In this document: positions 1-64,000 of the stretch, in pieces | Position numbering within the stretch: position 1 is the first letter of the stretch | Layout: each line of letters begins with the position of its first letter | NCBI GenBank assembly: GCA_003164035.1 | Contig: PLRS01000092.1 | Coordinates: 62,001 to 126,000 of the forward strand | DNA from: Bryobacterales bacterium | GTDB taxonomy: Bacteria > Acidobacteriota > Terriglobia > Bryobacterales > Bryobacteraceae | DNA length: 64,000 nucleotides | Reading direction: 5' to 3' | The notes under the pieces: generated by a model | Seen by the model: the letters and a program-made list of their open reading frames with translations, nothing else | The model's database searches: none | Told to the model about the DNA's origin: nothing | Position numbers and translations under genes: made by a program

Positions 1-300
1 GGCGAACTCCACCGCGCTCTCCGCCACCGCCGCCAGCGCCACCCCGCGCACGTGCGCCAGTTTCAAGGCGGTCTTTACGTTGGCCGCGTAGAAGACTTCC
101 TCGACGGCGGCCGCCTGCGGCGCGTAGCGCACCAGAAGCTCGCGCAAGGCCCTGGAAATCTCGGCCAGGCGCGTTTCGAAAGGCCGCTTCGGGCTGGTGC
201 GGATTACCCCAGCGGCCACCAGCCTGTGCGCGCTGCCGTCGCTGTCGATGACGCCGTAACCGGTTCGCTCCGATCCGCAATCGATCCCCAGCACGCGCAC
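1..300 (-). CDS. ruvC: Holliday junction resolvase RuvC, N-terminal 100 residues (runs off the window)
   Basis: RuvC is the endonuclease that resolves Holliday junctions with RuvAB. The visible N-terminus opens with [19 protein letters not shown], the RNase H-like first strand carrying the catalytic Asp (D7), and has VEEVFYAAN at about residues 66-74, where the family places its second catalytic acid (E67). The start is a GTG at 300, four bases after the yebC stop, so the two genes are almost certainly co-transcribed, the common yebC-ruvC order. A second GTG two codons later is possible. The C-terminal acidic residues lie outside the window. Confidence 0.95.
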
Positions 301-304
301 AGGT

Positions 305-1048
305 TTACGACAGAGCCTCCAGCTCCTTCTCGTCGATGTCGAAATTGGAATAGACGTTCTGCACGTCGTCGTGTTCTTCCAGCGCCTCGTTGAGCCGGAG
401 CATGGCGGCGGCGTTCTTACCCTCCAGTTTGACCAGGTTCTTTGGCACGAAAGCGATGCTCGCCTCCGGGGTCGGAATGTGGCTCGCCTCCAGCGCTTTC
501 AGCACGGCTTCGTGGGCCTCGGGAGGCGAAAGCACTTCCCACTGGTCGCCGAGGTTGCGCAGATCGTCGCCGCCGGCTTCGAGCACCACGTCCATGAGCT
601 GATCTTCGGTGGCCTTGTCGCCGGGTATGAAAATCTGGCTCTTGCGTTCGAACATCCAGGCGACGCTGCCCTGCTCGCCCATGTTGCCGCCGTTCTTCGA
701 AAAGACATGGCGGATATCGCTGACGGTGCGATTGCGGTTATCGGTGGCGACGTTCACCAGCACAGCCGCGCCCCCCGGCCCGTAGCCTTCGAACATGACT
801 TCGTCGATCTGCCCGCCTTCCAGCTCGCCGGTGCCGCGCATGATCGCCTTCTTGATGTTGTCCGAGGGCATGCTGACGGCCTTGGCGGCCACAATGGCGG
901 TACGCAGCCGCGGGTTCCCATCCGGGTCGCCGCCACTGCGCGCGGCGATCATGATTTCCTTGATGATGCGCGTGAAACTCTTCCCGCGCTTGGCGTCCAG
1001 CGCCGCCTTCTTGTGCTTAATGGTGGCCCATTTGGAATGGCCTGACAT
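305..1048 (-). CDS. yebC: YebC/PmpR family transcriptional regulator / translation factor
   Basis: The 247-residue protein has the full YebC layout: the N-terminus [14 protein letters not shown], the [10 protein letters not shown]-like stretch near residues 70-78 (here [15 protein letters not shown]), and the C-terminal NVYSNFDID motif that ends almost every YebC. Length is normal for the family (about 240-250). Members act as DNA-binding regulators and some relieve ribosome stalling at proline runs; the sequence does not tell which applies here. It sits directly upstream of ruvC. Confidence 0.96.
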
Positions 1049-1157
1049 GTTACCTCTCGAGGGTAGGCCCAGCCAACATGGCCGGGATTCTTGAACTTAA
1101 TGATTGCAACTACTAGAGAATAACAGAACCCTCGACAGCGCTCAACGGGCAGGCCGT

Positions 1158-2717
1158 TTACAGCCGCGCACCTACCGCCTTCGCCTGCAAAAACAGCAGC
1201 AGATAGTCCGGGCCGCCGGCTTTGGAATCGGTGCCCGACATGTTGAAACCTCCAAACGGATGGGCCCCCACCATGGCACCGGTACACTTCCGGTTGAAGT
1301 ACAGGTTGCCCACGTGGAAGCGCTCGCGCGCTTCGGCGAGATGCTGCCGGTTGTTGGAAAACACCGCTCCCGTGAGGCCGTATTGGGTATCGTTGGCCAG
1401 CGCCAGGGCGTGCTCGAAATCGCTCGCCTTGGTTACCGCCAACACCGGGCCGAAAATCTCTTCCTGGAAAATGCGCGCGCCCGCATCCACGTCGGCGATC
1501 ACCGTGGGCGCGATGAAATATCCGTCGCCCGGCGCGGCACTGCCTCCGGCCACCAGACGGCCTTCGGACTTGCCGGTCTCAATGTAAGAGAGGATGGTCT
1601 CGCGGGCGGCCCGATTGATCACCGGCCCCATGTAATGCGCGGGATCGTCGCACGGGCCCACAGTCAAAGCGGCCACCTTCGGCGCCAGTTTCTCCAGAAA
1701 GGCGTCGTACACCTTGGCATCGACGATGGCGCGGGAGCACGCCGAGCATTTCTGACCCTGGTAACCGAAGGCGGAGGCCACGACGCCGTCGACGGCTTTG
1801 TCGAGGTCGCAATCGCCGTCCACCACGATGGCGTCCTTGCCGCCCATTTCCGCTACCACCCGCTTGATCCAGATTTGTCCCGGCTGGGTCTTGGCGGCCA
1901 GCTCGTTGATGCGCAGGCCCACGTCGCGGGAGCCGGTGAAGGCGATGAAGCGGGTCTTGGGGTGCGCCACCAGGACGTCGCCGACGGCGGCGCCGCTGCC
2001 CGTCAGCAGGGTGAACGCCCGCTCCGGGAAACCGGCTTCGAGCAGCACCTCGGCGAACTTGGCGCCGATGGTGGGCGTGTCGCTCGAAGGCTTGACGACC
2101 ACCGTATTGCCGGTTACCAGGGCCGCGATGGTCATGCCCGCCAAAATCGCCAGCGGGAAATTCCATGGTGGGATCACCACCCCCACTCCCAGCGGGATAT
2201 AGGTCATTTCGTCGCGCTCGCCGGGCAACTGGACCATAGCGTGCGGCCCATCCAGGCGCTCCATTTCGAGCGCGTAGTACTCGCAGAAGTCGATCGCCTC
2301 GGCGATTTCGGCTTCGGCTTCGATCCAGCTCTTGCCGGCTTCATAGCACAGCCAGGCGTCGAACTCGAAACGGCGCAAGCGCAGCAGGCGGGCCGTCTCC
2401 CGCGCCATGCGGACGCGCTCGGTGGCCGGCGTGCGGCTCCATTCCGGGAAATATGCCAGCGCGGTTTCCACCGCCCGGTTGGCCAGCGCCGGGGTCGCCT
2501 TATGGTGAATGCCAACGGCTTGGCCGGGAGCGGAGGGGTTCAGCGAGGTCAGCAGGTCGCCAGTGGCAATGCTCTCGCCGGCCAGCCGCAGCTTATATTC
2601 GCGTCCGAATTCGGAGCGGACTTTGGCGAGCGAGTCTTCCATGGCGCGCCGGTTTTCGGGCAGGGCAAAATCGGCGAGCGCTTCGTTGCGGAATCGAGTC
2701 GAAATAGCAGTAGCCAT
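1158..2717 (-). CDS. pruA: L-glutamate gamma-semialdehyde (delta-1-pyrroline-5-carboxylate) dehydrogenase
   Basis: NAD-dependent oxidation of P5C/glutamate semialdehyde to glutamate, the last step of proline catabolism. From the ATG at 2717 the protein is 519 residues, matching the single-domain RocA/PruA type (about 515) rather than the PutA fusion. Visible aldehyde dehydrogenase features are PPWNFP (about 183-188, oxyanion Asn), the catalytic base Glu290 in VAEMGGK, and the nucleophile in GQKCSA (Cys324). The frame stays open to 3017, but the true start is set by GGAAGG just upstream of 2717. No proline dehydrogenase gene is nearby, so it could serve arginine/ornithine breakdown. Confidence 0.94.
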   Translation of the reverse strand: MATAISTRFRNEALADFALPENRRAMEDSLAKVRSEFGREYKLRLAGESIATGDLLTSLNPSAPGQAVGIHHKATPALANRAVETALAYFPEWSRTPATERVRMARETARLLRLRRFEFDAWLCYEAGKSWIEAEAEIAEAIDFCEYYALEMERLDGPHAMVQLPGERDEMTYIPLGVGVVIPPWNFPLAILAGMTIAALVTGNTVVVKPSSDTPTIGAKFAEVLLEAGFPERAFTLLTGSGAAVGDVLVAHPKTRFIAFTGSRDVGLRINELAAKTQPGQIWIKRVVAEMGGKDAIVVDGDCDLDKAVDGVVASAFGYQGQKCSACSRAIVDAKVYDAFLEKLAPKVAALTVGPCDDPAHYMGPVINRAARETILSYIETGKSEGRLVAGGSAAPGDGYFIAPTVIADVDAGARIFQEEIFGPVLAVTKASDFEHALALANDTQYGLTGAVFSNNRQHLAEARERFHVGNLYFNRKCTGAMVGAHPFGGFNMSGTDSKAGGPDYLLLFLQAKAVGARL

Positions 2718-3076
2718 CACCCTTCCATGGTACAGCCTCCACCGGCGATTGCTGTTACTATCGGCCTTCCGGCGGACTGTGGATTGGGCGGGTTTCCGGG
2801 AGAAGCTACCTGAGGCTTCAAACGGGAAAGCCCGGAGAAGAGTCCGGGCCTTCCACACGAAGCTGGAAAGGAGGATCCAGCTTATGATCCTTCTGCTGGT
2901 AAAGTTCCGGTCCGTTGTCGGCCGGCTTACGGCGCTGATCGTTTGGACCCGTAAGGGCCGGCGATAAACGCCGCGCGGGGGGACCGTTGCCTGCGGTTTC
3001 CCCGCTACCAGCATCATAACGCACCCCGCTCCGCTTTTCCAGCCACATGGCGTCGCCGGTTGTTGAGACTCCGCGT
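2718..3076. other. Intergenic region with a hairpin and a candidate small ORF
   Basis: A 359-base gap between pruA and the formyltransferase-deacetylase gene. It holds a stem (GCCCGGA at 2830-2836 pairing with TCCGGGC at 2843-2849) followed by a strong ribosome binding site and a 27-codon ORF on the + strand, listed separately. Nothing else is recognisable. Confidence 0.5.
2884..2967 (+). CDS. Candidate 27-residue hydrophobic/basic small protein
   Basis: ATG at 2884 is preceded at nine bases by AAAGGAGG, one of the best Shine-Dalgarno sequences in the window, while few neighbouring genes have one. The product begins MILLLVKFRS, continues with a second hydrophobic patch (LTALIVW) and ends TRKGRR, giving one short hydrophobic or amphipathic segment with a strongly basic tail. 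It lies alone on the + strand between leftward genes. It could be a small membrane peptide, a type I toxin or a chance ORF; conservation in related genomes is untested. Confidence 0.4.
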   Translation: MILLLVKFRSVVGRLTALIVWTRKGRR

Positions 3077-4756
3077 TCAGAGTAACCGTCTGAGGCGGCG
3101 GCCGATCGCGGCGGGAGTGAGCCCCTCGATTTCGAGCAGCAGATAGAGCGGCTTATGTCCTTCGCCCACACCGATCCGCGGAATGTCCCAAAGGTCGCTG
3201 CCGGGGTCCGCGAATCCGCCATGGGCCGAAAAGAGCGCCGCATAGCCGGCTTCCTTCACGAAGGCGCGCACTTCCGGCCGGATGTCCTGAATCCGTCCGA
3301 ACGGAAACGAAAACAGCGAAACCGGTTGGCCGGTCGCGGCTTGCAATTGCCGGCCGCTCTCGACGATTTCAAATCGGGCTTGCTCCAATTCGCATTGGCC
3401 CAGATTCACGTGATTCACCGTGTGCGCGCCAACCTCGAAACCGGCATCCGTCCATTTTTTCAGATCTTCGCGGCGGCAGTTTTCATACTGGAATGGGAAC
3501 CGGTCCAGGTCGTGTTGGAACGCGCGGCCGGTATCCACAAAGCCTGAACTTACAAACCCGGTGGCCGAAACCCCCGCAGCCTCCAGGATGGCAAAGGCGT
3601 CGGTGTAAACGTCGCGATAGGCGTCGTCGAAGTGGATCAGAACCGACGTGGCGGAAAGGGCCTTGCGGGCACAAATGCACTCGACCAGCGCACTGGTGGA
3701 CATCACCGCATAGCGGCTGCGAATCGCCAGCAAGTGCGCCGCGAAGCTCTCGGTTCCTATGGTCAGCACGTCGCGGGAAAAATCGTTGACGCGATGATAA
3801 AGCAAAATCGCGGCGCGCGCTTTCTTACGCCGCCCGCGAATCAGGTCGTACGCTCCGGAGCGAAAAATGGCGAGGCAGAGGATGTTCTTCGCCAGCACGG
3901 CGATATCGCTCTGCGCCCGCGGCCAATGGGGAAGGCGCGCATGAAGCTCGGCAACCTGGGCACGCGTTGGCTTGGTGCGCGTCCTGGCGTCCGCGCGCGG
4001 CTGTTTTTGCGGCACCGCGGTGCCCGCCGCCACTTTTTCCACGGCGCGGGCCAGCGCCCGAGCGCCCTCCCGGTCCAGTTGCTCGGCAAGACTTTCCGGC
4101 GTTTCCAGACGGCGGATGGGCACTTCGGATGTTTCGACCACGTCGCCGGTGTCCAAGCCCGAATCGACGAAATGCACCGTCACGCCGGCCGTTTGGGCCC
4201 CCTCGTAGAGCTCCCAAAAGCCCGGCGGCAGGCCGCGGTATTCCGGCACTTTCCCCTTATGCAGGTTGATCGATCCCAGCCGCGGCACGCGGAACGTCGA
4301 CGGTTTGAGGATGCGCGTGCCCAGTACGATTCCCAGGTCCGCGCCGTAGTGTTCGAGCAGCCGCACGGCTTCGGGACCGTTCAGATTTCCCGCCTCGCGG
4401 ACCTCGAAGCCGTGCGCGCGCGCAATATCCTCCAGCGTCTGACAACGGTGCGGGAACGCTTGGCGGAGCAGATCGAGAGTCTCCGGCAGGGAAGGTCCGC
4501 AGCGGTCGGCCAGCCGGTCGGAATAGTCGCGCAGGGCTCGAACACAGCGGCCGAGCGCGTAGGCCCAGCCTTCACGCCGAAGGTTGCGGCGCAGGTTTCG
4601 CCAGCGCTGCCGGAGGGTGTCGCGATGGGTGTCGATCAGCACCGCGACCGCGGTGACGCCGGAGCATTGGCACACGGCCTCCAGCGCGAGGCGCACCGCG
4701 CGCGAATCGCGGCCGGTCAGGAAGACCACGCGTAGACTTCGATTGGCTGAGATCAC
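3077..4756 (-). CDS. Formyltransferase-polysaccharide deacetylase fusion protein
   Basis: Two enzymes in one 559-residue chain. Residues 1-230 resemble folate-dependent formyltransferases (ArnA/Fmt type), with catalytic SINLHKGKVPEYRG at 162-175 (Asn164, His166) and DTGDVV at 202-207. After a basic linker (about 250-310), residues 315-559 form a carbohydrate esterase 4 domain: ILLYHRVND, the metal/catalytic pair in HFDDAY (Asp377, Asp378) and HTVNH (His445, His449). Start is GTG 4756. Last gene of the leftward exopolysaccharide operon, it probably N-formylates or deacetylates amino sugars of the polymer; the exact substrates are unknown. Confidence 0.85.
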   Translation of the reverse strand: MISANRSLRVVFLTGRDSRAVRLALEAVCQCSGVTAVAVLIDTHRDTLRQRWRNLRRNLRREGWAYALGRCVRALRDYSDRLADRCGPSLPETLDLLRQAFPHRCQTLEDIARAHGFEVREAGNLNGPEAVRLLEHYGADLGIVLGTRILKPSTFRVPRLGSINLHKGKVPEYRGLPPGFWELYEGAQTAGVTVHFVDSGLDTGDVVETSEVPIRRLETPESLAEQLDREGARALARAVEKVAAGTAVPQKQPRADARTRTKPTRAQVAELHARLPHWPRAQSDIAVLAKNILCLAIFRSGAYDLIRGRRKKARAAILLYHRVNDFSRDVLTIGTESFAAHLLAIRSRYAVMSTSALVECICARKALSATSVLIHFDDAYRDVYTDAFAILEAAGVSATGFVSSGFVDTGRAFQHDLDRFPFQYENCRREDLKKWTDAGFEVGAHTVNHVNLGQCELEQARFEIVESGRQLQAATGQPVSLFSFPFGRIQDIRPEVRAFVKEAGYAALFSAHGGFADPGSDLWDIPRIGVGEGHKPLYLLLEIEGLTPAAIGRRLRRLL

Positions 4757-4812
4757 GGACCCCTAAGCCGGCCTTCCTTTGTGGATTCCAGCTTCCCTCT
4801 CAGTCTACACCG

Positions 4813-4838
4813 GGGCCGCGGCGCGACAACCGCGGCCC
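4813..4838 (-). terminator. GC-rich hairpin after the asparagine synthase gene
   Basis: GGGCCGCGG (4813-4821) pairs perfectly with CCGCGGCCC (4830-4838) around an 8-base loop, 13 bases past the amidotransferase stop on the minus strand. No T-run follows, so it may only slow polymerase or stabilise the 3' end. Confidence 0.35.
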
Positions 4839-4850
4839 ACCGAATAGTGC

Positions 4851-6743
4851 TCAGTCCGAACAGCGAGACGCCACCGAAGCGGGCTGCGCATCCAACTGGC
4901 GAAACCAAAGTTCGAGCATCAGCAACGACCATAAAAAGGGCGCGCTGTCGCGGCGTCCGGAATCGTGTTCCGCGAGCATCTGCCGCACGAAAGGCGGCGA
5001 AACCACGCCGCGGCCGGCGAACGTCGCACTGGTCAGGTGGTCCCAGAGAAACGTCCGCAAGGCGCCGCGGAACCACAGCGCGAGCGGCACGCCAAAGCCC
5101 ATTTTGCCGCGGCTCAACAGAGGCGGCGGCAGCCGGTCTCCCAGGGCGCGCAGGAAGATGTACTTGCCCTGGCCGTTCCTGATCTTCCAGCCGTTTGGGA
5201 TTCCGGCCGCCATCTCGCCAAGCTCGTGGTCGAGCAAGGGGCAGCGCACTTCGAGCGAGTTCGCCATCGACATGCGGTCGACCTTGACCAGCATGTCGCC
5301 AGGCAGGTTCTGGGTGGTTTCGAAAAACAGCGCTTGCGACAGCAAATCGGCGCCGGCGGGGAGCAGGAAGTCCGCCAGCGTGCGCGTCAGATAGGCGCTG
5401 TCGGCCGGCAGCATCCACTCTTCTTGAAGCAACTCCTGGCGCAGAAACCAAGGCGCAAAGTTGCTCTCGAAGTATCGCTCCAAGGCGGTGGAGCGGCTCA
5501 GCATATGCAGATAATTCTTCCCGTAAGCCGAATACGGCAGCCGGTCGGCCGCCCAGGAGATGAAGGCACGCAACGCCCGGGGTACCCGATCCAGCTTCCG
5601 CAGTTTGTCGAGCGTCTGGAAGCGATCGTAGCCGGCGAACATCTCGTCGCCGCCATCGCCGCTCAGCGCGACCTTCACATGCTGGACGGCGAATTCGGAA
5701 ACGATAAACGTGGGGATGGCGGAAGAATCGCCGAACGGTTCGTCCAAGTGCCAGACCAATCGGGAAACCAGGTCCACCGCATCCGGCCGCACCACAATCT
5801 CGTGATGGTCGGTGCCATACTGGCGCGCCACCATGGCGGCGTATTCCAGTTCGTTGAAGGCGCTCTCCTCGAAACCGATCGAGAAGGTGCGCACCGGCTC
5901 GGCGGAAGCAAGCGCCATGGACGCCACCACCGAGCTGGAATCGATACCGCCGCTCAAAAAGGCGCCCAACGGCACATCGGCGATCATGCGGATACGCACC
6001 GATTCGTCGAACTTGTCCCGCAACCGGGCGCACGCGTCCGCCTCGGAGAAGCCCGCCGGCGTCTCGGCCACCGGGGTGGGAAACTGCCAGTAGCGGCCTT
6101 GACGGACGGTGCCGTCGGCGTCGTAAGTCAGCCAGGACCCGGCGGGCAGCTTGCGGACCGCCTTAAAACAGCTCATCGGTTCCGGGATGTAGGTGAACTG
6201 AAAGAAGAGGCGAAGGGCCTCGGCGTCGATCTCGGCGGGCACGCCGGCCGCGCGTAGGCATTTCAGCTCGCTGCCGAAATAAAGGCCCTCGGGCAATACG
6301 GCGTAGTAAAGGGGCTTCTTGCCGAAACGGTCGCGCGCCAGAAAAATACGCCGCAGGCGGGCATCCCAGATGGCATAAGCAAACATGCCGCGCAGGCGCT
6401 TCAACCCCTCGGCGCCCTGTTCTTCGTAGAGATGCACGAGGGTTTCGGTGTCGCTATTGGTGGTGAAGCGGTGCCCGCGGGAGATCAGATCGCGGCGAAG
6501 CTCCTGATAGTTGTAGATTTCGCCGTTGAAGACCACCCAGACGGATTCGTCTTCATTCGTCATGGGCTGATGGCCGGTGCTGAGATCGACGATGCTGAGG
6601 CGCCGCATGCCGATGGCACAGCCGCCATCCACGTGGTAGCCCTCATCGTCCGGCCCGCGGTGCCGTATCTGGTCGCACATGGCGCGCACCGCGGACACGC
6701 TGGCCCTGCCCTCGCGCAAGTAGAATCCGGCTATGCCACACAT
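4851..6743 (-). CDS. asnB: Asparagine synthase (glutamine-hydrolysing), exopolysaccharide-locus type
   Basis: 630 residues with an N-terminal Ntn glutaminase (MCGIAGF, nucleophile Cys2; NGEIYNYQEL at 73-82) and a C-terminal ATP-pyrophosphatase synthase domain (SGGIDSS at 264-270, SGDGGDEMFAGYDRF about 100 residues on). Glutamine-derived ammonia is transferred to an adenylated carboxylate. Enzymes of this architecture are regular members of capsule and exopolysaccharide clusters, where they are thought to amidate uronic acid residues. It is flanked by glycosyltransferase and deacetylase genes, so I infer polymer modification rather than housekeeping asparagine synthesis. Confidence 0.93.
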   Translation of the reverse strand: MCGIAGFYLREGRASVSAVRAMCDQIRHRGPDDEGYHVDGGCAIGMRRLSIVDLSTGHQPMTNEDESVWVVFNGEIYNYQELRRDLISRGHRFTTNSDTETLVHLYEEQGAEGLKRLRGMFAYAIWDARLRRIFLARDRFGKKPLYYAVLPEGLYFGSELKCLRAAGVPAEIDAEALRLFFQFTYIPEPMSCFKAVRKLPAGSWLTYDADGTVRQGRYWQFPTPVAETPAGFSEADACARLRDKFDESVRIRMIADVPLGAFLSGGIDSSSVVASMALASAEPVRTFSIGFEESAFNELEYAAMVARQYGTDHHEIVVRPDAVDLVSRLVWHLDEPFGDSSAIPTFIVSEFAVQHVKVALSGDGGDEMFAGYDRFQTLDKLRKLDRVPRALRAFISWAADRLPYSAYGKNYLHMLSRSTALERYFESNFAPWFLRQELLQEEWMLPADSAYLTRTLADFLLPAGADLLSQALFFETTQNLPGDMLVKVDRMSMANSLEVRCPLLDHELGEMAAGIPNGWKIRNGQGKYIFLRALGDRLPPPLLSRGKMGFGVPLALWFRGALRTFLWDHLTSATFAGRGVVSPPFVRQMLAEHDSGRRDSAPFLWSLLMLELWFRQLDAQPASVASRCSD

Positions 6744-6761
6744 GGGTTCAATATCCTGCCA

Positions 6762-7904
6762 TTACTGTAGCATTCGCCCGTGCGTCTCTCGCCCGTCCGC
6801 GCGCGTCAGATAACCTTCGTAGATCCGTTCCAGGCGGCGGGCCGAAGCCTGCAAGGAGAACTCGCGGCCGATGCGCGCCGTTCCGGCCGCGGCCAGCTTC
6901 GTGCGCGCACCCGGGTTGTCGATCAAGGCGCCCAGCGCGGCTGTCAAGCCGTCCAGGCCGCCCGGGTCGACCAGCAACCCGTCCACGCCGTGCTCGATCA
7001 ATTCCGGACATCCGCCCACCCGGCTGGCGATCACCGCGCAGCCGGACGCCATGGCCTCCATGATGGCGTTGGGCAGTCCCTCGCTCAAAGATGGATGAAC
7101 GAAAATATCGATACTGCGGAGCCGCGGGCCGACGTCCGGAGTCGAGGGCAGGAAGAGGCAAGCTTCCCCGAGCGAGAGGCGCTGGGCCAACCCGCGCAGC
7201 CGGGCCTCTTCCGGTCCGCTGCCGACGATCGCGAGCCGCATCCCCGCGGCGCGCCCGCGCACCCGGGCGAAAGCCTCCAGCAACTGGCCCAGGTTCTTCT
7301 CCGGACGCAGCACGCAGGCCACTCCCACCACCAGCTCCGCATCCGCCAATTCCGGCACGCGCTGGCGCGGCAGCGGCGGAAACTCGGCTGGATCGAGCCC
7401 GTTATGGCAAACCTGAATGCGCGATGCCGGATATCCGTAGCCCTTCAGGCACGCCGCCGCGGCCTCGCTATTGGCCACGACTCCGTGCGCCAGCCAGTGG
7501 GCCGCCAGCGTCAGGTAGCGGTACTTCGGCGGAACCGAGTCCATCAGGAAGCGCTGGCTCGAAAGCGCGATTACTCCGGGCACGGTTCGCGCCGCCGCCA
7601 CGCCCAGCGGCGCCACCGCGTAGTCGAAGGCGTGCACAATGGCGATCCGGTGCTCGCGGATATAGGCCCGCAGCTTGCGCCACGCCGCCGTCACCCCGCT
7701 CCCCACATAGGAACGCAACGGAAGATCCACCACTGGAATCCCCGCGCCCTCCAGGTCGGCTACGCGGAATCCGCCTTTCACCGTGGCCACGTGCGCCGCG
7801 AATCGGCCGCGGTCGATGGTGAGCGCCATTGCCGCCACTTGCCGCTCGCTCCCCCCGTGCCCGAGCGAATGGATCAGATACAATACTGGAACAGGGCGGC
7901 TCAT
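6762..7904 (-). CDS. Family 4 glycosyltransferase
   Basis: 380 residues with the GT-B fold signature of GT4 enzymes: the N-terminal YLIHSLGHGGSERQ glycine-rich acceptor loop, an FVHPSLSEGLPNAIMEAMA motif near residues 285-303 (the E-x7-E nucleotide-sugar site), then AVIASRVGGCPELI. It moves a sugar from an NDP donor to a growing lipid-linked oligosaccharide on the cytoplasmic face. The ATG at 7904 overlaps the upstream stop by the ATGA tetranucleotide, indicating translational coupling; the open frame further upstream belongs to the neighbour's shadow. Confidence 0.93.
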   Translation of the reverse strand: MSRPVPVLYLIHSLGHGGSERQVAAMALTIDRGRFAAHVATVKGGFRVADLEGAGIPVVDLPLRSYVGSGVTAAWRKLRAYIREHRIAIVHAFDYAVAPLGVAAARTVPGVIALSSQRFLMDSVPPKYRYLTLAAHWLAHGVVANSEAAAACLKGYGYPASRIQVCHNGLDPAEFPPLPRQRVPELADAELVVGVACVLRPEKNLGQLLEAFARVRGRAAGMRLAIVGSGPEEARLRGLAQRLSLGEACLFLPSTPDVGPRLRSIDIFVHPSLSEGLPNAIMEAMASGCAVIASRVGGCPELIEHGVDGLLVDPGGLDGLTAALGALIDNPGARTKLAAAGTARIGREFSLQASARRLERIYEGYLTRADGRETHGRMLQ

Positions 7905-8902
7905 GGACGCAGCGCGAGCGCCATTTCCTCGATTTCCGAAGGGCCGCCGTAGCGCTCGATCAGGCGAAATCCCTCCGCCGTCTTTTCGAAAACCGATACC
8001 CGATGCTCGGGCGGCCGCTCCCGCACCGTACGCCCCACCATCCAGATGCCGCCCGGGCGAAGGCTGTGCCAGACGCTGCGCGCGCCTTCGAGGAGCCGGG
8101 CTTCGTCGAAGTATACCCGGTTCAGGATATTCATGGTGCGCACCACGTCGGCCGGCGCCGGCGCCGGCGTGAATACGGAATGCCCGCGGATGGCAAAGGA
8201 TTCCGGCGCCAGGTTGGCCAATGCCAGGGCCTCCGGATGTACCAGCGGAAGCCTTGTCAACCGCATGGCTCCCAGCGGTTTTTCGTCCGTGCCCTCGGGC
8301 AGGGTCAGAAGGCCCGGCTCGAGGTCCGGTCCGGCGCCCAGCTCCCGCCAGATCCGCTTCAGCCGGCGCCGGGCCCGTTCCGCGAGGACGCGGTTGACAA
8401 TCAGCAGACGCGGTTCGGGCGGCTCGATGCGGATGGCAAAGGGCGGGCGAATGTACTGCAGCAGGCCGCCGCCGGTTTCGAGCACGTAAATCCCATCGCC
8501 CGGCACCTCCAGCGCCACCAGGTACAGGGTCAGGTCCGAGGCGGTGAGGTGGAAACGGGGAAACGCTTCCTCCAGGCGTTGGTGCCACTCGAGCGACGTC
8601 AGGCAGGCCGAAGCCGCCCAATCCTCCACCTGGATCGCGGGCCGTCCGGCCAGGCGCCGTTGCAGAATCGGCTGCGCCCACTCGTCCAGATCGGCGAACC
8701 GGTTGCGCGCGGTCATGCGATGTACGCCGCTGGTCAGCTTCATCTGCCGCATGATGCGCTCAAAGACCACGATTTCTTCCGGTTTGGGCGGAAGCGAGGT
8801 TTTGAGCAGGGTATAGGCGAAGCGGTTCCGGCGCAGCCAGCCCAAAGGCCCGCGGGCCTGGCCGGGGTAGCACCCGGCCTCAAAAATCCCGAGCTTCAAC
8901 AT
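7901..8902 (-). CDS. Uncharacterised protein of the exopolysaccharide operon, possibly a methyltransferase-like fold
   Basis: 333 residues, no family recognised with certainty. The middle has LTLYLVALEVPGDGIYVLETGGG and the last third TMNILNRVYF followed by LRPGGIWMVGR, a spacing reminiscent of the late strands of Rossmann-type (CheR-like) methyltransferases, but a clear GxGxG SAM loop is missing. There is no signal peptide or membrane segment. It lies between the flippase and a GT4 gene and is coupled by a 4-base overlap to the latter, so it is part of the same operon. A degenerate or regulatory role is possible. Confidence 0.7.
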   Translation of the reverse strand: MLKLGIFEAGCYPGQARGPLGWLRRNRFAYTLLKTSLPPKPEEIVVFERIMRQMKLTSGVHRMTARNRFADLDEWAQPILQRRLAGRPAIQVEDWAASACLTSLEWHQRLEEAFPRFHLTASDLTLYLVALEVPGDGIYVLETGGGLLQYIRPPFAIRIEPPEPRLLIVNRVLAERARRRLKRIWRELGAGPDLEPGLLTLPEGTDEKPLGAMRLTRLPLVHPEALALANLAPESFAIRGHSVFTPAPAPADVVRTMNILNRVYFDEARLLEGARSVWHSLRPGGIWMVGRTVRERPPEHRVSVFEKTAEGFRLIERYGGPSEIEEMALALRP

Positions 8903-8927
8903 GGCAAGGGGAGCGAGTTTCCATTTT

Positions 8928-10481
8928 TCATGGCAGTGGCGCCGCGGTGGCAGGCCGCCGCGAGAGTTTCTCCCGCAGGTAGCTCCACAGTTGAGAACGG
9001 TGTCCCGGATCCGGAACGAACCACAGAGCCAGCAGCCCGTACACGCCCGAGTACAGGATTCCGATGGCGATCAGCGGCGCCCATCGCGGTTGCGGCGGCA
9101 GCAAATAGCGCGCCGCCAGCAAACCCGCCAGCGAGACTCCCAGAAGCGCCAACGGGCGGCTGAAAACCCCCGCCAGAAAGACGAATTGTTTCATGTTCAG
9201 TTCCCGGCATACCAGGTGGCTTAACCACAGACAGCGCGTCAGAATCATGCCGCCGACGACCACCACCGCCGCGCCGGGCAATCCCCAACGCGGCAGCACC
9301 AGCGCCACCGCGCCCGTCACCGCCAACGCTTCCACCAGCAACCCCACCGAGTATGCGGTATAGCGCGCCATCCCCATCAGCACCGAGGCCGAAAGAAACT
9401 GGCCCATCCAGCAGGTGTAGCCCACCAGCAGCAGCGGCATCAGCACGGCCACCTGGTCGCCGAACTCCCGGTTCACCAGAACCCGGCAGATGGCGCCGCC
9501 GAATACGAACAGATACCCGGCCGGAAGGCACCACAGGGCCAGGCAATAGCGGTTGGCCGTGCGTGTCAATTGGGCGATGGTTTCCATCTCGCCCTTGGCC
9601 TGCAAATGGGTCACTTTGGGCGTCGTTACCAGAGCCACGCGGCTGATACCGTCGGCGGCGTAATCCAGCAGGCGCTGCGTCTGGGAAAAATAGGTCACCG
9701 AGCGGGTGGATGAATAGCGGCTGATCAGGCCGGGCAGCATTCCCTGCTGGAACCTGGTTCCAATCATCCCGCTGACGGTCTGGCTGGCGTAAGAAAAAAT
9801 CTCACGGGCCGCCCCCAGATGGATGTTCCGAGGCGAGAGGCGCAGCTCGGGAAAGACGCGCCGGCAATATACATAGGTCGCGATATAGCAGCAGGTCTGG
9901 CCCAGCAGCAAGGCAATCCCCATCTGCCTCAAACCGTATCCGTACATCACCAGAATCACGCTGAGCGGACCCCGCACCAGGGGAGCCAGCATTTGGGCGC
10001 GATTACTCAGGTCGAATCGCTGAAACCCTTCGAGCGCCGCCGCGAAAACGTTGAACACCAGTCCGGCCGCCCAACTGGCGCCCACCACGCGCAACAGGAA
10101 CTGGAAGGCCGGATCGCTCACGTGCAACACCACGCCGATGCGCTCCGCCGCCAGCCATACAACCAGCAGGACCAATCCGCCCGCCACCACCGAATAAGCC
10201 ACCGCCGTGTTCAGAAGCCGGTTGATCTCCGTCATCCGGCCCAGTGCGCGGAATTCCGCCGTGAGTTTGACGGTGGCCGGCCGAAAACCCAGGTCGATCA
10301 TCCAAAAGGATTCCACCAGCGATGCCGCTACCGTCCAGACTCCGAACCGCGTCGTTCCCAGCCGGCGAATCAGGAAGGGCATCACCACCAGGCTGGAAAA
10401 CAGCATGACGATGAATCCCAACCAGCTCCAGATGATGTTCAGGAAATAAGCCCAACGGCCGTGCGGGTCTGAAACGGACAC
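8928..10481 (-). CDS. Polysaccharide/O-antigen flippase (MATE-like MVF superfamily)
   Basis: About 517 residues with repeated long hydrophobic segments from near the N-terminus (IIWSWLGFIVMLFSSLVV) to the C-terminus (LIAIGILYSGVYGLLAL), consistent with 12-14 helices, and the RRLGTTRFGVWT pattern typical of Wzx-like exporters after the first helix. It should flip undecaprenyl-linked repeat units across the inner membrane. I prefer the GTG at 10481, preceded by GGGGA; the longer frame to 10625 would overlap the upstream gene and adds a non-hydrophobic, Arg-rich leader. Confidence 0.9.
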   Translation of the reverse strand: MSVSDPHGRWAYFLNIIWSWLGFIVMLFSSLVVMPFLIRRLGTTRFGVWTVAASLVESFWMIDLGFRPATVKLTAEFRALGRMTEINRLLNTAVAYSVVAGGLVLLVVWLAAERIGVVLHVSDPAFQFLLRVVGASWAAGLVFNVFAAALEGFQRFDLSNRAQMLAPLVRGPLSVILVMYGYGLRQMGIALLLGQTCCYIATYVYCRRVFPELRLSPRNIHLGAAREIFSYASQTVSGMIGTRFQQGMLPGLISRYSSTRSVTYFSQTQRLLDYAADGISRVALVTTPKVTHLQAKGEMETIAQLTRTANRYCLALWCLPAGYLFVFGGAICRVLVNREFGDQVAVLMPLLLVGYTCWMGQFLSASVLMGMARYTAYSVGLLVEALAVTGAVALVLPRWGLPGAAVVVVGGMILTRCLWLSHLVCRELNMKQFVFLAGVFSRPLALLGVSLAGLLAARYLLPPQPRWAPLIAIGILYSGVYGLLALWFVPDPGHRSQLWSYLREKLSRRPATAAPLP

Positions 10482-10542
10482 TCCCCGTATTATGGCAGGG
10501 ACCGCCGGTATAGCACCAGTTTGCGGTACCTGTTCCCCGGTA

Positions 10543-11496
10543 CTACGGCAAAGCCGCGAGCACGGAACGCCGTAGCGTATCCTCTCCACCGAGCGGGCGG
10601 GCGTACTCCAGCGCCCGGCTGCCATAACGGCTTCGCAGGACGTCGTCGTTCCAGGCGCGCTCGATGGCTTCGCGCAGGATGGCGGGGTCGCCTGGCGAAA
10701 CCAGGATGGCCTCCTCGCCGGTCAATACATCGCTCACCCCGAGGCTGTGCGAAACGATCACGCATTTGCCCAGCGCCATCGCCTGCAGGTACACCCCGAT
10801 CCCGGCCTGAGTGGTGGAGTCCCGCACGATCGGAATCACCACCAGCCGCGCCGCCGCCATGGTCTCCACAAAAAAAGGCCGCGATTGATCGTTCGTGCTG
10901 ACCTCGACGTTCGGCGGCACCTTCAGACCTGCCATCGAGGAGCCGTGCGGCAGCATCTCGGCTTCGGGCGACGTTACCACCTTCACGGGATATCCCAGCG
11001 GCGCGACTGCGGCGAACAGGGTGGCGAAATCCCGCCGCGAGCGCCCGCCGCAAAAGATATAGCCCGCGTCGCTCGGCGTTGTTTTTTCAATCAACTCGAT
11101 GCCATTGATTTTAAAGGGGATGTAATGAAAGCGCGAGGCCGGGATCCGGAACTGGCGCTGGAACACCGAGCTGTCTTTGAAATACACCAGCATGCGGTCG
11201 ATACCGCGCAGGGTCCAACCGGCCAGCTTGAGCCGCCAGCCGCGCGGATCGCCGACGAAAAAATCCAGCGTGGTAATGCGGCAGCGGTGAAATGGCATCA
11301 ACCCTAGCGCGGCCCGAAACCAAATCGCATCCGGCAGGGAAAAATCGATGACCAGGTGGTCGCTCCCGAGCGCCGCCCGGAGCAGCCGAAAACGCCGCTC
11401 CCAGGCCGAGGGGTACCGGCTGGCCGAAAAATTGCAAATCACGGTTCCGGCAGGCGCAACGCGTTCCAGACCGTGAATATCGGTGGCGATCCGCAA
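10543..11496 (-). CDS. Glycosyltransferase, GT4/GT1-like
   Basis: 317 residues from a TTG at 11496 preceded by GGGAG at seven bases; a GTG at 11562 gives a longer form with an unlikely N-terminus. The C-terminal half carries a GT-B donor-site pattern: SRPFFVETMAAARLVVIPI, then AGIGVYLQAMALGKCVIVS and ILVSPGD. The N-terminal domain (IDFSLPDAIWFRAALG) is poorly conserved, as usual for acceptor domains. It is the first gene of the leftward exopolysaccharide operon and is divergent from the next glycosyltransferase gene across 143 bases that should hold both promoters. Confidence 0.82.
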   Translation of the reverse strand: MRIATDIHGLERVAPAGTVICNFSASRYPSAWERRFRLLRAALGSDHLVIDFSLPDAIWFRAALGLMPFHRCRITTLDFFVGDPRGWRLKLAGWTLRGIDRMLVYFKDSSVFQRQFRIPASRFHYIPFKINGIELIEKTTPSDAGYIFCGGRSRRDFATLFAAVAPLGYPVKVVTSPEAEMLPHGSSMAGLKVPPNVEVSTNDQSRPFFVETMAAARLVVIPIVRDSTTQAGIGVYLQAMALGKCVIVSHSLGVSDVLTGEEAILVSPGDPAILREAIERAWNDDVLRSRYGSRALEYARPLGGEDTLRRSVLAALP

Positions 11497-11639
11497 GGCT
11501 AAGCTCCCATCATACTCTGGCCCGGAGCGCCAACATCGGCGGAGGCCGTCGACGCAGAACACGGAAGCTGGAATGGGGCAGCGGGGCCTCAGGCTGTTTT
11601 CAGCGCGCAGCCCTGGGGCTGCTATGCTGGACTTTCTGC

Positions 11640-12785
11640 GTGATCAGACCGAAAATCAGAGTACTCTCGATCATGGAGGCCAGTTTCGTCACCGGACCGG
11701 CCAAGAACCTACTTGAGTTCGCCCGGCGCAGCGCCAACTCGCCGGATGAGCTTCCGGATATCGAGCTGGTGGTGGCCGGGTACCGCCGGGGCGGCGAGCC
11801 GGAGAGCGCCTTTTTGGGCGCGGCTCGCGGGGCTGGCTTGCGGGTGGAAACGATTTCCGAAAACGGACGCTTCGATCGCGCGGTCCCGGCGCGGATTGCC
11901 GAACTCGTCAGGACGCACAAAGCGGAGATCGTCCAGACCCACAACGTCAAGTCTCACTTCTTTCTGCGCCAGTCCGGGCTGTGGCGCGAGCGCCCCTGGG
12001 TGGCGTTTCACCACGGGTTCACCGCCGAAGACTTGAAAATGCGCCTGTACAATGCCACCACCCGCTGGTCGTTGCCGGCGGCGCGCCACGTGGTGACCAT
12101 GTGCCAGCCGTTTGTCCGCGAGTTGGTGCGGCGCGGAGTGCGGCGCGAGCGCATCAGCGTGCGGCACAACTCGGTGAAACCCTTTCCGCCCCCGGAACCT
12201 GAAGCGCTTCGCGCCGTGCGCGCCGAAATCCCCGCCGCTGAAGGCACGCCGCTGATCGTGACCATCGGCAGGCTGTCGTCGGAAAAAGGTCACCTGGACC
12301 TGCTCGAAGCCGCCGCGCAACTCCGCCGCGTTCAGGACCGGTTTCACCTGGTGCTGGTGGGCGAGGGCATCGAACGTCCGCGGATCGAGGCAGCCCGCCG
12401 GCGCCTGGGCCTGGAGGCGCACGTCACCCTGGCCGGGCTTTGCGGCGACGTGCGGCCGTATTACGCCATGGCGGATATCGTGGCCATTCCCTCTCACTCC
12501 GAAGGCTCCCCCAACGTGCTGCTGGAAGCCATGATCGCCGCCCGGCCCATCGTCGCCACGCGGGTGGGCGGAATTCCGGAGATCGTGACGCACCGTGAAA
12601 CGGCCTTGCTGGTGGAGGCGCGCGACCCCGCGGCCATGGCACGCGAGCTGGCGAGCCTGCTGGCGGATAAAGACCTGGCTCTGCGCCTGGCCGGACAAGC
12701 CCGGCGGCTGGCGGAGGAATCCTACTCCCCGGACGCTTACCGCCGCGCCCTGATCGGTCTCTACCGGGAGATTCTGGCGGCATGA
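11640..12785 (+). CDS. Family 4 glycosyltransferase
   Basis: 381 residues starting at a GTG. The N-terminal SIMEASFVTGPAKNLLEFA matches the acceptor loop of GT4 enzymes, and the C-terminal half has VTIGRLSSEKGHLDLLEA, IPSHSEGSPNVLLEAMIA (E-x7-E donor site) and PIVATRVGGIPEIV. Cytoplasmic sugar transfer in polysaccharide assembly is the expected role. It opens a three-gene rightward operon, overlapping the following gene by ATGA. Confidence 0.93.
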   Translation: MIRPKIRVLSIMEASFVTGPAKNLLEFARRSANSPDELPDIELVVAGYRRGGEPESAFLGAARGAGLRVETISENGRFDRAVPARIAELVRTHKAEIVQTHNVKSHFFLRQSGLWRERPWVAFHHGFTAEDLKMRLYNATTRWSLPAARHVVTMCQPFVRELVRRGVRRERISVRHNSVKPFPPPEPEALRAVRAEIPAAEGTPLIVTIGRLSSEKGHLDLLEAAAQLRRVQDRFHLVLVGEGIERPRIEAARRRLGLEAHVTLAGLCGDVRPYYAMADIVAIPSHSEGSPNVLLEAMIAARPIVATRVGGIPEIVTHRETALLVEARDPAAMARELASLLADKDLALRLAGQARRLAEESYSPDAYRRALIGLYREILAA

Positions 12786-13771
12786 CCGGACATGTGGGGG
12801 AGCCGCGCGTTTCGGTGGTGATTCCGCTCTACAACAAGGAGCCTTACATTGGGCGCGCGCTCGATTCCGTTCTGGCGCAAACCCTGGCGGAGATCGAAAT
12901 CATCGTGGTGGACGACGGGTCGGCCGATGGCGGCGCCGGCGTGGTGAGCGCGTGCCGGGACCCCCGCGTGCGCCTCGTCCGCCAGGCCAACGCCGGCCCT
13001 GGCGCGGCGCGCAATCGCGGTGTGCGGGAAGCCCGCGCGGATCTGGTCGCGTGGCTCGATGCGGACGATTCCTGGGAGCCCGGCTATCTGGCCGAAAGCG
13101 CGCGCCTCCTGGACGATTGGGGCACGGCGGTCGCCTGCCTGACCTGGGCTATGCTCGAGTTTCCGGGTCCCGTATCGACCGCTCCGCGCTGGAAGCGGAT
13201 CGGGATTCCCGAGGGCCGCTACCGGGTTACGGCCGCCACCACCCCGGAGTTGATGGCCGGTTTCCTGGCCCACATGCTGCCCTCGTCCACCGTAATGCGC
13301 CGCCCGGTATTTCTCCACCTGGGCGGTTTCTACGAGAAAAACCGCTGCCTTTACGCCGAAGACGCTTACCTGTGGTTGAAGCTGCTGCTCACCGCGGAGG
13401 TCGCATTTTGCTCGCACGCGGCGGTGCACAAAGATTGCGCCGCCGCCGAGCTGAGCACCAACCTGGCCGGGGTTCGCCCGGTAGAGCCCTTTCTGCTCGA
13501 TCCGGACGAAGTCGAAACCCTGTGCCCGCCGGAATTGCGCCACCTGCTGCACTCCGTGCTGGCGCTCAGAGCCTGCAAAACCGCCGGGGTGTACGGTTAC
13601 TTCGGCCAGCCGGAGCGGGCGCGCGAGTTGGTGCGGGGCTTCGTCCGGCCCTCCGATTGGCGCTTGCCCTGGTTCTTCGTGGGCTTGCTGGGCTGCACCC
13701 CGTTAGCGAAATGGGCCGGCGCGGCGGCGCGGCTGGCCGGCTGGAACTTGAGACAATCCCATGCGCAATAG
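12782..13771 (+). CDS. Family 2 glycosyltransferase
   Basis: 329 residues with the GT-A core: VSVVIPLYNKEPYIGRALDS at the start, IIVVDDGSADG, NAGPGAARNRG, and the metal-binding acidic motif WLDADDSWEPGYL (D-x-D equivalent near residue 98). The C-terminal third (ERARELVRGFVR) resembles the short helical tail seen in many GT2 enzymes. It overlaps the previous gene by four bases and the next by eleven, so all three are translationally coupled. Confidence 0.93.
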   Translation: MTGHVGEPRVSVVIPLYNKEPYIGRALDSVLAQTLAEIEIIVVDDGSADGGAGVVSACRDPRVRLVRQANAGPGAARNRGVREARADLVAWLDADDSWEPGYLAESARLLDDWGTAVACLTWAMLEFPGPVSTAPRWKRIGIPEGRYRVTAATTPELMAGFLAHMLPSSTVMRRPVFLHLGGFYEKNRCLYAEDAYLWLKLLLTAEVAFCSHAAVHKDCAAAELSTNLAGVRPVEPFLLDPDEVETLCPPELRHLLHSVLALRACKTAGVYGYFGQPERARELVRGFVRPSDWRLPWFFVGLLGCTPLAKWAGAAARLAGWNLRQSHAQ

Positions 13772-15305
13772 CAGAGTCTGGCTCCTGTTTGGAGCACTGG
13801 TACCGATCGTGGCCGCGGTGTCGCTGTTTTTCGCCACTTCGACCGTCGGCGTCCCCTTCGCTTACGACGAGGCGGATTACATGTACGCCGGAACCCGCGG
13901 ATTCGCCGCGAATTTCCTGGACCGCGATGCCATTCCGTTCAGCCAATATGTGCGCAAAGGGCTCGAGTTGGCGCGCCATCCGGAGGAGCGTGCCAGCGTT
14001 TCGCAGTTCGTGCGGTCGAGCGGCGATCTATCCTTTTACCGCCACTACCATGGCCCGGTCTATGCCTACTGGCTGGCGCTATGGCACGCTTTCGGCGCCC
14101 AAAGCGAAGTGACGTACCGCGCCAGCGGCATTCCGCTGCACGCCCTGGCCGCCCTGGCACTGTTCTGGCTGTTTCTGGCGGCTTTTCCCGAACTTCCGCC
14201 CGAGGCGGGCTTCCTGGCGGCGGTGCTGTTCGTCATGAACCGCACCGCGCTGGTGGCGGCCACGTTCATTACCCAGCACGTTGCCTTTGAAGTTCTCTCG
14301 CTCGTTACCCTATTCGCCGCCGCGCTGTTCTTTCGCACCGGACAGATCCGCTGGTGGTACCTGACCGCGGTTCTCGCCGCCGCCGGATTCGCCACCGTCG
14401 AAATCGCGGCGGTGTTGATGGGCGCTCTCCTGCTGAGCCTCGTCCTGCTGCGGTGGAAGGATGGGTTTCGCGCGCTCGCCGGCCTGCTGGCTCGAGGCGC
14501 GGCCTGGTTCCTGCTCGCGCTGGTGGTGCTCTGGCCCAAAGGGCTGCTCGAACTCAACGCTCTGAAGGGCTATCTGTACCTGGCTTACATGGCCATTGAG
14601 CGAAAAACGTTCAGCCCCATCAGCGCCACCGACCTGTGGATTTTCAAGATCAAGACCTATCCGGCCGAGTTCGTCCTGCCGATGGCCGCCATGCTGGCGG
14701 GGGTGTGGCTGATCCGGCGCCCGAAGGCCCGTCCCGCCCTGGTGCCGTTCGTCTGTTATGGAGTCCTGTTTTTCCTGGTCACACTCAAGGTCACCGCGCC
14801 GTTCACTTACTACCACGCTTCTTTAATGTCTACTCTGGCAGTCGTTGCCGGCTGCGTGTTGGGCGAGATTTGGCTGCACACCCGGGCTTTGGCGAGAATT
14901 GGCATCGCCGCCCTGGTGGTGCTGCCGCTGGTCTGGCTCGATACCGGCTTCTACCGGGAGCGGACGAGCGACCGGCAAGCGCCGTCGCTGGCTGCCGACG
15001 TTCTTTCGTACACCGCCCGTTCGGGCGTCCGGAAGCTGTTCCTGCCTTTCGATCTTGTGCCTACGCTGCACTATTACCGCCCGGCCGTCGCGGTGACCGG
15101 TTACGATACTGATTGGAGCGGTGCGCGTTTGGCGGGCGAGTCTCTGGCTGCCGCCCCCGCCAGCGTACTCTGCCCCGATTCGACCTGCACGATACTCGAG
15201 CACCTGTGGCCGGACGGCGCCCTCGCTAACCGCGATCCGGTGAGCCGGGCTTCCGGCGGCGAACCTCTCTACGCGATCGGGTTAGTCCAGCCGGGCCACC
15301 ACTAG
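13761..15305 (+). CDS. Membrane glycosyltransferase of the GT39/GT83 (ArnT-PMT) type
   Basis: 514 residues, polytopic. The first helix (WLLFGALVPIVAAVSLFFA) is followed by PFAYDEADYMYAG, whose acidic DEADY resembles the catalytic DE motif in the first periplasmic loop of lipid-phosphate-sugar dependent transferases. About ten further hydrophobic segments follow, then a soluble C-terminal tail. Such enzymes take sugar from polyprenyl phosphate on the periplasmic side. The last 24 bases overlap the convergent methyltransferase gene. Confidence 0.8.
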   Translation: MRNSRVWLLFGALVPIVAAVSLFFATSTVGVPFAYDEADYMYAGTRGFAANFLDRDAIPFSQYVRKGLELARHPEERASVSQFVRSSGDLSFYRHYHGPVYAYWLALWHAFGAQSEVTYRASGIPLHALAALALFWLFLAAFPELPPEAGFLAAVLFVMNRTALVAATFITQHVAFEVLSLVTLFAAALFFRTGQIRWWYLTAVLAAAGFATVEIAAVLMGALLLSLVLLRWKDGFRALAGLLARGAAWFLLALVVLWPKGLLELNALKGYLYLAYMAIERKTFSPISATDLWIFKIKTYPAEFVLPMAAMLAGVWLIRRPKARPALVPFVCYGVLFFLVTLKVTAPFTYYHASLMSTLAVVAGCVLGEIWLHTRALARIGIAALVVLPLVWLDTGFYRERTSDRQAPSLAADVLSYTARSGVRKLFLPFDLVPTLHYYRPAVAVTGYDTDWSGARLAGESLAAAPASVLCPDSTCTILEHLWPDGALANRDPVSRASGGEPLYAIGLVQPGHH

Positions 15306-16250
15306 CGTCTGCCCCATGTTGTAAGTCAGCCGCATCCGCGCCAGCCCGAGGTCTTCCAGTAAGTCCGCCACCTTACCCATCGCTGGGAAATACGGTGCCG
15401 CTCGTTGGGCGGCGTATCCCAGCGGCAAAGCCGGCCAGAAAGGGCGGCAATCGAGGACACGGAAGCCGGCGCGCCCAAGCTGCCGGGCGATGGTTGCCCG
15501 GGTGTAATACAACAAATGCACTCCCAGCCAGAAAGGCCATCGTTGTCCCAGGAGGCGCGCCGCCAAAGACCCGATGTCCGGGTAATTTACCAGCAGCAGC
15601 CCGCCCGGCTGCAAGAGTGAAGCCGCTACCGCCAGCGTTTCGTGAGGATTCGGCAGATGCTCCATCACGTCCCAGAGAGTCACCACATCGAAACTGCACG
15701 GATCGAACATGCCAGCTTCGAGCACGCCGTCGCAAATGTCGAGCCGATACCGGTTGCGGGCATAGCTTGCCAGCCACCGGCTCGGTTCCAGCCCCACCGT
15801 TTCGAAACCGTAGCGGCGCGCCGCCACCAGAAACGCGCCGCCGGCGCAACCCACGTCCAACAAACGCCGCCACCGGGCGTCGAGCTTTAGCCGCTGTAGG
15901 AGGGAGCCCAGGGTTTTTTCGAATGCCCGGATCCGCGCCTCATTTTGCGCCACGAACATCGGGTCCTCCGCCTCCGCGTAGCCGCTCAACACGAGCGCGG
16001 GGACGGGCCGCGGATTGAGGTAAACCATCGAACAGGACCGGCACCTCACTACCTGGTCGAGCGGCGCGTGGTCGCTCGAAGCGTAGTAGATCTCTTTCAA
16101 CTCCCGTTTGCCCGCGGAAGCCGGATAGCGGGCTGGCCGCAGCACATCGAACGGCTCCGCGCCGCACACCGGGCACGGAACAGTTTCGAGCCACTCGTCG
16201 ATGCGCTCCGAATCCGGCGGGGCGGTTGCGATTCTGGTTTCGTATGCCAC
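15282..16250 (-). CDS. Class I SAM-dependent methyltransferase with N-terminal zinc-binding motif
   Basis: About 322 residues from the GTG at 16250 (a TTG at 16304 would add 18). The N-terminus has paired cysteines CPVCG and CRSC, the zinc ribbon found before many sugar C-methyltransferase-like domains. The SAM-binding core follows: LLDVGCAGGAFL, VGLEPS, FDVVTLWDVMEHLPNP and LLQPGGLLLVNYPD. It probably methylates a nucleotide sugar or a polymer end. It converges on, and overlaps by 24 bases, the GT39-like gene. Confidence 0.9.
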   Translation of the reverse strand: MAYETRIATAPPDSERIDEWLETVPCPVCGAEPFDVLRPARYPASAGKRELKEIYYASSDHAPLDQVVRCRSCSMVYLNPRPVPALVLSGYAEAEDPMFVAQNEARIRAFEKTLGSLLQRLKLDARWRRLLDVGCAGGAFLVAARRYGFETVGLEPSRWLASYARNRYRLDICDGVLEAGMFDPCSFDVVTLWDVMEHLPNPHETLAVAASLLQPGGLLLVNYPDIGSLAARLLGQRWPFWLGVHLLYYTRATIARQLGRAGFRVLDCRPFWPALPLGYAAQRAAPYFPAMGKVADLLEDLGLARMRLTYNMGQTLVVARLD

Positions 16251-16433
16251 AATTAGTGGTGCCGCCGAACGGCGTCTTTTCTCAACTAATACGGCCGCGG
16301 CCAAGACCTGAGCCGCTCGAAAGCAGCCGGGGAGTGCGGGAAAAGGTAAGCCGGAGCCGGAATCGGCCAGCGGCTTGTTTCGTAGTTATTTATGCTAGCT
16401 TCCGACTCCCGTTGTTATTCTGGAGTCTCGACC

Positions 16434-18608
16434 ATGGTTCCACCCAACCAGGAACATTCCGAGCAGGTTCAGCCGAGCCGGCTGGAACCGAGCCGGGCCC
16501 AGACCCGTGCCGCTCGGCCGAACCGCCGGATTCGCGCAGCCATCGTGGGAGCCGGTTACGTCGCCAACCACCATCTGCGCGCGGTGCGCGGCCTGCCGTT
16601 CGTCGACCTCGTCGGTATCGCCGATCAGGATGCCGCCCGAGCCGCCCAGGCGGCGGTCAAGTTCAGTAAAGTGGTTGCCTACGGCAACCTTGCCGACATG
16701 CTCGCCTCGAAGCCGGACGTGGTTCACGTGCTCACCCCGCCCGCTTCGCATTGCGCCCTGGCCGTGGAAGCGCTGGAGCGGGGCTGCCACGTGTTTGTCG
16801 AGAAGCCCATGGCCGACACGGCCGAAGAGTGCGATCGCATGATCGCCGCGGCCCGCGCCAACGGCCGCATCCTTTCGGTCAACCATTCGGCCCGTTTCGA
16901 CCCGGTCGTGCTGCGCGCCGCCGAATGGGTGAAGCAGGGCCTGGTGGGCGACATCGTCGCGGTCCACTTTCTTCGCAGCTCGGATTACCCGCCGTACGCG
17001 GGCGGTCCGCTGCCGGCCCCCTACCGCCAGGGATCATACCCGTTCCGCGACCTCGGCGTGCACGGATTCTACCTGATGGAACTGTTCCTCGGCCCGGTCG
17101 AGGAGATGCGAGTCACCTATGGCGAAAGCGGCCGCGATCCGCTGCTGACTTTCGACGAATGGCGGGCCGAAGTGCGGGGGAGCACGGGCAGCGGTTACAT
17201 GTTCCTCTCCTGGAATTCCCGGCCCATCCAAAATGAACTGCTGATTCACGGCACGCGCGGCGTGATGCACGTCGATTGTTTCCTGCAAACCTGTCGCCTC
17301 AGCCGCACTCTGCCCGGCCCGAAACAGATCGGCATGGTAATCGAGGGCACCCGCAACGCCGTGCTCCAATCCTTCGCCGTTCCGTGGAACATGCTGCGCT
17401 TCGCCAGCGGACGCCTCAAGCCCTCGCCCGGCATCTATCGCGGCGTGCAGGACTTCTATCGCGCGCTGGCGGCGGGCCGGGAGCCTCCGGTATCGATGGA
17501 TGAAGGCCGGCGCGCCGTCGCCTGGGTGGCGCGTTCCTGCCAGGAGGCGGACACGGAAAAAGCGGACCGGCTTGCCGCTGCCGCTGCCCAGCAGCTCCCT
17601 GCCGCCCGCATTCTGGTGACTGGCGGCGGCGGGTTTCTCGGGCGCGCGCTGGTGGAGCGGCTGCGCCAGAACCCGGAGCGGCTGCGCCTGCTGCTCCGCC
17701 GTCCCCCACCCGCGGGCAGCGCCGCCGATCCGGCCGCCCCCGGCGCGCCGCTTTCGATCGTTTATGGCAGCCTCGGCCAGCCCGACGTGGTCGATCGCGC
17801 CGTGGCCGGCGTCGATCTGGTCTTTCATCTTGGCGCCGCGATGAAGGGCCCCAAAGAAGAATTCCAGCAGGGAACCGTTTGGGGAACCCGCAATATTGTC
17901 GAAGCCTGCCTGCGCCACCAGGTCAAGCGCCTGGTCTACGTCAGTTCCATGGGCGTTCTCGATCACGCCGGCCACGTCACCGGCGACCCCGTTACCGAAA
18001 CCTCGCCGCTGGAACCCTTTCCCGACCGGCGCGGCGCTTACACCCAAACCAAGCTCGAAGCGGAGCAAATTGTCCTCGATGCGGCCGCTCGCCGGAGGCT
18101 TCCCGCCGTCGTCATCCGCCCCGGCCAGATCTTCGGCCCGGGCGCGGAGAACGTCACTCCCAACGGCGTGATCGGCATCGCCGGCCGGTGGATCGTAGCC
18201 GGCAATGGGCGCCGAAAGCTGCCCCTGGTCTATTGCGACGACGTGGTCGACGGCTTGCTCCAGGCCGCCGAAAGCGAGGCCGCACTGGGCCGCATCGTGA
18301 ACCTGGTGGACCCCGCGCCGATCGATCAAAACCAGTACCTGGCGGCCTGCGGGCGCAAGAAAGTGATACGCATGCCGGTGTGGTTGCTCCTGGTGCTGGC
18401 TTCCCTGGTCGAGTTGCTCGGCAAAGTCCTCAGGCGCGGCGTACCGCTTTCCCGCTACCGCATCCGCTCCTTGCAGCCGCTCCACCCGTTCGATCTCACC
18501 GCCGCGGCCACCCTGCTCAATTGGCGTCCGCGCGTAGGCGCGGCCGAAGGACTGAAGCGGACGTTTCCGGCCCGGGCGGCCACTGGCGACGACGGCGCGG
18601 TATCTTAG
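16434..18608 (+). CDS. Gfo/Idh/MocA oxidoreductase fused to an NAD-dependent epimerase/dehydratase
   Basis: 724 residues holding two NAD(P)-binding enzymes. Residues about 30-370: Gfo/Idh/MocA domain with AAIVGAGYVANHH, a VFVEKPMADT motif (catalytic Lys) and LGVHGFYLMELF. Residues about 375-715: extended SDR with ILVTGGGGFLGRALVERL, VYVSSMGVLD and the catalytic YTQTKLEAE (Tyr-x3-Lys), ending in a short hydrophobic stretch (VWLLLVLASLVELLGK). Start ATG 16434 is chosen for its GGAG nine bases upstream; the frame is open to 16392. Likely two consecutive steps in nucleotide-sugar conversion for the adjacent polysaccharide locus. Confidence 0.9.
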   Translation: MVPPNQEHSEQVQPSRLEPSRAQTRAARPNRRIRAAIVGAGYVANHHLRAVRGLPFVDLVGIADQDAARAAQAAVKFSKVVAYGNLADMLASKPDVVHVLTPPASHCALAVEALERGCHVFVEKPMADTAEECDRMIAAARANGRILSVNHSARFDPVVLRAAEWVKQGLVGDIVAVHFLRSSDYPPYAGGPLPAPYRQGSYPFRDLGVHGFYLMELFLGPVEEMRVTYGESGRDPLLTFDEWRAEVRGSTGSGYMFLSWNSRPIQNELLIHGTRGVMHVDCFLQTCRLSRTLPGPKQIGMVIEGTRNAVLQSFAVPWNMLRFASGRLKPSPGIYRGVQDFYRALAAGREPPVSMDEGRRAVAWVARSCQEADTEKADRLAAAAAQQLPAARILVTGGGGFLGRALVERLRQNPERLRLLLRRPPPAGSAADPAAPGAPLSIVYGSLGQPDVVDRAVAGVDLVFHLGAAMKGPKEEFQQGTVWGTRNIVEACLRHQVKRLVYVSSMGVLDHAGHVTGDPVTETSPLEPFPDRRGAYTQTKLEAEQIVLDAAARRRLPAVVIRPGQIFGPGAENVTPNGVIGIAGRWIVAGNGRRKLPLVYCDDVVDGLLQAAESEAALGRIVNLVDPAPIDQNQYLAACGRKKVIRMPVWLLLVLASLVELLGKVLRRGVPLSRYRIRSLQPLHPFDLTAAATLLNWRPRVGAAEGLKRTFPARAATGDDGAVS

Positions 18609-18928
18609 TTCCCGATATGGGTGTAAGTCGTTTGGCCGTCTGTGCCGTGTTGTTGTGACCTCCACGACCATCAGGCGGCGGCTGAGGACTGACCGAGGCA
18701 GCAATGTTTGTGCGGGATTGTGCATGTGGAAGTCAGGTTCGTTGGGCACGGTTGTGCAATTTTGTGCATCGGCTGGCGGTTCTGCGGCCTGCTGGGAATG
18801 CACGCGGCCGGGTTCCTCCATCGCAGCGAACAGGCCGGCCATACTGGCGGGCTTTTCCTTTTCGGACTTGGGCGGCGCTAAGGCGATGAGGCGGAAGGGG
18901 TAATCAATATTTTCGAAATCGGTGACTC
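18609..18928. other. 320-base gap without a recognisable gene
   Basis: Lies between the convergent oxidoreductase-epimerase fusion and fabG. One minus frame is open across it, but the translation matches nothing I recognise and has no ribosome binding site. No strong terminator hairpin is visible. Confidence 0.4.
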
Positions 18929-19663
18929 TTACATGTACATCCCGCCGTTTACTGCCAGCACGTGACCGGTGATGTAGCCGGCTGCCTCCGACGCCAGGAA
19001 TTTCACCGCCGCCGCGATATCCTCGACCGTGCCCATCCGGCCCAGCGGAATCGTGCTCAGGATCTTTTGCTTCACTTCCTCTGGAAGGACCTTGGTCATA
19101 TCGGTGTCGATGTATCCGGGCGCGACCGCATTGACCGTGATTCCCCGGCTTCCCATCTCCTGTGCCAGGGCCTTGGTCAGGCCGATCAGGCCGGCTTTGG
19201 ATGCGGCGTAATTGGCCTGCCCGGCCGCTCCCGCCTGTCCCACCACCGAGGCGATATTAATGATACGGCCCCAGCGGTTGCGCATCATGCTCGGCAGCGC
19301 ATGCTGGGAGCAGAGGAAGGCGCCGTACAGGTTGATCTTCAGCACCAAGTCCCAATCGGCGGGCTTCATGCGGACTGCCAGGCCGTCGCGTGTGATGCCT
19401 GCGTTGTTCACCAGCACATCGATCCGCGTCTTGTCCTTGAGCGTCTTGGCGAAGCCTTCCGTGACGGATTCCGCGGAAGTGACATCGAAGTTCAGAGTCA
19501 TGGCCTGGCCGCTGCAGGCGCGAATCTCTTCCGCCACCGCTTCGTTATTCTCGATCTCCGGCGATGCCACCACGATTTCGAAACCGGACCGGCAAAGCGT
19601 CAGGGCGATCGACCGCCCGATGCCGCGGCTCGCGCCTGTGACGAACGCAACTCGATTGAACAT
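18929..19663 (-). CDS. fabG: 3-oxoacyl-[acyl-carrier-protein] reductase
   Basis: NADPH-dependent reduction of 3-oxoacyl-ACP in fatty acid elongation. The 244 residues show a complete classical SDR: TGASRGIG (9-16) for the cofactor, NNAGITRDGL (86-95) and the catalytic Ser139, Tyr152 and Lys156 (NYAASK), with the PGYIDTDM and ITGHVLAVNGGMYM ending typical of FabG. The ATG is preceded by CAGGAGA. It is isolated, with no other fab genes next to it, so a role as a reductase for another acyl or polyhydroxyalkanoate pathway cannot be excluded. Confidence 0.92.
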   Translation of the reverse strand: MFNRVAFVTGASRGIGRSIALTLCRSGFEIVVASPEIENNEAVAEEIRACSGQAMTLNFDVTSAESVTEGFAKTLKDKTRIDVLVNNAGITRDGLAVRMKPADWDLVLKINLYGAFLCSQHALPSMMRNRWGRIINIASVVGQAGAAGQANYAASKAGLIGLTKALAQEMGSRGITVNAVAPGYIDTDMTKVLPEEVKQKILSTIPLGRMGTVEDIAAAVKFLASEAAGYITGHVLAVNGGMYM

Positions 19664-19784
19664 TCCGTCTCCTGGGATACTCTGGTACGAAACTCAATCA
19701 TAGCGTAGGGCAAGCTACGCCGCTAACCGCGTCACAACCGCCCCTCTCACCAGACTGGCATTCCTCGGAAGCCCCGGATTTTCT

Positions 19785-19861
19785 TGGTAGGCCCGGCTGG
19801 ACTCGAACCAGCGACCACCTGCTTAGAAGGCAGGTGCTCTATCCACCTGAGCTACGGGCCC
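19785..19861 (-). tRNA. tRNA-Arg (anticodon UCU)
   Basis: A 74-nt cloverleaf plus encoded CCA can be folded completely: acceptor GGGCCCG with CGGGCCT (one G-U pair), D stem GCTC/GAGC, anticodon stem CCTGC/GCAGG with loop CTTCTAA, T stem GCTGG/CCAGC with loop TTCGAGT, discriminator A. Anticodon TCT reads AGA/AGG arginine codons. Confidence 0.97.
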
Positions 19862-20100
19862 CTATATTGATTCTAAAATACTTCCAACCGTTTTTCCAAA
19901 CGGCTTTCATGCCGACTAAGAGTTCATGCCAAATTCTCGAAAAGCGCCGCGCTGAGGCAGCCTTCGCCGGTTGCTATTGACGGTGAATGGGCGTAATGAT
20001 AATGTCTATAGAGATAGTAGCATATGCCCTTGGGCGGCACGATGATAATGGATGGACGCGGCACAGGATTTGAAAGAAAACAAGCGAGTCGGTTCTTGCT
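19862..20100. other. Intergenic stretch upstream of the tRNA gene
   Basis: 239 bases, more AT-rich than the neighbourhood. A perfect small hairpin (CCGTTT 19888-19893, AAACGG 19898-19903) is the only structure seen. No gene is apparent. Confidence 0.4.
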
Positions 20101-20217
20101 TTATTTCGCCGGCCCGGTATCGCCTGGGCCTCCATCGCCAGGCGTTCCGCCATAAATGACGCGTCCGTCAGGCAGCGTCACTCGGCGCGCATCGATCAGC
20201 CCCACAGCGATGCTCTT
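20101..20217 (-). pseudogene. C-terminal fragment resembling a DUF6152-type secreted protein
   Basis: The minus frame ending at 20101 reads DARRVTLPDGRVIYGGTPG before its stop. From memory this is the typical tail of the small acidobacterial secreted proteins of the DUF6152 type. Upstream of about 20215 the similarity stops and the frame runs antisense through another gene fragment. Only about 38 residues of a protein of normal length near 120-140 remain, with no start codon or ribosome binding site of its own. Confidence 0.5.
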
Positions 20218-20502
20218 CACGTGGTGGAACATTGGAGCAGACCCGATGCCGATCACATCCATGTCGAAACGCTGATCGAAGACCCCAAGTTTTACACCAA
20301 GCCATTCACGTATTCGCGAGCCTGGGTAGCCGGAGCACCCGGCCAACTGCTGTCGGAGTACGCGTGCAGCGAGAACAATGTGGATCGAGAGCACCTCGGG
20401 TTCGGCCCGGGCCCGATCCGGCCCGACGGAACGCGCGGCTATCTCGACCCCGCGCCTCTTCCACCGCTCGAGAAAACGTCAAACTCGTCGGGAAAACACT
20501 AG
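20200..20502 (+). pseudogene. C-terminal fragment of an acidobacterial hypothetical protein
   Basis: From 20200 the + frame reads PHSDALHVVEHW, then HVETLIEDPKFYTKPFTYSR and YACSENNVDREHL. From memory these are the conserved C-terminal segments of a secreted family of unknown function common in acidobacterial genomes, with the order and spacing intact. The N-terminal part is absent and sequence before 20200 does not continue the homology. The fragment abuts head to head with the DUF6152-like remnant on the other strand, which marks a rearrangement point. Confidence 0.5.
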
Positions 20503-20551
20503 CATGTGCACTTGGCCAGCCAATGGCGCGGGTGATTCCTCGTTGCCGAGG

Positions 20552-20728
20552 TCAGTATTTCGGGACGTTCGGATCGACCCGATCCGACCACGCATTGATG
20601 CCGCCCGTCAGGTTCCGGACATGGGAGAATCCGGCTTTCTGCAGCATTTGCACGGCCTTCGCGCTACGCGATCCCATCTTACAGAGGGCCACGATCTCCC
20701 GGCTCCGATCGAGTTCCTGAACGAGGTG
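20552..20728 (-). pseudogene. C-terminal rhodanese-domain fragment (MoeB/ThiF-rhodanese type)
   Basis: The last 58 codons before the stop at 20552 give ELDRSREIVALCKMGSRS, then NLTGGINAWSDRVDP. This is the end of a rhodanese domain, with its active-site Cys in CKMGSRS, and is closest to the tail of MoeB-type adenylyltransferase/rhodanese proteins. Everything N-terminal is missing; beyond about 20728 the strand is antisense to the cysteine desulfurase remnant. It is a relic, probably of a sulfur-transfer gene once beside the desulfurase. Confidence 0.6.
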
Positions 20729-21682
20729 CTGGCGCGCCTGGCGGCCGAATTCTTCGGCTCCTTTCCCGGCGCCGCGGCAACCGGTCAGACATTGGCCGCG
20801 ACTCTCCAGGAACCACCAGGCGCTCCTCACCATGTGAGTCTTCCGGGTGATCTTGGGACGCCGCCGGTTGGGGCAAGCCCCGGCCCACCGGTCGCCAGTG
20901 AAATCTCTCCACCAGCGGCCGTGCCGGTTCCTCAACCGACCGTCCCGGCGATTCCGGGCAGCGCCACGGCTCTGGCCTCTTCGGCCCTATCCGGGTTTTC
21001 GTTTCCGCTGGTGTGGTTGGACAATGCCGCCACTACCCAAAAACCTCAAAGCGTGATCGACCGCCTCAGCTATTTTTACGCTCACGAAAATTCCAATGTG
21101 CACCGCGCCGCGCACGAGATGGCGGCGAGAGCCACGGACGCGTACGAATCGGCGAGGGAGAAGGTCCGCCGCTTCCTCAACGCCTCCGCCGCGCGCGAGA
21201 TCGTGTTCGTGCGCGGAACTACCGAGGGAATCAACCTGGTGGCCCAGAGTTGGGGGCGCCAGAACATCCGCAAGGACGACGAGATCGTCATCACCTGGCT
21301 CGAACATCACGCCAATATCGTGCCCTGGCAGATGTTATGTTCCGAGAAGGAGGCACGCCTTCGAGTGGCGCCCGTCGATGACGGCGGCCAGGTGATCCTC
21401 GAGCGCGTCCCTGGCCTTCGCATTATTGGCAAAGCTCGCGAAAAGGCGGGAGTTCTGTCGTTTGTGATCGATGGGATCCGCACCGGGGAGATCGGCGATT
21501 ACCTGAATCGTGATGGCATCGCCGTTCGTGCCGGACACCATTGCGCGCAGCCGATCCATCGGCGTTTCGGCCTCGAAAGCACGGTACGCGCCTCGCTCGC
21601 ACGCTACAACACGTGCGAGGATCTCGACGCTCTGGTTGAAGCCTTACAGCGTCTGCAGTTGGCTCGCCGTAACCGCAACTGA
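20729..21682 (+). pseudogene. Cysteine desulfurase (SufS-like, encapsulin-cargo-type N-terminus) with internal deletions
   Basis: The frame is open but the protein is incomplete. First comes a Pro/Ala-rich segment of about 90 residues starting near LARLAAEFFGSFPGAA. Next is the SufS N-terminal part (WLDNAATTQKPQSVIDR, VRGTTEGINLVAQ, EHHANIVPWQM), then an abrupt join at VILERVPGLRIIG, near 21400. The C-terminal part follows, with the catalytic Cys loop RAGHHCAQP. The roughly 150-170 residues normally between these parts are gone, including the PLP-binding Lys in SGHK, so it cannot be an active desulfurase. Another shortening precedes PLVWLDN. Confidence 0.75.
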
Positions 21683-21711
21683 CGAAGCGATAATGGATTC
21701 GGGATCCGATG

Positions 21712-22596
21712 TCAAAAGCCCGAACAGTCGATGCAAACGTCTTCGTAAGCATGACGGCGGGCGATGCCGCCCTCGGTTTGGAACACGGTCAGAGCCTGCT
21801 CGTAGAGATCGCGCGGAATGTCGAGACCGCCCTCCCAGGAGCCCAGCGCCTGGTAACGCCCGATGGCGGCCGCCAGCGCGTCCATCGAGTACCCCTCGAA
21901 GAAGCCCGCCTCCGCCCGGGCCACCTCCGCGGCGGGAGCCGTGCGCACCCATTCGCGCGCGTCTCCGTAAGCCTGGAGGAACGTCCGAAAGGTTTCCGTT
22001 TTGGCGAAAGCGCGTGAGCAGCAAAGGCTGCTGAAGGCCACCGGCGGCATGGAGGCGCCCACCGAGGCGACCACGTGGCCCACGCCGTCCGATTCCAGTT
22101 GGTGGGCGGCGGGCGATTGCAGATGGACATAGGCGCCGCGTCCTTCGCGGAACGCCCGCGCCATCTCCTCGGGCGCGCCGGCATCGACGGCTTCCACGCT
22201 CGCCCACTCGACGCCATTAAACCGCGCCGCGTACTTCAGCATGACCAAGGGCTGAGCTCCGTGGTCGGCCACGACCGCTTTTCCGGCCAGTTTGCTCCAC
22301 TCGAAAGCCGTGTCCGGCTCTCGCCCCACCAGGAAGAATCCGTCGCGCCGGTTGATCTCGGCGAAGTGTACCGGCAAGGGCGATTCGCCCCGCTCCATCG
22401 GGTTCCAGTTCGACGACACCGCCGATTGCATGACGTCCACCGCGCCCGCGCCGATCAACGTGCTGGAGCGCTGCCCGGCCGCCAAAACCGCGTACTCCGC
22501 CGCCAACCCGTGCCGCTCCAGAAAACCGCCGGCGATGGTGGTAATCAATGGGCTATAAAAGGCCGAGTGACGGGAAACCATGATGTGTAGCGGCAT
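21712..22596 (-). CDS. NMT1/THI5-like substrate-binding protein
   Basis: 294 residues with the two-lobed binding-protein pattern of the NMT1/ThiY/SsuA group: MVSRHSAFYSPLITTIAGGFLERHG at the start, GAVDVMQSAVSSNW, and GYSMDALAAAIGRYQALGSW in the C-lobe. Family members bind pyrimidine (HMP) precursors, nitrate, sulfonates or related small molecules for ABC import. There is no signal peptide or lipobox, unusual for an importer component, and no permease or ATPase gene is adjacent. The C-terminus has two close cysteines (VCIDC). The ligand is unknown. Confidence 0.75.
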   Translation of the reverse strand: MPLHIMVSRHSAFYSPLITTIAGGFLERHGLAAEYAVLAAGQRSSTLIGAGAVDVMQSAVSSNWNPMERGESPLPVHFAEINRRDGFFLVGREPDTAFEWSKLAGKAVVADHGAQPLVMLKYAARFNGVEWASVEAVDAGAPEEMARAFREGRGAYVHLQSPAAHQLESDGVGHVVASVGASMPPVAFSSLCCSRAFAKTETFRTFLQAYGDAREWVRTAPAAEVARAEAGFFEGYSMDALAAAIGRYQALGSWEGGLDIPRDLYEQALTVFQTEGGIARRHAYEDVCIDCSGF

Positions 22597-22601
22597 AAGC
22601 C

Positions 22602-23093
22602 TCAGTGTATCGGAGGTGGAGTGCCCGCGAGCAACCCTTGTTTCCCAGCCCCCAGCCTGCTATCGAAGGAGAACGGTTCGGCATCGTGGAAAGCGATGCG
22701 CGAAAAATCCGCGTGCCGAGGGTTGATCAAGTAGTTGCGCTCGCGAGGGAGTACGGCAGACGGAACGACAAGTACAACCGTCTCTTTTGAGTCAGCCCAG
22801 CTCGTACCCAGTTCGCGCGTGCCGTTCCCGTGCTCGGCCGTATTCCATCGTTGGGGAAGCTCCGTAATCGGCAAAACCCGGCGCGGTATATCGTCCGGCA
22901 CCTCAATGGGAATGGAAATGTAGTCGTTTGCAAGCTCGCGGCCCGAGGCAAGGATCTCCAGTGCGCACAAAGCGCGGCTTTCGGCTGCATAGATGACTGG
23001 AGTACCCCTATGATTCCACCGGCCCCCGTACTTAGCCGCGCCGTTTCCGTCGTTAGCAGGGTACCGGCTGCTCACGATCCGGTACACGAACAT
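22602..23093 (-). CDS. RES-domain toxin
   Basis: 163 residues with the RES fold motifs: an N-terminal YRIVSSRYP arginine, GGRWNHRGTPVIYAAES and a downstream LEILASG glutamate, then SAVLPRERNYLINPRHADF near the end. RES toxins (MbcT, ParT and relatives) act on NAD+ or transfer ADP-ribose. It starts three bases after the stop of the Xre/MbcA-type antitoxin gene, the standard antitoxin-first order. Confidence 0.9.
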   Translation of the reverse strand: MFVYRIVSSRYPANDGNGAAKYGGRWNHRGTPVIYAAESRALCALEILASGRELANDYISIPIEVPDDIPRRVLPITELPQRWNTAEHGNGTRELGTSWADSKETVVLVVPSAVLPRERNYLINPRHADFSRIAFHDAEPFSFDSRLGAGKQGLLAGTPPPIH

Positions 23094-23096
23094 CGG

Positions 23097-23399
23097 TTAC
23101 CAGACGCCCTGTTCGATCCTGCCGAGAACTTCTTCAATGCGCTCGATTCCGTCGGCCGTATTCAGCATGGACAGCGGCGTTCGGTCGGAAAGGGGAGGTA
23201 ACGGCGTACGAAGCCATCGGATCGCCTTCTCCCGCGAGCCGAATATTTCCATCGCGCGGGCGGTCACGGTGACAATGCCGTCGAGGTCGACGGTGTGCGC
23301 TCCGGTCGTTGCGATATGAACTTTGGCGCCACCGGCGTCGAGCCCATGACTCCGCGTCTCGTCGACGGCTGTTGGCGCCGGAGCCTTAATGTTCTTCAT
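23097..23399 (-). CDS. MbcA/ParS/Xre antitoxin
   Basis: 100 residues ending in the toxin-binding domain of the family: AMEIFGSREKAIRWLRTPLP, then LSMLNTADGIERIEEVLGRI just before the C-terminus. The N-terminal DNA-binding part is short (about 45 residues after the first Met), so this resembles the smaller MbcA-like antitoxins rather than full Xre proteins. It is immediately upstream of the RES toxin and should neutralise it and autoregulate the operon. Confidence 0.87.
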   Translation of the reverse strand: MKNIKAPAPTAVDETRSHGLDAGGAKVHIATTGAHTVDLDGIVTVTARAMEIFGSREKAIRWLRTPLPPLSDRTPLSMLNTADGIERIEEVLGRIEQGVW

Positions 23400-23508
23400 C
23401 GGGTTTTCTTCTTCACCCTCAACACCATTATAAGATCATGATTCCCGTCTCCGTCGATTGAGTACACCCGGCCTTGGGGCGTCCGCTCGCGGGCTCTTTC
23501 CCAATGTC

Positions 23509-23745
23509 CTACGCGCGATGGCCGAATAGACCGGCCAGGTCCAGCACGTGATAGAAGACCAGGAGCATCATCAAGGCGAGGTACGCCCGCAGGCTGAGCA
23601 ACGAGAGGCGCACCGCCAGGGTCATCCGCATAGGGCCGAGATTCTCCGTATCGACCTTCGCTTCCGGCACATCGTCCAGCGGGTGGACCACTACGAAATG
23701 GTCGGCGATCCGGTCGCTCTCGATTGCATTCGTCATTGTCGCCAT
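23509..23745 (-). CDS. Small membrane protein of unknown function
   Basis: 78 residues, ATG 23745 with GGAG eight bases upstream. An N-terminal polar half (IESDRIADHFVVVHPLDDVPEAKV) is followed by two closely spaced hydrophobic stretches (LAVRLSLLSLRAYLALMMLLVFYHVL), enough for one or two membrane passes, and a short basic end. It begins 28 bases after the Nramp-like transporter gene on the same strand and is probably co-transcribed with it. No family is recognised; an accessory subunit of the transporter is only a guess. Confidence 0.65.
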   Translation of the reverse strand: MATMTNAIESDRIADHFVVVHPLDDVPEAKVDTENLGPMRMTLAVRLSLLSLRAYLALMMLLVFYHVLDLAGLFGHRA

Positions 23746-23772
23746 GTTCGTTTCTCCATCGAGAGCCCCGCC

Positions 23773-25110
23773 CTACGATGCGGCCGGGAACAGGTTCGGG
23801 GCCGCAACCTGCGCGGCCAAAATTAGAGACAAGGCGAACAGGGCGATGATGATGGTCCAGTTCACCCAATTGTTCCAGGGCTTGTTGGCGTAGCCGCCCA
23901 GGAGTTCCTTATCGTTGAGTAACAGTTGCAGGAAGATGATGGCCGAGGGCAACATCACCCCCGCCAGCACTTGCACGCCCAGAATGATCAGTTGCAGCGG
24001 CGCGCGGGGAATCAGCACCAGCCCCGCGGCAGCGGCCACCGACGCCAGGTAAACCACGTAGAAGCCCGGCGCCTGGCGTATCGGAAGCTGCAAACTGTGC
24101 GGCCACCCGCGTATCTCGCCGTAAGCCCACGCGCTCGATAGCGAGATCGCCGTCGTGCCCAGCACCGCTGCGTTGATCATCATCAGCAGAATCGCGTGCC
24201 TGAAAAACCCGCTGGTGAAGGTGCCGATGTCCACGGCCATCTGTGCCGGATCGGTAAAAGTGAATCCATGAAGGCGGGAAGCGTTGCCGGCGATCATCAT
24301 GCAGCCGGCCACGGTAATGGTGATGCAAGCGCCCAGGAAAGTGTCCAGCCGCGCCCACTTCATGTCGGCAAATCGGAGGCGCTTATCGGCAATGCAGCTC
24401 TGCTGGAAGAAGAGTTGCCAGGGAGCCACCGTAGTTCCCACGATAGCGATGGTCAGGAACACCAGGTCTGGCGTCAGCCCGCCCGCGGGCATGCCGGGAA
24501 TCAGCGAGCCGCGCACGATCTGCCACACCGGCGGATGCGACCGGAACGCGATCGCAAACCAGGCAAAATCCAACAGGCAGAGGAAAACCACGATGCGCTC
24601 CCAGCGGCGATAGCTGCCGGTCACGGCAATCAGAACCAGGCCCGCGGCTACCAGCGGCACGCCCATCCGTGGGTCTACACCCATCTTATTCAACGCCAGA
24701 TCGATGGCGGCAAACTCCGTGACCAGAGTCAGAAAGTTCACCAGCTCCAGATCGATCAACGAGAAGCGCCCCCACCACTTCCCGAATCGCTGGTAAATCA
24801 TGGCGGCGTGGCCCTTGCCGGTAGCGATTCCCAACCTGACAACCATTTCCTGAATAAAGTAAGTGACCGGCAATAAGAGCAGAACTATCCACAATAAATG
24901 AATGCCGTATTGCGCGCCGGCCTGGCTGTAAGTCGAGACCGCACCAGCATCGTTATCCGCCACCATGACGATGAGTCCGGGACCGAACACCATCAGGAAG
25001 GTCAGCAGATTACGTGCCCACTTGGACTTCACTACTCGCCCGCGGACCGGCAGCACTTCCGCTTGCAGGCCGGAGGCGGGCGCCATTACCAATTTGCTGT
25101 TCATCGTCAC
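23773..25110 (-). CDS. Nramp-related metal transporter with altered metal-binding residues
   Basis: 445 residues and about eleven transmembrane helices in Nramp order. TM1 reads GPGLIVMVADNDAGAVST: aligned to the canonical motif, DPGN is replaced by DAGA (Asp54 kept). TM6 reads VGTTVAPWQLFFQQS, so the soft-metal Met of MPH is Ala and the His is Trp. Loss of that Met is the feature reported for Nramp-related magnesium transporters (NRMT), so Mg2+ or Mn2+ is a likelier substrate than Fe2+. The start ATG 25110 (MTMNSKL) has a GGGAGG ahead of it. It is followed by a small membrane protein gene. Confidence 0.85.
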   Translation of the reverse strand: MTMNSKLVMAPASGLQAEVLPVRGRVVKSKWARNLLTFLMVFGPGLIVMVADNDAGAVSTYSQAGAQYGIHLLWIVLLLLPVTYFIQEMVVRLGIATGKGHAAMIYQRFGKWWGRFSLIDLELVNFLTLVTEFAAIDLALNKMGVDPRMGVPLVAAGLVLIAVTGSYRRWERIVVFLCLLDFAWFAIAFRSHPPVWQIVRGSLIPGMPAGGLTPDLVFLTIAIVGTTVAPWQLFFQQSCIADKRLRFADMKWARLDTFLGACITITVAGCMMIAGNASRLHGFTFTDPAQMAVDIGTFTSGFFRHAILLMMINAAVLGTTAISLSSAWAYGEIRGWPHSLQLPIRQAPGFYVVYLASVAAAAGLVLIPRAPLQLIILGVQVLAGVMLPSAIIFLQLLLNDKELLGGYANKPWNNWVNWTIIIALFALSLILAAQVAAPNLFPAAS

Positions 25111-25779
25111 ACCTCCCGTTCCGCCCGCGCGTACACAAACCGCGGGCGCTGTGGCTGGCGGCGCGATTCCTTAGCCGCAAGCCGGCGTAAACATTAGCTG
25201 GAGATGTCGAAGGGAGAGAGACTACACGCTCCGGGAACCAGAGCGCCGGCCGTCAGCCCTTCGCATTCACCACCGCAACATCTGTGGAAGTCGCGGCGGG
25301 GAAGGCGATAGCTGACTGCCTATCGGTTTACCGCCGGAACTTCCGCGCCGTATCCTCCGTACTAGGAGGCTTATCGTCGTTCGGTTCCATATACCTTTCT
25401 GGAGACGAGTTCGAAGCTTGGGAGGGAAATAAAAAGACCATTTCCCCCGGGCGGAAGAAATGGCCAACTATCGCGAGCGATTGCTGACGGATTCCCCCAC
25501 AGGTCCAAGCTTCAGCACCGCGCGCCGTGAGAGATCCAAGACCTCAGCCACGTTAGGGAAACCCTTAACTCGGGAGTCCCTGGTCGACCCTGACGAACAT
25601 CTTTCGACGCCGGAGGGCAGTGGCCTGTTTGCCGCGCGGACGCCTCGCCTACCGAGGATCCATGCCAATCGGGTGGATACAGCAGAAAACACGCCATATC
25701 CATCCAATTTCAAGGTACCGCTCGAATGTTTGCGGTGTCAAGAAAAAATCGAAACCGAAACGATGAACTTCTCTTAACC
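25111..25779. other. 669-base intergenic region without a convincing gene
   Basis: Several short open frames exist (for example + 25460-25777, 105 codons ending CLRCQEKIE) but none has a recognisable product or a clear ribosome binding site. A small inverted repeat, CCTCC and GGAGG around GTACTA, sits near 25356-25371, about 250 bases before the transporter start on the minus strand. A metal-responsive leader is possible in principle, but no known riboswitch consensus fits. Confidence 0.4.
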
Positions 25780-26964
25780 CTACCCCTGCCCGTCGGGCGT
25801 CCACACGCCGGTGCCGCGCATCGCCAGGTTGGCCACGTGCCCGGCCCGCGCCGCGGCGACGCCAACCTCAACCGGAGCCGTCGGCGTATGGCGGGAACGC
25901 ACACAATCGATGAAGTTCTTCATGTGGTCCAGGCCGCCATCCCGCGGCGAGGTCTCTTTCAAGATGGGCGGCGGCGTGGTAAACGCCTCCGTGTAGCGCG
26001 GCACTTCGGCGTACACTTCAAACCCGCTGCGATGCAGCCGCATGGCCGCCTTGGTGCCGCGAATCATCAGCCCGCCGCCTTCCAGGTAACCCAGCAGCGC
26101 GCTGTCGAACTCCACCAGCGCCTTGGGATAAGCCAGCGCGGCGCTCATCGTATCCGGCGTTTGACGCTGCTGCAGCAGGGCCTTGACGCCGGTGGCGGTG
26201 GCGCGCGTGGGTGTGTCCTCGCCCATGAACCAGTGCGCCACGTCCACCCAGTGGACGAACAGATCGGTCATGGCGCCCCCGCCGAAATCCCAATACCAGC
26301 GCCAATGCGCATATTGGTCGGCATCGAACGGGCGGTCCGAACTTGTTCCCAGGAACCGCTTCCAGTCCAGCTTGGAAAGATCGATGGCCGGTCCCGCCGT
26401 CTGGTTGGCGATGTGGTTCTGATACCAATAGGTGTGGATCAGGGTCACCTGCCCCAGCGTGCCATTGGCAATCAGCTCCTTGGCATGCATGAAGTGCTCC
26501 CAACTGCGCTGCTGAGTCCCCGTCTGCACCACCCGCTTCGATTCGCGCACCGCCGCAATCAAAGGTTCGCCCTCGGCCAGCGTATGGGTGACCGGCTTTT
26601 CGCAATAAACGTCCTTGCCCGCGCGTACCGCGTCGATGGTGACGGGGACGTGCCAGTGGTCCGGCGTGGCGACGATTACCGCGTCCACCTCCTTGCGGTC
26701 GAGCAGCTCCCGGTGATCCACGTACTCGCGCGCGTCGGCGCCGAAGCGGCTCTTGGCGCGCAGCAGGTGCGGCTGGTACACATCGCACACCGCTACCAGC
26801 TCGTTATTTTCCAGTTGGGCGACGTTACTCAGCAGGTATTGACCCCGCTCCCCGGTGCCTATGGCGCCGAACCGAAGCCGGTCGTTGGCGCCCTGGATCC
26901 GGCCGTAAGACGCCGCCGTCGCAATTGCGGCTCCCAGAAAACGGCGGCGGTTGGTTTCCGTCAT
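25780..26964 (-). CDS. Tat-exported Gfo/Idh/MocA family oxidoreductase
   Basis: 394 residues from ATG 26964, preceded by GGAGGGGA. The N-terminus TNRRRFLGAAIATAASYG is a twin-arginine signal. The Rossmann start LRFGAIGTGERGQYLL follows, with CDVYQPH, YCEKPVTHTLAEG (catalytic Lys) and the WHYWDFGGG-like stretch WRWYWDFGGGAMTDLFVHWVD typical of the secreted Gfo/Idh/MocA group in Acidobacteria and Planctomycetes. Substrates of this group are mostly undefined sugars or sugar acids. The frame upstream to 27123 is extra; the Tat peptide fixes the start. No partner gene is adjacent. Confidence 0.92.
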   Translation of the reverse strand: MTETNRRRFLGAAIATAASYGRIQGANDRLRFGAIGTGERGQYLLSNVAQLENNELVAVCDVYQPHLLRAKSRFGADAREYVDHRELLDRKEVDAVIVATPDHWHVPVTIDAVRAGKDVYCEKPVTHTLAEGEPLIAAVRESKRVVQTGTQQRSWEHFMHAKELIANGTLGQVTLIHTYWYQNHIANQTAGPAIDLSKLDWKRFLGTSSDRPFDADQYAHWRWYWDFGGGAMTDLFVHWVDVAHWFMGEDTPTRATATGVKALLQQRQTPDTMSAALAYPKALVEFDSALLGYLEGGGLMIRGTKAAMRLHRSGFEVYAEVPRYTEAFTTPPPILKETSPRDGGLDHMKNFIDCVRSRHTPTAPVEVGVAAARAGHVANLAMRGTGVWTPDGQG

Positions 26965-27171
26965 GAACGATTCCCCTCCGCCAGCATAGAGCCCCGCGCC
27001 CCGCCGCACAACCCCCTCGTCAACTCTTCGCGCGCCTGCCTGTTCCACGGAGACAACGCTGGGGGAAACCGGAGCCGACCGTCGAATAGCGGGCGAAAGA
27101 ACTCCATCCCTTGTTTCCCCCAATTGACGCTGCGAGCGCAGGGGAGTAGTCTAAAAATAACGGGCGTCTCG

Positions 27172-27759
27172 ATGAGTCGATACCAACCGGCGCGCTACTA
27201 CTTTTGGTTTGGCATCCATGCCGTAGTGTTGGCTCTGGCATCCGCCTGGTATGCCTGGTATCGCGCCCCGGAATCGGTAGCCGCCATGGTCCTGGCGCTG
27301 TTGCCTTGCGCGCTCTTCGTGCTGACCGCCGCAGCGTTATTTTTCATGGCTTTGCGGCCCATGATCGAGATTCGCGAGGCTCACCTGAAGATCGGCCGCC
27401 GGGTGATCCCGTGGATGGATATCCGCCGCGTGGACCGCACCGGGTGGATTTCGCCGCTGATTTTGGGCATCACCCTTTTTGACGACTCCCGCCTGATCGT
27501 CATCTATCCCGGCGACCTGGATTCCTGCAACGCGCTGCTGCGCCAATGCCGCCGCCTCTCCCGCGACGCCCTCATCGATGGCGTTCCTTACCGCCAATAC
27601 TGGGGTGAAGTGTTGACCGACAGCGCCGAAAAGCCGCCCGTCATGCCGCCCCGCTACCGCATTCTCCTCCCGGAGGATGAAGCCGAAGTGGAGCGCCTCT
27701 ACCAGCGCCTGAAAACGGTCGGCAATCTCGACCAGAAGAATTCCACGGACGAGAAATAG
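27172..27759 (+). CDS. Two-helix membrane protein with PH-like domain
   Basis: 195 residues, start ATG 27172. Two N-terminal transmembrane segments (YFWFGIHAVVLALASAWYAWY and VAAMVLALLPCALFVLTAAALFF) precede a cytoplasmic beta-rich stretch, MIEIREAHLKIGRRVIPWMDIRRVD, which resembles bacterial PH/YdbS-like domains, and a charged, probably helical tail. Function unknown. It is followed within four bases by a YdcF gene and then an ABC exporter gene, so the three form one operon, probably serving the envelope. Confidence 0.72.
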   Translation: MSRYQPARYYFWFGIHAVVLALASAWYAWYRAPESVAAMVLALLPCALFVLTAAALFFMALRPMIEIREAHLKIGRRVIPWMDIRRVDRTGWISPLILGITLFDDSRLIVIYPGDLDSCNALLRQCRRLSRDALIDGVPYRQYWGEVLTDSAEKPPVMPPRYRILLPEDEAEVERLYQRLKTVGNLDQKNSTDEK

Positions 27760-27762
27760 CAC

Positions 27763-28365
27763 TTGCCGCGGCGGCGATATCTTTTCCTTGGTTTCCTGCT
27801 CGCGGCGTGCGCTCTCTACCTGTGCCGAGACGCCTGGCTCGCCGCCATCGGGCGCCTGCTGATTCACGACGACGGCCCGGCAAAGGCCGAGATCGCGGTT
27901 GTGCTGGCGGGCGACGGGTACGGACACCGCATCGAGAAAGCCGCCGATCTGGTCCGCCAGGGCTACGTCTCCTCCGTCCTGGTGGATGGGACTGACGACA
28001 ATTACGGCTTCCTGGAATCCGACATGGCGATTACGTTCATTACCCGCGAAGGGTTTCCCGCCGCCTGGTTCATCCCGCTGCCCTGCCGGACGAATTCCAC
28101 CGCGGAAGAGGCCCAAGTGGTGCTGGCCGAGCTCCACCGCCGCAACGTCCACTCGTTTCTGCTGGTCACCAGCGATTACCACACCGGCCGATCGGCTAGA
28201 ATTTTTCGCGCTGCGGAACGAAGCATCGGTTACGCCCCGGCCATGCGCGTGGTGGCGGCGCGCGACCGGTACTTCACCGCGTCCGCCTGGTGGCGCAACC
28301 GGCAGGCGCGCAAGATCGTGCTCGCCGAGTGGATGAAGACCTTCGCCGCCGCCGTGGGGATGTAG
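27763..28365 (+). CDS. YdcF family (DUF218) envelope protein
   Basis: 200 residues beginning at a TTG four bases after the previous stop. An N-terminal signal-anchor helix (YLFLGFLLAACALYL) leads to the DUF218 domain: AEIAVVLAGDGYGHRIEKAADL, VDGTDDN and the SDYHTGRSARIFR motif (normally SxxH near the end). Relatives (ElyC, SanA) act in periplasmic envelope metabolism, including lipid-carrier-dependent steps. It lies between a small membrane protein and an ABC exporter gene. Confidence 0.88.
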   Translation: MPRRRYLFLGFLLAACALYLCRDAWLAAIGRLLIHDDGPAKAEIAVVLAGDGYGHRIEKAADLVRQGYVSSVLVDGTDDNYGFLESDMAITFITREGFPAAWFIPLPCRTNSTAEEAQVVLAELHRRNVHSFLLVTSDYHTGRSARIFRAAERSIGYAPAMRVVAARDRYFTASAWWRNRQARKIVLAEWMKTFAAAVGM

Positions 28366-28366
28366 C

Positions 28367-30100
28367 ATGTGGAAGTCTCTGGCGACGGTCGGGCCCTATC
28401 TGTGGCGCTATCGCAAGGCCATGGCCCTGGGCGGTTTCTGCCTGGTGCTGAAAGACCTGGCGCAGGCCGGGCAGCCGCTCATGATTCGCGCCGCCATCGA
28501 CGCCCTTTCCGGCCGCGCGGGCAGCGCCTTTGTCCGCTTCGCTTTCTACCTGTTGGCGTTGGCCGCCGTCAAGGGACTGTTCCAGTTCTGGATGCGCGTC
28601 ATCCTGATCGGCGTCTCCCGCGATATCGAATACGACCTCCGCAACGACTTATTCGGACGCCTGGTGGGTCTCTCTCCGGATTACTTCGCCCGCACCCGCA
28701 CCGGCGATATCATGGCGCGCGCCACCAACGACCTGAACGCCGTCCGCATGATGCTCGGTCCGGGCGTCATGTACTGCTTCGAAACCGGCCTCACCTTCGC
28801 CCTGGCCATCGCCATCATGCTGCGCGCCGATTGGCGCCTTGCCGTGTGCTCGCTCGCCCCGGCCCCGCTCGTCAGCCTGGCCGTGATCCTGTTCGGCGGC
28901 GCCATTCACCGCCGCTTCGAACGGATACAGGAAGTCTTCTCCGATATTTCCAGCCGCGTCCAGGAAAACCTGGCCGGCGTGCGCATGGTGCGCGCCTTCG
29001 TGCAGGAGCGCGCCGAAATCGCCGGTTTCGAAACGCTCAACCGCAAGTACATCGCGCAGAACTTGGCGCTGGTCAGAATCCAGGGGGTTTTCGAGCCGCT
29101 CCTGGAGACGCTGGTGGGTGTGACCTTCCTGGCTGTGCTGTGGTTCGGCGGCGAACAGGTGCTGGCCGGCCGCATTTCGATCGGCAGCTTCGTCATGTTC
29201 AATACCTACATGGGCATGTTGGTGTGGCCCATGATTGCGCTGGGCTGGGTGGTGAACCTGATCCAGCGCGGCACCGCCTCGCTCGACCGCATCAACCAGA
29301 TTCTGGACCAGCGGCCCTCCCTCGCCCATAGCGGCAAGGCGCTGGCCTCGCCAGTGCGCGGCGAGATCCGCTTCCGCCGCGTGGTGGTGGAATATGACGG
29401 TGCCCGCGCGCTCGACGAAATCGACCTGACCGTGGAAGCCGGCACCACCCTGGCCGTGGTCGGGCCCACCGGTTGCGGCAAGAGCACGCTGGTGAACCTG
29501 GTGGCCCGTTTGCTCGACCCAACCGAAGGCACCGTCGAGATCGACGGCCAGGATCTGCGCGCGCTCGACCCGGCCTCGGTCCGCCGCGCCATTGGCTTCG
29601 TGCCCGGGGAAACCTTCCTGTTCAGCGCCACCATCGGCGAAAATATCGCCTTCGGCGTGGAGCGCGCCACCCCCGCCGAGATCCGCCGCGCCGCTGAAAT
29701 GGCCGGCATCTCCGGCGATATCGAAGCCTTCCCCGATGGCTACGATACCGTGGTGGGCGAGCGCGGCATCACTTTATCCGGCGGACAGAAGCAGCGCACC
29801 GCTATCGCCCGCGCCCTGCTGCGAGACCCGCGCATCCTGATTCTGGACGACGCCCTTTCGAGCGTCGATACGATGACCGAGGAGCGCATTCTCACCCACC
29901 TGGCCGGGATGATGCGCGGCCGCACCGTGATTCTGATCTCCCATCGCGTCTCCACCGTCCGCCAGGCCGACCGCATCGTGGTGCTCGAAAAAGGCCGCGT
30001 TGTGGAGCAAGGCACCCACGCGGACCTGGTCGCCCTCGGCGGCCAGTACGCCAGTCTGGCGCAAAAGCAGATGCTGGAAGAGGAGCTGGAAGCGATTTGA
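28367..30100 (+). CDS. ABC exporter, fused permease-ATPase (MsbA/MdlB type)
   Basis: 577 residues: a six-helix transmembrane domain (about 1-310) and an ATPase domain with Walker A GPTGCGKST, Q-loop region GFVPGETFLFSATIGENIAFG, signature LSGGQKQR, Walker B ILILDDALSSVD and switch His in LISHR. One half-transporter, so it works as a homodimer or with an unlinked partner. Export of lipids, lipopolysaccharide precursors or drugs fits the family. Its ATG is one base past the YdcF stop. Confidence 0.94.
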   Translation: MWKSLATVGPYLWRYRKAMALGGFCLVLKDLAQAGQPLMIRAAIDALSGRAGSAFVRFAFYLLALAAVKGLFQFWMRVILIGVSRDIEYDLRNDLFGRLVGLSPDYFARTRTGDIMARATNDLNAVRMMLGPGVMYCFETGLTFALAIAIMLRADWRLAVCSLAPAPLVSLAVILFGGAIHRRFERIQEVFSDISSRVQENLAGVRMVRAFVQERAEIAGFETLNRKYIAQNLALVRIQGVFEPLLETLVGVTFLAVLWFGGEQVLAGRISIGSFVMFNTYMGMLVWPMIALGWVVNLIQRGTASLDRINQILDQRPSLAHSGKALASPVRGEIRFRRVVVEYDGARALDEIDLTVEAGTTLAVVGPTGCGKSTLVNLVARLLDPTEGTVEIDGQDLRALDPASVRRAIGFVPGETFLFSATIGENIAFGVERATPAEIRRAAEMAGISGDIEAFPDGYDTVVGERGITLSGGQKQRTAIARALLRDPRILILDDALSSVDTMTEERILTHLAGMMRGRTVILISHRVSTVRQADRIVVLEKGRVVEQGTHADLVALGGQYASLAQKQMLEEELEAI

Positions 30101-30137
30101 GAGAGGGTGCCTGGCCGGTCTGGGGAAAGCCGTCCCT

Positions 30138-30195
30138 GGCAACCGCTCCCTGGCGGCGCCCATAACCGAGCCGCGACCGTCAGGGAGCGGTTGCC
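30138..30195. repeat. REP-like palindrome, copy 1
   Basis: Left end GGCAACCGCTCCCTGG and right end CAGGGAGCGGTTGCC are inverted copies, with ACCGAGCCGCGACCGT inside the right arm. Same family as the elements at 35229, 47484, 59389 and 59539. It lies in the 170-base gap between the convergent ABC exporter and YfhO genes. Confidence 0.9.
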
Positions 30196-30270
30196 GCGCC
30201 AATAGACCACTGCATAATACAGTGACACAGGCCGGGTTAGCCCGCCCGCGCAAGCACCGCCGGTAGGCTT

Positions 30271-32592
30271 CTATTTCACCCTCCGCCGGAGCTCCCAGAC
30301 GACTACCCCGCAGGCGGTCAGAATTCCAATCATGGACATCAAGCCGCCGATCAGCGCGGAAGCCGGCCGATAGCGAAATTCAATACGATGGAACCCGGCC
30401 TCCAGCACCACGCCTCGCAGCGCCGAATAGGCCTGGTAGATCGGCACCTTGCGGCCATCCACGGTAGCCTCCCAGCCGGGGTACCAGGTATCGGAAAGGA
30501 TCAACATACCGCGGCAGGAGGGATGCGCCGAAAGGCCCACGGTATTGGCCGTTCGCCAGTCCACCCGCGCCGGTTCTGTGTCCACGCAGGATTCGAGAGC
30601 CGGCGGGGGATCGAGCAACAGAACCGAGCGGTGAGCGTCGAAGGCGGCGTCGAGCGTGCGCGCGTTCAATGCCTCCAGCGAGGAAGCACGCTCAGCTTGA
30701 TGCACCACCCACGCCCGCGGAAGGGCGTTCAGATTCTTGTAAATATTGAAGCCGGAGGGATCGTGGAATACGAGCTGCTGATCCGGCCGCGGATCGTGCT
30801 TTGAAAACGAATAGCCTACGCCCAGCAGGTTCTGCACCGGCACGGTAGGCCAGTTCATCGAGATGAGGTTGGTGGTGACGCCGGCGCCGAATCCGTAAAG
30901 CGTATCCAGCCCTTCCCATTCGCCGAAATTGAAGGCGTCGGTGGCCTCAGCCGCATCCACGCGAACCGGTCCGGGCTGGGTGCGCAGGAAATCGGCGGCC
31001 GCGTGGAACCGGGTCAACTCGGGGAGAAAGCTCTGGCGCTGGCCGGGGTTGCGATCCAGGTAGATGCCATTGCTTACGGTCGCCAGTTCCATGAACACCA
31101 GGCCGAATGCCGCCAGCCCGATCCATCGGCCGGATACGGCGCCCCGTTGGCGCGCCACCAGCAGCGCGCCGAATAGTAAGGCCACCAGCGCGGCGAAGTA
31201 CAGGAAATCGTTCGGCCCGGGAGTGTGGAGGGCGGGAGAAACCAGCCCCAGCACCCATACGCCCGCGCCGAAAGCGAGGAGGATACGGCCGGCGGACCGC
31301 AGCGCCGGAGAGCTGCCATGAGTCCGTAAGGCGTCCACGCCCAGGGCCGCCAGAGGAGCCGCGCCGAGCAGGAAAATGGACAGGAACCGGTAAGGGCTGC
31401 GCGCTTTACCGAACAGCGGGAGCGCTGCGTACATCACGCCATGAAACACGTTCCATCCACCCAGCGCCAGCAGAAAGCCCGCCACCGAGATCGACGCCAA
31501 CCAACGCACCGACGGTTCCCGCCAGCGGAGGCAAACGGCGAGGGCTGCGAGCGCGAGCACCACGATCCCCATGAACGCATCCGTGTGCGCGCCGAACCAG
31601 GGCAGCACCAGGTCGGCCAGAGAGGAAGGAGCCAGCGAATACTGCGCGTGTACCTCGTAGGGGATGGCCTCCTTCCAGGTTTGCGGGTGATCCGCGCCGG
31701 TCCAGCGAACCGCCAACTTGGCGTACTCGTAGCCAGGTATGGTTTGAAAACCGCTGGTCAGAATGGCGATCAGGACGGTGACGCCGGCCAGCGCGGCGGA
31801 CCGGAGGCGGCCGGCGGCGCGGGAAGCGCAATCGTAAAGCCAGAGGGCCGCCACCATAAAGGAGAGATAGATGGGCACCTCGTGATGGCCGCTCAGCCAG
31901 GCGAATCCGAGAAACATGCCCGAAAGCGCGGCGGACGACCAGGGCCGGCGCCCGCGCACAGCCCGCAACAGAAATAGCAGGACCAGCGGCGCCATCACCA
32001 GCCCGGTCAACACCTCGGGCCAGCGCAACAGACCGGAAAAACCGGCGAAGGAAAATACCAGCCCGCCGAGCAGAGAGGCCGTCCGCGAAGCCTCCAGGTC
32101 GCGGCAAAGCCAGTACGCAAACAGAGCCGCCAGGAAATGCAAATACACCCAATACCAATTCAGCAGGACGAACGTAAGGCGGTCTTCTCCATGCAGGCGC
32201 AGCCGAAACAGCGGCCAGTTCAAGGGGCAGGCGGCGCCGACGATCATGCCCAGGAACGGTTGCCCGCACCATAGGTGAGGATCCCAGAGAGGAAACTCGC
32301 GGCCATGCCAGGCGGTGCGCTCAAACTGCAACCGCGGCGTATCCATGCGAACGGTGTCCGGGCTGTCGAGCCAGGTGTATTGGGAGGAAAGCGTCAGCTT
32401 CCAGCAGAATGCGCAGCAGAGAAGAAATGCCAGCAGAGGCCCGGCGGCATGAGAGCGGGCAAAACGCCCCAGCCGCAACGCCGCGGAACGGGATCGCGAG
32501 GGCGGCGCCGAATGCGGGGCGGAAGGGGCGGGCGCCGGCACGGCAGCCTCGCGGTCGGAATCCGCGCCAGGCCCGTGCGAGGAAATTTCCAT
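30271..32592 (-). CDS. YfhO-family polytopic membrane protein
   Basis: 773 residues from ATG 32592. A charged N-terminal tail rich in Ser, Pro and Ala is followed by GPLLAFLLCCAFCWKLTL and at least ten more hydrophobic segments. The luminal motif LWCGQPFLGMIVGAACPLNWP and the C-terminal beta-rich part, ending with a last helix (LIGGLMSMIGILTACGVVVW) and basic tail, match the YfhO/GT-C group. Members glycosylate lipoteichoic acid in Firmicutes; here the likely role is transfer from a lipid-phosphate sugar. The frame reads further to 33039 through repeats, but the clear hydrophobic start supports 32592. Confidence 0.82.
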   Translation of the reverse strand: MEISSHGPGADSDREAAVPAPAPSAPHSAPPSRSRSAALRLGRFARSHAAGPLLAFLLCCAFCWKLTLSSQYTWLDSPDTVRMDTPRLQFERTAWHGREFPLWDPHLWCGQPFLGMIVGAACPLNWPLFRLRLHGEDRLTFVLLNWYWVYLHFLAALFAYWLCRDLEASRTASLLGGLVFSFAGFSGLLRWPEVLTGLVMAPLVLLFLLRAVRGRRPWSSAALSGMFLGFAWLSGHHEVPIYLSFMVAALWLYDCASRAAGRLRSAALAGVTVLIAILTSGFQTIPGYEYAKLAVRWTGADHPQTWKEAIPYEVHAQYSLAPSSLADLVLPWFGAHTDAFMGIVVLALAALAVCLRWREPSVRWLASISVAGFLLALGGWNVFHGVMYAALPLFGKARSPYRFLSIFLLGAAPLAALGVDALRTHGSSPALRSAGRILLAFGAGVWVLGLVSPALHTPGPNDFLYFAALVALLFGALLVARQRGAVSGRWIGLAAFGLVFMELATVSNGIYLDRNPGQRQSFLPELTRFHAAADFLRTQPGPVRVDAAEATDAFNFGEWEGLDTLYGFGAGVTTNLISMNWPTVPVQNLLGVGYSFSKHDPRPDQQLVFHDPSGFNIYKNLNALPRAWVVHQAERASSLEALNARTLDAAFDAHRSVLLLDPPPALESCVDTEPARVDWRTANTVGLSAHPSCRGMLILSDTWYPGWEATVDGRKVPIYQAYSALRGVVLEAGFHRIEFRYRPASALIGGLMSMIGILTACGVVVWELRRRVK

Positions 32593-33028
32593 ATCGCGAT
32601 TATGGCATGTGGCAACCAAGCCGCCGCAAAAAACCGCGGCAACCCTGGCGGTCGCGGCTCGGGCGCGCAGGATGCCATCCCAATGCCACATGCTTTTTTC
32701 GTCGCGGACAGTCTGCATAAGTTGTGGGGGGGTAATTTTGCCCGCAGCCGCCTTTTTAGGCGGCTCTTTCGAGGCGTGGCGAGTCTTCCATCCCGGCGAG
32801 AGCCGGCTAAAAAGCCGGCTGCAGCCAGAATTGGCTGCCCCACGATTCGCGCGGGACGGCGCCAAAGTGAAAACCATGTGGCATTGGCCAGAATTGGCTG
32901 CCCAGTTTGCTCGGAAACGCAGCCGGGATGAAAAGGTATGTGGCATTGGAATGCCATTCCGCCCCACAAAGTGGGCAAGCGCGCGGCCTTGCCAGAGCCT
33001 AGAATAGGCATTTAAGGTTCGTGTATCT
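32593..33028. repeat. Hairpin-rich repeat region between divergent genes
   Basis: 436 bases without a gene. Contents: a damaged left arm of the REP family (GGCAACCCTGGCGGTCGCGG near 32639, lacking GCTCC). Three perfect hairpins with 4-nt loops: AGCCGCCT/AGGCGGCT at 32746-32765 (loop TTTT), AGCCGGCT/AGCCGGCT at 32801-32820 (loop AAAA), GCAGCCA/TGGCTGC at 32821-32838 (loop GAAT). An outer GTGGGG and CCCCAC pair frames them. The word TGTGGCATTGG or its complement occurs three times (near 32677, 32877 and 32940). The promoters of both flanking genes must lie here. Confidence 0.8.
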
Positions 33029-34582
33029 ATGACGGCCACTAAAACTCAGAAGGACAATATTGCGGCGCTGCAAAAGGCCCGGGAGCGGGTGCGTGCCGGC
33101 GGCGGCGCCGAGCGGGCCGCCAAACAGCACCAGGACGGCAAGCTCACGGCGCGGGAGCGCGTGGCCATGTTGCTGGACCGCGACACGTTTCAGGAAGCGG
33201 GGCTGTTTGCGCAGCACCGGGCGGTGCTGTTCGGTATGGCCGACAAGCCGTTGCCGGCCGATGGCGTAATCACCGGCTTCGGCAAGGTCGGCGGCCGGAC
33301 GGTGCACATCGCCAGCCAGGATTTCACCGTGGCCGGCGGCTCGGCCGGCGAGGTGCACGGCATCAAGATCGCCGACGCCATGCGCCATTCGCTCGATACC
33401 GGCACGCCCTTTCTGTTCGTCAACGATTCCGGCGGGGCGCGCGTGCAGGAAGGCGTCGGCAGCCTCGCCGGGTACGCCCGCGTATTTCATCACAACGTGA
33501 TGCTGTCCGGGGTGGTGCCGCAGATTTCGCTGATCTGCGGGCCTTGCGCGGGAGGCGCGGCCTACTCGCCGGCCCTGACCGATTTCATCATTCAGACCAG
33601 CTACGCGTACATGTTCATCACCGGACCGGCGGTCATCAAGCAGGTTACCAACGAGGTGATCACGGCGGAGCAACTTGGCGGCGCCCGCGCGCAGACCAAG
33701 AACGGAGTAGTTCACTTCATCGCGGAAAACGACGTGGAAGCCGTCAAAATCTGCAAGCGCCTGCTCTCCTTCCTTCCGTCCAATAACCTGGAGGATCCGC
33801 CGCGGGTGGATCCCGACAAGCGTCACATGTACGACGAGTCGTTGAACCGGATCGTGCCGGACGACTCCAAGCTGCCTTACGACGTGCGCGAGATCGTCAC
33901 CCGCATCGCCGACCGGGGGGATTTTCTGGAGGTGCAGAAGGAGTTCGCCAGGAACCTGGTGATCGGCTTCGGGCGGATCGTGGGGCGCACCGTGGGCATC
34001 GTCGCCAACCAGCCCAGCGTGCTGGCGGGCGCGCTCGACATAGACGCTTCCGATAAGGGCGCGCGGTTCATCCGCTTCTGCGACGCGTTCAACATCCCGC
34101 TGGTGACGCTGGTGGACGTGCCCGGCTTCCTTCCCGGCATCGACCAGGAACACGGCGGCATCATTCGCCACGGGGCCAAGCTGCTGTTCGCCTACTCCTC
34201 GGCCACCGTGCCCAAGCTGACCGTGGTGGTGCGCAAAGCGTTCGGGGGCGGCTACATCGCCATGTGTTCGAAGGAGTTGGGGGCGGACCAGGTGTTTGCC
34301 TGGCCCAGCGCCGAAATCGCCGTCATGGGTGCCGAGGGTGCGGCCGAAATCGTGTTCCGCCGGGAGATTTCCGCGGCCGACGACCAGGACGCGCGGCGGC
34401 AGGAACTGATCGACGAATACCGCGAAACCTTCGCAACCCCGTACGTCGCGGCGGGCGCGCGCCTGGCCGACGACATCATCGAGCCGGCGGAGACGCGCGG
34501 CTGCCTGGCGGCCGCTCTCGACGAGTTGCACACCAAGCGCCGGCCGCGCCCGACCAAGAAGCACGGAAACATTCCGTTATAA
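33029..34582 (+). CDS. Acyl-CoA carboxylase carboxyltransferase (beta) subunit
   Basis: 517 residues, the normal length of propionyl-/methylmalonyl-CoA type carboxyltransferases. Landmarks are LTARERVAMLLD, the oxyanion-hole stretches DSGGARVQEGVGSLAGY and GPCAGGAAYSPALTDF in the N-domain, and DVPGFLPGIDQEHGGIIRHGAKLL with KAFGGGYIAM in the C-domain. It carboxylates propionyl-CoA or a related acyl-CoA using carboxybiotin. The biotin carrier gene follows nine bases on; the biotin carboxylase subunit is not in this window. Confidence 0.94.
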   Translation: MTATKTQKDNIAALQKARERVRAGGGAERAAKQHQDGKLTARERVAMLLDRDTFQEAGLFAQHRAVLFGMADKPLPADGVITGFGKVGGRTVHIASQDFTVAGGSAGEVHGIKIADAMRHSLDTGTPFLFVNDSGGARVQEGVGSLAGYARVFHHNVMLSGVVPQISLICGPCAGGAAYSPALTDFIIQTSYAYMFITGPAVIKQVTNEVITAEQLGGARAQTKNGVVHFIAENDVEAVKICKRLLSFLPSNNLEDPPRVDPDKRHMYDESLNRIVPDDSKLPYDVREIVTRIADRGDFLEVQKEFARNLVIGFGRIVGRTVGIVANQPSVLAGALDIDASDKGARFIRFCDAFNIPLVTLVDVPGFLPGIDQEHGGIIRHGAKLLFAYSSATVPKLTVVVRKAFGGGYIAMCSKELGADQVFAWPSAEIAVMGAEGAAEIVFRREISAADDQDARRQELIDEYRETFATPYVAAGARLADDIIEPAETRGCLAAALDELHTKRRPRPTKKHGNIPL

Positions 34583-34590
34583 GCGGCAGA

Positions 34591-35208
34591 ATGGCGCCCG
34601 TCACCCAGATCGAAACCGAACTCGAGAGCCGGCTGGAGACCAGAGAACGGCACCGGGTTCTGATCGCGGCAGCCATCGTTGCGCTGGTGGGCAGCCGCTT
34701 CCGCATTCTGGAAATCAGTCCGGCGGAAGCGAGCTTCCGGGGCGAGTTGGAAAAATGGCGGCCGTATCTGGAATCCGGCCACGCGCGGCTACTGGCCGCC
34801 AAAGCCGGGTTCGTGCCGAAGCGGCCCGCAAGGAGGAGGAACGTGAGACTTCGCATCACGCTGGAGGACAGAAGCTATGACGTGGCCGTGGAACTCCTCC
34901 CGGAACCGGAGGCCACCGGGCCAGAGGAGGACCCGCCGGCCGCGGTGCCGGAGTCGGTGCTGGAGCCGCCCCATCTGCCCGATACCATGCCGGAGGACCG
35001 GATCTGCCGCAGCCCCATCGCGGGCGTGGTCGTATCCATCGAGGTTTCGCCGCGGCAAAGGATCCGCCAGGACGATCCGGTGGCGACGATTGAGGCGATG
35101 AAGATGCAGAACACGATCGGCGCGCCGCTGGACGGCGTGGTGGAGGAAGTTCTAGTGCGGCTCGGGGAAACCGTGAAGACGGGCCAGATATTGTGCAAGC
35201 TGGCCTGA
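34591..35208 (+). CDS. Biotin carboxyl carrier protein with N-terminal hydrophobic extension
   Basis: 205 residues, ATG 34591. The C-terminal 75 residues are a biotinyl domain with the canonical EAMKMQ motif (biotinylated Lys near residue 172) and ICRSPIAGVVVSIEV before it. The first 90 residues contain one hydrophobic stretch (RVLIAAAIVALVGSRFRILE) and could correspond to a small OadG-like or assembly segment; similarity is weak. A Pro/Glu-rich linker joins the halves. The gene directly follows the carboxyltransferase subunit and should shuttle carboxybiotin to it. Confidence 0.88.
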   Translation: MAPVTQIETELESRLETRERHRVLIAAAIVALVGSRFRILEISPAEASFRGELEKWRPYLESGHARLLAAKAGFVPKRPARRRNVRLRITLEDRSYDVAVELLPEPEATGPEEDPPAAVPESVLEPPHLPDTMPEDRICRSPIAGVVVSIEVSPRQRIRQDDPVATIEAMKMQNTIGAPLDGVVEEVLVRLGETVKTGQILCKLA

Positions 35209-35228
35209 GCCGGCGGCGTTTCGGACGT

Positions 35229-35306
35229 GCCGGCAACCGCTCCCTGACGGTCGCGGCTCGGTCTCGCGCCTTTCAGAGCCGCGAGCGTCAGGGAGCGGTT
35301 GCCGGC
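35229..35306. repeat. REP-like palindrome, copy 2
   Basis: The longest and cleanest copy: GCCGGCAACCGCTCCCTGAC at the left and GTCAGGGAGCGGTTGCCGGC at the right are perfect inverted repeats, with TCGCGGCTCGG and GAGCCGCGAG inside. It lies between the biotin carrier gene and deoC. Confidence 0.92.
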
Positions 35307-35366
35307 AATTGTTACGGAGCCAGCCCTAAGCCATGCGGCTCGATCCAGGCGTTATCATCGGAGCGT

Positions 35367-36074
35367 ATGCACTGCATCTCATCGGAAGAGATTGGCCGCC
35401 TGGTAGCGGCAATCGATTATTCGGAAGCGCTTACCATTACGGCCAGCGAGGAAGAGGCGCGGGCAGCCTGCCGTGCGGCCAGGAACTACGGCTTTCGCGC
35501 CGTAGTGGCCTTCCCGCAACACTTAGGCGCCCTGGTGGACGAATTGAAAGGTTCCCCGGTGCGCGCGCAGATCCCCATCTCCTTTCCGGGCGGTGGTCAA
35601 ACCACGCGCGTCAAGTGCCTGGAGGCTGAAGAAGGCCTCCGCCGCGGCGCCACCGACATGGACATGGTGATGAACATCGCCGCCTTTAAAGCCGGCGATT
35701 ATGCCCGCGTGGCGAGGGACATCTGCGAGGTTATGACGGTGGCGCGGCCGTATCAGATCCCCTTCAAGGTCATCGTCGAAATCGGCGTTTTGACCGAGGC
35801 CGAAAAGGTCACCGTCGCCAAGCTGGTTCTCGATAGCGGCGCGGACTTCATCAAGACCTGCACCGGTTTCGGACCGGGCCGCGCCACCGTACACGACATC
35901 GGCTTGATCCGCGAAACGGTCGGCCCTACGCTCGGCATCAAGGCTTCGGGCGGCGTGGCTTCGATCGAGGACGGGGTCACCCTGATGCGCGCCGGAGCTA
36001 CCGTGGTGGCGATGCGCCGGTTTCTCGTCGAGCAACTGGAGGGACTGGGCTGGCCGGCAGTCGCATCGAGCTGA
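35367..36074 (+). CDS. deoC: Deoxyribose-phosphate aldolase
   Basis: 235 residues, the usual DeoC size. It cleaves 2-deoxyribose 5-phosphate to glyceraldehyde 3-phosphate and acetaldehyde in deoxynucleoside catabolism. The TIM-barrel signatures are present: DMDMVMNIAAFKAGDY, the Lys of the catalytic pair in DFIKTCTGFGPG, and the Schiff-base Lys in GIKASGGVAS. ATG 35367 gives the standard N-terminus MHCISSEEIGRLVAAIDYS; the longer frame runs through the REP element. Confidence 0.94.
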   Translation: MHCISSEEIGRLVAAIDYSEALTITASEEEARAACRAARNYGFRAVVAFPQHLGALVDELKGSPVRAQIPISFPGGGQTTRVKCLEAEEGLRRGATDMDMVMNIAAFKAGDYARVARDICEVMTVARPYQIPFKVIVEIGVLTEAEKVTVAKLVLDSGADFIKTCTGFGPGRATVHDIGLIRETVGPTLGIKASGGVASIEDGVTLMRAGATVVAMRRFLVEQLEGLGWPAVASS

Positions 36075-36101
36075 TCGAAGGGATCGGGGCAGGGCGGCCC
36101 G

Positions 36102-37082
36102 CTACATTGCGGCGCTGCCAATCACCGCCACTCCCGCGACGAGCAGTAACACACCTGCCGCAATCCATCCCTTCGAGCGCGGCTTCGCGTTCCGCCATTC
36201 CCCGGTTGCCACGCCCCATCCGTTGGCGGTCAGTACCACGCAGGCCATCATGATCGGCCATCCGAGGACCAACCCCAAGGGGCCGAGGCGCGAGGTTCCA
36301 TACCCATAGGCCAGGTTGCTGCCCATCCACAGCGCGCCCATCAGGGCGGATAAGGCAAAGTTGGCGGCGGCGCGAGGCTGCCCGAAGGCCTGGAATCCCG
36401 ATTTCCGGCGCATCAGGTAGAGGCAATAACCCGCGTTGCTCAGGAAGGCTCCGCTCAGCAGCAGCGGCCAGATGGCATTCAGGGCGTGCATCGGCGCCGT
36501 GCCGGTCTTCTCGGCGCTGGCGACGATGCCGGCGCCAAACGCCAGCCCGAAGTTGACCATCGGCGCGCCCAATCCGCTCAGCACGCAGATGGCGAGACCG
36601 CCGCGCGTCACCGGAATCGAGGCACCGCGGCTCCGCCCGGCGATGGCGCACGACGCCACGCCGCTCCCGAGCAGCAGGACGCCGAGCATGGTGAGCAGTC
36701 CCGCCGGCCGCCACAGAGCTTCCGGATGTAGGAAAATCAGCGGGACTAACGAGCCCAGAATGGACGAGATGCCGATGATCACGCCGAATCCGATTGCCAG
36801 CCCGACCCGGCTCACGCCCAGCCCGAACAGGATCGAGCTGATGCCCCAGAGCGACCCGAACAAAACGACTATCCCCACCGACTCCGGCGCCGCCGCGGCA
36901 TACACGTGCCACGGCCGCACCACCGTCGCCAGCGCGGCGCACGCCGGCAAAACAACCAGGCCCGTGACCGACCACACCAGCCAGGTGTGCTCCCACTGCC
37001 AGCCGCGAATCCCCTTCATCGGCGTGGCGAAGCTGCCGTTCATCAGCCCGGCGAAAACTACCAGCATCAATCCGGCAGGCAT
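36102..37082 (-). CDS. RhaT-like sugar/proton symporter
   Basis: 326 residues with about ten hydrophobic segments and the RhaT pattern: LMNGSFATPMKGIRGWQWEHTWL near residue 13, LWGISSILFGLGVSRVGLAIGFG in the middle, and SNLAYGYGTSRLGPLGLVLGWPIMM near the end. RhaT imports L-rhamnose with protons in enterobacteria; related proteins in other phyla may carry other sugars. Its ATG follows the stop of the URO-D-like gene with no spacing (TGAATG), so the two are coupled. Confidence 0.87.
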   Translation of the reverse strand: MPAGLMLVVFAGLMNGSFATPMKGIRGWQWEHTWLVWSVTGLVVLPACAALATVVRPWHVYAAAAPESVGIVVLFGSLWGISSILFGLGVSRVGLAIGFGVIIGISSILGSLVPLIFLHPEALWRPAGLLTMLGVLLLGSGVASCAIAGRSRGASIPVTRGGLAICVLSGLGAPMVNFGLAFGAGIVASAEKTGTAPMHALNAIWPLLLSGAFLSNAGYCLYLMRRKSGFQAFGQPRAAANFALSALMGALWMGSNLAYGYGTSRLGPLGLVLGWPIMMACVVLTANGWGVATGEWRNAKPRSKGWIAAGVLLLVAGVAVIGSAAM

Positions 37083-38240
37083 TCAGTAAACACACTTTCG
37101 CGCTTCATCGGCGAAAGCCGCGATCAGTTCGGGTTCGGCATCGAAAAAATGATCCGAAGGGCTCAGGATGTAGCCGCCATTGGCGCCCGCTTCCGCGAAG
37201 CACCTGCGCACGGCCGCCCGAGTCTCATCCGGCGAGCAGCCCACGAAGAAATGGAACTGGTCGAAACCGCCGATCATGCAGACCTTCGTGCCGACGCGGC
37301 GCTTGGCCTCGGCAAGAACCGTGTCGCCTCCCATGGCGGGCGGAGTGAAAGTCTCCATGGCGTCGGGCCGCATGGCGGCGATCCGCTCCAGCATCGCCAT
37401 CATGCCCCCGCAGGTGTGGTAGACGATGCGCTGGCCGGCCAGGTGCGCTTCGGCGATCAGCTCCGAATCGTAGGGCGCCACGAATTGGTCGAACATGCGC
37501 GGCGAGATGACGGTGGAAGAAGCGTCGCCGCCGCCCAGCTCCAGCACGTCATAGCGGGCGCCCTTCAGCGACCGGATGAAAACGATCTTGCGCCGTTGCA
37601 AGATCCGCAGCAACTCGTGTACCCACTCCCGGTCGTCATGCGCCGCCAGGATGAGCTTCTCGGTCCCGGCAAGACAGCAGGCATCCTGCCAGCACCCCGG
37701 CTGCCCGAAGACGTCGAAAGCGCAGATGTGGCCGCGCACGATGCCCCGGTCCCCAAACGCGGCCGCCTCCCGGTTCACCGCTTCCACGTCGCACCTGGGG
37801 GCGGTCGAGAACTCGCCGATGAGGTCGATATCGCTCTTTTGCTTGATAAGCGGTTCGGCGACCCATGTGGAGCGGCCGTCGTCTTCGGTCACCATGCTGA
37901 GCGTGCCCTTCGGAGTCACAAAACGATAGCGCGTGGTCTTGCGGTCACGTCCGGGCAGGTCTTCGAACTCCACATGCCAACTCGGCGAAGCCACGCGCCG
38001 GCTCTCGAGGAACCCAGGCTCAGCCTGCAAGGGGTCGGGATACTCGCCCTTGTCGGTGTGCGGGAGGTGCGGCACCGTCCACGTGATGGCGTCGAGGCCG
38101 AAGCAGTCGAAGAACTCGCGGCTCGATCGCCCGCCAAAGTGTTCCTGAAGAAAACAAGTCAGGACGTGGTGCGTCGTGACGGGAAGGCGATCCGGAACTT
38201 TCCCGGCAAGCGCCGTGAGAAGCCGCTCTCGCGAGGTCAT
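37083..38240 (-). CDS. Uroporphyrinogen decarboxylase-like (URO-D/MtaA superfamily) protein
   Basis: 385 residues from ATG 38240, with the N-terminal TSRERLLTALAGKVPDRLPV pattern that opens MtaA/CmuA/URO-D-like proteins, a central HICAFDVFGQPG and a C-terminal VYHTCGGMMAMLERI (Cys/His metal-type site) and KVCMIGGFDQF. It lacks the URO-D tetrapyrrole arginines at the N-terminus, so haem synthesis is unlikely. Members of this branch near sugar genes have no defined reaction; a corrinoid-type methyltransferase or decarboxylase is possible. Coupled to the RhaT-like transporter gene. Confidence 0.8.
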   Translation of the reverse strand: MTSRERLLTALAGKVPDRLPVTTHHVLTCFLQEHFGGRSSREFFDCFGLDAITWTVPHLPHTDKGEYPDPLQAEPGFLESRRVASPSWHVEFEDLPGRDRKTTRYRFVTPKGTLSMVTEDDGRSTWVAEPLIKQKSDIDLIGEFSTAPRCDVEAVNREAAAFGDRGIVRGHICAFDVFGQPGCWQDACCLAGTEKLILAAHDDREWVHELLRILQRRKIVFIRSLKGARYDVLELGGGDASSTVISPRMFDQFVAPYDSELIAEAHLAGQRIVYHTCGGMMAMLERIAAMRPDAMETFTPPAMGGDTVLAEAKRRVGTKVCMIGGFDQFHFFVGCSPDETRAAVRRCFAEAGANGGYILSPSDHFFDAEPELIAAFADEARKCVY

Positions 38241-38654
38241 GCTGGCCTCGTGCGCGGAACGCTGGCGGACCTCGGGGCTCTCCGCCGGCCGAGTCGAACT
38301 AGGGAAACCCATATGCTCCGGTTCTGGGCGGCGCGAGCCTGGTCCGGCGCTATGTCTCGCCGGAACGGCCTGGCGCCGCCCCATTCGAAGCACAAGGATA
38401 CCCCCCGGCCGGTAGCGTTGCAATGCCCGGCGTTGGAGGCTGGAGGAATGAAAAGAGTAATCCTCAGGTGCCGGCATTTCGAGCCGGCGATTGACAGCGG
38501 CAGCGGTGAGCTGGCACTCGCCTCAAGTTGACGCCGAACAGCCCAACCTCCGGTGGCGTGTGATCCGGCCGGAGGCAGCCAACGGCGGGCCGAGAACGTC
38601 GGTAAACGCTGCGCGACAAGTGAGGACTTGAGTTGGCAAGACGAATCGTAGAAG
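38241..38654. other. 414-base gap without a recognisable gene
   Basis: Between the divergent URO-D-like and acetyltransferase genes. The frame upstream of the URO-D start is open but its translation is Arg/Pro-rich and unlike a protein domain. A short inverted pair (GCCGGCATTTCGAGCCGGC, 38470-38488) is the only structure noticed. Confidence 0.4.
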
Positions 38655-39206
38655 ATGGCCTCAGTGGGGCCTTCAGCGGAAAACAATCGACGAATCTCAT
38701 TCCGCCCGATTGGGCGTTCGGACTTCCCTCTGCTGCAGAAATGGCTCGCGGCTCCTCACGTGGCGGTCTGGTGGAATGAGTACTTCGATCTGGCTAGCCT
38801 CGAGGCTAAATACGGACCTGGCATTGATGGGAGCAAGCCAATTCACGTGTGCTTCATGCAGTTCGAGGGCGTTCCGATCGGCTGGATTCAATGGTATCGC
38901 TGGCGTGACTTTCCGGAGCATGCGATTCGATTGGGTGCTGACCATAGGTCGGCCGGAATCGACCTCGCGATAGGAGAAATCGAGATGACGGGTCGCGGGC
39001 TGGGGCCTGCTGCTATTCGGGAGTTCGGAACGAACTACATTTTCGCCAACGGCGACCTGGGCGCTATCGTCGCTGATCCCTCCGTGAGGAATCTGAATTC
39101 CGTCAGCGCGTTCAAGAAGGCCGGTTTCAACATTGTCGGCACAGTGCAGCTTGTAGACGAGGACTTTGAACGCCACGTCGTTCGCTTGGATCGTATTGAG
39201 GAGTAG
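38655..39206 (+). CDS. GNAT acetyltransferase, aminoglycoside 6'-N-acetyltransferase-like
   Basis: 183 residues with the order of motifs seen in AAC(6')-Ib/AacA4-type enzymes: ISFRPIGRSDFPLLQKWLAAPHVAVWW, YFDLASLEAKYGPGIDGSKPIHVC, GVPIGWIQWYRW, then the acetyl-CoA region SAGIDLAIGEIEMTGRGLGP and NSVSAFKKAGFNIVGTVQ. Two positions differ from the consensus, such as IGEIEMTGRGLG and the early part of the fold. It may acetylate aminoglycosides or a natural amine; resistance activity is not shown. It stands alone, upstream of a toxin-antitoxin pair. Confidence 0.83.
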   Translation: MASVGPSAENNRRISFRPIGRSDFPLLQKWLAAPHVAVWWNEYFDLASLEAKYGPGIDGSKPIHVCFMQFEGVPIGWIQWYRWRDFPEHAIRLGADHRSAGIDLAIGEIEMTGRGLGPAAIREFGTNYIFANGDLGAIVADPSVRNLNSVSAFKKAGFNIVGTVQLVDEDFERHVVRLDRIEE

Positions 39207-39382
39207 AGAACTCGCCGAAAGCGGCGTAGTGTTTCGTCTCCTGACCCGCGGACGGATCGTCGGGAATCCGGAACAAAATCCGGATGAGCGAAAAGTCGCC
39301 GCCGCGTTCTGTTGAGGACATCCTCCGGGGCGTAGCCGGGTGCGGCATGGCGGCTGGATCTGTCCGCTGATAGAATTGTGGC

Positions 39383-39598
39383 ATGTCGACGTTGCTCGAG
39401 AAGGCTCTGGAAAAAGTCGTCGCGCTGCCTCAGGATGAGCAGGATGCCATAGCGTCGCAGATCCTCGCCTCGATAGCCGACGAGGACGGCTGGAAGACGC
39501 GCTTTGCCGAGAAGCGCGACGTGATCCGCCGAATGGCACAGGAAGCCATTGAGGAAGACGAGCGCGGCGAAACGCTGCCGTTGGACGATCTGCTCTAG
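39383..39598 (+). CDS. RelB-like antitoxin
   Basis: 71 residues, largely helical and acidic: STLLEKALEKVVALPQDEQDAIASQIL, ending EEDERGETLPLDDLL. Size, charge and position fit the short antitoxins paired with RelE/ParE toxins. The stop TAG overlaps the next gene's GTG start by one base (TAGTG), giving tight translational coupling. Likely binds the toxin and represses the operon. Confidence 0.83.
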   Translation: MSTLLEKALEKVVALPQDEQDAIASQILASIADEDGWKTRFAEKRDVIRRMAQEAIEEDERGETLPLDDLL

Positions 39599-39858
39599 TG
39601 CGGTCGCGCACAACACGCCGGTTTTGGCGGTTGTTTTCGCATCTTCCCTCCAGCGCTCAACGCGATGCCAAGCGCTCCTACCGACTCTTTCAGCGCAATC
39701 CGGCGCATCCCGGTCTGCAATTCAAGAAGCTGGAAGGCGAAGATAACATCTATTCAGTTCGCATAGGTCTGGAGTATCGTGCGCTGGCCGTCATGAACGA
39801 AGATCGAATCCTATGGTACTGGATCGGCGGTCACGACGAGTACGACCGGCTGGTTTGA
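39598..39858 (+). CDS. RelE/ParE superfamily toxin
   Basis: 86 residues starting at GTG 39598. The pattern SSAQRDAKRSYRLFQRNPAHPGLQFKKLEG, YSVRIGLEYRALAVM and WYWIGGHDEYDRLV is that of small RelE/HigB-like toxins, with basic residues (Arg, Lys) and a C-terminal HDEYD histidine and tyrosine typical of ribosome-dependent mRNA nucleases of this fold. Partner of the preceding antitoxin. Confidence 0.86.
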   Translation: MRSRTTRRFWRLFSHLPSSAQRDAKRSYRLFQRNPAHPGLQFKKLEGEDNIYSVRIGLEYRALAVMNEDRILWYWIGGHDEYDRLV

Positions 39859-39925
39859 AGCCGGCTCTCACCTGAGCGAAGGGTCCCCATGTAGCGTTGC
39901 GACGGCCGGCTGGTAAGGTGTAGAA

Positions 39926-42115
39926 ATGGAAACAACCCGCGCCGCCGACGAGCCGCATACGAAGATCGTTACCCGCCGCGAGCTCCTGCGGCAATCCGCC
40001 CTCCTCGCCGCCGCCGCGCGGCTCGACATCGGAGAATCCCACGCCGCGCCCGCCGGCATGTCCACCTATGCGTGGATTCGCAATCCGCGCATTCTGATCG
40101 CGGAAGCCTACAATCCGCCCTTCTATCCCGCACTCGATTACCAGGCGAAGAAGGCTGTCAGCATCGCCCGCGAACTCAACGCCGACGCCCTGCGCTACCC
40201 CTCGGCATCCTACTTCGCCTACTTCCCGACCAGGTCTGGCTATCCCATCCACCCCGAGCTCAAAGGCGACCCCATGCGCGAAACCGTCGACTTGTGCAAG
40301 CAGGCCGGGCTCCGCGTAGTCGCCTACGTGCCCTTGAATCACCCCTTCATGGACTCCACTTCGACCGACCCCCGCTATACGGATTGGAGCAAGAAATTCG
40401 CGGATGGCAAGCCCATGATCACCAGCCACTACGGCTGGGCAACTTTCTTCGAAGGCTGTCTGAATTCGCCTCTGCGAGAGGTGATCCGCTCCCTGGTGCG
40501 CGAGGTGCTCGCCCAATACGCGGTCGACGTGATGTACTTCGACGGTCCCTATCAGGGCATGGATCACGGCCGCGATTTCTGCCACTGCCAATACTGCCAG
40601 GCGGTCTACCGGAAGAAGTTCGGCAAGGCCATCCCCGACCAGGGCATTTCGCTCGACGACGACATCGAGTATCAGAACTGGATGGCCAACGACGTCGTAA
40701 TCGGCTTTTTCGGCGAGCTCCGCGAGATGATTCGCCAGACGCGCGATGTCCCGGTCCTGTTCAACGACAGCTCCCTGCTCAGCCGCCGCGGTTGGCGCAG
40801 CCGCGCCATTCCGGTGGCCGATGGCTTCATGTTCGAAGCCGCCGAAACGCCGGAAGAGAAGTTATTCAACATGCAGCTCGGCCAATCCACGGGCAAAGTC
40901 ACCTGGACCTATGTCGGCAGCCACACCGATTACAATCGCGAACACATGAAGGACTCGACCGTGCGCGGCTGGTACAGTTATCCGGTCGAGAGCCAGGAAC
41001 TGCTGATCGATGGCGCGGCCGCCATTGCCGCCGGAGCGGGTCTCGTCTACTGGAGTATGTCCCGCTTCTTCTACAACCAACAAGGTCCGCTGGCCTACGA
41101 GAGCGGACGTTACATCAAAGAGACCTTCGACTTCGCCCAGAAGCACGATGCGCTGCTACGCACGCTAACATCGCAGCCGCAAGCCGGCATCGTGGTTGGC
41201 GGCCAGACTCTCGACTGGTATACCGGCAAACATTTCGTAAGTGGAGCCTACCCCAATTACTTCCGTGGCGCATACCGGCTGCTGAAGGCCAACAGCTACG
41301 AGGCCGAACCGTTTCTCGACTGGAACATGGCGCCCGGGCTTCTCGCGAAATACCAGATGATCTATGCGGCCAATTGTGCCTGCCTCAGCGCGAAGCAGTG
41401 CGGCATGCTGCGCGAGTATGTTCGCAACGGCGGCTCTCTCATCGCTACCCACCTGACATCGGTCGCCGACGAGTACGGCCGCGTGCGCGCGGACTTCGGC
41501 CTCGCCGACGTGTTCGGCGCCTCGTTGCTCGACCCAGAGCCCATCGAGATGCCCGACCTCTATATGAATGCCGGCACCGGCGACCTCATACCCCAGGATC
41601 CCCAAGTCATGCGCATTCGCGCCAACGGCGGCAGGGTGCTGGCCCAGACCATCGATCGCGGCCATCGCTCCACCATCGGTCCCGCCGGCGTCGGCAATAC
41701 TTTTGGCGATGGCAAAGTAATCTACATCGCCTCAGGCTTCGAAGCAGTCTACGAGGAGACCGAAATGCCCATCCTGCGAACCTCGTTCGCCAGGCTGTTC
41801 GAGCCGTATCTCGCGGCCAAGCGCTCCTACCAGGTCGAGTATCAGCCCGGTCTCACGCCCCATCTGATGGCCTCGAAAAACACCATCGTCCTGCATTTAC
41901 TGGCGGACACCGGCAATAAGAACAAGCATCTCCGTGCGCGCGAAAGCTTCCTTCCGCTCCTGGATGTCAAGGTGCGAATCAAAGTTCCGTCGCAGCCCAA
42001 ATCGGTATCGCTGCTGCGCGCCGGCGACAAGATCCCCTTCACGCAGAGTAACGGCTGGATCGAACTTACCGTCCCCCGAGTCTTGATCCACGAAGCCGTC
42101 GCGGTCGAGCTCTAG
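39926..42115 (+). CDS. Tat-exported glycoside hydrolase-like protein (GHL6/beta-galactosidase-like)
   Basis: 729 residues. TRRELLRQSALLAAAARL near residue 17 is a twin-arginine signal. Residues about 60-400 form a TIM-barrel of the hypothetical glycosyl hydrolase 6 type, with VMYFDGPYQGMDHGRDFCHCQYCQ (candidate acid and a Cys/His cluster) and GFMFEAAETPEE. The next part resembles the beta-galactosidase trimerisation, class I glutamine amidotransferase-like domain (YQMIYAANCACLSAKQ, REYVRNGGSLIATH), followed by a beta-rich tail. It probably hydrolyses a plant or microbial glycan in the periplasm; the bond is unknown. Confidence 0.85.
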   Translation: METTRAADEPHTKIVTRRELLRQSALLAAAARLDIGESHAAPAGMSTYAWIRNPRILIAEAYNPPFYPALDYQAKKAVSIARELNADALRYPSASYFAYFPTRSGYPIHPELKGDPMRETVDLCKQAGLRVVAYVPLNHPFMDSTSTDPRYTDWSKKFADGKPMITSHYGWATFFEGCLNSPLREVIRSLVREVLAQYAVDVMYFDGPYQGMDHGRDFCHCQYCQAVYRKKFGKAIPDQGISLDDDIEYQNWMANDVVIGFFGELREMIRQTRDVPVLFNDSSLLSRRGWRSRAIPVADGFMFEAAETPEEKLFNMQLGQSTGKVTWTYVGSHTDYNREHMKDSTVRGWYSYPVESQELLIDGAAAIAAGAGLVYWSMSRFFYNQQGPLAYESGRYIKETFDFAQKHDALLRTLTSQPQAGIVVGGQTLDWYTGKHFVSGAYPNYFRGAYRLLKANSYEAEPFLDWNMAPGLLAKYQMIYAANCACLSAKQCGMLREYVRNGGSLIATHLTSVADEYGRVRADFGLADVFGASLLDPEPIEMPDLYMNAGTGDLIPQDPQVMRIRANGGRVLAQTIDRGHRSTIGPAGVGNTFGDGKVIYIASGFEAVYEETEMPILRTSFARLFEPYLAAKRSYQVEYQPGLTPHLMASKNTIVLHLLADTGNKNKHLRARESFLPLLDVKVRIKVPSQPKSVSLLRAGDKIPFTQSNGWIELTVPRVLIHEAVAVEL

Positions 42116-42116
42116 T

Positions 42117-42146
42117 TGTGGGACAGGCCTCCCGGCCTGTCCCACA
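42117..42146. terminator. Perfect 13-bp palindrome between convergent genes
   Basis: TGTGGGACAGGCC (42117-42129) and GGCCTGTCCCACA (42134-42146) pair around a TCCC loop, two bases past the hydrolase stop and nine before the dehydratase stop. It can act in both directions as a terminator or RNA end protector, although no T-run follows. The half TGTGGGACAG recurs in the element at 58342. Confidence 0.55.
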
Positions 42147-42154
42147 GTAAAGTG

Positions 42155-43387
42155 CTACCAGTCCACCACCGAACCATCCTCGGAGTCGTAGGCTTCCTGG
42201 TTGCGCCAGTCGTGGCCCAGTTTGTCGGCCATGGCGTTCTCGTCGAGTTCAATCCCCAGTCCCGGGCCGGTGGGCAGATCGAGATACCCGTCGCGCACGG
42301 TGAACGGCTTCTTCAAATAGCCTTCTCCCAGCGAAACCTGTTCCTGGCACAGGAAATTCGGGATGGAAGCGGACAGTTGCACGCCCGCGGCCAGCGAAAT
42401 CGGGCCGAGCGGGTTATGCGGCGCAATCGTCGCGTAGTAGGCTTCGGCCATGCCCGCGATCAGCCTCACTTCGGTGATGCCGCCGGCGTGGCACATGTCG
42501 GGCTGCAGCACCGTGGCGGCGCGTTTTTCCAGCACCTCGCGAAAGCCCCACTTGGTGAAGACGCGCTCCCCGGTGGCGATGGGCAGGAACGTGCCGCGCG
42601 CGATCTCCGCCATCACGTCGTGGTTCTGCGCCTGGCAGGGCTCTTCGATGAACATGGGCTGGTAGGGCTCCAGCGCCTTGATGAGCAGCTTGGCCGTGGC
42701 CGGGCTGATGGCGCCGTGGAAATCGATGGCGATATCTGCCTCCGGTCCCATCGCCTGGCGCAGCTCGGCGAACCGCTCCGCCGCGTAGCTCACCGCGCCC
42801 TGCGTCTCGATGTAGCGGGCCGGGCGCCGCTTGGCCGGGCCCGCTTTGAAGGCCGTGAATCCGCGCGCCTGCGCCTTCTTCATGTCGTCCACCGTGCTGG
42901 CGTGGGCATACACACGCACGCGGTCGCGGGTGGGGCCCCCCAGCAGCTCGTACACGGGAACGCCGAGCGCTTTGCCCTTGATGTCCCACAGCGCCTGGTC
43001 GATGCCGCTCAGCGCGCTGGTGAGAATGGGGCCGCCGCGATAGAACGCGTGCCGGTAGATGGCCTGCCAGTGGTGCGCCACCCGCCGCGGGTCCTTGCCC
43101 ACCAGGTACGGTTCGATTTCTTTGACCGCTTCGGCGCATGTCAGCGCGCGGCCTTCGGTGATCGGCTCTCCCAGCCCCACAATTCCCGCATTGGTATGGA
43201 CTTTCAGGAACAGCCATCGCGGCTTTACCAGAAAAGTCTCGAGCCTGGTGACCTTGAGGTTGTCGCGAGCCGGGATGGGGGCGTTGTTCCCAGCCTTCTC
43301 TTGGGCGGCCGCTTCGGCCTGATCGAAAGCCGCGAATCCCGCGCCGGCGAAGGCGGACGCGAGGGCGGTTCGGCGTGTTGTACTCAT
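42155..43387 (-). CDS. dgoD: Mandelate racemase/enolase-superfamily dehydratase, D-galactonate dehydratase-like, Tat-exported
   Basis: 410 residues. The N-terminus STTRRTALASAFAGAGFAA is a twin-arginine signal. The enolase-superfamily core follows: RLETFLVKPRWLFLKVHTNAGIVGLGEP, IDFHGAISPA (metal Asp), FIEEPCQAQNH (metal Glu), IATGERVF (Glu), and the catalytic His in PHNPLGPISL, the arrangement of galactonate/gluconate dehydratases. Substrate is likely a sugar acid. The ATG at 43387 follows a TTG; the Tat signal fixes this start. Convergent with the hydrolase gene. Confidence 0.88.
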   Translation of the reverse strand: MSTTRRTALASAFAGAGFAAFDQAEAAAQEKAGNNAPIPARDNLKVTRLETFLVKPRWLFLKVHTNAGIVGLGEPITEGRALTCAEAVKEIEPYLVGKDPRRVAHHWQAIYRHAFYRGGPILTSALSGIDQALWDIKGKALGVPVYELLGGPTRDRVRVYAHASTVDDMKKAQARGFTAFKAGPAKRRPARYIETQGAVSYAAERFAELRQAMGPEADIAIDFHGAISPATAKLLIKALEPYQPMFIEEPCQAQNHDVMAEIARGTFLPIATGERVFTKWGFREVLEKRAATVLQPDMCHAGGITEVRLIAGMAEAYYATIAPHNPLGPISLAAGVQLSASIPNFLCQEQVSLGEGYLKKPFTVRDGYLDLPTGPGLGIELDENAMADKLGHDWRNQEAYDSEDGSVVDW

Positions 43388-43438
43388 CAAGTCGAATATA
43401 GCGCGCGGCGCGGTAGCCGTCCTGTCGCCGAATGCCGA

Positions 43439-46400
43439 TTACACTTGCCCGGCGAACGGGTCGGCGCCAATGGTGCCCACCAGTTCTTCCACGTATTGCT
43501 CCGCCGAAATCCGCGCCAGTTGTTGGCGCGCCACCGCCAGCCGCGCTTCCACGTCGAAACCCAGCGGGCCGCCGGAATCGCGCGCGGCTTCGAGCGCTTT
43601 CAGGTTGCGGCGGTATAGCGCTTCGTCCCGCCGCTGCTTGGTGCGCAGCCGTTCGCGATACCAGTCGCTACCGAGCATGGCCTCGCGCGAAAACAGCCCG
43701 CGCACCCGCGGCGCGTCGATACCCAGGCCTTCCCAGTTGTCGTACGCCATGATGTGGAGCAGCGCCGCCAGCGGCGGGCAGGCGCCCTTCACGCTGCCGT
43801 CTTCGAAGTACTGCAGTGCGACCCGCCGCCCGGCGTCGACAATCGCGTCCACGCCCGTCGCAAACGCTTCCGGGTCCTGCTTCTCCGGGCGCAACATCTC
43901 TTCGGTAAACACTTCGTTGGGGGTTTCGAAGATGCGTCCCAGGAAACGCTCGGCGAAGGCGTCGGTGATGCGGTAGCCCAAACGGCTGGCGCGCACCGTG
44001 CGGCCCTGATAGTCGAGGTTCTCCACCTTCTCCAGGTATCCGTTTTCAATGAGAAACCGCGGCTCGCGTTCCTCCACCCGGATGCGGCACCAAACCTCCG
44101 GCACCAGCATGCTGATGTCGTGGTCCACCCGGTAGTGCGGCCCCACCCAACCGGCGGCGGTAGTGAATCCGGCATAGCCCGTCAGGATCGTGCCCACCAG
44201 GGCGTTGTTCAGATCCACCACCGGCCACAAGGCGTTGAACGGGCCCTTGGTGAGCGCCCCCTCGCTGCCGAAACCCGTGGTGGACGGCGACTTGCCCGTC
44301 ACGCTGGCCACGAAATCCATGAACAGCTCGGGCAATTCCTGATAGTGAATGGGATTGTAGACCGCCAGCGGAGGCAGCCCGATGGAAGCATCGGCAGGAT
44401 TGCCGCGCCGCCCGCCCAGTACCGCATTTACCGGAAACTGCACCGGCTCGCCGGCCGGAATCGCGCGGTCCAGCCGCGCGCACATTTGTGCCAGGTGCGC
44501 GCCGCGCCGGTCCACCAGGTCGGGACGCCGCTGCAGGTAGCGCGGATTCTTCGACGGCTTGCCATCCACAATGCGCGCGTGGGCGGAAGAAACCACGTAT
44601 CCATGGGTGGAATTTGCCACGAAGTTGCGAAGCAATTCCTGCATCGGCGCCGTGTATTGATCGAATTCCACCACGTGTTCCACCAGGGAACGCGCCTCGG
44701 CCACGCCGAGCGGCTGGAAGTTGGAAAGAAACGTTCCCGGGGTGGCGATGTCGGCTTCGGCTTGCGCGTCGAAGCCGCGGTGCACGGCGTCGTCCGGCCG
44801 CTGGAACAGGTAGGCTTCGCAGTTTTCGACCAGCTTCAAACTGGGGTGCGGATACTTGGCGTCGAAGTGCGGCACGCGGGCGCGCGGCACCACCGCCGAG
44901 GCCGTGATGTCGTCTTCCACCTGCACCTTCTCCGCCGGCCGAAAGTCCGGCCGCAGCTTGTAAATGCGCCAGGAGCCTTCGGGATCGAACCCCACGCGCA
45001 GGTAGTTCCCCACCAGCTTCTGGTTTTCGTACTTCAGCTCGTGGCCCAGATACCCGTTGATGCGGTCCACGGTGAAGTGCTCCCGCCAATCGCCGCCCCA
45101 CTCGGGACGGTAGTAGCGTTTCAGGGTGAAGAGCAACTGGCGGATGGTCTGCGGCAGCTTCCGCAGCCACTCATTGTATTCGTCGGTGTAGTCCGCCGAA
45201 GGCGTGAGCAGCTTGATGACCGAGCCGAGCGACCGCTCCGGCCCCAGGATGGGCCGCCCGGTCCCTGCCCGCGGTTCGGCGCTCTTGTAGATCCGGGAAA
45301 AATCCCGCGCCAATATCCGCTCCACTTCTTCGAAATCGTGGAAGTAGTCCTTCACGAACACCGGCCCGTGCAGCACCATGCTCAAAATGGATTTCGAAAT
45401 CTCGGACTTGCCGCCGCCGGAAACCGTGCAGGGTTTATGGCAAAGCGTGCCGTGCGGCACCGAGCCTACCAGCCGCCAGGCCGTCCCGCGGTGCTGTTTT
45501 TCCAGCCGCACTTTGTATCCGGAGGGGAGCACGTAGACATGCTCCGGCAGCAGCGTAATCCGTTGCTCGCCGCCGCTCGACCAGCTCACCGTACCCTCGC
45601 GCACGCTGAATTGGGCATGCTCGGGAACATAGAAAATGCCGGGGTCGGCGCGGTCCACCGCGTAGCCTTCCGGCTTGCGCTCCACCAGGCCGTCCAGCAG
45701 CCCCATGGCGTCTTCGAACGAGGTCTTGCGCAGGGACGGGCGATCGGCCGCAAAGTCCTGTCCCAGCACGTAGGACGGAAAGGCGATGGCGCCGCCCGCG
45801 TGCTCTTCTTCGGCCAGCCCGTACAGATTGGCGGAAAAGCTGATCTGGCTTTTCACTTCCTTCTTGCAATAGCCGAAATAGTTATCGGTCAGAATGGTGA
45901 CGATCACGCCGGAGAAGTCGCGGCAGACGATCTTGAACGGCAGCCCGTCGTTGTAGATTTCATTCTCGTCGCGCCAGCACATGCCGTCGCGCCGCTCGCG
46001 CTCGCTCGCCCCGTCGTAGTGCGGCAGCCCCAGGTCTTTCTTTTTACGGCCCACCAGGTGCGGCGCCAGAATCACGCATCCGGTGTGGCCGGTCCAGTGC
46101 GGCACGTCCAGCGCGGCATCGTTCTCGGGAAGATAGGGGTCGCCGGCATTGCCGAAGATGGCTTCCACAAAATCCAGGTTGCTCACCAGGCTGGCCGGCG
46201 CGAAGAAACGCGTCTCCATGCTCTTGCCCGGTTCGCAGCCGATCGCCGGGCACACTTTGGGCCGCAGCAGCAGGGAGAGAAATACGTACGCCTGTTCGGT
46301 TTGCCCGGCGGTAAAAGGCAGCGCCAGCATTTCACGCGGCGGTTTCAGCGCCTCGGCCAGCAGCCGGGCGAAGGCCACCTGTGGCACCGCCAGCTTATCG

Positions 46401-46876
46401 GCGGGAACCGGCAGGCCGCCCTCCACGATGTGAAATACGCCCTTGGTGGTGCGCCGGTCGCTGGCGGGGTTATGCAGCGCCCCTTGCGCCACGCGATACG
46501 AGCTTAGGTAGGGAGAGCGAAAGCTATCCGCGTCCGACGGGAAGGACAGAATCCTGGCCAGGCCAGGCCGGTCCAGCACGAAAGAGGTCGACGGCAGCCG
46601 CGGCGCTCCATCCGGACATACGCCGGCCAGGTAATTGTCCAAGAAATTCTGTATGCGGGTGTCGCTGGGGCACAGCCGCCCGGCAAGCAGTTGTTCCTTC
46701 TGCTGGTAATTGCGGAGCAACGGACGGGCCAGTTCCAGAAAACCGGCGCCCCCAGCCGCGCTGCCCGAAGGCTGCCCCAAAGCCACTAGCTTGAGATTGA
46801 TGTATCGCGCCAGTTCCTCATCCCGCATGGCGGGTGAGAGACCGGGCGTTGGAGATTCGGGAAGGGAGACAGGCAT
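43439..46876 (-). CDS. Pyrophosphate-dependent phosphoenolpyruvate carboxykinase (PPi-PEPCK)
   Basis: 1145 residues. Unlike ATP- or GTP-type PEPCK (about 540-620), this is the length of the PPi-type enzyme known from Propionibacterium and Entamoeba, and the conserved blocks agree: LPSTSFVLDRPGLARILSFP, SDRRTTKGVFHIVEGGLPVP, GNAGDPYLPENDAALD with WTGHTGCVILAPH, DNYFGYCKKEVK, HKPCTVSGGGKSEISKS (phosphate loop, about residue 480), RSLGSVIKLLTPS, EDDITASAV, FQRPDDAVHRGFD, TGKSPSTTGFGSEGALTKG and YRVDHDISMLVPE. Reaction: oxaloacetate + PPi to and from PEP + CO2 + Pi. The match is from memory but covers the full length. It stands alone on the minus strand. Confidence 0.93.
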   Translation of the reverse strand: MPVSLPESPTPGLSPAMRDEELARYINLKLVALGQPSGSAAGGAGFLELARPLLRNYQQKEQLLAGRLCPSDTRIQNFLDNYLAGVCPDGAPRLPSTSFVLDRPGLARILSFPSDADSFRSPYLSSYRVAQGALHNPASDRRTTKGVFHIVEGGLPVPADKLAVPQVAFARLLAEALKPPREMLALPFTAGQTEQAYVFLSLLLRPKVCPAIGCEPGKSMETRFFAPASLVSNLDFVEAIFGNAGDPYLPENDAALDVPHWTGHTGCVILAPHLVGRKKKDLGLPHYDGASERERRDGMCWRDENEIYNDGLPFKIVCRDFSGVIVTILTDNYFGYCKKEVKSQISFSANLYGLAEEEHAGGAIAFPSYVLGQDFAADRPSLRKTSFEDAMGLLDGLVERKPEGYAVDRADPGIFYVPEHAQFSVREGTVSWSSGGEQRITLLPEHVYVLPSGYKVRLEKQHRGTAWRLVGSVPHGTLCHKPCTVSGGGKSEISKSILSMVLHGPVFVKDYFHDFEEVERILARDFSRIYKSAEPRAGTGRPILGPERSLGSVIKLLTPSADYTDEYNEWLRKLPQTIRQLLFTLKRYYRPEWGGDWREHFTVDRINGYLGHELKYENQKLVGNYLRVGFDPEGSWRIYKLRPDFRPAEKVQVEDDITASAVVPRARVPHFDAKYPHPSLKLVENCEAYLFQRPDDAVHRGFDAQAEADIATPGTFLSNFQPLGVAEARSLVEHVVEFDQYTAPMQELLRNFVANSTHGYVVSSAHARIVDGKPSKNPRYLQRRPDLVDRRGAHLAQMCARLDRAIPAGEPVQFPVNAVLGGRRGNPADASIGLPPLAVYNPIHYQELPELFMDFVASVTGKSPSTTGFGSEGALTKGPFNALWPVVDLNNALVGTILTGYAGFTTAAGWVGPHYRVDHDISMLVPEVWCRIRVEEREPRFLIENGYLEKVENLDYQGRTVRASRLGYRITDAFAERFLGRIFETPNEVFTEEMLRPEKQDPEAFATGVDAIVDAGRRVALQYFEDGSVKGACPPLAALLHIMAYDNWEGLGIDAPRVRGLFSREAMLGSDWYRERLRTKQRRDEALYRRNLKALEAARDSGGPLGFDVEARLAVARQQLARISAEQYVEELVGTIGADPFAGQV

Positions 46877-46983
46877 CTAAATCCGTTGTAGCATGGCGGG
46901 GCGGCCGGGGGCTCGCAGGTTCTTCAAAGCCCTATCATTCGGCATTCTTTGGGTGTACTATACAGGCGGAAGTGAGGTGAACC

Positions 46984-47430
46984 ATGATTTCGGGGAAGCT
47001 CGTTCACCTGATGGAGACGCACGAAGAAGAAATTATCCACCGTGTCGCCGACCAGATTCGTCGCGATCCCGACATGGCGCGCACCGGCGCCATTCTCGGA
47101 ACCGGGTTACGGCAATGGCATAAAGAGTTGTTGGAAAGCTTGACTCACTGGCTGGACAGGGGAAACAGCGAAACCCTGCAACGCCGCTTCCAGCACGTGG
47201 GTAGAGAGCGATTGGAGCAGGCCGTTCCGTTGCACGAGTGCGTGCGCGATCTCTGCCTGCTGAAACAAGTCCTGCTGGACTTCGTGGAGGAGCATACCCT
47301 CACCAAGGACAGCATGGAACTGTACGCCGAAGAGGAACTCGACCGGCGGGTCGGACGCTTTTTCGACCTGTCAATCGTGGACCTGGTGCGCGGCTACGAA
47401 TCGGGACGCCGGCACGTCGTCGCCGCCTGA
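46984..47430 (+). CDS. RsbRD N-terminal domain-like protein
   Basis: 148 residues, ATG 46984 with GAGGTG five bases upstream. The helical pattern LVHLMETHEEEIIHRVADQIRRDPDM, HVGRERLEQAVPLHECVRDLCLLKQVLLDFVEEH resembles the RsbRD_N-type sensory domain of stressosome-like and histidine kinase proteins. No STAS or kinase domain follows in frame, so it is a stand-alone sensor or adaptor. A REP element lies directly downstream. Confidence 0.68.
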   Translation: MISGKLVHLMETHEEEIIHRVADQIRRDPDMARTGAILGTGLRQWHKELLESLTHWLDRGNSETLQRRFQHVGRERLEQAVPLHECVRDLCLLKQVLLDFVEEHTLTKDSMELYAEEELDRRVGRFFDLSIVDLVRGYESGRRHVVAA

Positions 47431-47483
47431 TTTCTGCCGGACAGGGCTGCTTAACCAATCTGGGGATTTCGAAGTATAGCCGC

Positions 47484-47567
47484 GGCAACCGCTCCCTCGC
47501 GGTCGCGGCTCGGTTACGGGCGCCGTGTGTTTTCGGTCACTTACCGAGCCGCGACCGTTAGGTGAGC
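47484..47567. repeat. REP-like palindrome, copy 3 (right arm degenerate)
   Basis: Left arm GGCAACCGCTCCCTCGCGG is intact. The right arm has the inner ACCGAGCCGCGACCGT but breaks after GTTAGGTGAG instead of continuing to GGTTGCC. Directly beyond lies the vapBC operator palindrome, which may have replaced the missing end. Confidence 0.85.
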
Positions 47568-47605
47568 ATATACCATATTGGGCCCTGGTACCCAATATGG
47601 TATAT
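47568..47605 (+). promoter_or_regulatory. 15-bp palindromic operator upstream of vapBC
   Basis: ATATACCATATTGGG (47568-47582) and its exact reverse complement (47591-47605) are separated by eight bases. The sequence is AT-rich in a GC-rich region and ends seven bases before the GTG/ATG of the antitoxin gene, so it is well placed as promoter and autorepressor site. Confidence 0.78.
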
Positions 47606-47611
47606 TGAAGT

Positions 47612-47821
47612 GTGATGGAAGCAGCAGCGCGAAAGATCACTGTGGAGGTGCCGCCGGATCTGCTCGACAGGGCACAGCGAGCCAGCGGCAGCGGCATCAC
47701 TCAGACCGTTCGTACCGGCCTCCAGTTGGTTGCGGCATCCGAGGCCTACGCGCGGTTGCGGCAATTCCGGGGCAAGGTTCGGTTCTCGCGCACGCTGGAT
47801 GAGTTGACGGCAGACCGGTGA
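47612..47821 (+). CDS. vapB: VapB-like antitoxin
   Basis: 69 residues (GTG 47612, or ATG 47615 which gives one fewer). The N-terminus ITVEVPPDLLDRAQRASG is a ribbon-helix-helix type DNA-binding start, followed by a helical segment and the toxin-binding tail RFSRTLDELTADR. Its stop overlaps the toxin start (GTGA). It should bind the palindrome at 47568-47605. Confidence 0.87.
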   Translation: MMEAAARKITVEVPPDLLDRAQRASGSGITQTVRTGLQLVAASEAYARLRQFRGKVRFSRTLDELTADR

Positions 47822-48210
47822 TCGCCGTCGACACCAGTACCTGGATCGCCTTCCTCGAAGGGGATGCGGGCGAAGACGCGGCACTGCTCGACAGGGCGCT
47901 CCAGGACCGGCAAGTGCTCATGGTGCCGGTTGTGCTCACCGAAGTGCTGAGCGATCCGATGCTTCCTTCAGAGGTTTCACAAACTCTCTCGGAGTTGCCG
48001 CTCGTCGAAATCGGGCCCGGTTATTGGCAACGGGCGGGCGAGTTGCGAGCGAAAGTGTTGGCAAAGCGTCGCAAGGCGCGTCTCGGCGACGCCCTGATTG
48101 CCCAAAGCTGCATCGACCATGATCTCCCGCTCCTTACGCGGGACCGCGATTTCCGCGCGTTCGCCGACGCGGCGGGCTTGGACCTCGTCATCGGGGCGGC
48201 GACGGGCTGA
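47818..48210 (+). CDS. vapC: VapC-like PIN-domain ribonuclease toxin
   Basis: 130 residues from GTG 47818. PIN-domain acidic residues are in place: IAVDTSTWIAFLEG (Asp5), a central VVLTEVLSDPM glutamate, GDALIAQSCIDHDLPLLTRDRDF (two Asp). Site-specific RNase that cleaves tRNA or rRNA in known members. Partner of the antitoxin above. Confidence 0.92.
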   Translation: MIAVDTSTWIAFLEGDAGEDAALLDRALQDRQVLMVPVVLTEVLSDPMLPSEVSQTLSELPLVEIGPGYWQRAGELRAKVLAKRRKARLGDALIAQSCIDHDLPLLTRDRDFRAFADAAGLDLVIGAATG

Positions 48211-48235
48211 GCGGGTCTGTTCCAACGGCCTGTTT

Positions 48236-48394
48236 TCAGCCCCATCCGGTGGCAAAGGCCAACTGCTCCTCGTCCGGCCTGCCAACAAGGCCAGCGTCCC
48301 AAGCGGTTACCACGATTCGGCCGCGAGCACGAAGGGCGCCGACAAGGTCGGTATCCATCGCGTCTTCATCGAAATAGATCCTAATTTGGCTCAC
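48236..48394 (-). pseudogene. DUF5615-type PIN-like toxin, truncated
   Basis: 52 codons from GTG 48394: SQIRIYFDEDAMDTDLVGAL, then WDAGLVGRPDEEQLAFATG, after which the frame ends in WG and a stop. This matches the first half of DUF5615 PIN-like proteins (normally about 110-120 residues), keeping the acidic DED near the start but lacking the C-terminal acidic and toxin parts. It begins nine bases after the DUF433-like remnant, the usual partner order, so both derive from one decayed module. Confidence 0.65.
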
Positions 48395-48403
48395 AGGTGC
48401 GCA

Positions 48404-48565
48404 TCAGCGCCTGTATTGTGCTTCGAGGGCCTCGGTCTCTCGCGCCTCGCATTCCAGGTCTGCGTCGATCTCCGCCTGGTTGGCGTGGTAGTAAGCCAGA
48501 GCCGCATGGACCTGAGCCAGTGACAAGTGGCCAAACTTCCGCACGATCTCTTCCGGAATCAGACC
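48404..48565 (-). pseudogene. DUF433-type antitoxin, C-terminal part only
   Basis: 53 codons before the stop at 48404 read PEEIVRKFGHLSLAQVHAAL, then YYHANQAEIDADL. This is the end of DUF433 antitoxins, including their helix-turn-helix second half. The N-terminal half, with its conserved start and helices, is missing. Sequence from 48566 to 48609 shows no gene. Confidence 0.65.
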
Positions 48566-48609
48566 GCCCGCACCGCCGCCGGTCGGGGAATCACGATACC
48601 CTAAGCCCG

Positions 48610-49224
48610 ATGCCCCGCGATCCGTTTCTTGCGGCCGAGCGCGCCGTCTTTCGCCGCCTCAACACGCCGGAGAAGATTCAGCATTTTCTGGATCATGACG
48701 TGGCGTACAACAAAGAACCGGACGGGCCCACCTGCGGCTCGCCGCGGCGCGTGCTACGCGAGCGGAAGGCGCACTGCATGGAAGGGGCCCTATTCGGCGC
48801 CGCGGCGCTACGCATGCTTGGCTACCCGCCGCTGTTGCTCGACCTGGAAGCGGTGCGGGACGACGATCACGTGCTGGCCATCTTCCGCCGGGACGGCTCC
48901 TGGGGCGCCATCGCCAAGTCGAATTACTCCGGCCTGCGCTACCGCGAGCCGGTCTATCGCGGCCTGCGCGAGCTGGCCATGTCGTACTTCGAGCACTACT
49001 ACAATCCGCGTCGGGAAAAGACCCTGCGCAATTACTCGCGCCCGGTCAACCTGCGCCGCTTCGATTCCATCCATTGGATGACCGCCGAGGAAGACGTGTG
49101 GGCGATACCGGAGTATCTGACGACGATCCGCCATACGCCGCTCGTCGCCCCGCGCGCCATCCGCCGCCTGGCCCGCGTGGACGACCGCCTCTTCGCCGCC
49201 GGCCTGGTGGGGCTCGCGCGGTAA
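48610..49224 (+). CDS. Transglutaminase-like protein of unknown function
   Basis: 204 residues. KAHCMEGALFGAAALRMLGYPPLLLDLEAVRDDDHVLAIF carries a Cys in an N-terminal helix and a downstream His, the arrangement of bacterial transglutaminase-like/cysteine protease folds; a later Asp could complete a triad. No signal peptide. The rest (SYFEHYYNPRREKTLRNYSRPVNL) is not recognised. It lies between toxin-antitoxin genes without an obvious partner. Confidence 0.65.
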   Translation: MPRDPFLAAERAVFRRLNTPEKIQHFLDHDVAYNKEPDGPTCGSPRRVLRERKAHCMEGALFGAAALRMLGYPPLLLDLEAVRDDDHVLAIFRRDGSWGAIAKSNYSGLRYREPVYRGLRELAMSYFEHYYNPRREKTLRNYSRPVNLRRFDSIHWMTAEEDVWAIPEYLTTIRHTPLVAPRAIRRLARVDDRLFAAGLVGLAR

Positions 49225-49228
49225 CTCG

Positions 49229-49786
49229 CTATCCAGCCTCTCTTCGCGCACGTTCCCAGAGGTCGCCGAGGTCCAGGCGCGCCGACCACTGGTTCAGGTA
49301 GCCGAGGTCCAGATCCGCATTCGCGGCCAGAATCCCCAGGATGTCCGACCACTGGCGCTCGGACACTTCGCCTCCCAGCCGATACCACTGCAGCTTGGCG
49401 AGCAGAATGTCTTCCGCGGTTGCGACCCGACAGACCGTCCGGCTGCCGGCCAACTCCAAAGGAATCTCGGTTGCCCGCCGCAGTTCGGATGCATGAAACT
49501 CGCCGCTGGCCGGGAATACGTCGAATTTCTCGCCCGTGCGCATGTGGATTACATTGAAGGCGCGGCCGACACTGATTGCCCTGCGCATGTCGCCGGGGTC
49601 GGCGTACCATGCCCGCCCCAAGGCCGCGGCCAACTGGTCCGCCTGCTCCACGTGCATTGCCGCGAGCACATCGACGTCCATGGTTGACCGCGGAACGCCT
49701 CGCGCTGATGAGGCCAGCGAGCCGCCGATCAGATAGCGGATGCCAAGGCCTTCGAAAGCCGCGATCAGGCTATCGAGCGCGCTCAT
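49229..49786 (-). CDS. Nucleotidyltransferase (DUF6036/AbiEii-like)
   Basis: 185 residues with the nucleotidyltransferase core IRYLIGGSLASSARGVPRSTMDVDVLA (GGS and DxD motifs) and a helical C-terminal part ending LERARREAG-like. The group includes AbiEii toxins and minimal nucleotidyltransferases. It overlaps by 17 bases the end of the upstream 86-residue gene, so the two are translationally coupled and may be a toxin-antitoxin or repair pair. Confidence 0.78.
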   Translation of the reverse strand: MSALDSLIAAFEGLGIRYLIGGSLASSARGVPRSTMDVDVLAAMHVEQADQLAAALGRAWYADPGDMRRAISVGRAFNVIHMRTGEKFDVFPASGEFHASELRRATEIPLELAGSRTVCRVATAEDILLAKLQWYRLGGEVSERQWSDILGILAANADLDLGYLNQWSARLDLGDLWERARREAG

Positions 49787-50030
49787 CCGGCAACGCCGCC
49801 TTCCCGTACGCTTTCTTGAACAACTCCTGCCCCAGCGTAAGGCGGGCCAGACGAAGAAAGATCTCGCGCTCGCCGGCGTCGGGATATCGCTCCCGCAGGC
49901 CCGCTTCGGCGGCGCGGCGCAGGCCGGCGGAAAGTTCCAGCGCGCGCCGCAGCTTTTCTTCCGGCGGCATCCGGCGCTGCAGTTCCAGGAAAACCTTCCA
50001 GGCTTCCGGCGTGGTGTCGGATGGGCACAT
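49770..50030 (-). CDS. Small partner protein of the nucleotidyltransferase
   Basis: 86 residues: SDTTPEAWKVFLELQRRMPPEEKLRRALELSAGLRRAAEAGLRERYPDAGEREIFLRLARLTLG, all helical and charged. Its stop lies inside the start of the nucleotidyltransferase gene. Size and position suggest an antitoxin- or HEPN-like partner; no family is recognised. A GTG at 50043 opens a different frame that is a shadow. Confidence 0.7.
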   Translation of the reverse strand: MCPSDTTPEAWKVFLELQRRMPPEEKLRRALELSAGLRRAAEAGLRERYPDAGEREIFLRLARLTLGQELFKKAYGKAALPDERAR

Positions 50031-50045
50031 GATTACGGCACATTA

Positions 50046-52115
50046 CTACATCATGGCAACCGGCGGAGCGGGCTCGTTAGGATCGCCGGCCGCGCCCAGC
50101 GGCACGCGCAGCAGCACGAACGCGATCAGCGCGATCACACCCACTCCGGCCAGGTACGAAGGATTTTGGAATAGCAGCGGAAGCTCCTTGTCCTGGAAAT
50201 CGTAAAAGGCTTTCACCAGGCCCGCCAGCGCCTCGCCGGCAATCAGGCCGGACGCCGCCAGGATGCCCACGTTTTCCACCCGCGCGCGCTGCGCTTCGTT
50301 CAGGCCCTTTCGCCGCGCCAGCGAGTCGCCGAACCAGCGAATCACTCCGCCCACGAAAATTGCCGCGGTAATCGAAATCGGCAGATACATGCCGATCGCC
50401 ACCAGCATGGGGCTCTTCACCCGAAACAAAATCATGGCGAAACCGAGCAGGATGCCGGTCACCACCAGCGGCCAAGCCATGTCGCCGCCCACGATGCCCT
50501 GCGCCAGCGACGCCATCAGCCCGGCCTGCGGCGCCGAGAGCGCTTTGTCGCCAAAGCCGGTGCCGCCTTTATTAATGTTGCCCTGGTAGAGAATCATCAG
50601 CGGGAAATACATCACCGCGCTGGCCACCACCACGGCGAACAACTCGGCGATCTGAATACTGCGCGGCGTGCCGCCCAGAATGTAGCCGACTTTGAAATCC
50701 TGCAGCAGCTCGCCGGCCACCGCCGACGACACGCACACCACCGCCGCCACGCCCAGCACGGCAACCACCCCGCTGGAGCCGGAGACGCCCATCGAGACCA
50801 TCAACAGCGCCGCGATCACCAGCGTCGAAAGCGTCAATCCGGAGATCGGGTTGTTGGACGAGCCGATCACGCCCACCAGGTACCCCGATACGGTGGCAAA
50901 GAAAAAGCCCACCACCAGCATCACCAGCGCCGCCGCGATGCCGCCGCTCACCAGTCCCGAAAGATAGATGTACAGCACGCACATCAGCAGAAACGTGCAG
51001 CCGATCAGCGCGAACACCGTCTTCGAGCTCATGTAACGCTCCGTGCGGCTCAGGGATTCCGGATCGGGCGCACCGCCTTTCAACTCCGAAAATGCCTTGG
51101 CCAGGCCCGCGATCAGGTTCTTGCGCATGCGGAACAGGGTGTAGCCGGTGCCCACCATCATGCTGCCCACGGCGACCGGGCGCACGATATAGCGCCACAC
51201 CGCGGTGGCCAAACCGACCCAGCTCTCATCGGTCGGATTGGCCGGCAGAAAGGTCTGCAACTGCGGGCCCAGGAAAAACATCAACAGCGGAATCAGTAAG
51301 CCCCAAACCAGCACGCTACCGGAAAAGTTGAGCGCCGCCAGTTCCGGGCCAATAATGTAGCCCACACCGATGAATGCCGTGCTCACCGTCGGCGCGGAAA
51401 CCGCCGAGACGCCGCCCGCGCTCAGCACGTTCTTACTTCCCATCGGGCCCAGCCGCAGCGTGCTCATTCCCAGACGCCCCACCCGGAAGAAGAGGTCGCG
51501 GTCGGGCGCGAAGCATTGGAAGACGCCGGCCAGATACACCGCCGCGCCGAAGCCCATGTTATAGAAAAGGTACTTGGCCGCGCTGGCGCCGGCTCGTCCG
51601 GCTTTATGAATTTCTCCCGCCGCCACCGATTCCGGGAAGGGTAGCTCGCGGTCCTCCACCATCACGCGCCGGATCAGCGATACGAACAGAACTCCCAGCA
51701 CCGCGCCCACGATCATGAGTGAGGTGGATTTGAAATACGCCGGGTCTGCGGCCAGCGCCCACATGCTGGCCCAGAAACCGAGGTGCTTGGGAATTACCGG
51801 CGGCGCCCACACGTGGGCGATGAAAAAGGCCGGCAAGGTGAAGACCGCGCCGGCGGCCACCGATTCGCCGATGGTGCCGGCCGTGCGCGCGATGTTCTCC
51901 TCCAGGATCGAGCCCTTCACCAGGCGCAGCACGGCCATGCCGATCACCGCCGCCGGATACGTGGCGGCGATGGTCTGCCCGGCGCGCAAACCGAGATACG
52001 CATTGGCCGCGCCCAGGATCACCGTCATGGTCAGGCCCAGCAGGATGGCGCGCGGCGTCAATTCGCGCATTTTGACGTTTTCCGGCACGAACGGCCGGTG
52101 CTTGACGGGCGTCAT
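50046..52115 (-). CDS. OPT family oligopeptide/metal-chelate transporter
   Basis: 689 residues and about sixteen hydrophobic segments. The N-terminal LTPRAILLGLTMTVILGAANAYLGLRAGQTIAATYPAAVIGMA, with later SNNPISGLTLSTLVIAALLMVSMGVSG, is characteristic of prokaryotic OPT proteins, proton-driven importers of oligopeptides or metal chelates. ATG 52115 overlaps the yqeY stop by ATGA. Function beyond import is not shown. Confidence 0.9.
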   Translation of the reverse strand: MTPVKHRPFVPENVKMRELTPRAILLGLTMTVILGAANAYLGLRAGQTIAATYPAAVIGMAVLRLVKGSILEENIARTAGTIGESVAAGAVFTLPAFFIAHVWAPPVIPKHLGFWASMWALAADPAYFKSTSLMIVGAVLGVLFVSLIRRVMVEDRELPFPESVAAGEIHKAGRAGASAAKYLFYNMGFGAAVYLAGVFQCFAPDRDLFFRVGRLGMSTLRLGPMGSKNVLSAGGVSAVSAPTVSTAFIGVGYIIGPELAALNFSGSVLVWGLLIPLLMFFLGPQLQTFLPANPTDESWVGLATAVWRYIVRPVAVGSMMVGTGYTLFRMRKNLIAGLAKAFSELKGGAPDPESLSRTERYMSSKTVFALIGCTFLLMCVLYIYLSGLVSGGIAAALVMLVVGFFFATVSGYLVGVIGSSNNPISGLTLSTLVIAALLMVSMGVSGSSGVVAVLGVAAVVCVSSAVAGELLQDFKVGYILGGTPRSIQIAELFAVVVASAVMYFPLMILYQGNINKGGTGFGDKALSAPQAGLMASLAQGIVGGDMAWPLVVTGILLGFAMILFRVKSPMLVAIGMYLPISITAAIFVGGVIRWFGDSLARRKGLNEAQRARVENVGILAASGLIAGEALAGLVKAFYDFQDKELPLLFQNPSYLAGVGVIALIAFVLLRVPLGAAGDPNEPAPPVAMM

Positions 52116-52558
52116 TGCAGCCGCGCCCTCACTTTTTCGCTGAGCGATTTTCCATCCACCGTCTTGCCCGCCAGTTTCGCCTGGGCGGCCTTCATCACCA
52201 CGCCCATCTGCTTCAACGAAGTGACGCCGGTTTCGGCGAGCGCGGCCGTAAGTGCCGCTTCGATTTCCGCTTCGGTGGCGCCGGCCGGCAGATAGCTTTC
52301 GATCAGCGCGCGCTCGGCTTCTTCCTTTTGCGCCTGTTCGGTGCGCCCGGCTTTGTGAAACGCCTCGGCGGCGTCGATGCGCTGCTTGATCAGCGATTTC
52401 AAAACCTGCATTTCGGCCGCTTCGTCGAGCGGCTTGGGGGAATCCACCTTCAGTTTCATGAGCGCCGCTTTGATCATTCGCAGCGCGCTCAAACGGGCTT
52501 CTTCCCTGCCTTTCATGGCAACTACCATGTCCTGCTGGATGCGATCGATGAGGGGCAT
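52112..52558 (-). CDS. GatB/YqeY domain protein
   Basis: 148 residues from ATG 52558: PLIDRIQQDMVVAMKGREEARLSALRMIKAALMKLKVDSP, LIKQRIDAAEAFHKAGRTEQA, ending KSLSEKVRARL. This is the complete YqeY fold, an alpha-helical domain related to the tail of the aspartyl/glutamyl-tRNA amidotransferase GatB. The free-standing form has no settled function; tRNA or protein-quality roles have been suggested. Followed, with overlap, by the OPT transporter gene. Confidence 0.92.
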   Translation of the reverse strand: MPLIDRIQQDMVVAMKGREEARLSALRMIKAALMKLKVDSPKPLDEAAEMQVLKSLIKQRIDAAEAFHKAGRTEQAQKEEAERALIESYLPAGATEAEIEAALTAALAETGVTSLKQMGVVMKAAQAKLAGKTVDGKSLSEKVRARLQ

Positions 52559-52621
52559 GATGATTGTTATTCTACGCGATTGCATTCATGGGACAGGCAA
52601 TTCTGGGGATTTGCCTGGGAA

Positions 52622-54301
52622 TCAGGCCGGCAGGCGAATCAGGAAGCGGGCGCCGCGGCCGGTCGCTGCGTCGGCCCAGATTTCGCCGCCGTGATCGAGG
52701 ATGGTGCGTTTCGACAGGGCGAGACCGAGGCCCATTCCATGGCGTTTGCCGGCGGTGGCGAAAGGCTCGAACAGGTGCGGCCGCAGGTCGTTCGCAATGC
52801 CGGCGCCATCGTCCTCCACGCTCACCACCACGGCGTGGTCCGCCGATTCCGCCGACACCCGCACGTGCCCTCCGTGCGGCATGGCGTCGATGGCGTTCGC
52901 GATCAGGTTCTGGAAGACGCGCTCGACCGACGGCCGGTCCAGGGTGAGTTCGATTTCCGGAGAAACGTCGCACGCCAGGGCGACGCCTGGGATGGCGGCG
53001 GCATCGGCCAGTGAATCGCAGGCGGCCAGAACCACGTCGCGCAGGCGGCAGGCTTCGCGGCGTCGGCCATGGCCGCGGCTGGCGTCGGCCAGTTCCTGCA
53101 GCATCGCCAGAATCCGGCGCGACGAGCCGTAGATGCTGGCCGCCAGCTTTTTTACCTGGCCGGCGGAAAGCTCCCCATCCACCAGCATTTCGGCGCCGCC
53201 ATAAATCGCTGCCAGCGGGTTGCGCAGGTCGTGAATGATGGACGTGGACAGGCGGCCGACGGTCGAGATCCGCTCCTGGCGAATCAGTTCCTGGCGCGCA
53301 ATGCGGAGCGCCGCGCACATCTCGTTGAAGCTCTCTGCCAACCGCCCCAGTTCGTCGGAGCTGGAAACGGGCACCCGCGCGTCGTAATCGCCGGTGGCGA
53401 TTCGCGATGCCGCCCGCTCCAGGGCGTGGACCGGCTGCACGATGCGTTTGGTCAGCAGGTAAGTGCCGGCGAGCCCGAGCGCGATCGCCAGGATCCAGAT
53501 CAAGACCATCCGCACGCGCAGCGTGGCCAGGCGCCGGTCGGCGGCCTGGAAGGAGCGTAATATGCGCAGCTCGCCCACTCGCTGGCCGGCCACATCGGCA
53601 AGCGGCACCACAAACTGCGCATAATTCGAATCGCCGATCCGCACCTGCTCCTGGCGGGTCAGACGCTCGGGGAACTTGACGGGAAGTGTGGATGCGATCG
53701 GCCGACCGCGGGAGAAAAAAACGAAGTCGCTGCCGGTGGCCTGCTTGAGTTCGCGGGCCAGGGCGGCATCCACCTCGAAGCAGGCTACCAGCACGTTGAG
53801 CAGCGCCGATCCGTGCTCGGCGGCAACGTACACCGGCGTCACCACGGTCTGGTACAGCCGTCCATTTTCGATCACGAACCCGGTCGCCTGGCCGGGAAAA
53901 CGGGCGGCCGCGGCGGCAAGGGGGAAACTGGGAGCGGCTTTGAGCGCCGGCCCGAGCGAGGCCACCACCCCTCCTCCCGGCTCCAGCACGTAGAACAACG
54001 TGCGGCTCGGAGCGACGCTGTTCCACAGCTCACTGGCGGTATCGCGAATGGTGGCCTGGTCGCGCGTGCCGAATGCCGCGCGCACATCCGACATGCGGCT
54101 CAGCACCAGGCTGATCGAAGCCAGCCGTTCCGCGCGCGCCCGCCACAGCGATTCATAGGCGCGGGAACTGGCGGCCACTTCTTCGTTCAGCATGACGCTG
54201 GCGTTGCTGGCGAAGTAGTTCTCCACCGCCCAGCCGGCCACCGCCAACAGGCAGGTGATGGCGACCGACGTGGAAAGCATGATCTTCCACAGCAGCGACA
54301 T
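52622..54301 (-). CDS. Sensor histidine kinase
   Basis: 559 residues: first helix (LLWKIMLSTSVAITCLLAVAGWAV), a periplasmic sensor part of about 220 residues, a second helix (MVLIWILAIALGLAGTYLLT), a HAMP-like linker, the H-box GRLSTSIIHDLRNPLAAI (phospho-His), then NLIANAIDAMP, DDGAGI and GMGLGLALSKRTI of the ATPase domain. The start is ambiguous: ATG 54301 (with GGAA) or GTG 54319, two bases after the previous stop. It closes the leftward cassette with porin, cupredoxin and regulators. Confidence 0.93.
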   Translation of the reverse strand: MSLLWKIMLSTSVAITCLLAVAGWAVENYFASNASVMLNEEVAASSRAYESLWRARAERLASISLVLSRMSDVRAAFGTRDQATIRDTASELWNSVAPSRTLFYVLEPGGGVVASLGPALKAAPSFPLAAAAARFPGQATGFVIENGRLYQTVVTPVYVAAEHGSALLNVLVACFEVDAALARELKQATGSDFVFFSRGRPIASTLPVKFPERLTRQEQVRIGDSNYAQFVVPLADVAGQRVGELRILRSFQAADRRLATLRVRMVLIWILAIALGLAGTYLLTKRIVQPVHALERAASRIATGDYDARVPVSSSDELGRLAESFNEMCAALRIARQELIRQERISTVGRLSTSIIHDLRNPLAAIYGGAEMLVDGELSAGQVKKLAASIYGSSRRILAMLQELADASRGHGRRREACRLRDVVLAACDSLADAAAIPGVALACDVSPEIELTLDRPSVERVFQNLIANAIDAMPHGGHVRVSAESADHAVVVSVEDDGAGIANDLRPHLFEPFATAGKRHGMGLGLALSKRTILDHGGEIWADAATGRGARFLIRLPA

Positions 54302-54321
54302 GGATTCCAGGCGCCGCACGG

Positions 54322-55035
54322 CTATTGGTGAGTGCCCGGATAGTAGCCCGCGTCACCCGGAGCGGGCGGGTAATCCCGCCCGTACTTATTCTTGTGCGGA
54401 ATGGAAAGGTAGCCGGTCTCGGAAATGGCGATGGGCGGAATCGAAACGCGCCCGCCCGAGACGGCGACGCGCCGGCTCACGCTCTGGAGCGCGGCCTGGG
54501 TGGCGCGTTCGTGAAAGAACGTGAGATCGTACCCGCCTTCCGGCACGCCGCCGATCTCGAAACGCCCGTCCGTCCCGGTGAGGCCGAACAGCGGCGTGTC
54601 CAGCACCGCGATGATCGCGCTCATGCTGGAATGGATGTTGCAGAACACCCGCACGATACCGGGGCGGCTGAAACGGATGCTGCGGTTCGAGCCGGGCGGA
54701 TACAGGCCGACGTCGAAAAGCTGGCCATTGTAGTTGGAAAACGCGTTGTGGAAGATCGGATCGAGATTGGGAAAATCCACCGTCGACCCCACCGTGACCA
54801 TCAGCAGATGGGGCCGGAATTCTTTGTCCTTCTGCACCATGCGCGCGTGCAATGGGGCCGGCGCAGGGGCCGGGCCGGCCGGTTCCAGCCAGACCGCCAC
54901 GCCGGAATAGTCATGATGCTGGCGGACGGCCGGCGCACGTGAATCGACGAGTTCCACGCGCCCCGCCAGCGTGGCCGCGATACCGGGGCCGGCCAGCACG
55001 AAGCTGAGCGCCAATGCCAATGTCCCGTGGCGCAC
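54322..55035 (-). CDS. Cupredoxin-like periplasmic protein (MauL type) with carboxypeptidase-regulatory tail
   Basis: About 237 residues. A signal peptide (LALALSFVLAGPGIAATLAG) precedes a plastocyanin-like domain with blue-copper ligands: His in PIFHNAFSN, and Cys, His and Met in VFCNIHSSMSA. The next segment, TPLFGLTGTDGRFEIGGVPEGGYDLTFFHER, is a carboxypeptidase-regulatory-like beta domain. The start is uncertain: GTG 55035 or a TTG a few codons later; both lie in or at the hairpin repeat of 55027-55140. Function: periplasmic electron carrier or copper binding; the partner is probably the adjacent porin or kinase. Confidence 0.8.
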   Translation of the reverse strand: MRHGTLALALSFVLAGPGIAATLAGRVELVDSRAPAVRQHHDYSGVAVWLEPAGPAPAPAPLHARMVQKDKEFRPHLLMVTVGSTVDFPNLDPIFHNAFSNYNGQLFDVGLYPPGSNRSIRFSRPGIVRVFCNIHSSMSAIIAVLDTPLFGLTGTDGRFEIGGVPEGGYDLTFFHERATQAALQSVSRRVAVSGGRVSIPPIAISETGYLSIPHKNKYGRDYPPAPGDAGYYPGTHQ

Positions 55036-55140
55036 GCACTCGTGCGTGCCGCGTCGAGTCTCTACTCGACGCTTGTGCGCCACGTAGCGGCGAACGTCGG
55101 CAAGAATGCCGACGCTGCACGCACGAGTGCGTGCGCCACG
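55027..55140. repeat. Cluster of four perfect 4-nt-loop hairpins
   Basis: Framed by GTGGCGCA and TGCGCCAC. Inside are: GCACGCA-CTCG-TGCGTGC; CGTCGAGT-CTCT-ACTCGACG; CGTCGGCA-AGAA-TGCCGACG; GCACGCA-CGAG-TGCGTGC. The outer hairpins are inverted copies of each other, so the whole is palindromic. It covers the start of the cupredoxin gene and nearly reaches the porin stop at 55148. Confidence 0.9.
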
Positions 55141-55147
55141 ACAATCC

Positions 55148-56575
55148 TTAAAACAGATACGCGAAAGCCAGGTCATAATGCGGGTTGAGGCGCGTGGGCG
55201 AACCGAGATACGCCGTCTGGACAATAGCCGATTCAAAGCTTACCACCACACCAGAGAGAATCTGGTACATGGCGTTGGCCCCGTAGGACTGGTTCTTCGA
55301 AATCAGTCCGATCTCCAGATCGCGGTTGCGGTCGTCTTCCTGGCCGCCAAACAGGTGAAACGCGAGCCGGCGAGTGGCGCGATATTCGAGTTGCGTCCAA
55401 CCGCCGGCTCCATGTACCGCCCTCGGACCCCCTCGGTATGGCGCCACGATGCCTTGCTGTAAGCCGCCGATCACGGCCAGGTTTTCCCCAAGGAAACCGG
55501 CCCCGGAGAGCGTGAGGTTCCGCGCCACCGGAATGCGCCAATCGAGCGAGGCGATGCGCGACGGCACCGAATACCCCAGCAGGCGCGAGTCGCTGACATG
55601 GAAGCCGGGCGCAAGCTCAAAATCGCCGCTGTCGCCGGAATGTTTCCAGAACACGAACCTGCCTTCGACCGCCGGGCGGCCGGAGAGTGTACTGGAGGAG
55701 TATGCGGCCGGAACGTTGCCGGACTCGCTGGTTTCGAGAATGCCGGCCTGGGCGCGGAGCCCGGCGGAATCGCCGAAGGAAAATCGCTGCTCGACGCGGG
55801 CCTGCGGCCGCCAGAGCCACAGGTTGCCGGCGCCGGTGAGCGGCGAAACGCCGACCTGGGCCAGCGAATCCGGTTCGCGGGGCGCGAGGATGGGTTTGTC
55901 CTGCGCCACCGTAAAAGTGGTATTCGTCCAGCGGAAGTCGAGGTCGGCAACGCGCAAACGGACGAGTTGGCCGAGCGAGTCGCCGGTGCCGCCGAAAAAG
56001 TCGACGTACGCGGCGCCGGAAACTTCGGCCCCGGCCACCCGCTCCGGCGCTTGGAACTTTAGCCCGACGACGGTCTGGCGCAGGCTGGCGCCGTCAAAAC
56101 TCGCGCCGGCCTCGGCCGCGGCCGTGGTGGGGTCCTGCTGGCCGCCCCCGTATTTGCCGTTGAGATACGAATTGAACAGGACCATGCCGGTGAGCTGGAC
56201 CGCCGAATGGTGTTCGGATTCGACGCGTGTCTGGGCCAGGTCCGCAATCCGCTGTTCCGCCACGTCGACTCTCTCGGCAACCGGCGCGGACGCCGGCGCG
56301 GGAGCCGTTGGGGTTGCACCCGCGGAAGCGATCTGTGCGCGCAACGAGCGGATCTCCGACATCAACTCGCGATTCTGTTGCTCCAGCAGGTCGAGGCGCT
56401 GCAGAATACGTTCCAGGTCCGACGGCTGGCTCGACTGCGCCAACAAAACACCGGGCAGACTTAGGGCTAACGCGAGCAGACTCGTGGCGCAGGCGCTCCG
56501 CCTGCAGCGCCGAGATTCGTCTCGGCGCTTCCTCGACCGGAGCGAAAACTCGCCTTTCCGTAACTCACTCGGCAC
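55148..56575 (-). CDS. Outer-membrane porin, DcaP-like
   Basis: About 475 residues. After a leader with a hydrophobic SLLALALSLPGVLLAQ signal comes a short coiled coil (SDLERILQRLDLLEQQNRELMSEIRSLRAQI) typical of DcaP-type trimeric porins, then a long beta-rich barrel ending in a terminal Phe (LAFAYLF), the usual assembly signal. Between the GTG at 56575 and the signal sequence, the frame passes through the hairpin repeat of 56482-56643, adding about 20 basic, Cys-containing residues; no ATG/GTG/TTG lies nearer the hydrophobic stretch. The true start may be atypical. Confidence 0.78.
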   Translation of the reverse strand: MPSELRKGEFSLRSRKRRDESRRCRRSACATSLLALALSLPGVLLAQSSQPSDLERILQRLDLLEQQNRELMSEIRSLRAQIASAGATPTAPAPASAPVAERVDVAEQRIADLAQTRVESEHHSAVQLTGMVLFNSYLNGKYGGGQQDPTTAAAEAGASFDGASLRQTVVGLKFQAPERVAGAEVSGAAYVDFFGGTGDSLGQLVRLRVADLDFRWTNTTFTVAQDKPILAPREPDSLAQVGVSPLTGAGNLWLWRPQARVEQRFSFGDSAGLRAQAGILETSESGNVPAAYSSSTLSGRPAVEGRFVFWKHSGDSGDFELAPGFHVSDSRLLGYSVPSRIASLDWRIPVARNLTLSGAGFLGENLAVIGGLQQGIVAPYRGGPRAVHGAGGWTQLEYRATRRLAFHLFGGQEDDRNRDLEIGLISKNQSYGANAMYQILSGVVVSFESAIVQTAYLGSPTRLNPHYDLAFAYLF

Positions 56576-56643
56576 GCACAACTGAACTGGCGAGGCAGCG
56601 CCGAGACGAATCTCGGCGCTGCAGCCAAAAGTGGCCGCGCCAC
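56482..56643. repeat. Paired-hairpin repeat overlapping the porin gene start
   Basis: Framed by GTGGCGCAGG at 56484 and GCGCCAC ending at 56643. The hairpin AGCGCCGAGA-TTCG-TCTCGGCGCT (about 56506-56529) recurs at about 56598-56621 with loop CGAA, i.e. inverted. Same architecture as 55027-55140 and 32746-32838 but different arms. Confidence 0.88.
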
Positions 56644-56717
56644 GTCCGGCCGGCAATATCCCCGGTGACGTTTGGGGCCAGCCAGTCCATCCCTGCGGCG
56701 TTATTCCTGCGTTAGTG

Positions 56718-57098
56718 CTAAGCTGCATGAATCAATTCCTTGACCTTGCGCCGGATGGCGCTGGGCGAGTAAGGCTTGGGGAAGAACGCGTTCGCGCCGA
56801 GGCTCAGGGCGCGTTCCGAGGAAGCCGGATCCGGATCGCCGCTGACGACGAGGATGGGCAGGCCGGCGAAACGGGGCTGCCCGCGCAACCGCGCGATCAA
56901 CTCGAAGCCGTCCATCGACGGCAGGTGAATATCGGTGATGACCGCCGCGATTTCGGTCGAATCCAGGATGCGGAGCGCCTCTTCGGCGGTGGACGTGTGG
57001 GCCAGGCGCGGTTCGGCGTCCCCGTCGAAGGCGATTTCGAGGGTGGAGATAAAGTGGGCTTCGTCTTCCACCAGAAGTACGGTGCGGCGCGGCGGCAT
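56718..57098 (-). CDS. Single-domain response regulator (CheY-like)
   Basis: 126 residues, a receiver domain with nothing attached: RTVLLVEDEAHFISTLEIAFDGD, the phosphoacceptor in AAVITDIHLPSMDGFEL (Asp), ILVVSGDPDP and the Lys in FFPKPYSPSAI. ATG 57098 is chosen from the domain boundary; the frame upstream is a shadow of the OmpR-type gene. Probably a phosphorelay partner of the adjacent histidine kinase. Confidence 0.88.
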   Translation of the reverse strand: MPPRRTVLLVEDEAHFISTLEIAFDGDAEPRLAHTSTAEEALRILDSTEIAAVITDIHLPSMDGFELIARLRGQPRFAGLPILVVSGDPDPASSERALSLGANAFFPKPYSPSAIRRKVKELIHAA

Positions 57099-57109
57099 GC
57101 CTCCACGTC

Positions 57110-57784
57110 CTAAGGGATGAATCGATAGCCGACGCCGTGCATGGTCACGAAATGGCGGGGCGTTTCCGATTCCGTTTCCAGCTTCTGGCGCAGGCGCACC
57201 ACGTGGGCGTCCACCGTTCGCGTATTGGGAAAGGCGTCGTAGCCCCATACCGAGTTCAGCAGCACGTCGCGGCTCAAAGCCCGGTCGGGGTTCTGGACGA
57301 AGAAGACCAGCAGCTTGTACTCCGCCCGGGTCAGCTTGACCTCGTCGCCGTGTTTCCGCACGATGGACCGGTCCAGGTCGACTTCGACGTCGGAAAACGC
57401 GATGGCGTGGCTGGCTTCCGGAGTGGTGCGGCGCAGCACCGCGCGGATGCGCGCCAGCAGCTCGCGCGTGCCGAAAGGTTTGACCACGTAATCGTCGGCG
57501 CCGATTTCGAGCAGCAGCACCTTGTCGATTTCGTCGCCCACCGCGCTCAGCACAATCAGCGGCGTCCGCACGCCAGCGGTGCGCAGCGCCTTGCAAACAT
57601 CCACGCCGCTCAGGCCGGGCATGCGCAGGTCGATCACGATCAGATCGGGGCGCGCCGTCATGGCCTCCTGCAAGCCGGTCTTGCCGTCGGCGGCGAAAAT
57701 CGCGCGAAACCCCTCCTTTTCCAGCATCACGCCGATTACTTCGCGGATGCCGGCATCGTCGTCGATGACCAGGACGGTCTGCAT
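57110..57784 (-). CDS. OmpR/PhoB family response regulator
   Basis: 224 residues: receiver (TVLVIDDDAGIREVIGVML, phospho-Asp in LIVIDLRMPGLSGVDV, Lys in DYVVKPFGTRELL) and winged-helix output (LTRAEYKLLVFFVQNPDRALSR, SVWGYDAFPNTRTVDAHVVRLRQKLE, VTMHGVGYRFIP). It should control envelope genes together with the kinase nearby. Three bases from the stop of the preceding winged-helix gene. Confidence 0.94.
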   Translation of the reverse strand: MQTVLVIDDDAGIREVIGVMLEKEGFRAIFAADGKTGLQEAMTARPDLIVIDLRMPGLSGVDVCKALRTAGVRTPLIVLSAVGDEIDKVLLLEIGADDYVVKPFGTRELLARIRAVLRRTTPEASHAIAFSDVEVDLDRSIVRKHGDEVKLTRAEYKLLVFFVQNPDRALSRDVLLNSVWGYDAFPNTRTVDAHVVRLRQKLETESETPRHFVTMHGVGYRFIP

Positions 57785-57787
57785 GCC

Positions 57788-58195
57788 TCAGGCCCCTAAT
57801 TCTATCGGAATCCTGGCGGGCGCGCACGCCCGATACCCAGCGGAAAGGAGCGCTTCCCGCGGCTCCCGCGGCGGCTGATAGCGGCAGCCGTTGCCGCAGA
57901 TGGTTTCCAGGTGGCGGCGGCCGAACGCGCCCAGCTTCTTGCGCAGGCGGGCCAGGTGTACGTCCAGCGTTCGGGTGCGAATCTGGCTGTCGTAGCCCCA
58001 GATGGCCAGCAGCAGCTCGGTGCGGCTGAAGATTTCGCAGTTGTGCGACGCCAGAAAGCTCAGCAGCAGATATTCCTTGGCGGTCAGCGGAATGGATCGG
58101 GAGTCCAGCGTCACGGCGCGGCTGGAGAAATCGATGGTCAGACGCGCATCCCGGTAGAGTTCGCGGCTCGCGGTTGCAGCCCAAAGTGGTTCCAT
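57788..58195 (-). CDS. Stand-alone winged-helix (OmpR-C-like) DNA-binding protein
   Basis: 135 residues. The core LDSRSIPLTAKEYLLLSFLASHNCEIFSRTELLLAIWGYDSQIRTRTLDVHLARLRKKLGAF, then ETICGNGCRYQPP, is a full OmpR/PhoB winged helix, but there is no receiver domain before it; the N-terminal 30 residues are unrelated. It precedes an OmpR-type regulator gene by three bases on the same strand. It may bind without phosphorylation control. Confidence 0.83.
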   Translation of the reverse strand: MEPLWAATASRELYRDARLTIDFSSRAVTLDSRSIPLTAKEYLLLSFLASHNCEIFSRTELLLAIWGYDSQIRTRTLDVHLARLRKKLGAFGRRHLETICGNGCRYQPPREPREALLSAGYRACAPARIPIELGA

Positions 58196-58205
58196 ATCGG
58201 TTCAA

Positions 58206-58561
58206 TCCTCGATACGAATGTTACCGGGAGGGCCGGCCGGAGGTCGTTGGGAATTTGTAAATACGGTGTAAAAAGAATCGACCGGGACTCCAGATGTCAC
58301 CTCGGCATTTTGGGCGGCCAAAGGGAGGACTCGACGTGGGGGGTGGGACAGACGATCGTTTTTCGTCGTCTGTCAGGCCGTTACGGCCTGGCGAGCAGCC
58401 GACAGACCACACAAAACGATGGTCTGTCCCACCCTCGGGCGAGGAACGTCGGCAGGACTGCCCGCGCCACGACGAGGGGCTTCAGCCAACCTCTCGGCGG
58501 CGGCGCTCGCTCAATCGGTTCAGGCCGTAGGCGATCGCCGCGCCGGCCGGCAGCAGCAACC
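58206..58561. other. Intergenic region with a long inverted repeat
   Basis: 356 bases between the divergent winged-helix regulator and the methyltransferase gene... both read leftward, so this is the leader of the regulator cassette and the tail of the methyltransferase unit. It contains the palindromic element of 58342-58433. No gene is seen. Confidence 0.45.
58342..58433. repeat. Imperfect palindrome with internal hairpin
   Basis: GGTGGGACAGACGATCGTTT at the left mirrors AAACGATGGTCTGTCCCACC at the right with one or two mismatches; CAGGCCG-TTA-CGGCCTG lies inside. The outer GTGGGACAG matches the palindrome at 42117. Confidence 0.82.
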
Positions 58562-59302
58562 TCAAGGGCGCTTTCTGAGGACGATCATCGCGTAGCTGCA
58601 GAGGACTGCCGCGGGGTGTGACAGAAGCGTCCGGGACTTCAGGCTCTCGATGCGGTCCAGCAGGGGCGACCAGCGCCGGTAGTAAGTATGGCCGAAGTAG
58701 CCATGGTACTCAATTACGCTGTAGCCCAGAGACTCGAACCGGCGGATCATGCGCTGAGACGGTCCGCGGCTCCAACTGTAATGGGCCCGAAATTTCCCGT
58801 GCTTCTCCTCATCCTCTCTCGGGCATGCGATTTGCAGCAAGAGTTTCGAGAGGGCGCCGGGGGCTATCCAATTGACGACGAATGGCAGAGTATACAGCGT
58901 CGAAAAACAGTGCGCCGAGATTCCGTTCGGCTTCAGCAATGCGCAAATATTAGCGTGATAGCGTTCGCCGTCGCTAACGTGCTCGTTCACCATTCGGCTG
59001 AAGACAAGGTCGAATCTTCCCTGGTAGCCGCCGGGAATGACAGGCGCCGAGACATCGGCTTCCCAGCGTTCAAACACAGGATCGGCCTTCTTTAGCTCTT
59101 CGGAGCTAACATCGTTGGTCGTGTACCTCAAGCCAAGTTGCGATACCTGCTCGGGAGAGAGTGTGGGGTTAGCGCCGGAGCCCACTTCAAGGATATCTTT
59201 ACAGCCATTGCGCTGGATTATATCGACGATCCAGTTCCGTGCTTTGCCCCATCCTGGAAACTCGTCGACTACGTGAAAGAAAGTAGGTGGTGGAGTGGTC
59301 AT
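58562..59302 (-). CDS. Class I SAM-dependent methyltransferase
   Basis: 246 residues. The SAM-binding strand IVDIIQRNGCKDILEVGSGANPTLS is followed by YTTNDVSSEELKKAD, FDLVFSRMVNEHVSDGERYHANICALLKPNG and, near the end, a basic region. It resembles Methyltransf_11/23-type enzymes of polysaccharide loci. Last gene of exopolysaccharide locus II, separated from the transferase gene by REP elements, so it may have its own promoter. Confidence 0.85.
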   Translation of the reverse strand: MTTPPPTFFHVVDEFPGWGKARNWIVDIIQRNGCKDILEVGSGANPTLSPEQVSQLGLRYTTNDVSSEELKKADPVFERWEADVSAPVIPGGYQGRFDLVFSRMVNEHVSDGERYHANICALLKPNGISAHCFSTLYTLPFVVNWIAPGALSKLLLQIACPREDEEKHGKFRAHYSWSRGPSQRMIRRFESLGYSVIEYHGYFGHTYYRRWSPLLDRIESLKSRTLLSHPAAVLCSYAMIVLRKRP

Positions 59303-59388
59303 TATCAGCTCGGCTGCGTCGGTATCTTCTTCCGGGGCGCCGCGGATGTCCCGTTAACACTCGCTTTCGCAATTATGGTGACGTATCG

Positions 59389-59460
59389 GGCAACCGCTCC
59401 CTGGCGGTCGCGGCTCGGTTTCTCGTGTTTCCGAGCCGCGACCGTCAGGGAGCGGTTGCC
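59389..59460. repeat. REP-like palindrome, copy 4
   Basis: GGCAACCGCTCCCTGGCGGT at the left and ACCGTCAGGGAGCGGTTGCC at the right, with CGCGGCTCGG and CCGAGCCGCG inside; nearly perfect. Confidence 0.92.
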
Positions 59461-59538
59461 AGGAAATGCCCAGCGCTCCGACCCCAACATTCGATACCGA
59501 TGCCAGCCCGCTCGGATTTACGATAAAGCCACGGGTCA

Positions 59539-59566
59539 GAGCCGCGACTGTCAAGGAGCGGTTGCC
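59539..59566. repeat. REP half-element, copy 5
   Basis: Only the right arm is present: GAGCCGCGACTGTCAAGGAG, then CGGTTGCC, with two changes from the family sequence. It lies 78 bases after copy 4. Confidence 0.8.
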
Positions 59567-59633
59567 TGCGAATAGTCACAGAGCCCTCGAATTCGTGTCC
59601 TGGCGTCAACCAACTCTGTGGCCGTTACGTGGC

Positions 59634-60302
59634 TCAATACGCTCCTTCGCCAGTCAGAATTGCCTTTGCCGTTCTGCCGAGAATATAAAGGTCCAGCCAT
59701 ACCGACCAGTTGCGGACGTAGTATTCGTCGAACTCGACGCGTTGGGCGTAGGTGGTATTGTTGCGTCCGGAAACCTGCCATAGGCCGGTCAGGCCCGGCC
59801 GCACCTTCCGGTATAGCACATACTTCGACCCGTACTTCTCCGCTTCCAGCGCCACAATCGGCCGCGGCCCCACCAGGCTCATTTCGCCGCGGATCACGTT
59901 CCAGAGCTGCGGCAGCTCGTCCAGACTGGCACGGCGCAGGATCTCGCCCAGCCAGGTCACGCGCGGGTCGTGCCTCAATTTACGGCGCTCCTCCCATTCG
60001 GAGCGGAGCGCGGGATCGCCCAGCAGCCGCAGTCGCAGCACCTCGTCCGCGTGCGGCACCATGGTGCGAAATTTCCAGGCCAGAAACTCCCGCCCGTTGC
60101 GGCCGATGCGCCGGTGACCGAAAAACACCGGCCCGGGCGAGGTGAGCCACACCAATGCGGCGATGGCTATAGCCAGCGGAAGAAGCAGGGCGCCGCCGAC
60201 TAAAGCCGCGGCGAGATCCACGCCCCGCTTAATTAGCTGGGGGGCGCGCTGCAACAGTCGGGGGCTTGCTTGGGCACTAACTGGGGGATAGGAGACAGGC
60301 AC
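59634..60302 (-). CDS. Phosphoglycosyl transferase starting polysaccharide assembly (WcaJ/WbaP C-domain type)
   Basis: About 222 residues with the bacterial sugar transferase domain: one N-terminal hydrophobic segment (GVDLAAALVGGALLLPLAIAIAALVWL), PVFFGHRRIGRNGREFLAWKFRTM, the catalytic Asp-Glu region in RRASLDELPQLWNVIRGEMSLVGPRPI and RPGLTGLWQVSGRN. It moves a sugar phosphate from an NDP-sugar to undecaprenyl phosphate. GTG 60302 is chosen; an ATG at 60377, four bases after the previous stop, gives 25 more poorly conserved residues. Confidence 0.9.
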   Translation of the reverse strand: MPVSYPPVSAQASPRLLQRAPQLIKRGVDLAAALVGGALLLPLAIAIAALVWLTSPGPVFFGHRRIGRNGREFLAWKFRTMVPHADEVLRLRLLGDPALRSEWEERRKLRHDPRVTWLGEILRRASLDELPQLWNVIRGEMSLVGPRPIVALEAEKYGSKYVLYRKVRPGLTGLWQVSGRNNTTYAQRVEFDEYYVRNWSVWLDLYILGRTAKAILTGEGAY

Positions 60303-60381
60303 CGTTAGGCCGGATTTTCCGCTCGCATTACGGTGTACAACCGCTGCTGCCCCCACTCTCCTTCCAAGGGTTGCCATGCGC

Positions 60382-61530
60382 TTACCCGACTAAAGAACGC
60401 GGCATGGCCGCCGGCTGACGATCCGATAGCGACCGATCCACCAAAGACAAGAATTGCATGCGGAATCGGGCCGTCGAGAATCCCTCGGCGTGCGCTCGTA
60501 TCGCTTCCGGATCGAACTCGCACTGCTCAAATCGCTGCACCACATCGCAGATCGCCTCCGGGGTCTGCCGGGAGAAGAACAGCCCGGTGATGCCGGGGAT
60601 CACCGTGTCGAGGACGCCGCCGCGCCCGTAGCACAACACAGGCGTACCGCACGCCTGCGCCTCCACCGGCGCGATGCCAAAGTCCTCTTCAGCCGCGAAC
60701 ACGAACGCGCGCGCTGTTTGCAAGCTGCTGCGCAGTTCGCTATCCGGCACATGCCCGGCGAATACGACGTTCTCGCGAGCGAGCTTCCGGCACCGGTCCA
60801 TCTGCGGGCCGTCGCCGATGACCAGAAGCTTCCTGTCGGGCATGGATGCGAACGCCTGGACGATCAGATCGATTCTCTTATAGGGAACCAGCCGGGAGGC
60901 GGTGACGTACCACTCCCCGCGGGGCAGGCGGCCCGGTTGAAAATACTCGGTATCGACAGGCGGGTGCACCACCGAAGCCTCGCGGCCATAGACCTTTTGG
61001 ATGCGCCTGGCCACGTAAGTTGAGTTAGCGGCAAACTGGTCGACACCATGGGCCGTACGCACATCCCACATTCGAAGGTAGTGCAGGAGGCAGCGCGCCA
61101 TCCAGGCTCTAGGCCCTTTCAAGCCGCTTGCGCCAAGATACTCGTGCTGCAGATCCCAGGCATAACGCATCGGCGTGTGACAGTAACAGATGTGAGTCTG
61201 ATGAGGTCCGGTCAGCACGCCCTTGGCGAAGGCGTGGCAGTTAGAAATGACTAGCTCGTACTGCGAGAGGTCGAACTGTTCCACCGCCAGCGGCATGAGC
61301 GGCGCGAATCCGCGGAACCGCTTGCGCGCGAGCGGCAGTCGTTGAATGAACGAAGTTGCCGGGCACCGCCCATGAAGCACGGCCCGCTCCACGCCGGGCA
61401 GCACGTCGACCAATGCAAACAGGTCGGCGCCGGGGAAGAGCAGAAGCATCTGCTCCAGGACCTTCTCGGACCCGGCCACGGTGTCGAGCCATTCGTGAAC
61501 GATCGCGGTACGCGGATGGGCGGCCGTCAT
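60382..61530 (-). CDS. Family 4 glycosyltransferase
   Basis: 382 residues with GT4 marks: AIVHEWLDTVAGSEKVLEQML (acceptor domain), VVHPPVDTEYF, WYVTASRLVPYKRIDLIVQAF, and FVFAAEEDFGIAPVEAQACGTPVLCYG (the E-x7-E donor site). The order and motifs are close to the WbaZ/mannosyltransferase-like GT4 of exopolysaccharide clusters. Its ATG overlaps the previous gene's stop (ATGA). Confidence 0.92.
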   Translation of the reverse strand: MTAAHPRTAIVHEWLDTVAGSEKVLEQMLLLFPGADLFALVDVLPGVERAVLHGRCPATSFIQRLPLARKRFRGFAPLMPLAVEQFDLSQYELVISNCHAFAKGVLTGPHQTHICYCHTPMRYAWDLQHEYLGASGLKGPRAWMARCLLHYLRMWDVRTAHGVDQFAANSTYVARRIQKVYGREASVVHPPVDTEYFQPGRLPRGEWYVTASRLVPYKRIDLIVQAFASMPDRKLLVIGDGPQMDRCRKLARENVVFAGHVPDSELRSSLQTARAFVFAAEEDFGIAPVEAQACGTPVLCYGRGGVLDTVIPGITGLFFSRQTPEAICDVVQRFEQCEFDPEAIRAHAEGFSTARFRMQFLSLVDRSLSDRQPAAMPRSLVG

Positions 61531-62510
61531 TGGGTGGCTGATTCCAAAGCCTCTCTCACTTTTGCGCCGGTGGCGTCCCAGGAGAAGGCCGCCGCGCGGC
61601 CGTAACCCGCCGCGATCGCGTGGTGCCGCCGCTGCGGTTGGGTTGCGTCGTGCATGCCGCGCTGGACGTCTTCCGTGTCTTCAGGATCCACATAGATCCC
61701 GGCGCCGTCGAGCAGTTCCCGCTGGGCGCCGCGATCCGCCGCGACGACGGGGCAACCGCAGGCCATCGCCTCCAGCGCCGGCAGGCAGAATCCTTCGGCG
61801 AGCGAGGGAGCAACCAACGCGGTCGCACCTCGGTAGTAAGCTGCCAGATCGCAATCGGGTGGGGAGCCGATGAAACGGACCCGCCTTTCGAGCCTCAAGT
61901 CTCGAACCCGCCTCAGGGTGCCGCTGTCGGGGCGCCCCGACATCATGAGGGAGAAACGCGGCGCGAGCCCGGATTTGGCAAAGGCGTCCAGAATTCGCGG
62001 CACATTCTTATGCGGCCTGAAGGCTCCAACGTACAGGAAGTACGGCTCCCCGGCCGCGTAGGCCGGGCCTTCCGGGGTGAAGTCCTCGCTGACGCCGTTG
62101 CCGACGACCAGCACCTTGGAGGAGGGTATCCCTGCCCAGTCGATGATTTCGTTTTTCGAGGACTCGCTAACGGTCAGCAAGGCGGCGGCCCGATGCGCCG
62201 CGGGCTTCACGATGCTTTGGTAGTACAGCCTCTTTACGGGAGAGGCTTCGCAGTCGCCAAGGTGGATCAGATCGTGGATGGCAAAGACGGTGGGGCAAGC
62301 GCTGTGAAGCGGCGGGTTGAAGCCAGGGCTGAAATATACCGAGGGCTTAAAGTGTCTCAATGTGTGCATGAGCCAAAGCGGCTCCAGGGGATGCAGTATG
62401 GGGAGCGTCGCGGGAACCGCCCTGTAGGGGCCGATGCGCTGCAGCACTTCAAGCGCAAAACGCCCAATCCCGTGCTGGCCGCGCCAACGAGCATCCGCGA
62501 GTATCCGCAC
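61527..62510 (-). CDS. Family 4 glycosyltransferase
   Basis: 327 residues: a short N-terminal acceptor domain (ILADARWRGQHGIGRFALEVL), DLIHLGDCEASPVKRLYYQSIVKPAA, GNGVSEDFTP, FLYVGAFRPHKNVPRILDAFA, and LVAPSLAEGFCLPALEAMACGCPVVAADRGA with the E-x7-E motif, typical of mannosyltransferases of GT4. The stop overlaps the next gene start. Part of the leftward exopolysaccharide operon. Confidence 0.92.
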   Translation of the reverse strand: MRILADARWRGQHGIGRFALEVLQRIGPYRAVPATLPILHPLEPLWLMHTLRHFKPSVYFSPGFNPPLHSACPTVFAIHDLIHLGDCEASPVKRLYYQSIVKPAAHRAAALLTVSESSKNEIIDWAGIPSSKVLVVGNGVSEDFTPEGPAYAAGEPYFLYVGAFRPHKNVPRILDAFAKSGLAPRFSLMMSGRPDSGTLRRVRDLRLERRVRFIGSPPDCDLAAYYRGATALVAPSLAEGFCLPALEAMACGCPVVAADRGAQRELLDGAGIYVDPEDTEDVQRGMHDATQPQRRHHAIAAGYGRAAAFSWDATGAKVREALESATQ

Positions 62511-62594
62511 AATATCCCAGTCTTTTCGTTCAGACGCAGGCAGCGAGACCGTCGTCGGATGCCCCAGCGCCCCAGAAATCGGCGATCTTCCAGC

Positions 62595-63815
62595 CTAGAA
62601 CCGCAGGCGCGGCCGCATGAAACAATACATCACAAGGGGCACGACCACGGCTATGATCAGATTTGTGTAGAAGATCCCTTCACGGAAGAAATCGAGGCGC
62701 CAGATCTCCGCAAACGCGTACAAGACCACGGGATACCCCAGAAACAGATACGTACCGCGAAACTGGAGGAGGCAGCCCGCCAAGGCGCTATAAGCAAAGG
62801 CCGTGGCCGCCATGTAAGGTAGGGCCCACCAACCCATTTCCGGCACCAACTGCTCCAAGGCCGACTTTCGGTTCAGGTTCGACTCCCAGTCAACGTAGTA
62901 CTGCGATGTCACACCTGAGAGCGCGCTGTCAAAGTTATTCGCCACGCCGAGGGAGACCTGGAACGGGGAACCCAGATAGGCCTGTACCTCGCTTAGGCCA
63001 GCCATGATCACGGAGTCAGCGCCGCGCTGAGCGTAATAGTGCGCATTTCTGCTGTAGTTCAGGAGCCACAGCGCGCCGACCACTGTCAGTGCCAGCAGCA
63101 CAAGGCGCCGACATTGGCGCCGGTCAAGTTCGATTCCAGTGCTAACCCACAAGGAAATTCCGATTATCGTCGCCCAGACCAGGCTCAGCCTGCTGGAGAC
63201 CGCGGAGGTGCCGAGAAGTGCTACCGCGTTCAGGCTGTCCAGTAGCCATGCCGGACGGCCGACTATTAGGTGGTAGAGTGCGATACCACCGGCAAGTGCC
63301 GCTGCATAACGGAGAGAGCATAAGCCGATATCGTAGTTAGAGTAGAGGGCGGTTTTCAAGTCGTTGACGGTGTTGCGCGAGAATGCGCCCAGCACTCCTC
63401 CTAGTCCGATCTGATCTATGATCTGGAAGTACGCGCTTCCCACGCCCAGCCACGCGATTAGGCTGATCGACAGGTAGGGCCGAATGTCCGCAAGGCCCAG
63501 CACGCTGGCCTTGTGCCTTGACAGCAAGATGCGCCGACCGAAGTGGAATCCTGCCAGGGAGGCGAGTATGATCGACGCGTACCAACTGCCAAGTATCAAC
63601 ACCCCCTCGAGGGTAGGGTTCTCCCTGATGGTGAAGCCCTTTCTGAGTCCTGCGTCCGGGAGGGACCAGGCCATCGCGGATAGGGCGACGCCGGCGGCGA
63701 CAATACCCTGGGGCCTCCATAACGGCATTGGAAGCCTGGCGCGCTCCTGCCCTTCACTCGGTTCGGCGGCGGCCGCCGGGTCTATCATGTGCTCGCTCGC
63801 TGCCGAGGACATCAT
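62595..63815 (-). CDS. O-antigen/exopolysaccharide polymerase-like membrane protein
   Basis: 406 residues with about ten to twelve hydrophobic segments (for example GVALSAMAWSLP, GVLILGSWYASIILASLAGFHFG, LLDSLNAVALLGTSAVSSRLSLVWATIIGISLWV) and a large loop between the later ones containing RNAHYYAQRGADSVIMAGLSE. The layout suits a Wzy-type polymerase, whose sequences are poorly conserved, so the call rests on topology and context. It starts 12 bases after the Wzc-like gene. Confidence 0.78.
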   Translation of the reverse strand: MMSSAASEHMIDPAAAAEPSEGQERARLPMPLWRPQGIVAAGVALSAMAWSLPDAGLRKGFTIRENPTLEGVLILGSWYASIILASLAGFHFGRRILLSRHKASVLGLADIRPYLSISLIAWLGVGSAYFQIIDQIGLGGVLGAFSRNTVNDLKTALYSNYDIGLCSLRYAAALAGGIALYHLIVGRPAWLLDSLNAVALLGTSAVSSRLSLVWATIIGISLWVSTGIELDRRQCRRLVLLALTVVGALWLLNYSRNAHYYAQRGADSVIMAGLSEVQAYLGSPFQVSLGVANNFDSALSGVTSQYYVDWESNLNRKSALEQLVPEMGWWALPYMAATAFAYSALAGCLLQFRGTYLFLGYPVVLYAFAEIWRLDFFREGIFYTNLIIAVVVPLVMYCFMRPRLRF

Positions 63816-63827
63816 GGCATGCCTCGC

Positions 63828-64000
63828 CTAGACAGGCTCCGATTCGTACCGCTTATAGTATTTCCCGTAATATCCGTAGTAATAATAGTGATCGCTGTGG
63901 TTCTTCTTCACCTGGTTCAAGACGAGCCCTACGACGTTGGCTCGCAAGTGATTTAGTGTCGCCACCGCTGCCGCTACGGCCTTTCGGTTTGTATCGCCGG
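63828..64000 (-). CDS. Wzc-type tyrosine kinase/chain-length protein, C-terminal tail (partial)
   Basis: Only the last 56 codons are in the window: VAAAVATLNHLRANVVGLVLNQVKKN, then a tyrosine-rich tail with YYYYGYYGKYYKRYES. The preceding helix-strand matches the end of BY-kinase domains, and the Tyr cluster is the autophosphorylation region that controls polymer length. The rest lies beyond the window. First gene seen of the leftward operon. Confidence 0.85.
   Translation of the reverse strand, partial: GDTNRKAVAAAVATLNHLRANVVGLVLNQVKKNHSDHYYYYGYYGKYYKRYESEPV

Follow-up and report, generated by a model that had tools for sequence, protein, structure and literature searches.

Two REPIN-like repeats in the genome of a Bryobacterales bacterium appear, from comparison with its relatives, to be read in frame within the signal-peptide codons of a porin-like gene and of a neighboring cupredoxin-like gene. 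We consider it probable that these REPINs were inserted just past the upstream stop codon, inside the overlapping reading frame of the downstream gene, where they lengthened the n-region of the signal peptide, and that out-of-frame events were purged. The window, which is the whole stretch of DNA analysed, comprises 64,000 nt of this genome (8.0 Mb, 169 contigs), and the relatives used for comparison belong to the Bryobacterales, Acidobacteriota.

The original prediction had placed two hairpin clusters of one design at 55027-56643, a range that holds both elements and the porin gene between them, and had assigned them to the starts of the cupredoxin and porin genes. Both points held: each element lies across the start of the gene named, and the two share a plan that is repeated elsewhere in the genome. 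As shown in Table 1, a GTGGCGC tag is followed by a palindromic hairpin, a second hairpin with a 4-nt loop and a spacer, after which the same parts come in reverse. Element 1 begins 7 nt beyond the porin stop. Folded as single strands, elements 1 and 2 are far more stable than dinucleotide shuffles (z = -11.0 and -9.6, respectively), and half-unit A of element 1, folded as DNA, gave z = -3.8. Searches with Rfam covariance models returned nothing at the gathering score, and the sub-threshold microRNA-like hairpin matches were taken as chance. Other repeats were also present in the window. A further inverted repeat (GGTGGGACAGACGATCG...) at 58341-58434 and a hairpin of another REP family at 58439-58473 lie near regulator genes, and pieces related to them adjoin the repeat copy L048; the repeats at 59287-59575 translate as PLPDGRGSE / SRDRQGAVAR, a type seen as in-frame inserts in the relatives L267 and L270.

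Table 1. Features of the porin and cupredoxin-like region (window coordinates)
Feature	Position	Strand	Description
Cupredoxin-like gene	54322..55176	-	284 aa counted from the native ATG
Hydrophobic core of cupredoxin-like signal peptide	54973..55020	-	LALALSFVLAGPGIAA; adjoins the repeat
Element 1	55026..55140	.	Family-1 REPIN-like inverted doublet, 115 bp, within the codons of the cupredoxin-like gene
Element 1, half-unit A	55026..55072	+	Tag CGTGGCGC, palindrome GCACGCACTCGTGCGTGC, hairpin GCGTCGAGT-CTCT-ACTCGACGC
Element 1, half-unit B	55095..55140	-	Inverted; tag and palindrome as in half-unit A; hairpin CGTCGGCA-TTCT-TGCCGACG
Porin-like gene	55148..56728	-	526 aa counted from the native ATG (56726-56728); stop codon 55148-55150
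Native ATG of cupredoxin-like gene	55174..55176	-	26 nt ahead of the porin stop; conserved in relatives
Porin signal-peptide core	56435..56482	-	SLLALALSLPGVLLAQ; adjoins element 2
Element 2	about 56483..56644	.	Family-2 REPIN-like inverted doublet within the porin codons
Element 2, half-unit A	56483..56530	+	Tag CGTGGCGC, hairpin GCAGGCG-CTC-CGCCTGC, hairpin AGCGCCGAGA-TTCG-TCTCGGCGCT
Element 2, half-unit B	56595..56644	-	Inverted
Single-copy stretch	56645..56725	-	About 27 codons separating element 2 from the porin ATG; not present in the nearest relative, G036
Response regulator gene	56718..57098	-	Stop at 56718-56720, overlapping the porin start

The two families were then surveyed across the genome. 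Family 1 occupies at least about 40 places and family 2 at least about 30 full or partial places, both counts being lower bounds from the part of the candidates that was scored. The GTGGCGC tag was found at the 5' end of 36 of 40 family-1 copies and at the 3' end of 31 of 40. A GT[AG]G motif 5' of the hairpin, which the literature definition of REPs admits (PMC6006769), is thus present as GTGG, and the elements consist of two inverted REP palindromes with a spacer. The copies are numerous, dispersed and mostly extragenic. Those of family 1 lie between unidirectional (18), convergent (13) or divergent (4) genes, and 31 of 47 flanking gene 3' ends are within 60 nt of a copy. The lengths of intergenic family-1 copies fall into all three classes modulo 3, so the keeping of frame described below is a matter of selection at the site, not a property of the element. 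Outer inverted arms (GAAATAACCATGCCA...TGGCATGGTTATTTC) enclose at least 16 of 40 family-1 copies (L024, L026-L029, L031-L033 and others) as well as one copy of family 2 (L061), which looks as though different REPINs were housed in a larger palindromic element.

Y1 transposase matches numbered 12 in the genome. An intact RAYT-type ORF with the motif HVHLLIR (L015) is bracketed by two inverted family-1 units, each of which matches half-unit A over 47/47 nt at 94%; its product scored above the cut-off of Pfam Y1_Tnp, and reached E 6.7e-19 with NCBIfam REP_Tyr_transpos, below the cut-off of that model. For family 2, the search for a bracketed RAYT yielded only a decayed gene (L020), with a family-2 unit on one side. 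This gene is interrupted by TAG and carries a family-1 half-unit on one flank and, on the other, a family-2 half-unit that is the same 3' half as half-unit B of element 2. By plan, tag, copy number and placement, elements 1 and 2 are REPINs, non-autonomous inverted REP doublets, of two families that are new but of a known kind, and judging by these sequences they were most likely copied by the RAYT transposases of the genome.

The nearest relative with both genes (G036, also L118, isolate bog_406), whose proteins are about 80% identical, is empty at the orthologous sites of both elements, which fits insertion. Element 1 is missing there in G036/L069 and L118. In G036 the cupredoxin-like gene starts at an ATG inside the last codons of the porin gene (MTLLSRICFSAAMACPGFAAT), the porin ATG overlaps the response regulator stop (MHPKLRVFFLVLVPGILAAQ), and both starts are without a repeat. 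Family 1 is abundant in the G036 genome, at other places than these two sites. No target-site duplication was visible against the G036 sites, where the flanks have diverged.

The ATGs at 55176 and 56728 in the window are the same ATGs as in G036. It had been claimed that the first plausible start codon of each gene lies inside or beyond the repeat; this was contradicted, since both native ATGs lie upstream of the repeats and are conserved in relatives. The accompanying claim, that the repeat contributes to the leader or the translated N-terminus, stands for the N-terminus if the conserved ATG is used. When the relatives were inspected for the same sequence as normal coding DNA, they were found to be without the repeat.

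The cupredoxin-like ORF is open from the ATG at 55176 through element 1 to the signal-peptide core. Measured from the porin stop, the spacing is 169 nt in the window versus 25 nt in G036, a difference of 144 and a multiple of three. If the native ATG is used, residues about 13-50 are encoded by the repeat, and the translated element ends in an Arg/His-rich stretch (...TRRGTHECVRH) just before the hydrophobic core. Element 1 would therefore be in frame within the signal-peptide codons, with a longer n-region and with the core and mature protein intact. The similarity of this protein to type-1 copper proteins is weak, and neither it nor the porin-like protein matched a Pfam or NCBIfam family above cut-off.

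The situation of element 2 is comparable. The response regulator stop follows the first base of the porin ATG at a distance of 8 nt, and the porin ORF is open from the ATG at 56728 through element 2 to its core. The spacing between response regulator and porin is 277 nt versus 43 nt in G036, and the difference of 234 is again a multiple of three. Element 2 thus appears to be in frame within the porin signal-peptide codons, where it would lengthen the n-region and leave the core and mature protein intact. The genome search found no second copy of the stretch at 56645-56725. Where the response regulator and porin genes meet, 131 of 133 ORFs continue open past the upstream stop. The long cases, namely the window, L125, L270, L255 and L273, are in frame; in L121 the porin insert is upstream of the start.

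The porin-cupredoxin junction was compared in 149 distinct loci, with the window among them. The ATG 26 nt ahead of the porin stop is conserved in 144/149. The tyrosine codon that overlaps it is TAT in 143 of 147 cases compared with 336 of 842 elsewhere near porin ends, which indicates that the ATG itself is under selection. Between the porin stop and the mature protein, the spacing is 10 to 199 nt in all loci but one, and every locus with the conserved ATG and a spacing below 400 nt (143/143) is in frame without a stop. All 11 loci with a spacing of at least 96 nt are in frame (chance 3^-11 = 6e-6), as are 10 of 10 when the window is left out (chance 3^-10, about 2e-5); both values assume that the inserts, which differ in sequence, are independent events. 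The insert in L125 is a REPIN, found in at least 40 copies across that genome, and the one in L188 is a single family-1 unit. Those in L121, L146, L267 and L071 match repeats in the compared sequences, L132 is weakly repeated in its own genome, and L161, L182 and L264, which are also counted, are without a demonstrated repeat match. The misfit is L193, with a spacing of 848 nt, out of frame and with stops. In L193 / L313, this out-of-frame stretch of 848 nt is built of repeated segments from the end of the porin and from the signal peptide. The original prediction had also likened the elements to palindromic insertions that leave the reading frames they enter unbroken, and the empty sites, the kept frame and the repeated in-frame use of this junction bear the likeness out.

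The same data weigh on two other explanations. The genes may have been damaged by the insertions and be decaying, with the open frames a matter of luck; the chance of two in-frame events alone is about 1/9, which would allow it. Against this, the downstream ORFs are intact, both window genes show purifying selection relative to G036 (dN/dS about 0.2, which mostly reflects older divergence), and the keeping of frame recurs in other lineages and, within this genome, in a third gene. We regard decay as very improbable. Alternatively, translation could start at the GTG of the terminal palindrome of element 1 (GTG CGC CAC, a potential internal start), giving a product 'MRH...' with a short signal peptide (MRHGTLALALSFVLAG...) and leaving the upstream part as untranslated leader. 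Such a GTG is present, with a good signal-peptide core after it, and many NH2-terminal REPs were judged non-coding by Di Nocera et al. 2013 (PMC3733652). However, such a start would leave the frame with respect to the native ATG unconstrained, whereas it is kept in all 11 long insertions, and the native ATG is itself conserved in 144 of the 149 loci; moreover, the end of the porin element has no start codon, the nearest GTG/TTG being in the spacer. A start at the GTG is hence considered unlikely. Both this leader-only reading and decay were ranked low because every comparable junction keeps the frame.

Further copies lie at gene starts elsewhere in the genome. On contig C127 (L021:1475-1588), a family-1 REPIN lies in frame in the signal peptide of an M16 peptidase (Pfam), between MRRGRTGEC and GVNLLVFLFLPFAAWAQT, and the repeat is read in the frame used in the cupredoxin-like gene. 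The repeat lies behind an ATGA overlap of the gene's start with the upstream stop, and an ATG or GTG start is kept at this overlap in more than 20 relatives. At L056:1566-1649, the GTG start (MRHIKSDLALLNCSQLVTLAG) of an amidohydrolase gene appears to come from the end of a family-1 half-unit. This gene, which has no other plausible start, probably uses the repeat-borne GTG, and it speaks for the GTG reading of element 1.

In the explanation we prefer, in-frame insertion behind the upstream stop, copies made by a RAYT would enter a short way past the upstream stop codon, as is usual for REPs. Because the genes overlap and the downstream ATG precedes that stop, the insertion would land within the downstream ORF, separating the n-region from the hydrophobic core. 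With few in-frame stops and an Arg/His-rich end, the repeat would make the n-region longer yet still positively charged. A length change divisible by three would allow translation from the native ATG through the repeat; this use of the ATG in the present strain, like the RAYT-driven movement, is what we infer. Signal peptidase should then cut off the whole extension, and we likewise infer that the extended protein is exported and cleaved. Out-of-frame insertions at the junction would destroy the gene and be purged, so that only in-frame ones survive. Several observations go against this account, however. N-regions of about 50 residues (cupredoxin-like) or 80 residues (porin) are unusual, the GTG at the end of element 1 could act as an internal start, and the about 27 inserted non-repeat porin codons point to more history at that site than one REPIN insertion. 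The out-of-frame junction of L193, the upstream position of the porin insert in L121, the four of ten other long inserts that go without a clear repeat match (L132, L161, L182 and L264) and the lack of a visible target-site duplication also count against it.

REPs elsewhere act on mRNA. The hairpins may accordingly have been retained here as 3'-end protection of the upstream mRNA or as a throttle on the downstream gene, the coding effect being incidental, which is compatible with in-frame insertion. Very stable hairpins stand 7 nt past the porin stop, and the copies prefer gene 3' ends. On the other hand, there is no sign that the repeats are maintained at the two sites, as the sister genome is without both elements and each lineage carries a different repeat or none, and regulation alone leaves the keeping of frame unexplained. 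We are inclined to doubt that such a role exists here, though less firmly than we doubt a start at the GTG. As a tentative extension of in-frame insertion, stop/start overlaps upstream of signal peptides could be a recurrent safe harbour for REPINs, in which the repeats serve as disposable n-region, and may tune secretion or translation of envelope proteins, with different repeats taken up at the same site in different lineages.

The translation of REPs at gene starts had been left open, with most cases in several species judged non-coding in the 2013 survey. Here the true start is pinned down by the overlap with the upstream stop, and the relatives provide a natural experiment, which points to read-through of the repeats. 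The comparison also suggests a reason for the survival of bacteria with such insertions: what is translated lies in a segment expected to be cleaved. Mobile repeats would thereby have a simple route to lengthen signal peptides.

Among known systems, the elements resemble REPINs/BIMEs with RAYT (TnpA-REP) in the inverted pair of GT[AG]G-tagged palindromes, the high copy number, the position near gene 3' ends and the transposase bracketed by inverted units (PMC3116915, PMC8266576, PMC6006769). They differ in that the half-units have two successive hairpins and a GTGG tag, and that some copies lie in signal-peptide codons. MITEs are likewise short non-autonomous inverted-repeat elements, whereas here no target-site duplication was seen and the link is to a single-strand HUH (Y1) transposase. 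Rickettsia palindromic elements (RPEs) are palindromic, 100-150 bp long and read through in frame (PMC10969869), and in-frame insertion in coding sequence was also found here; the host is unrelated, however, the element is different judging by its architecture, and RPEs enter unrelated proteins, while the present segment is expected to be cleaved. The closest precedent within genes is the intragenic GTAG/CGTC REPs of Di Nocera et al. 2013, in which REP dimers lie in ORFs, including NH2-terminal positions, and recB of two Xanthomonas species carries REPs at about one site (PMC3733652). That survey, which judged most NH2-terminal REPs in several species to be non-coding, stressed DNA-repair genes (PMC3733652), whereas in the present cases the gene overlap fixes the true start and the genes hit code for exported proteins. 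In-frame REPs (PMC3733652) and Rickettsia palindromic elements (PMC10969869) are thus already established. A literature search returned nothing specific on REPs in signal peptides or at places where genes overlap, which is no proof of absence. What appears to be new, as far as the papers searched indicate, is the recurrent in-frame use of overlapping junctions ahead of signal peptides.
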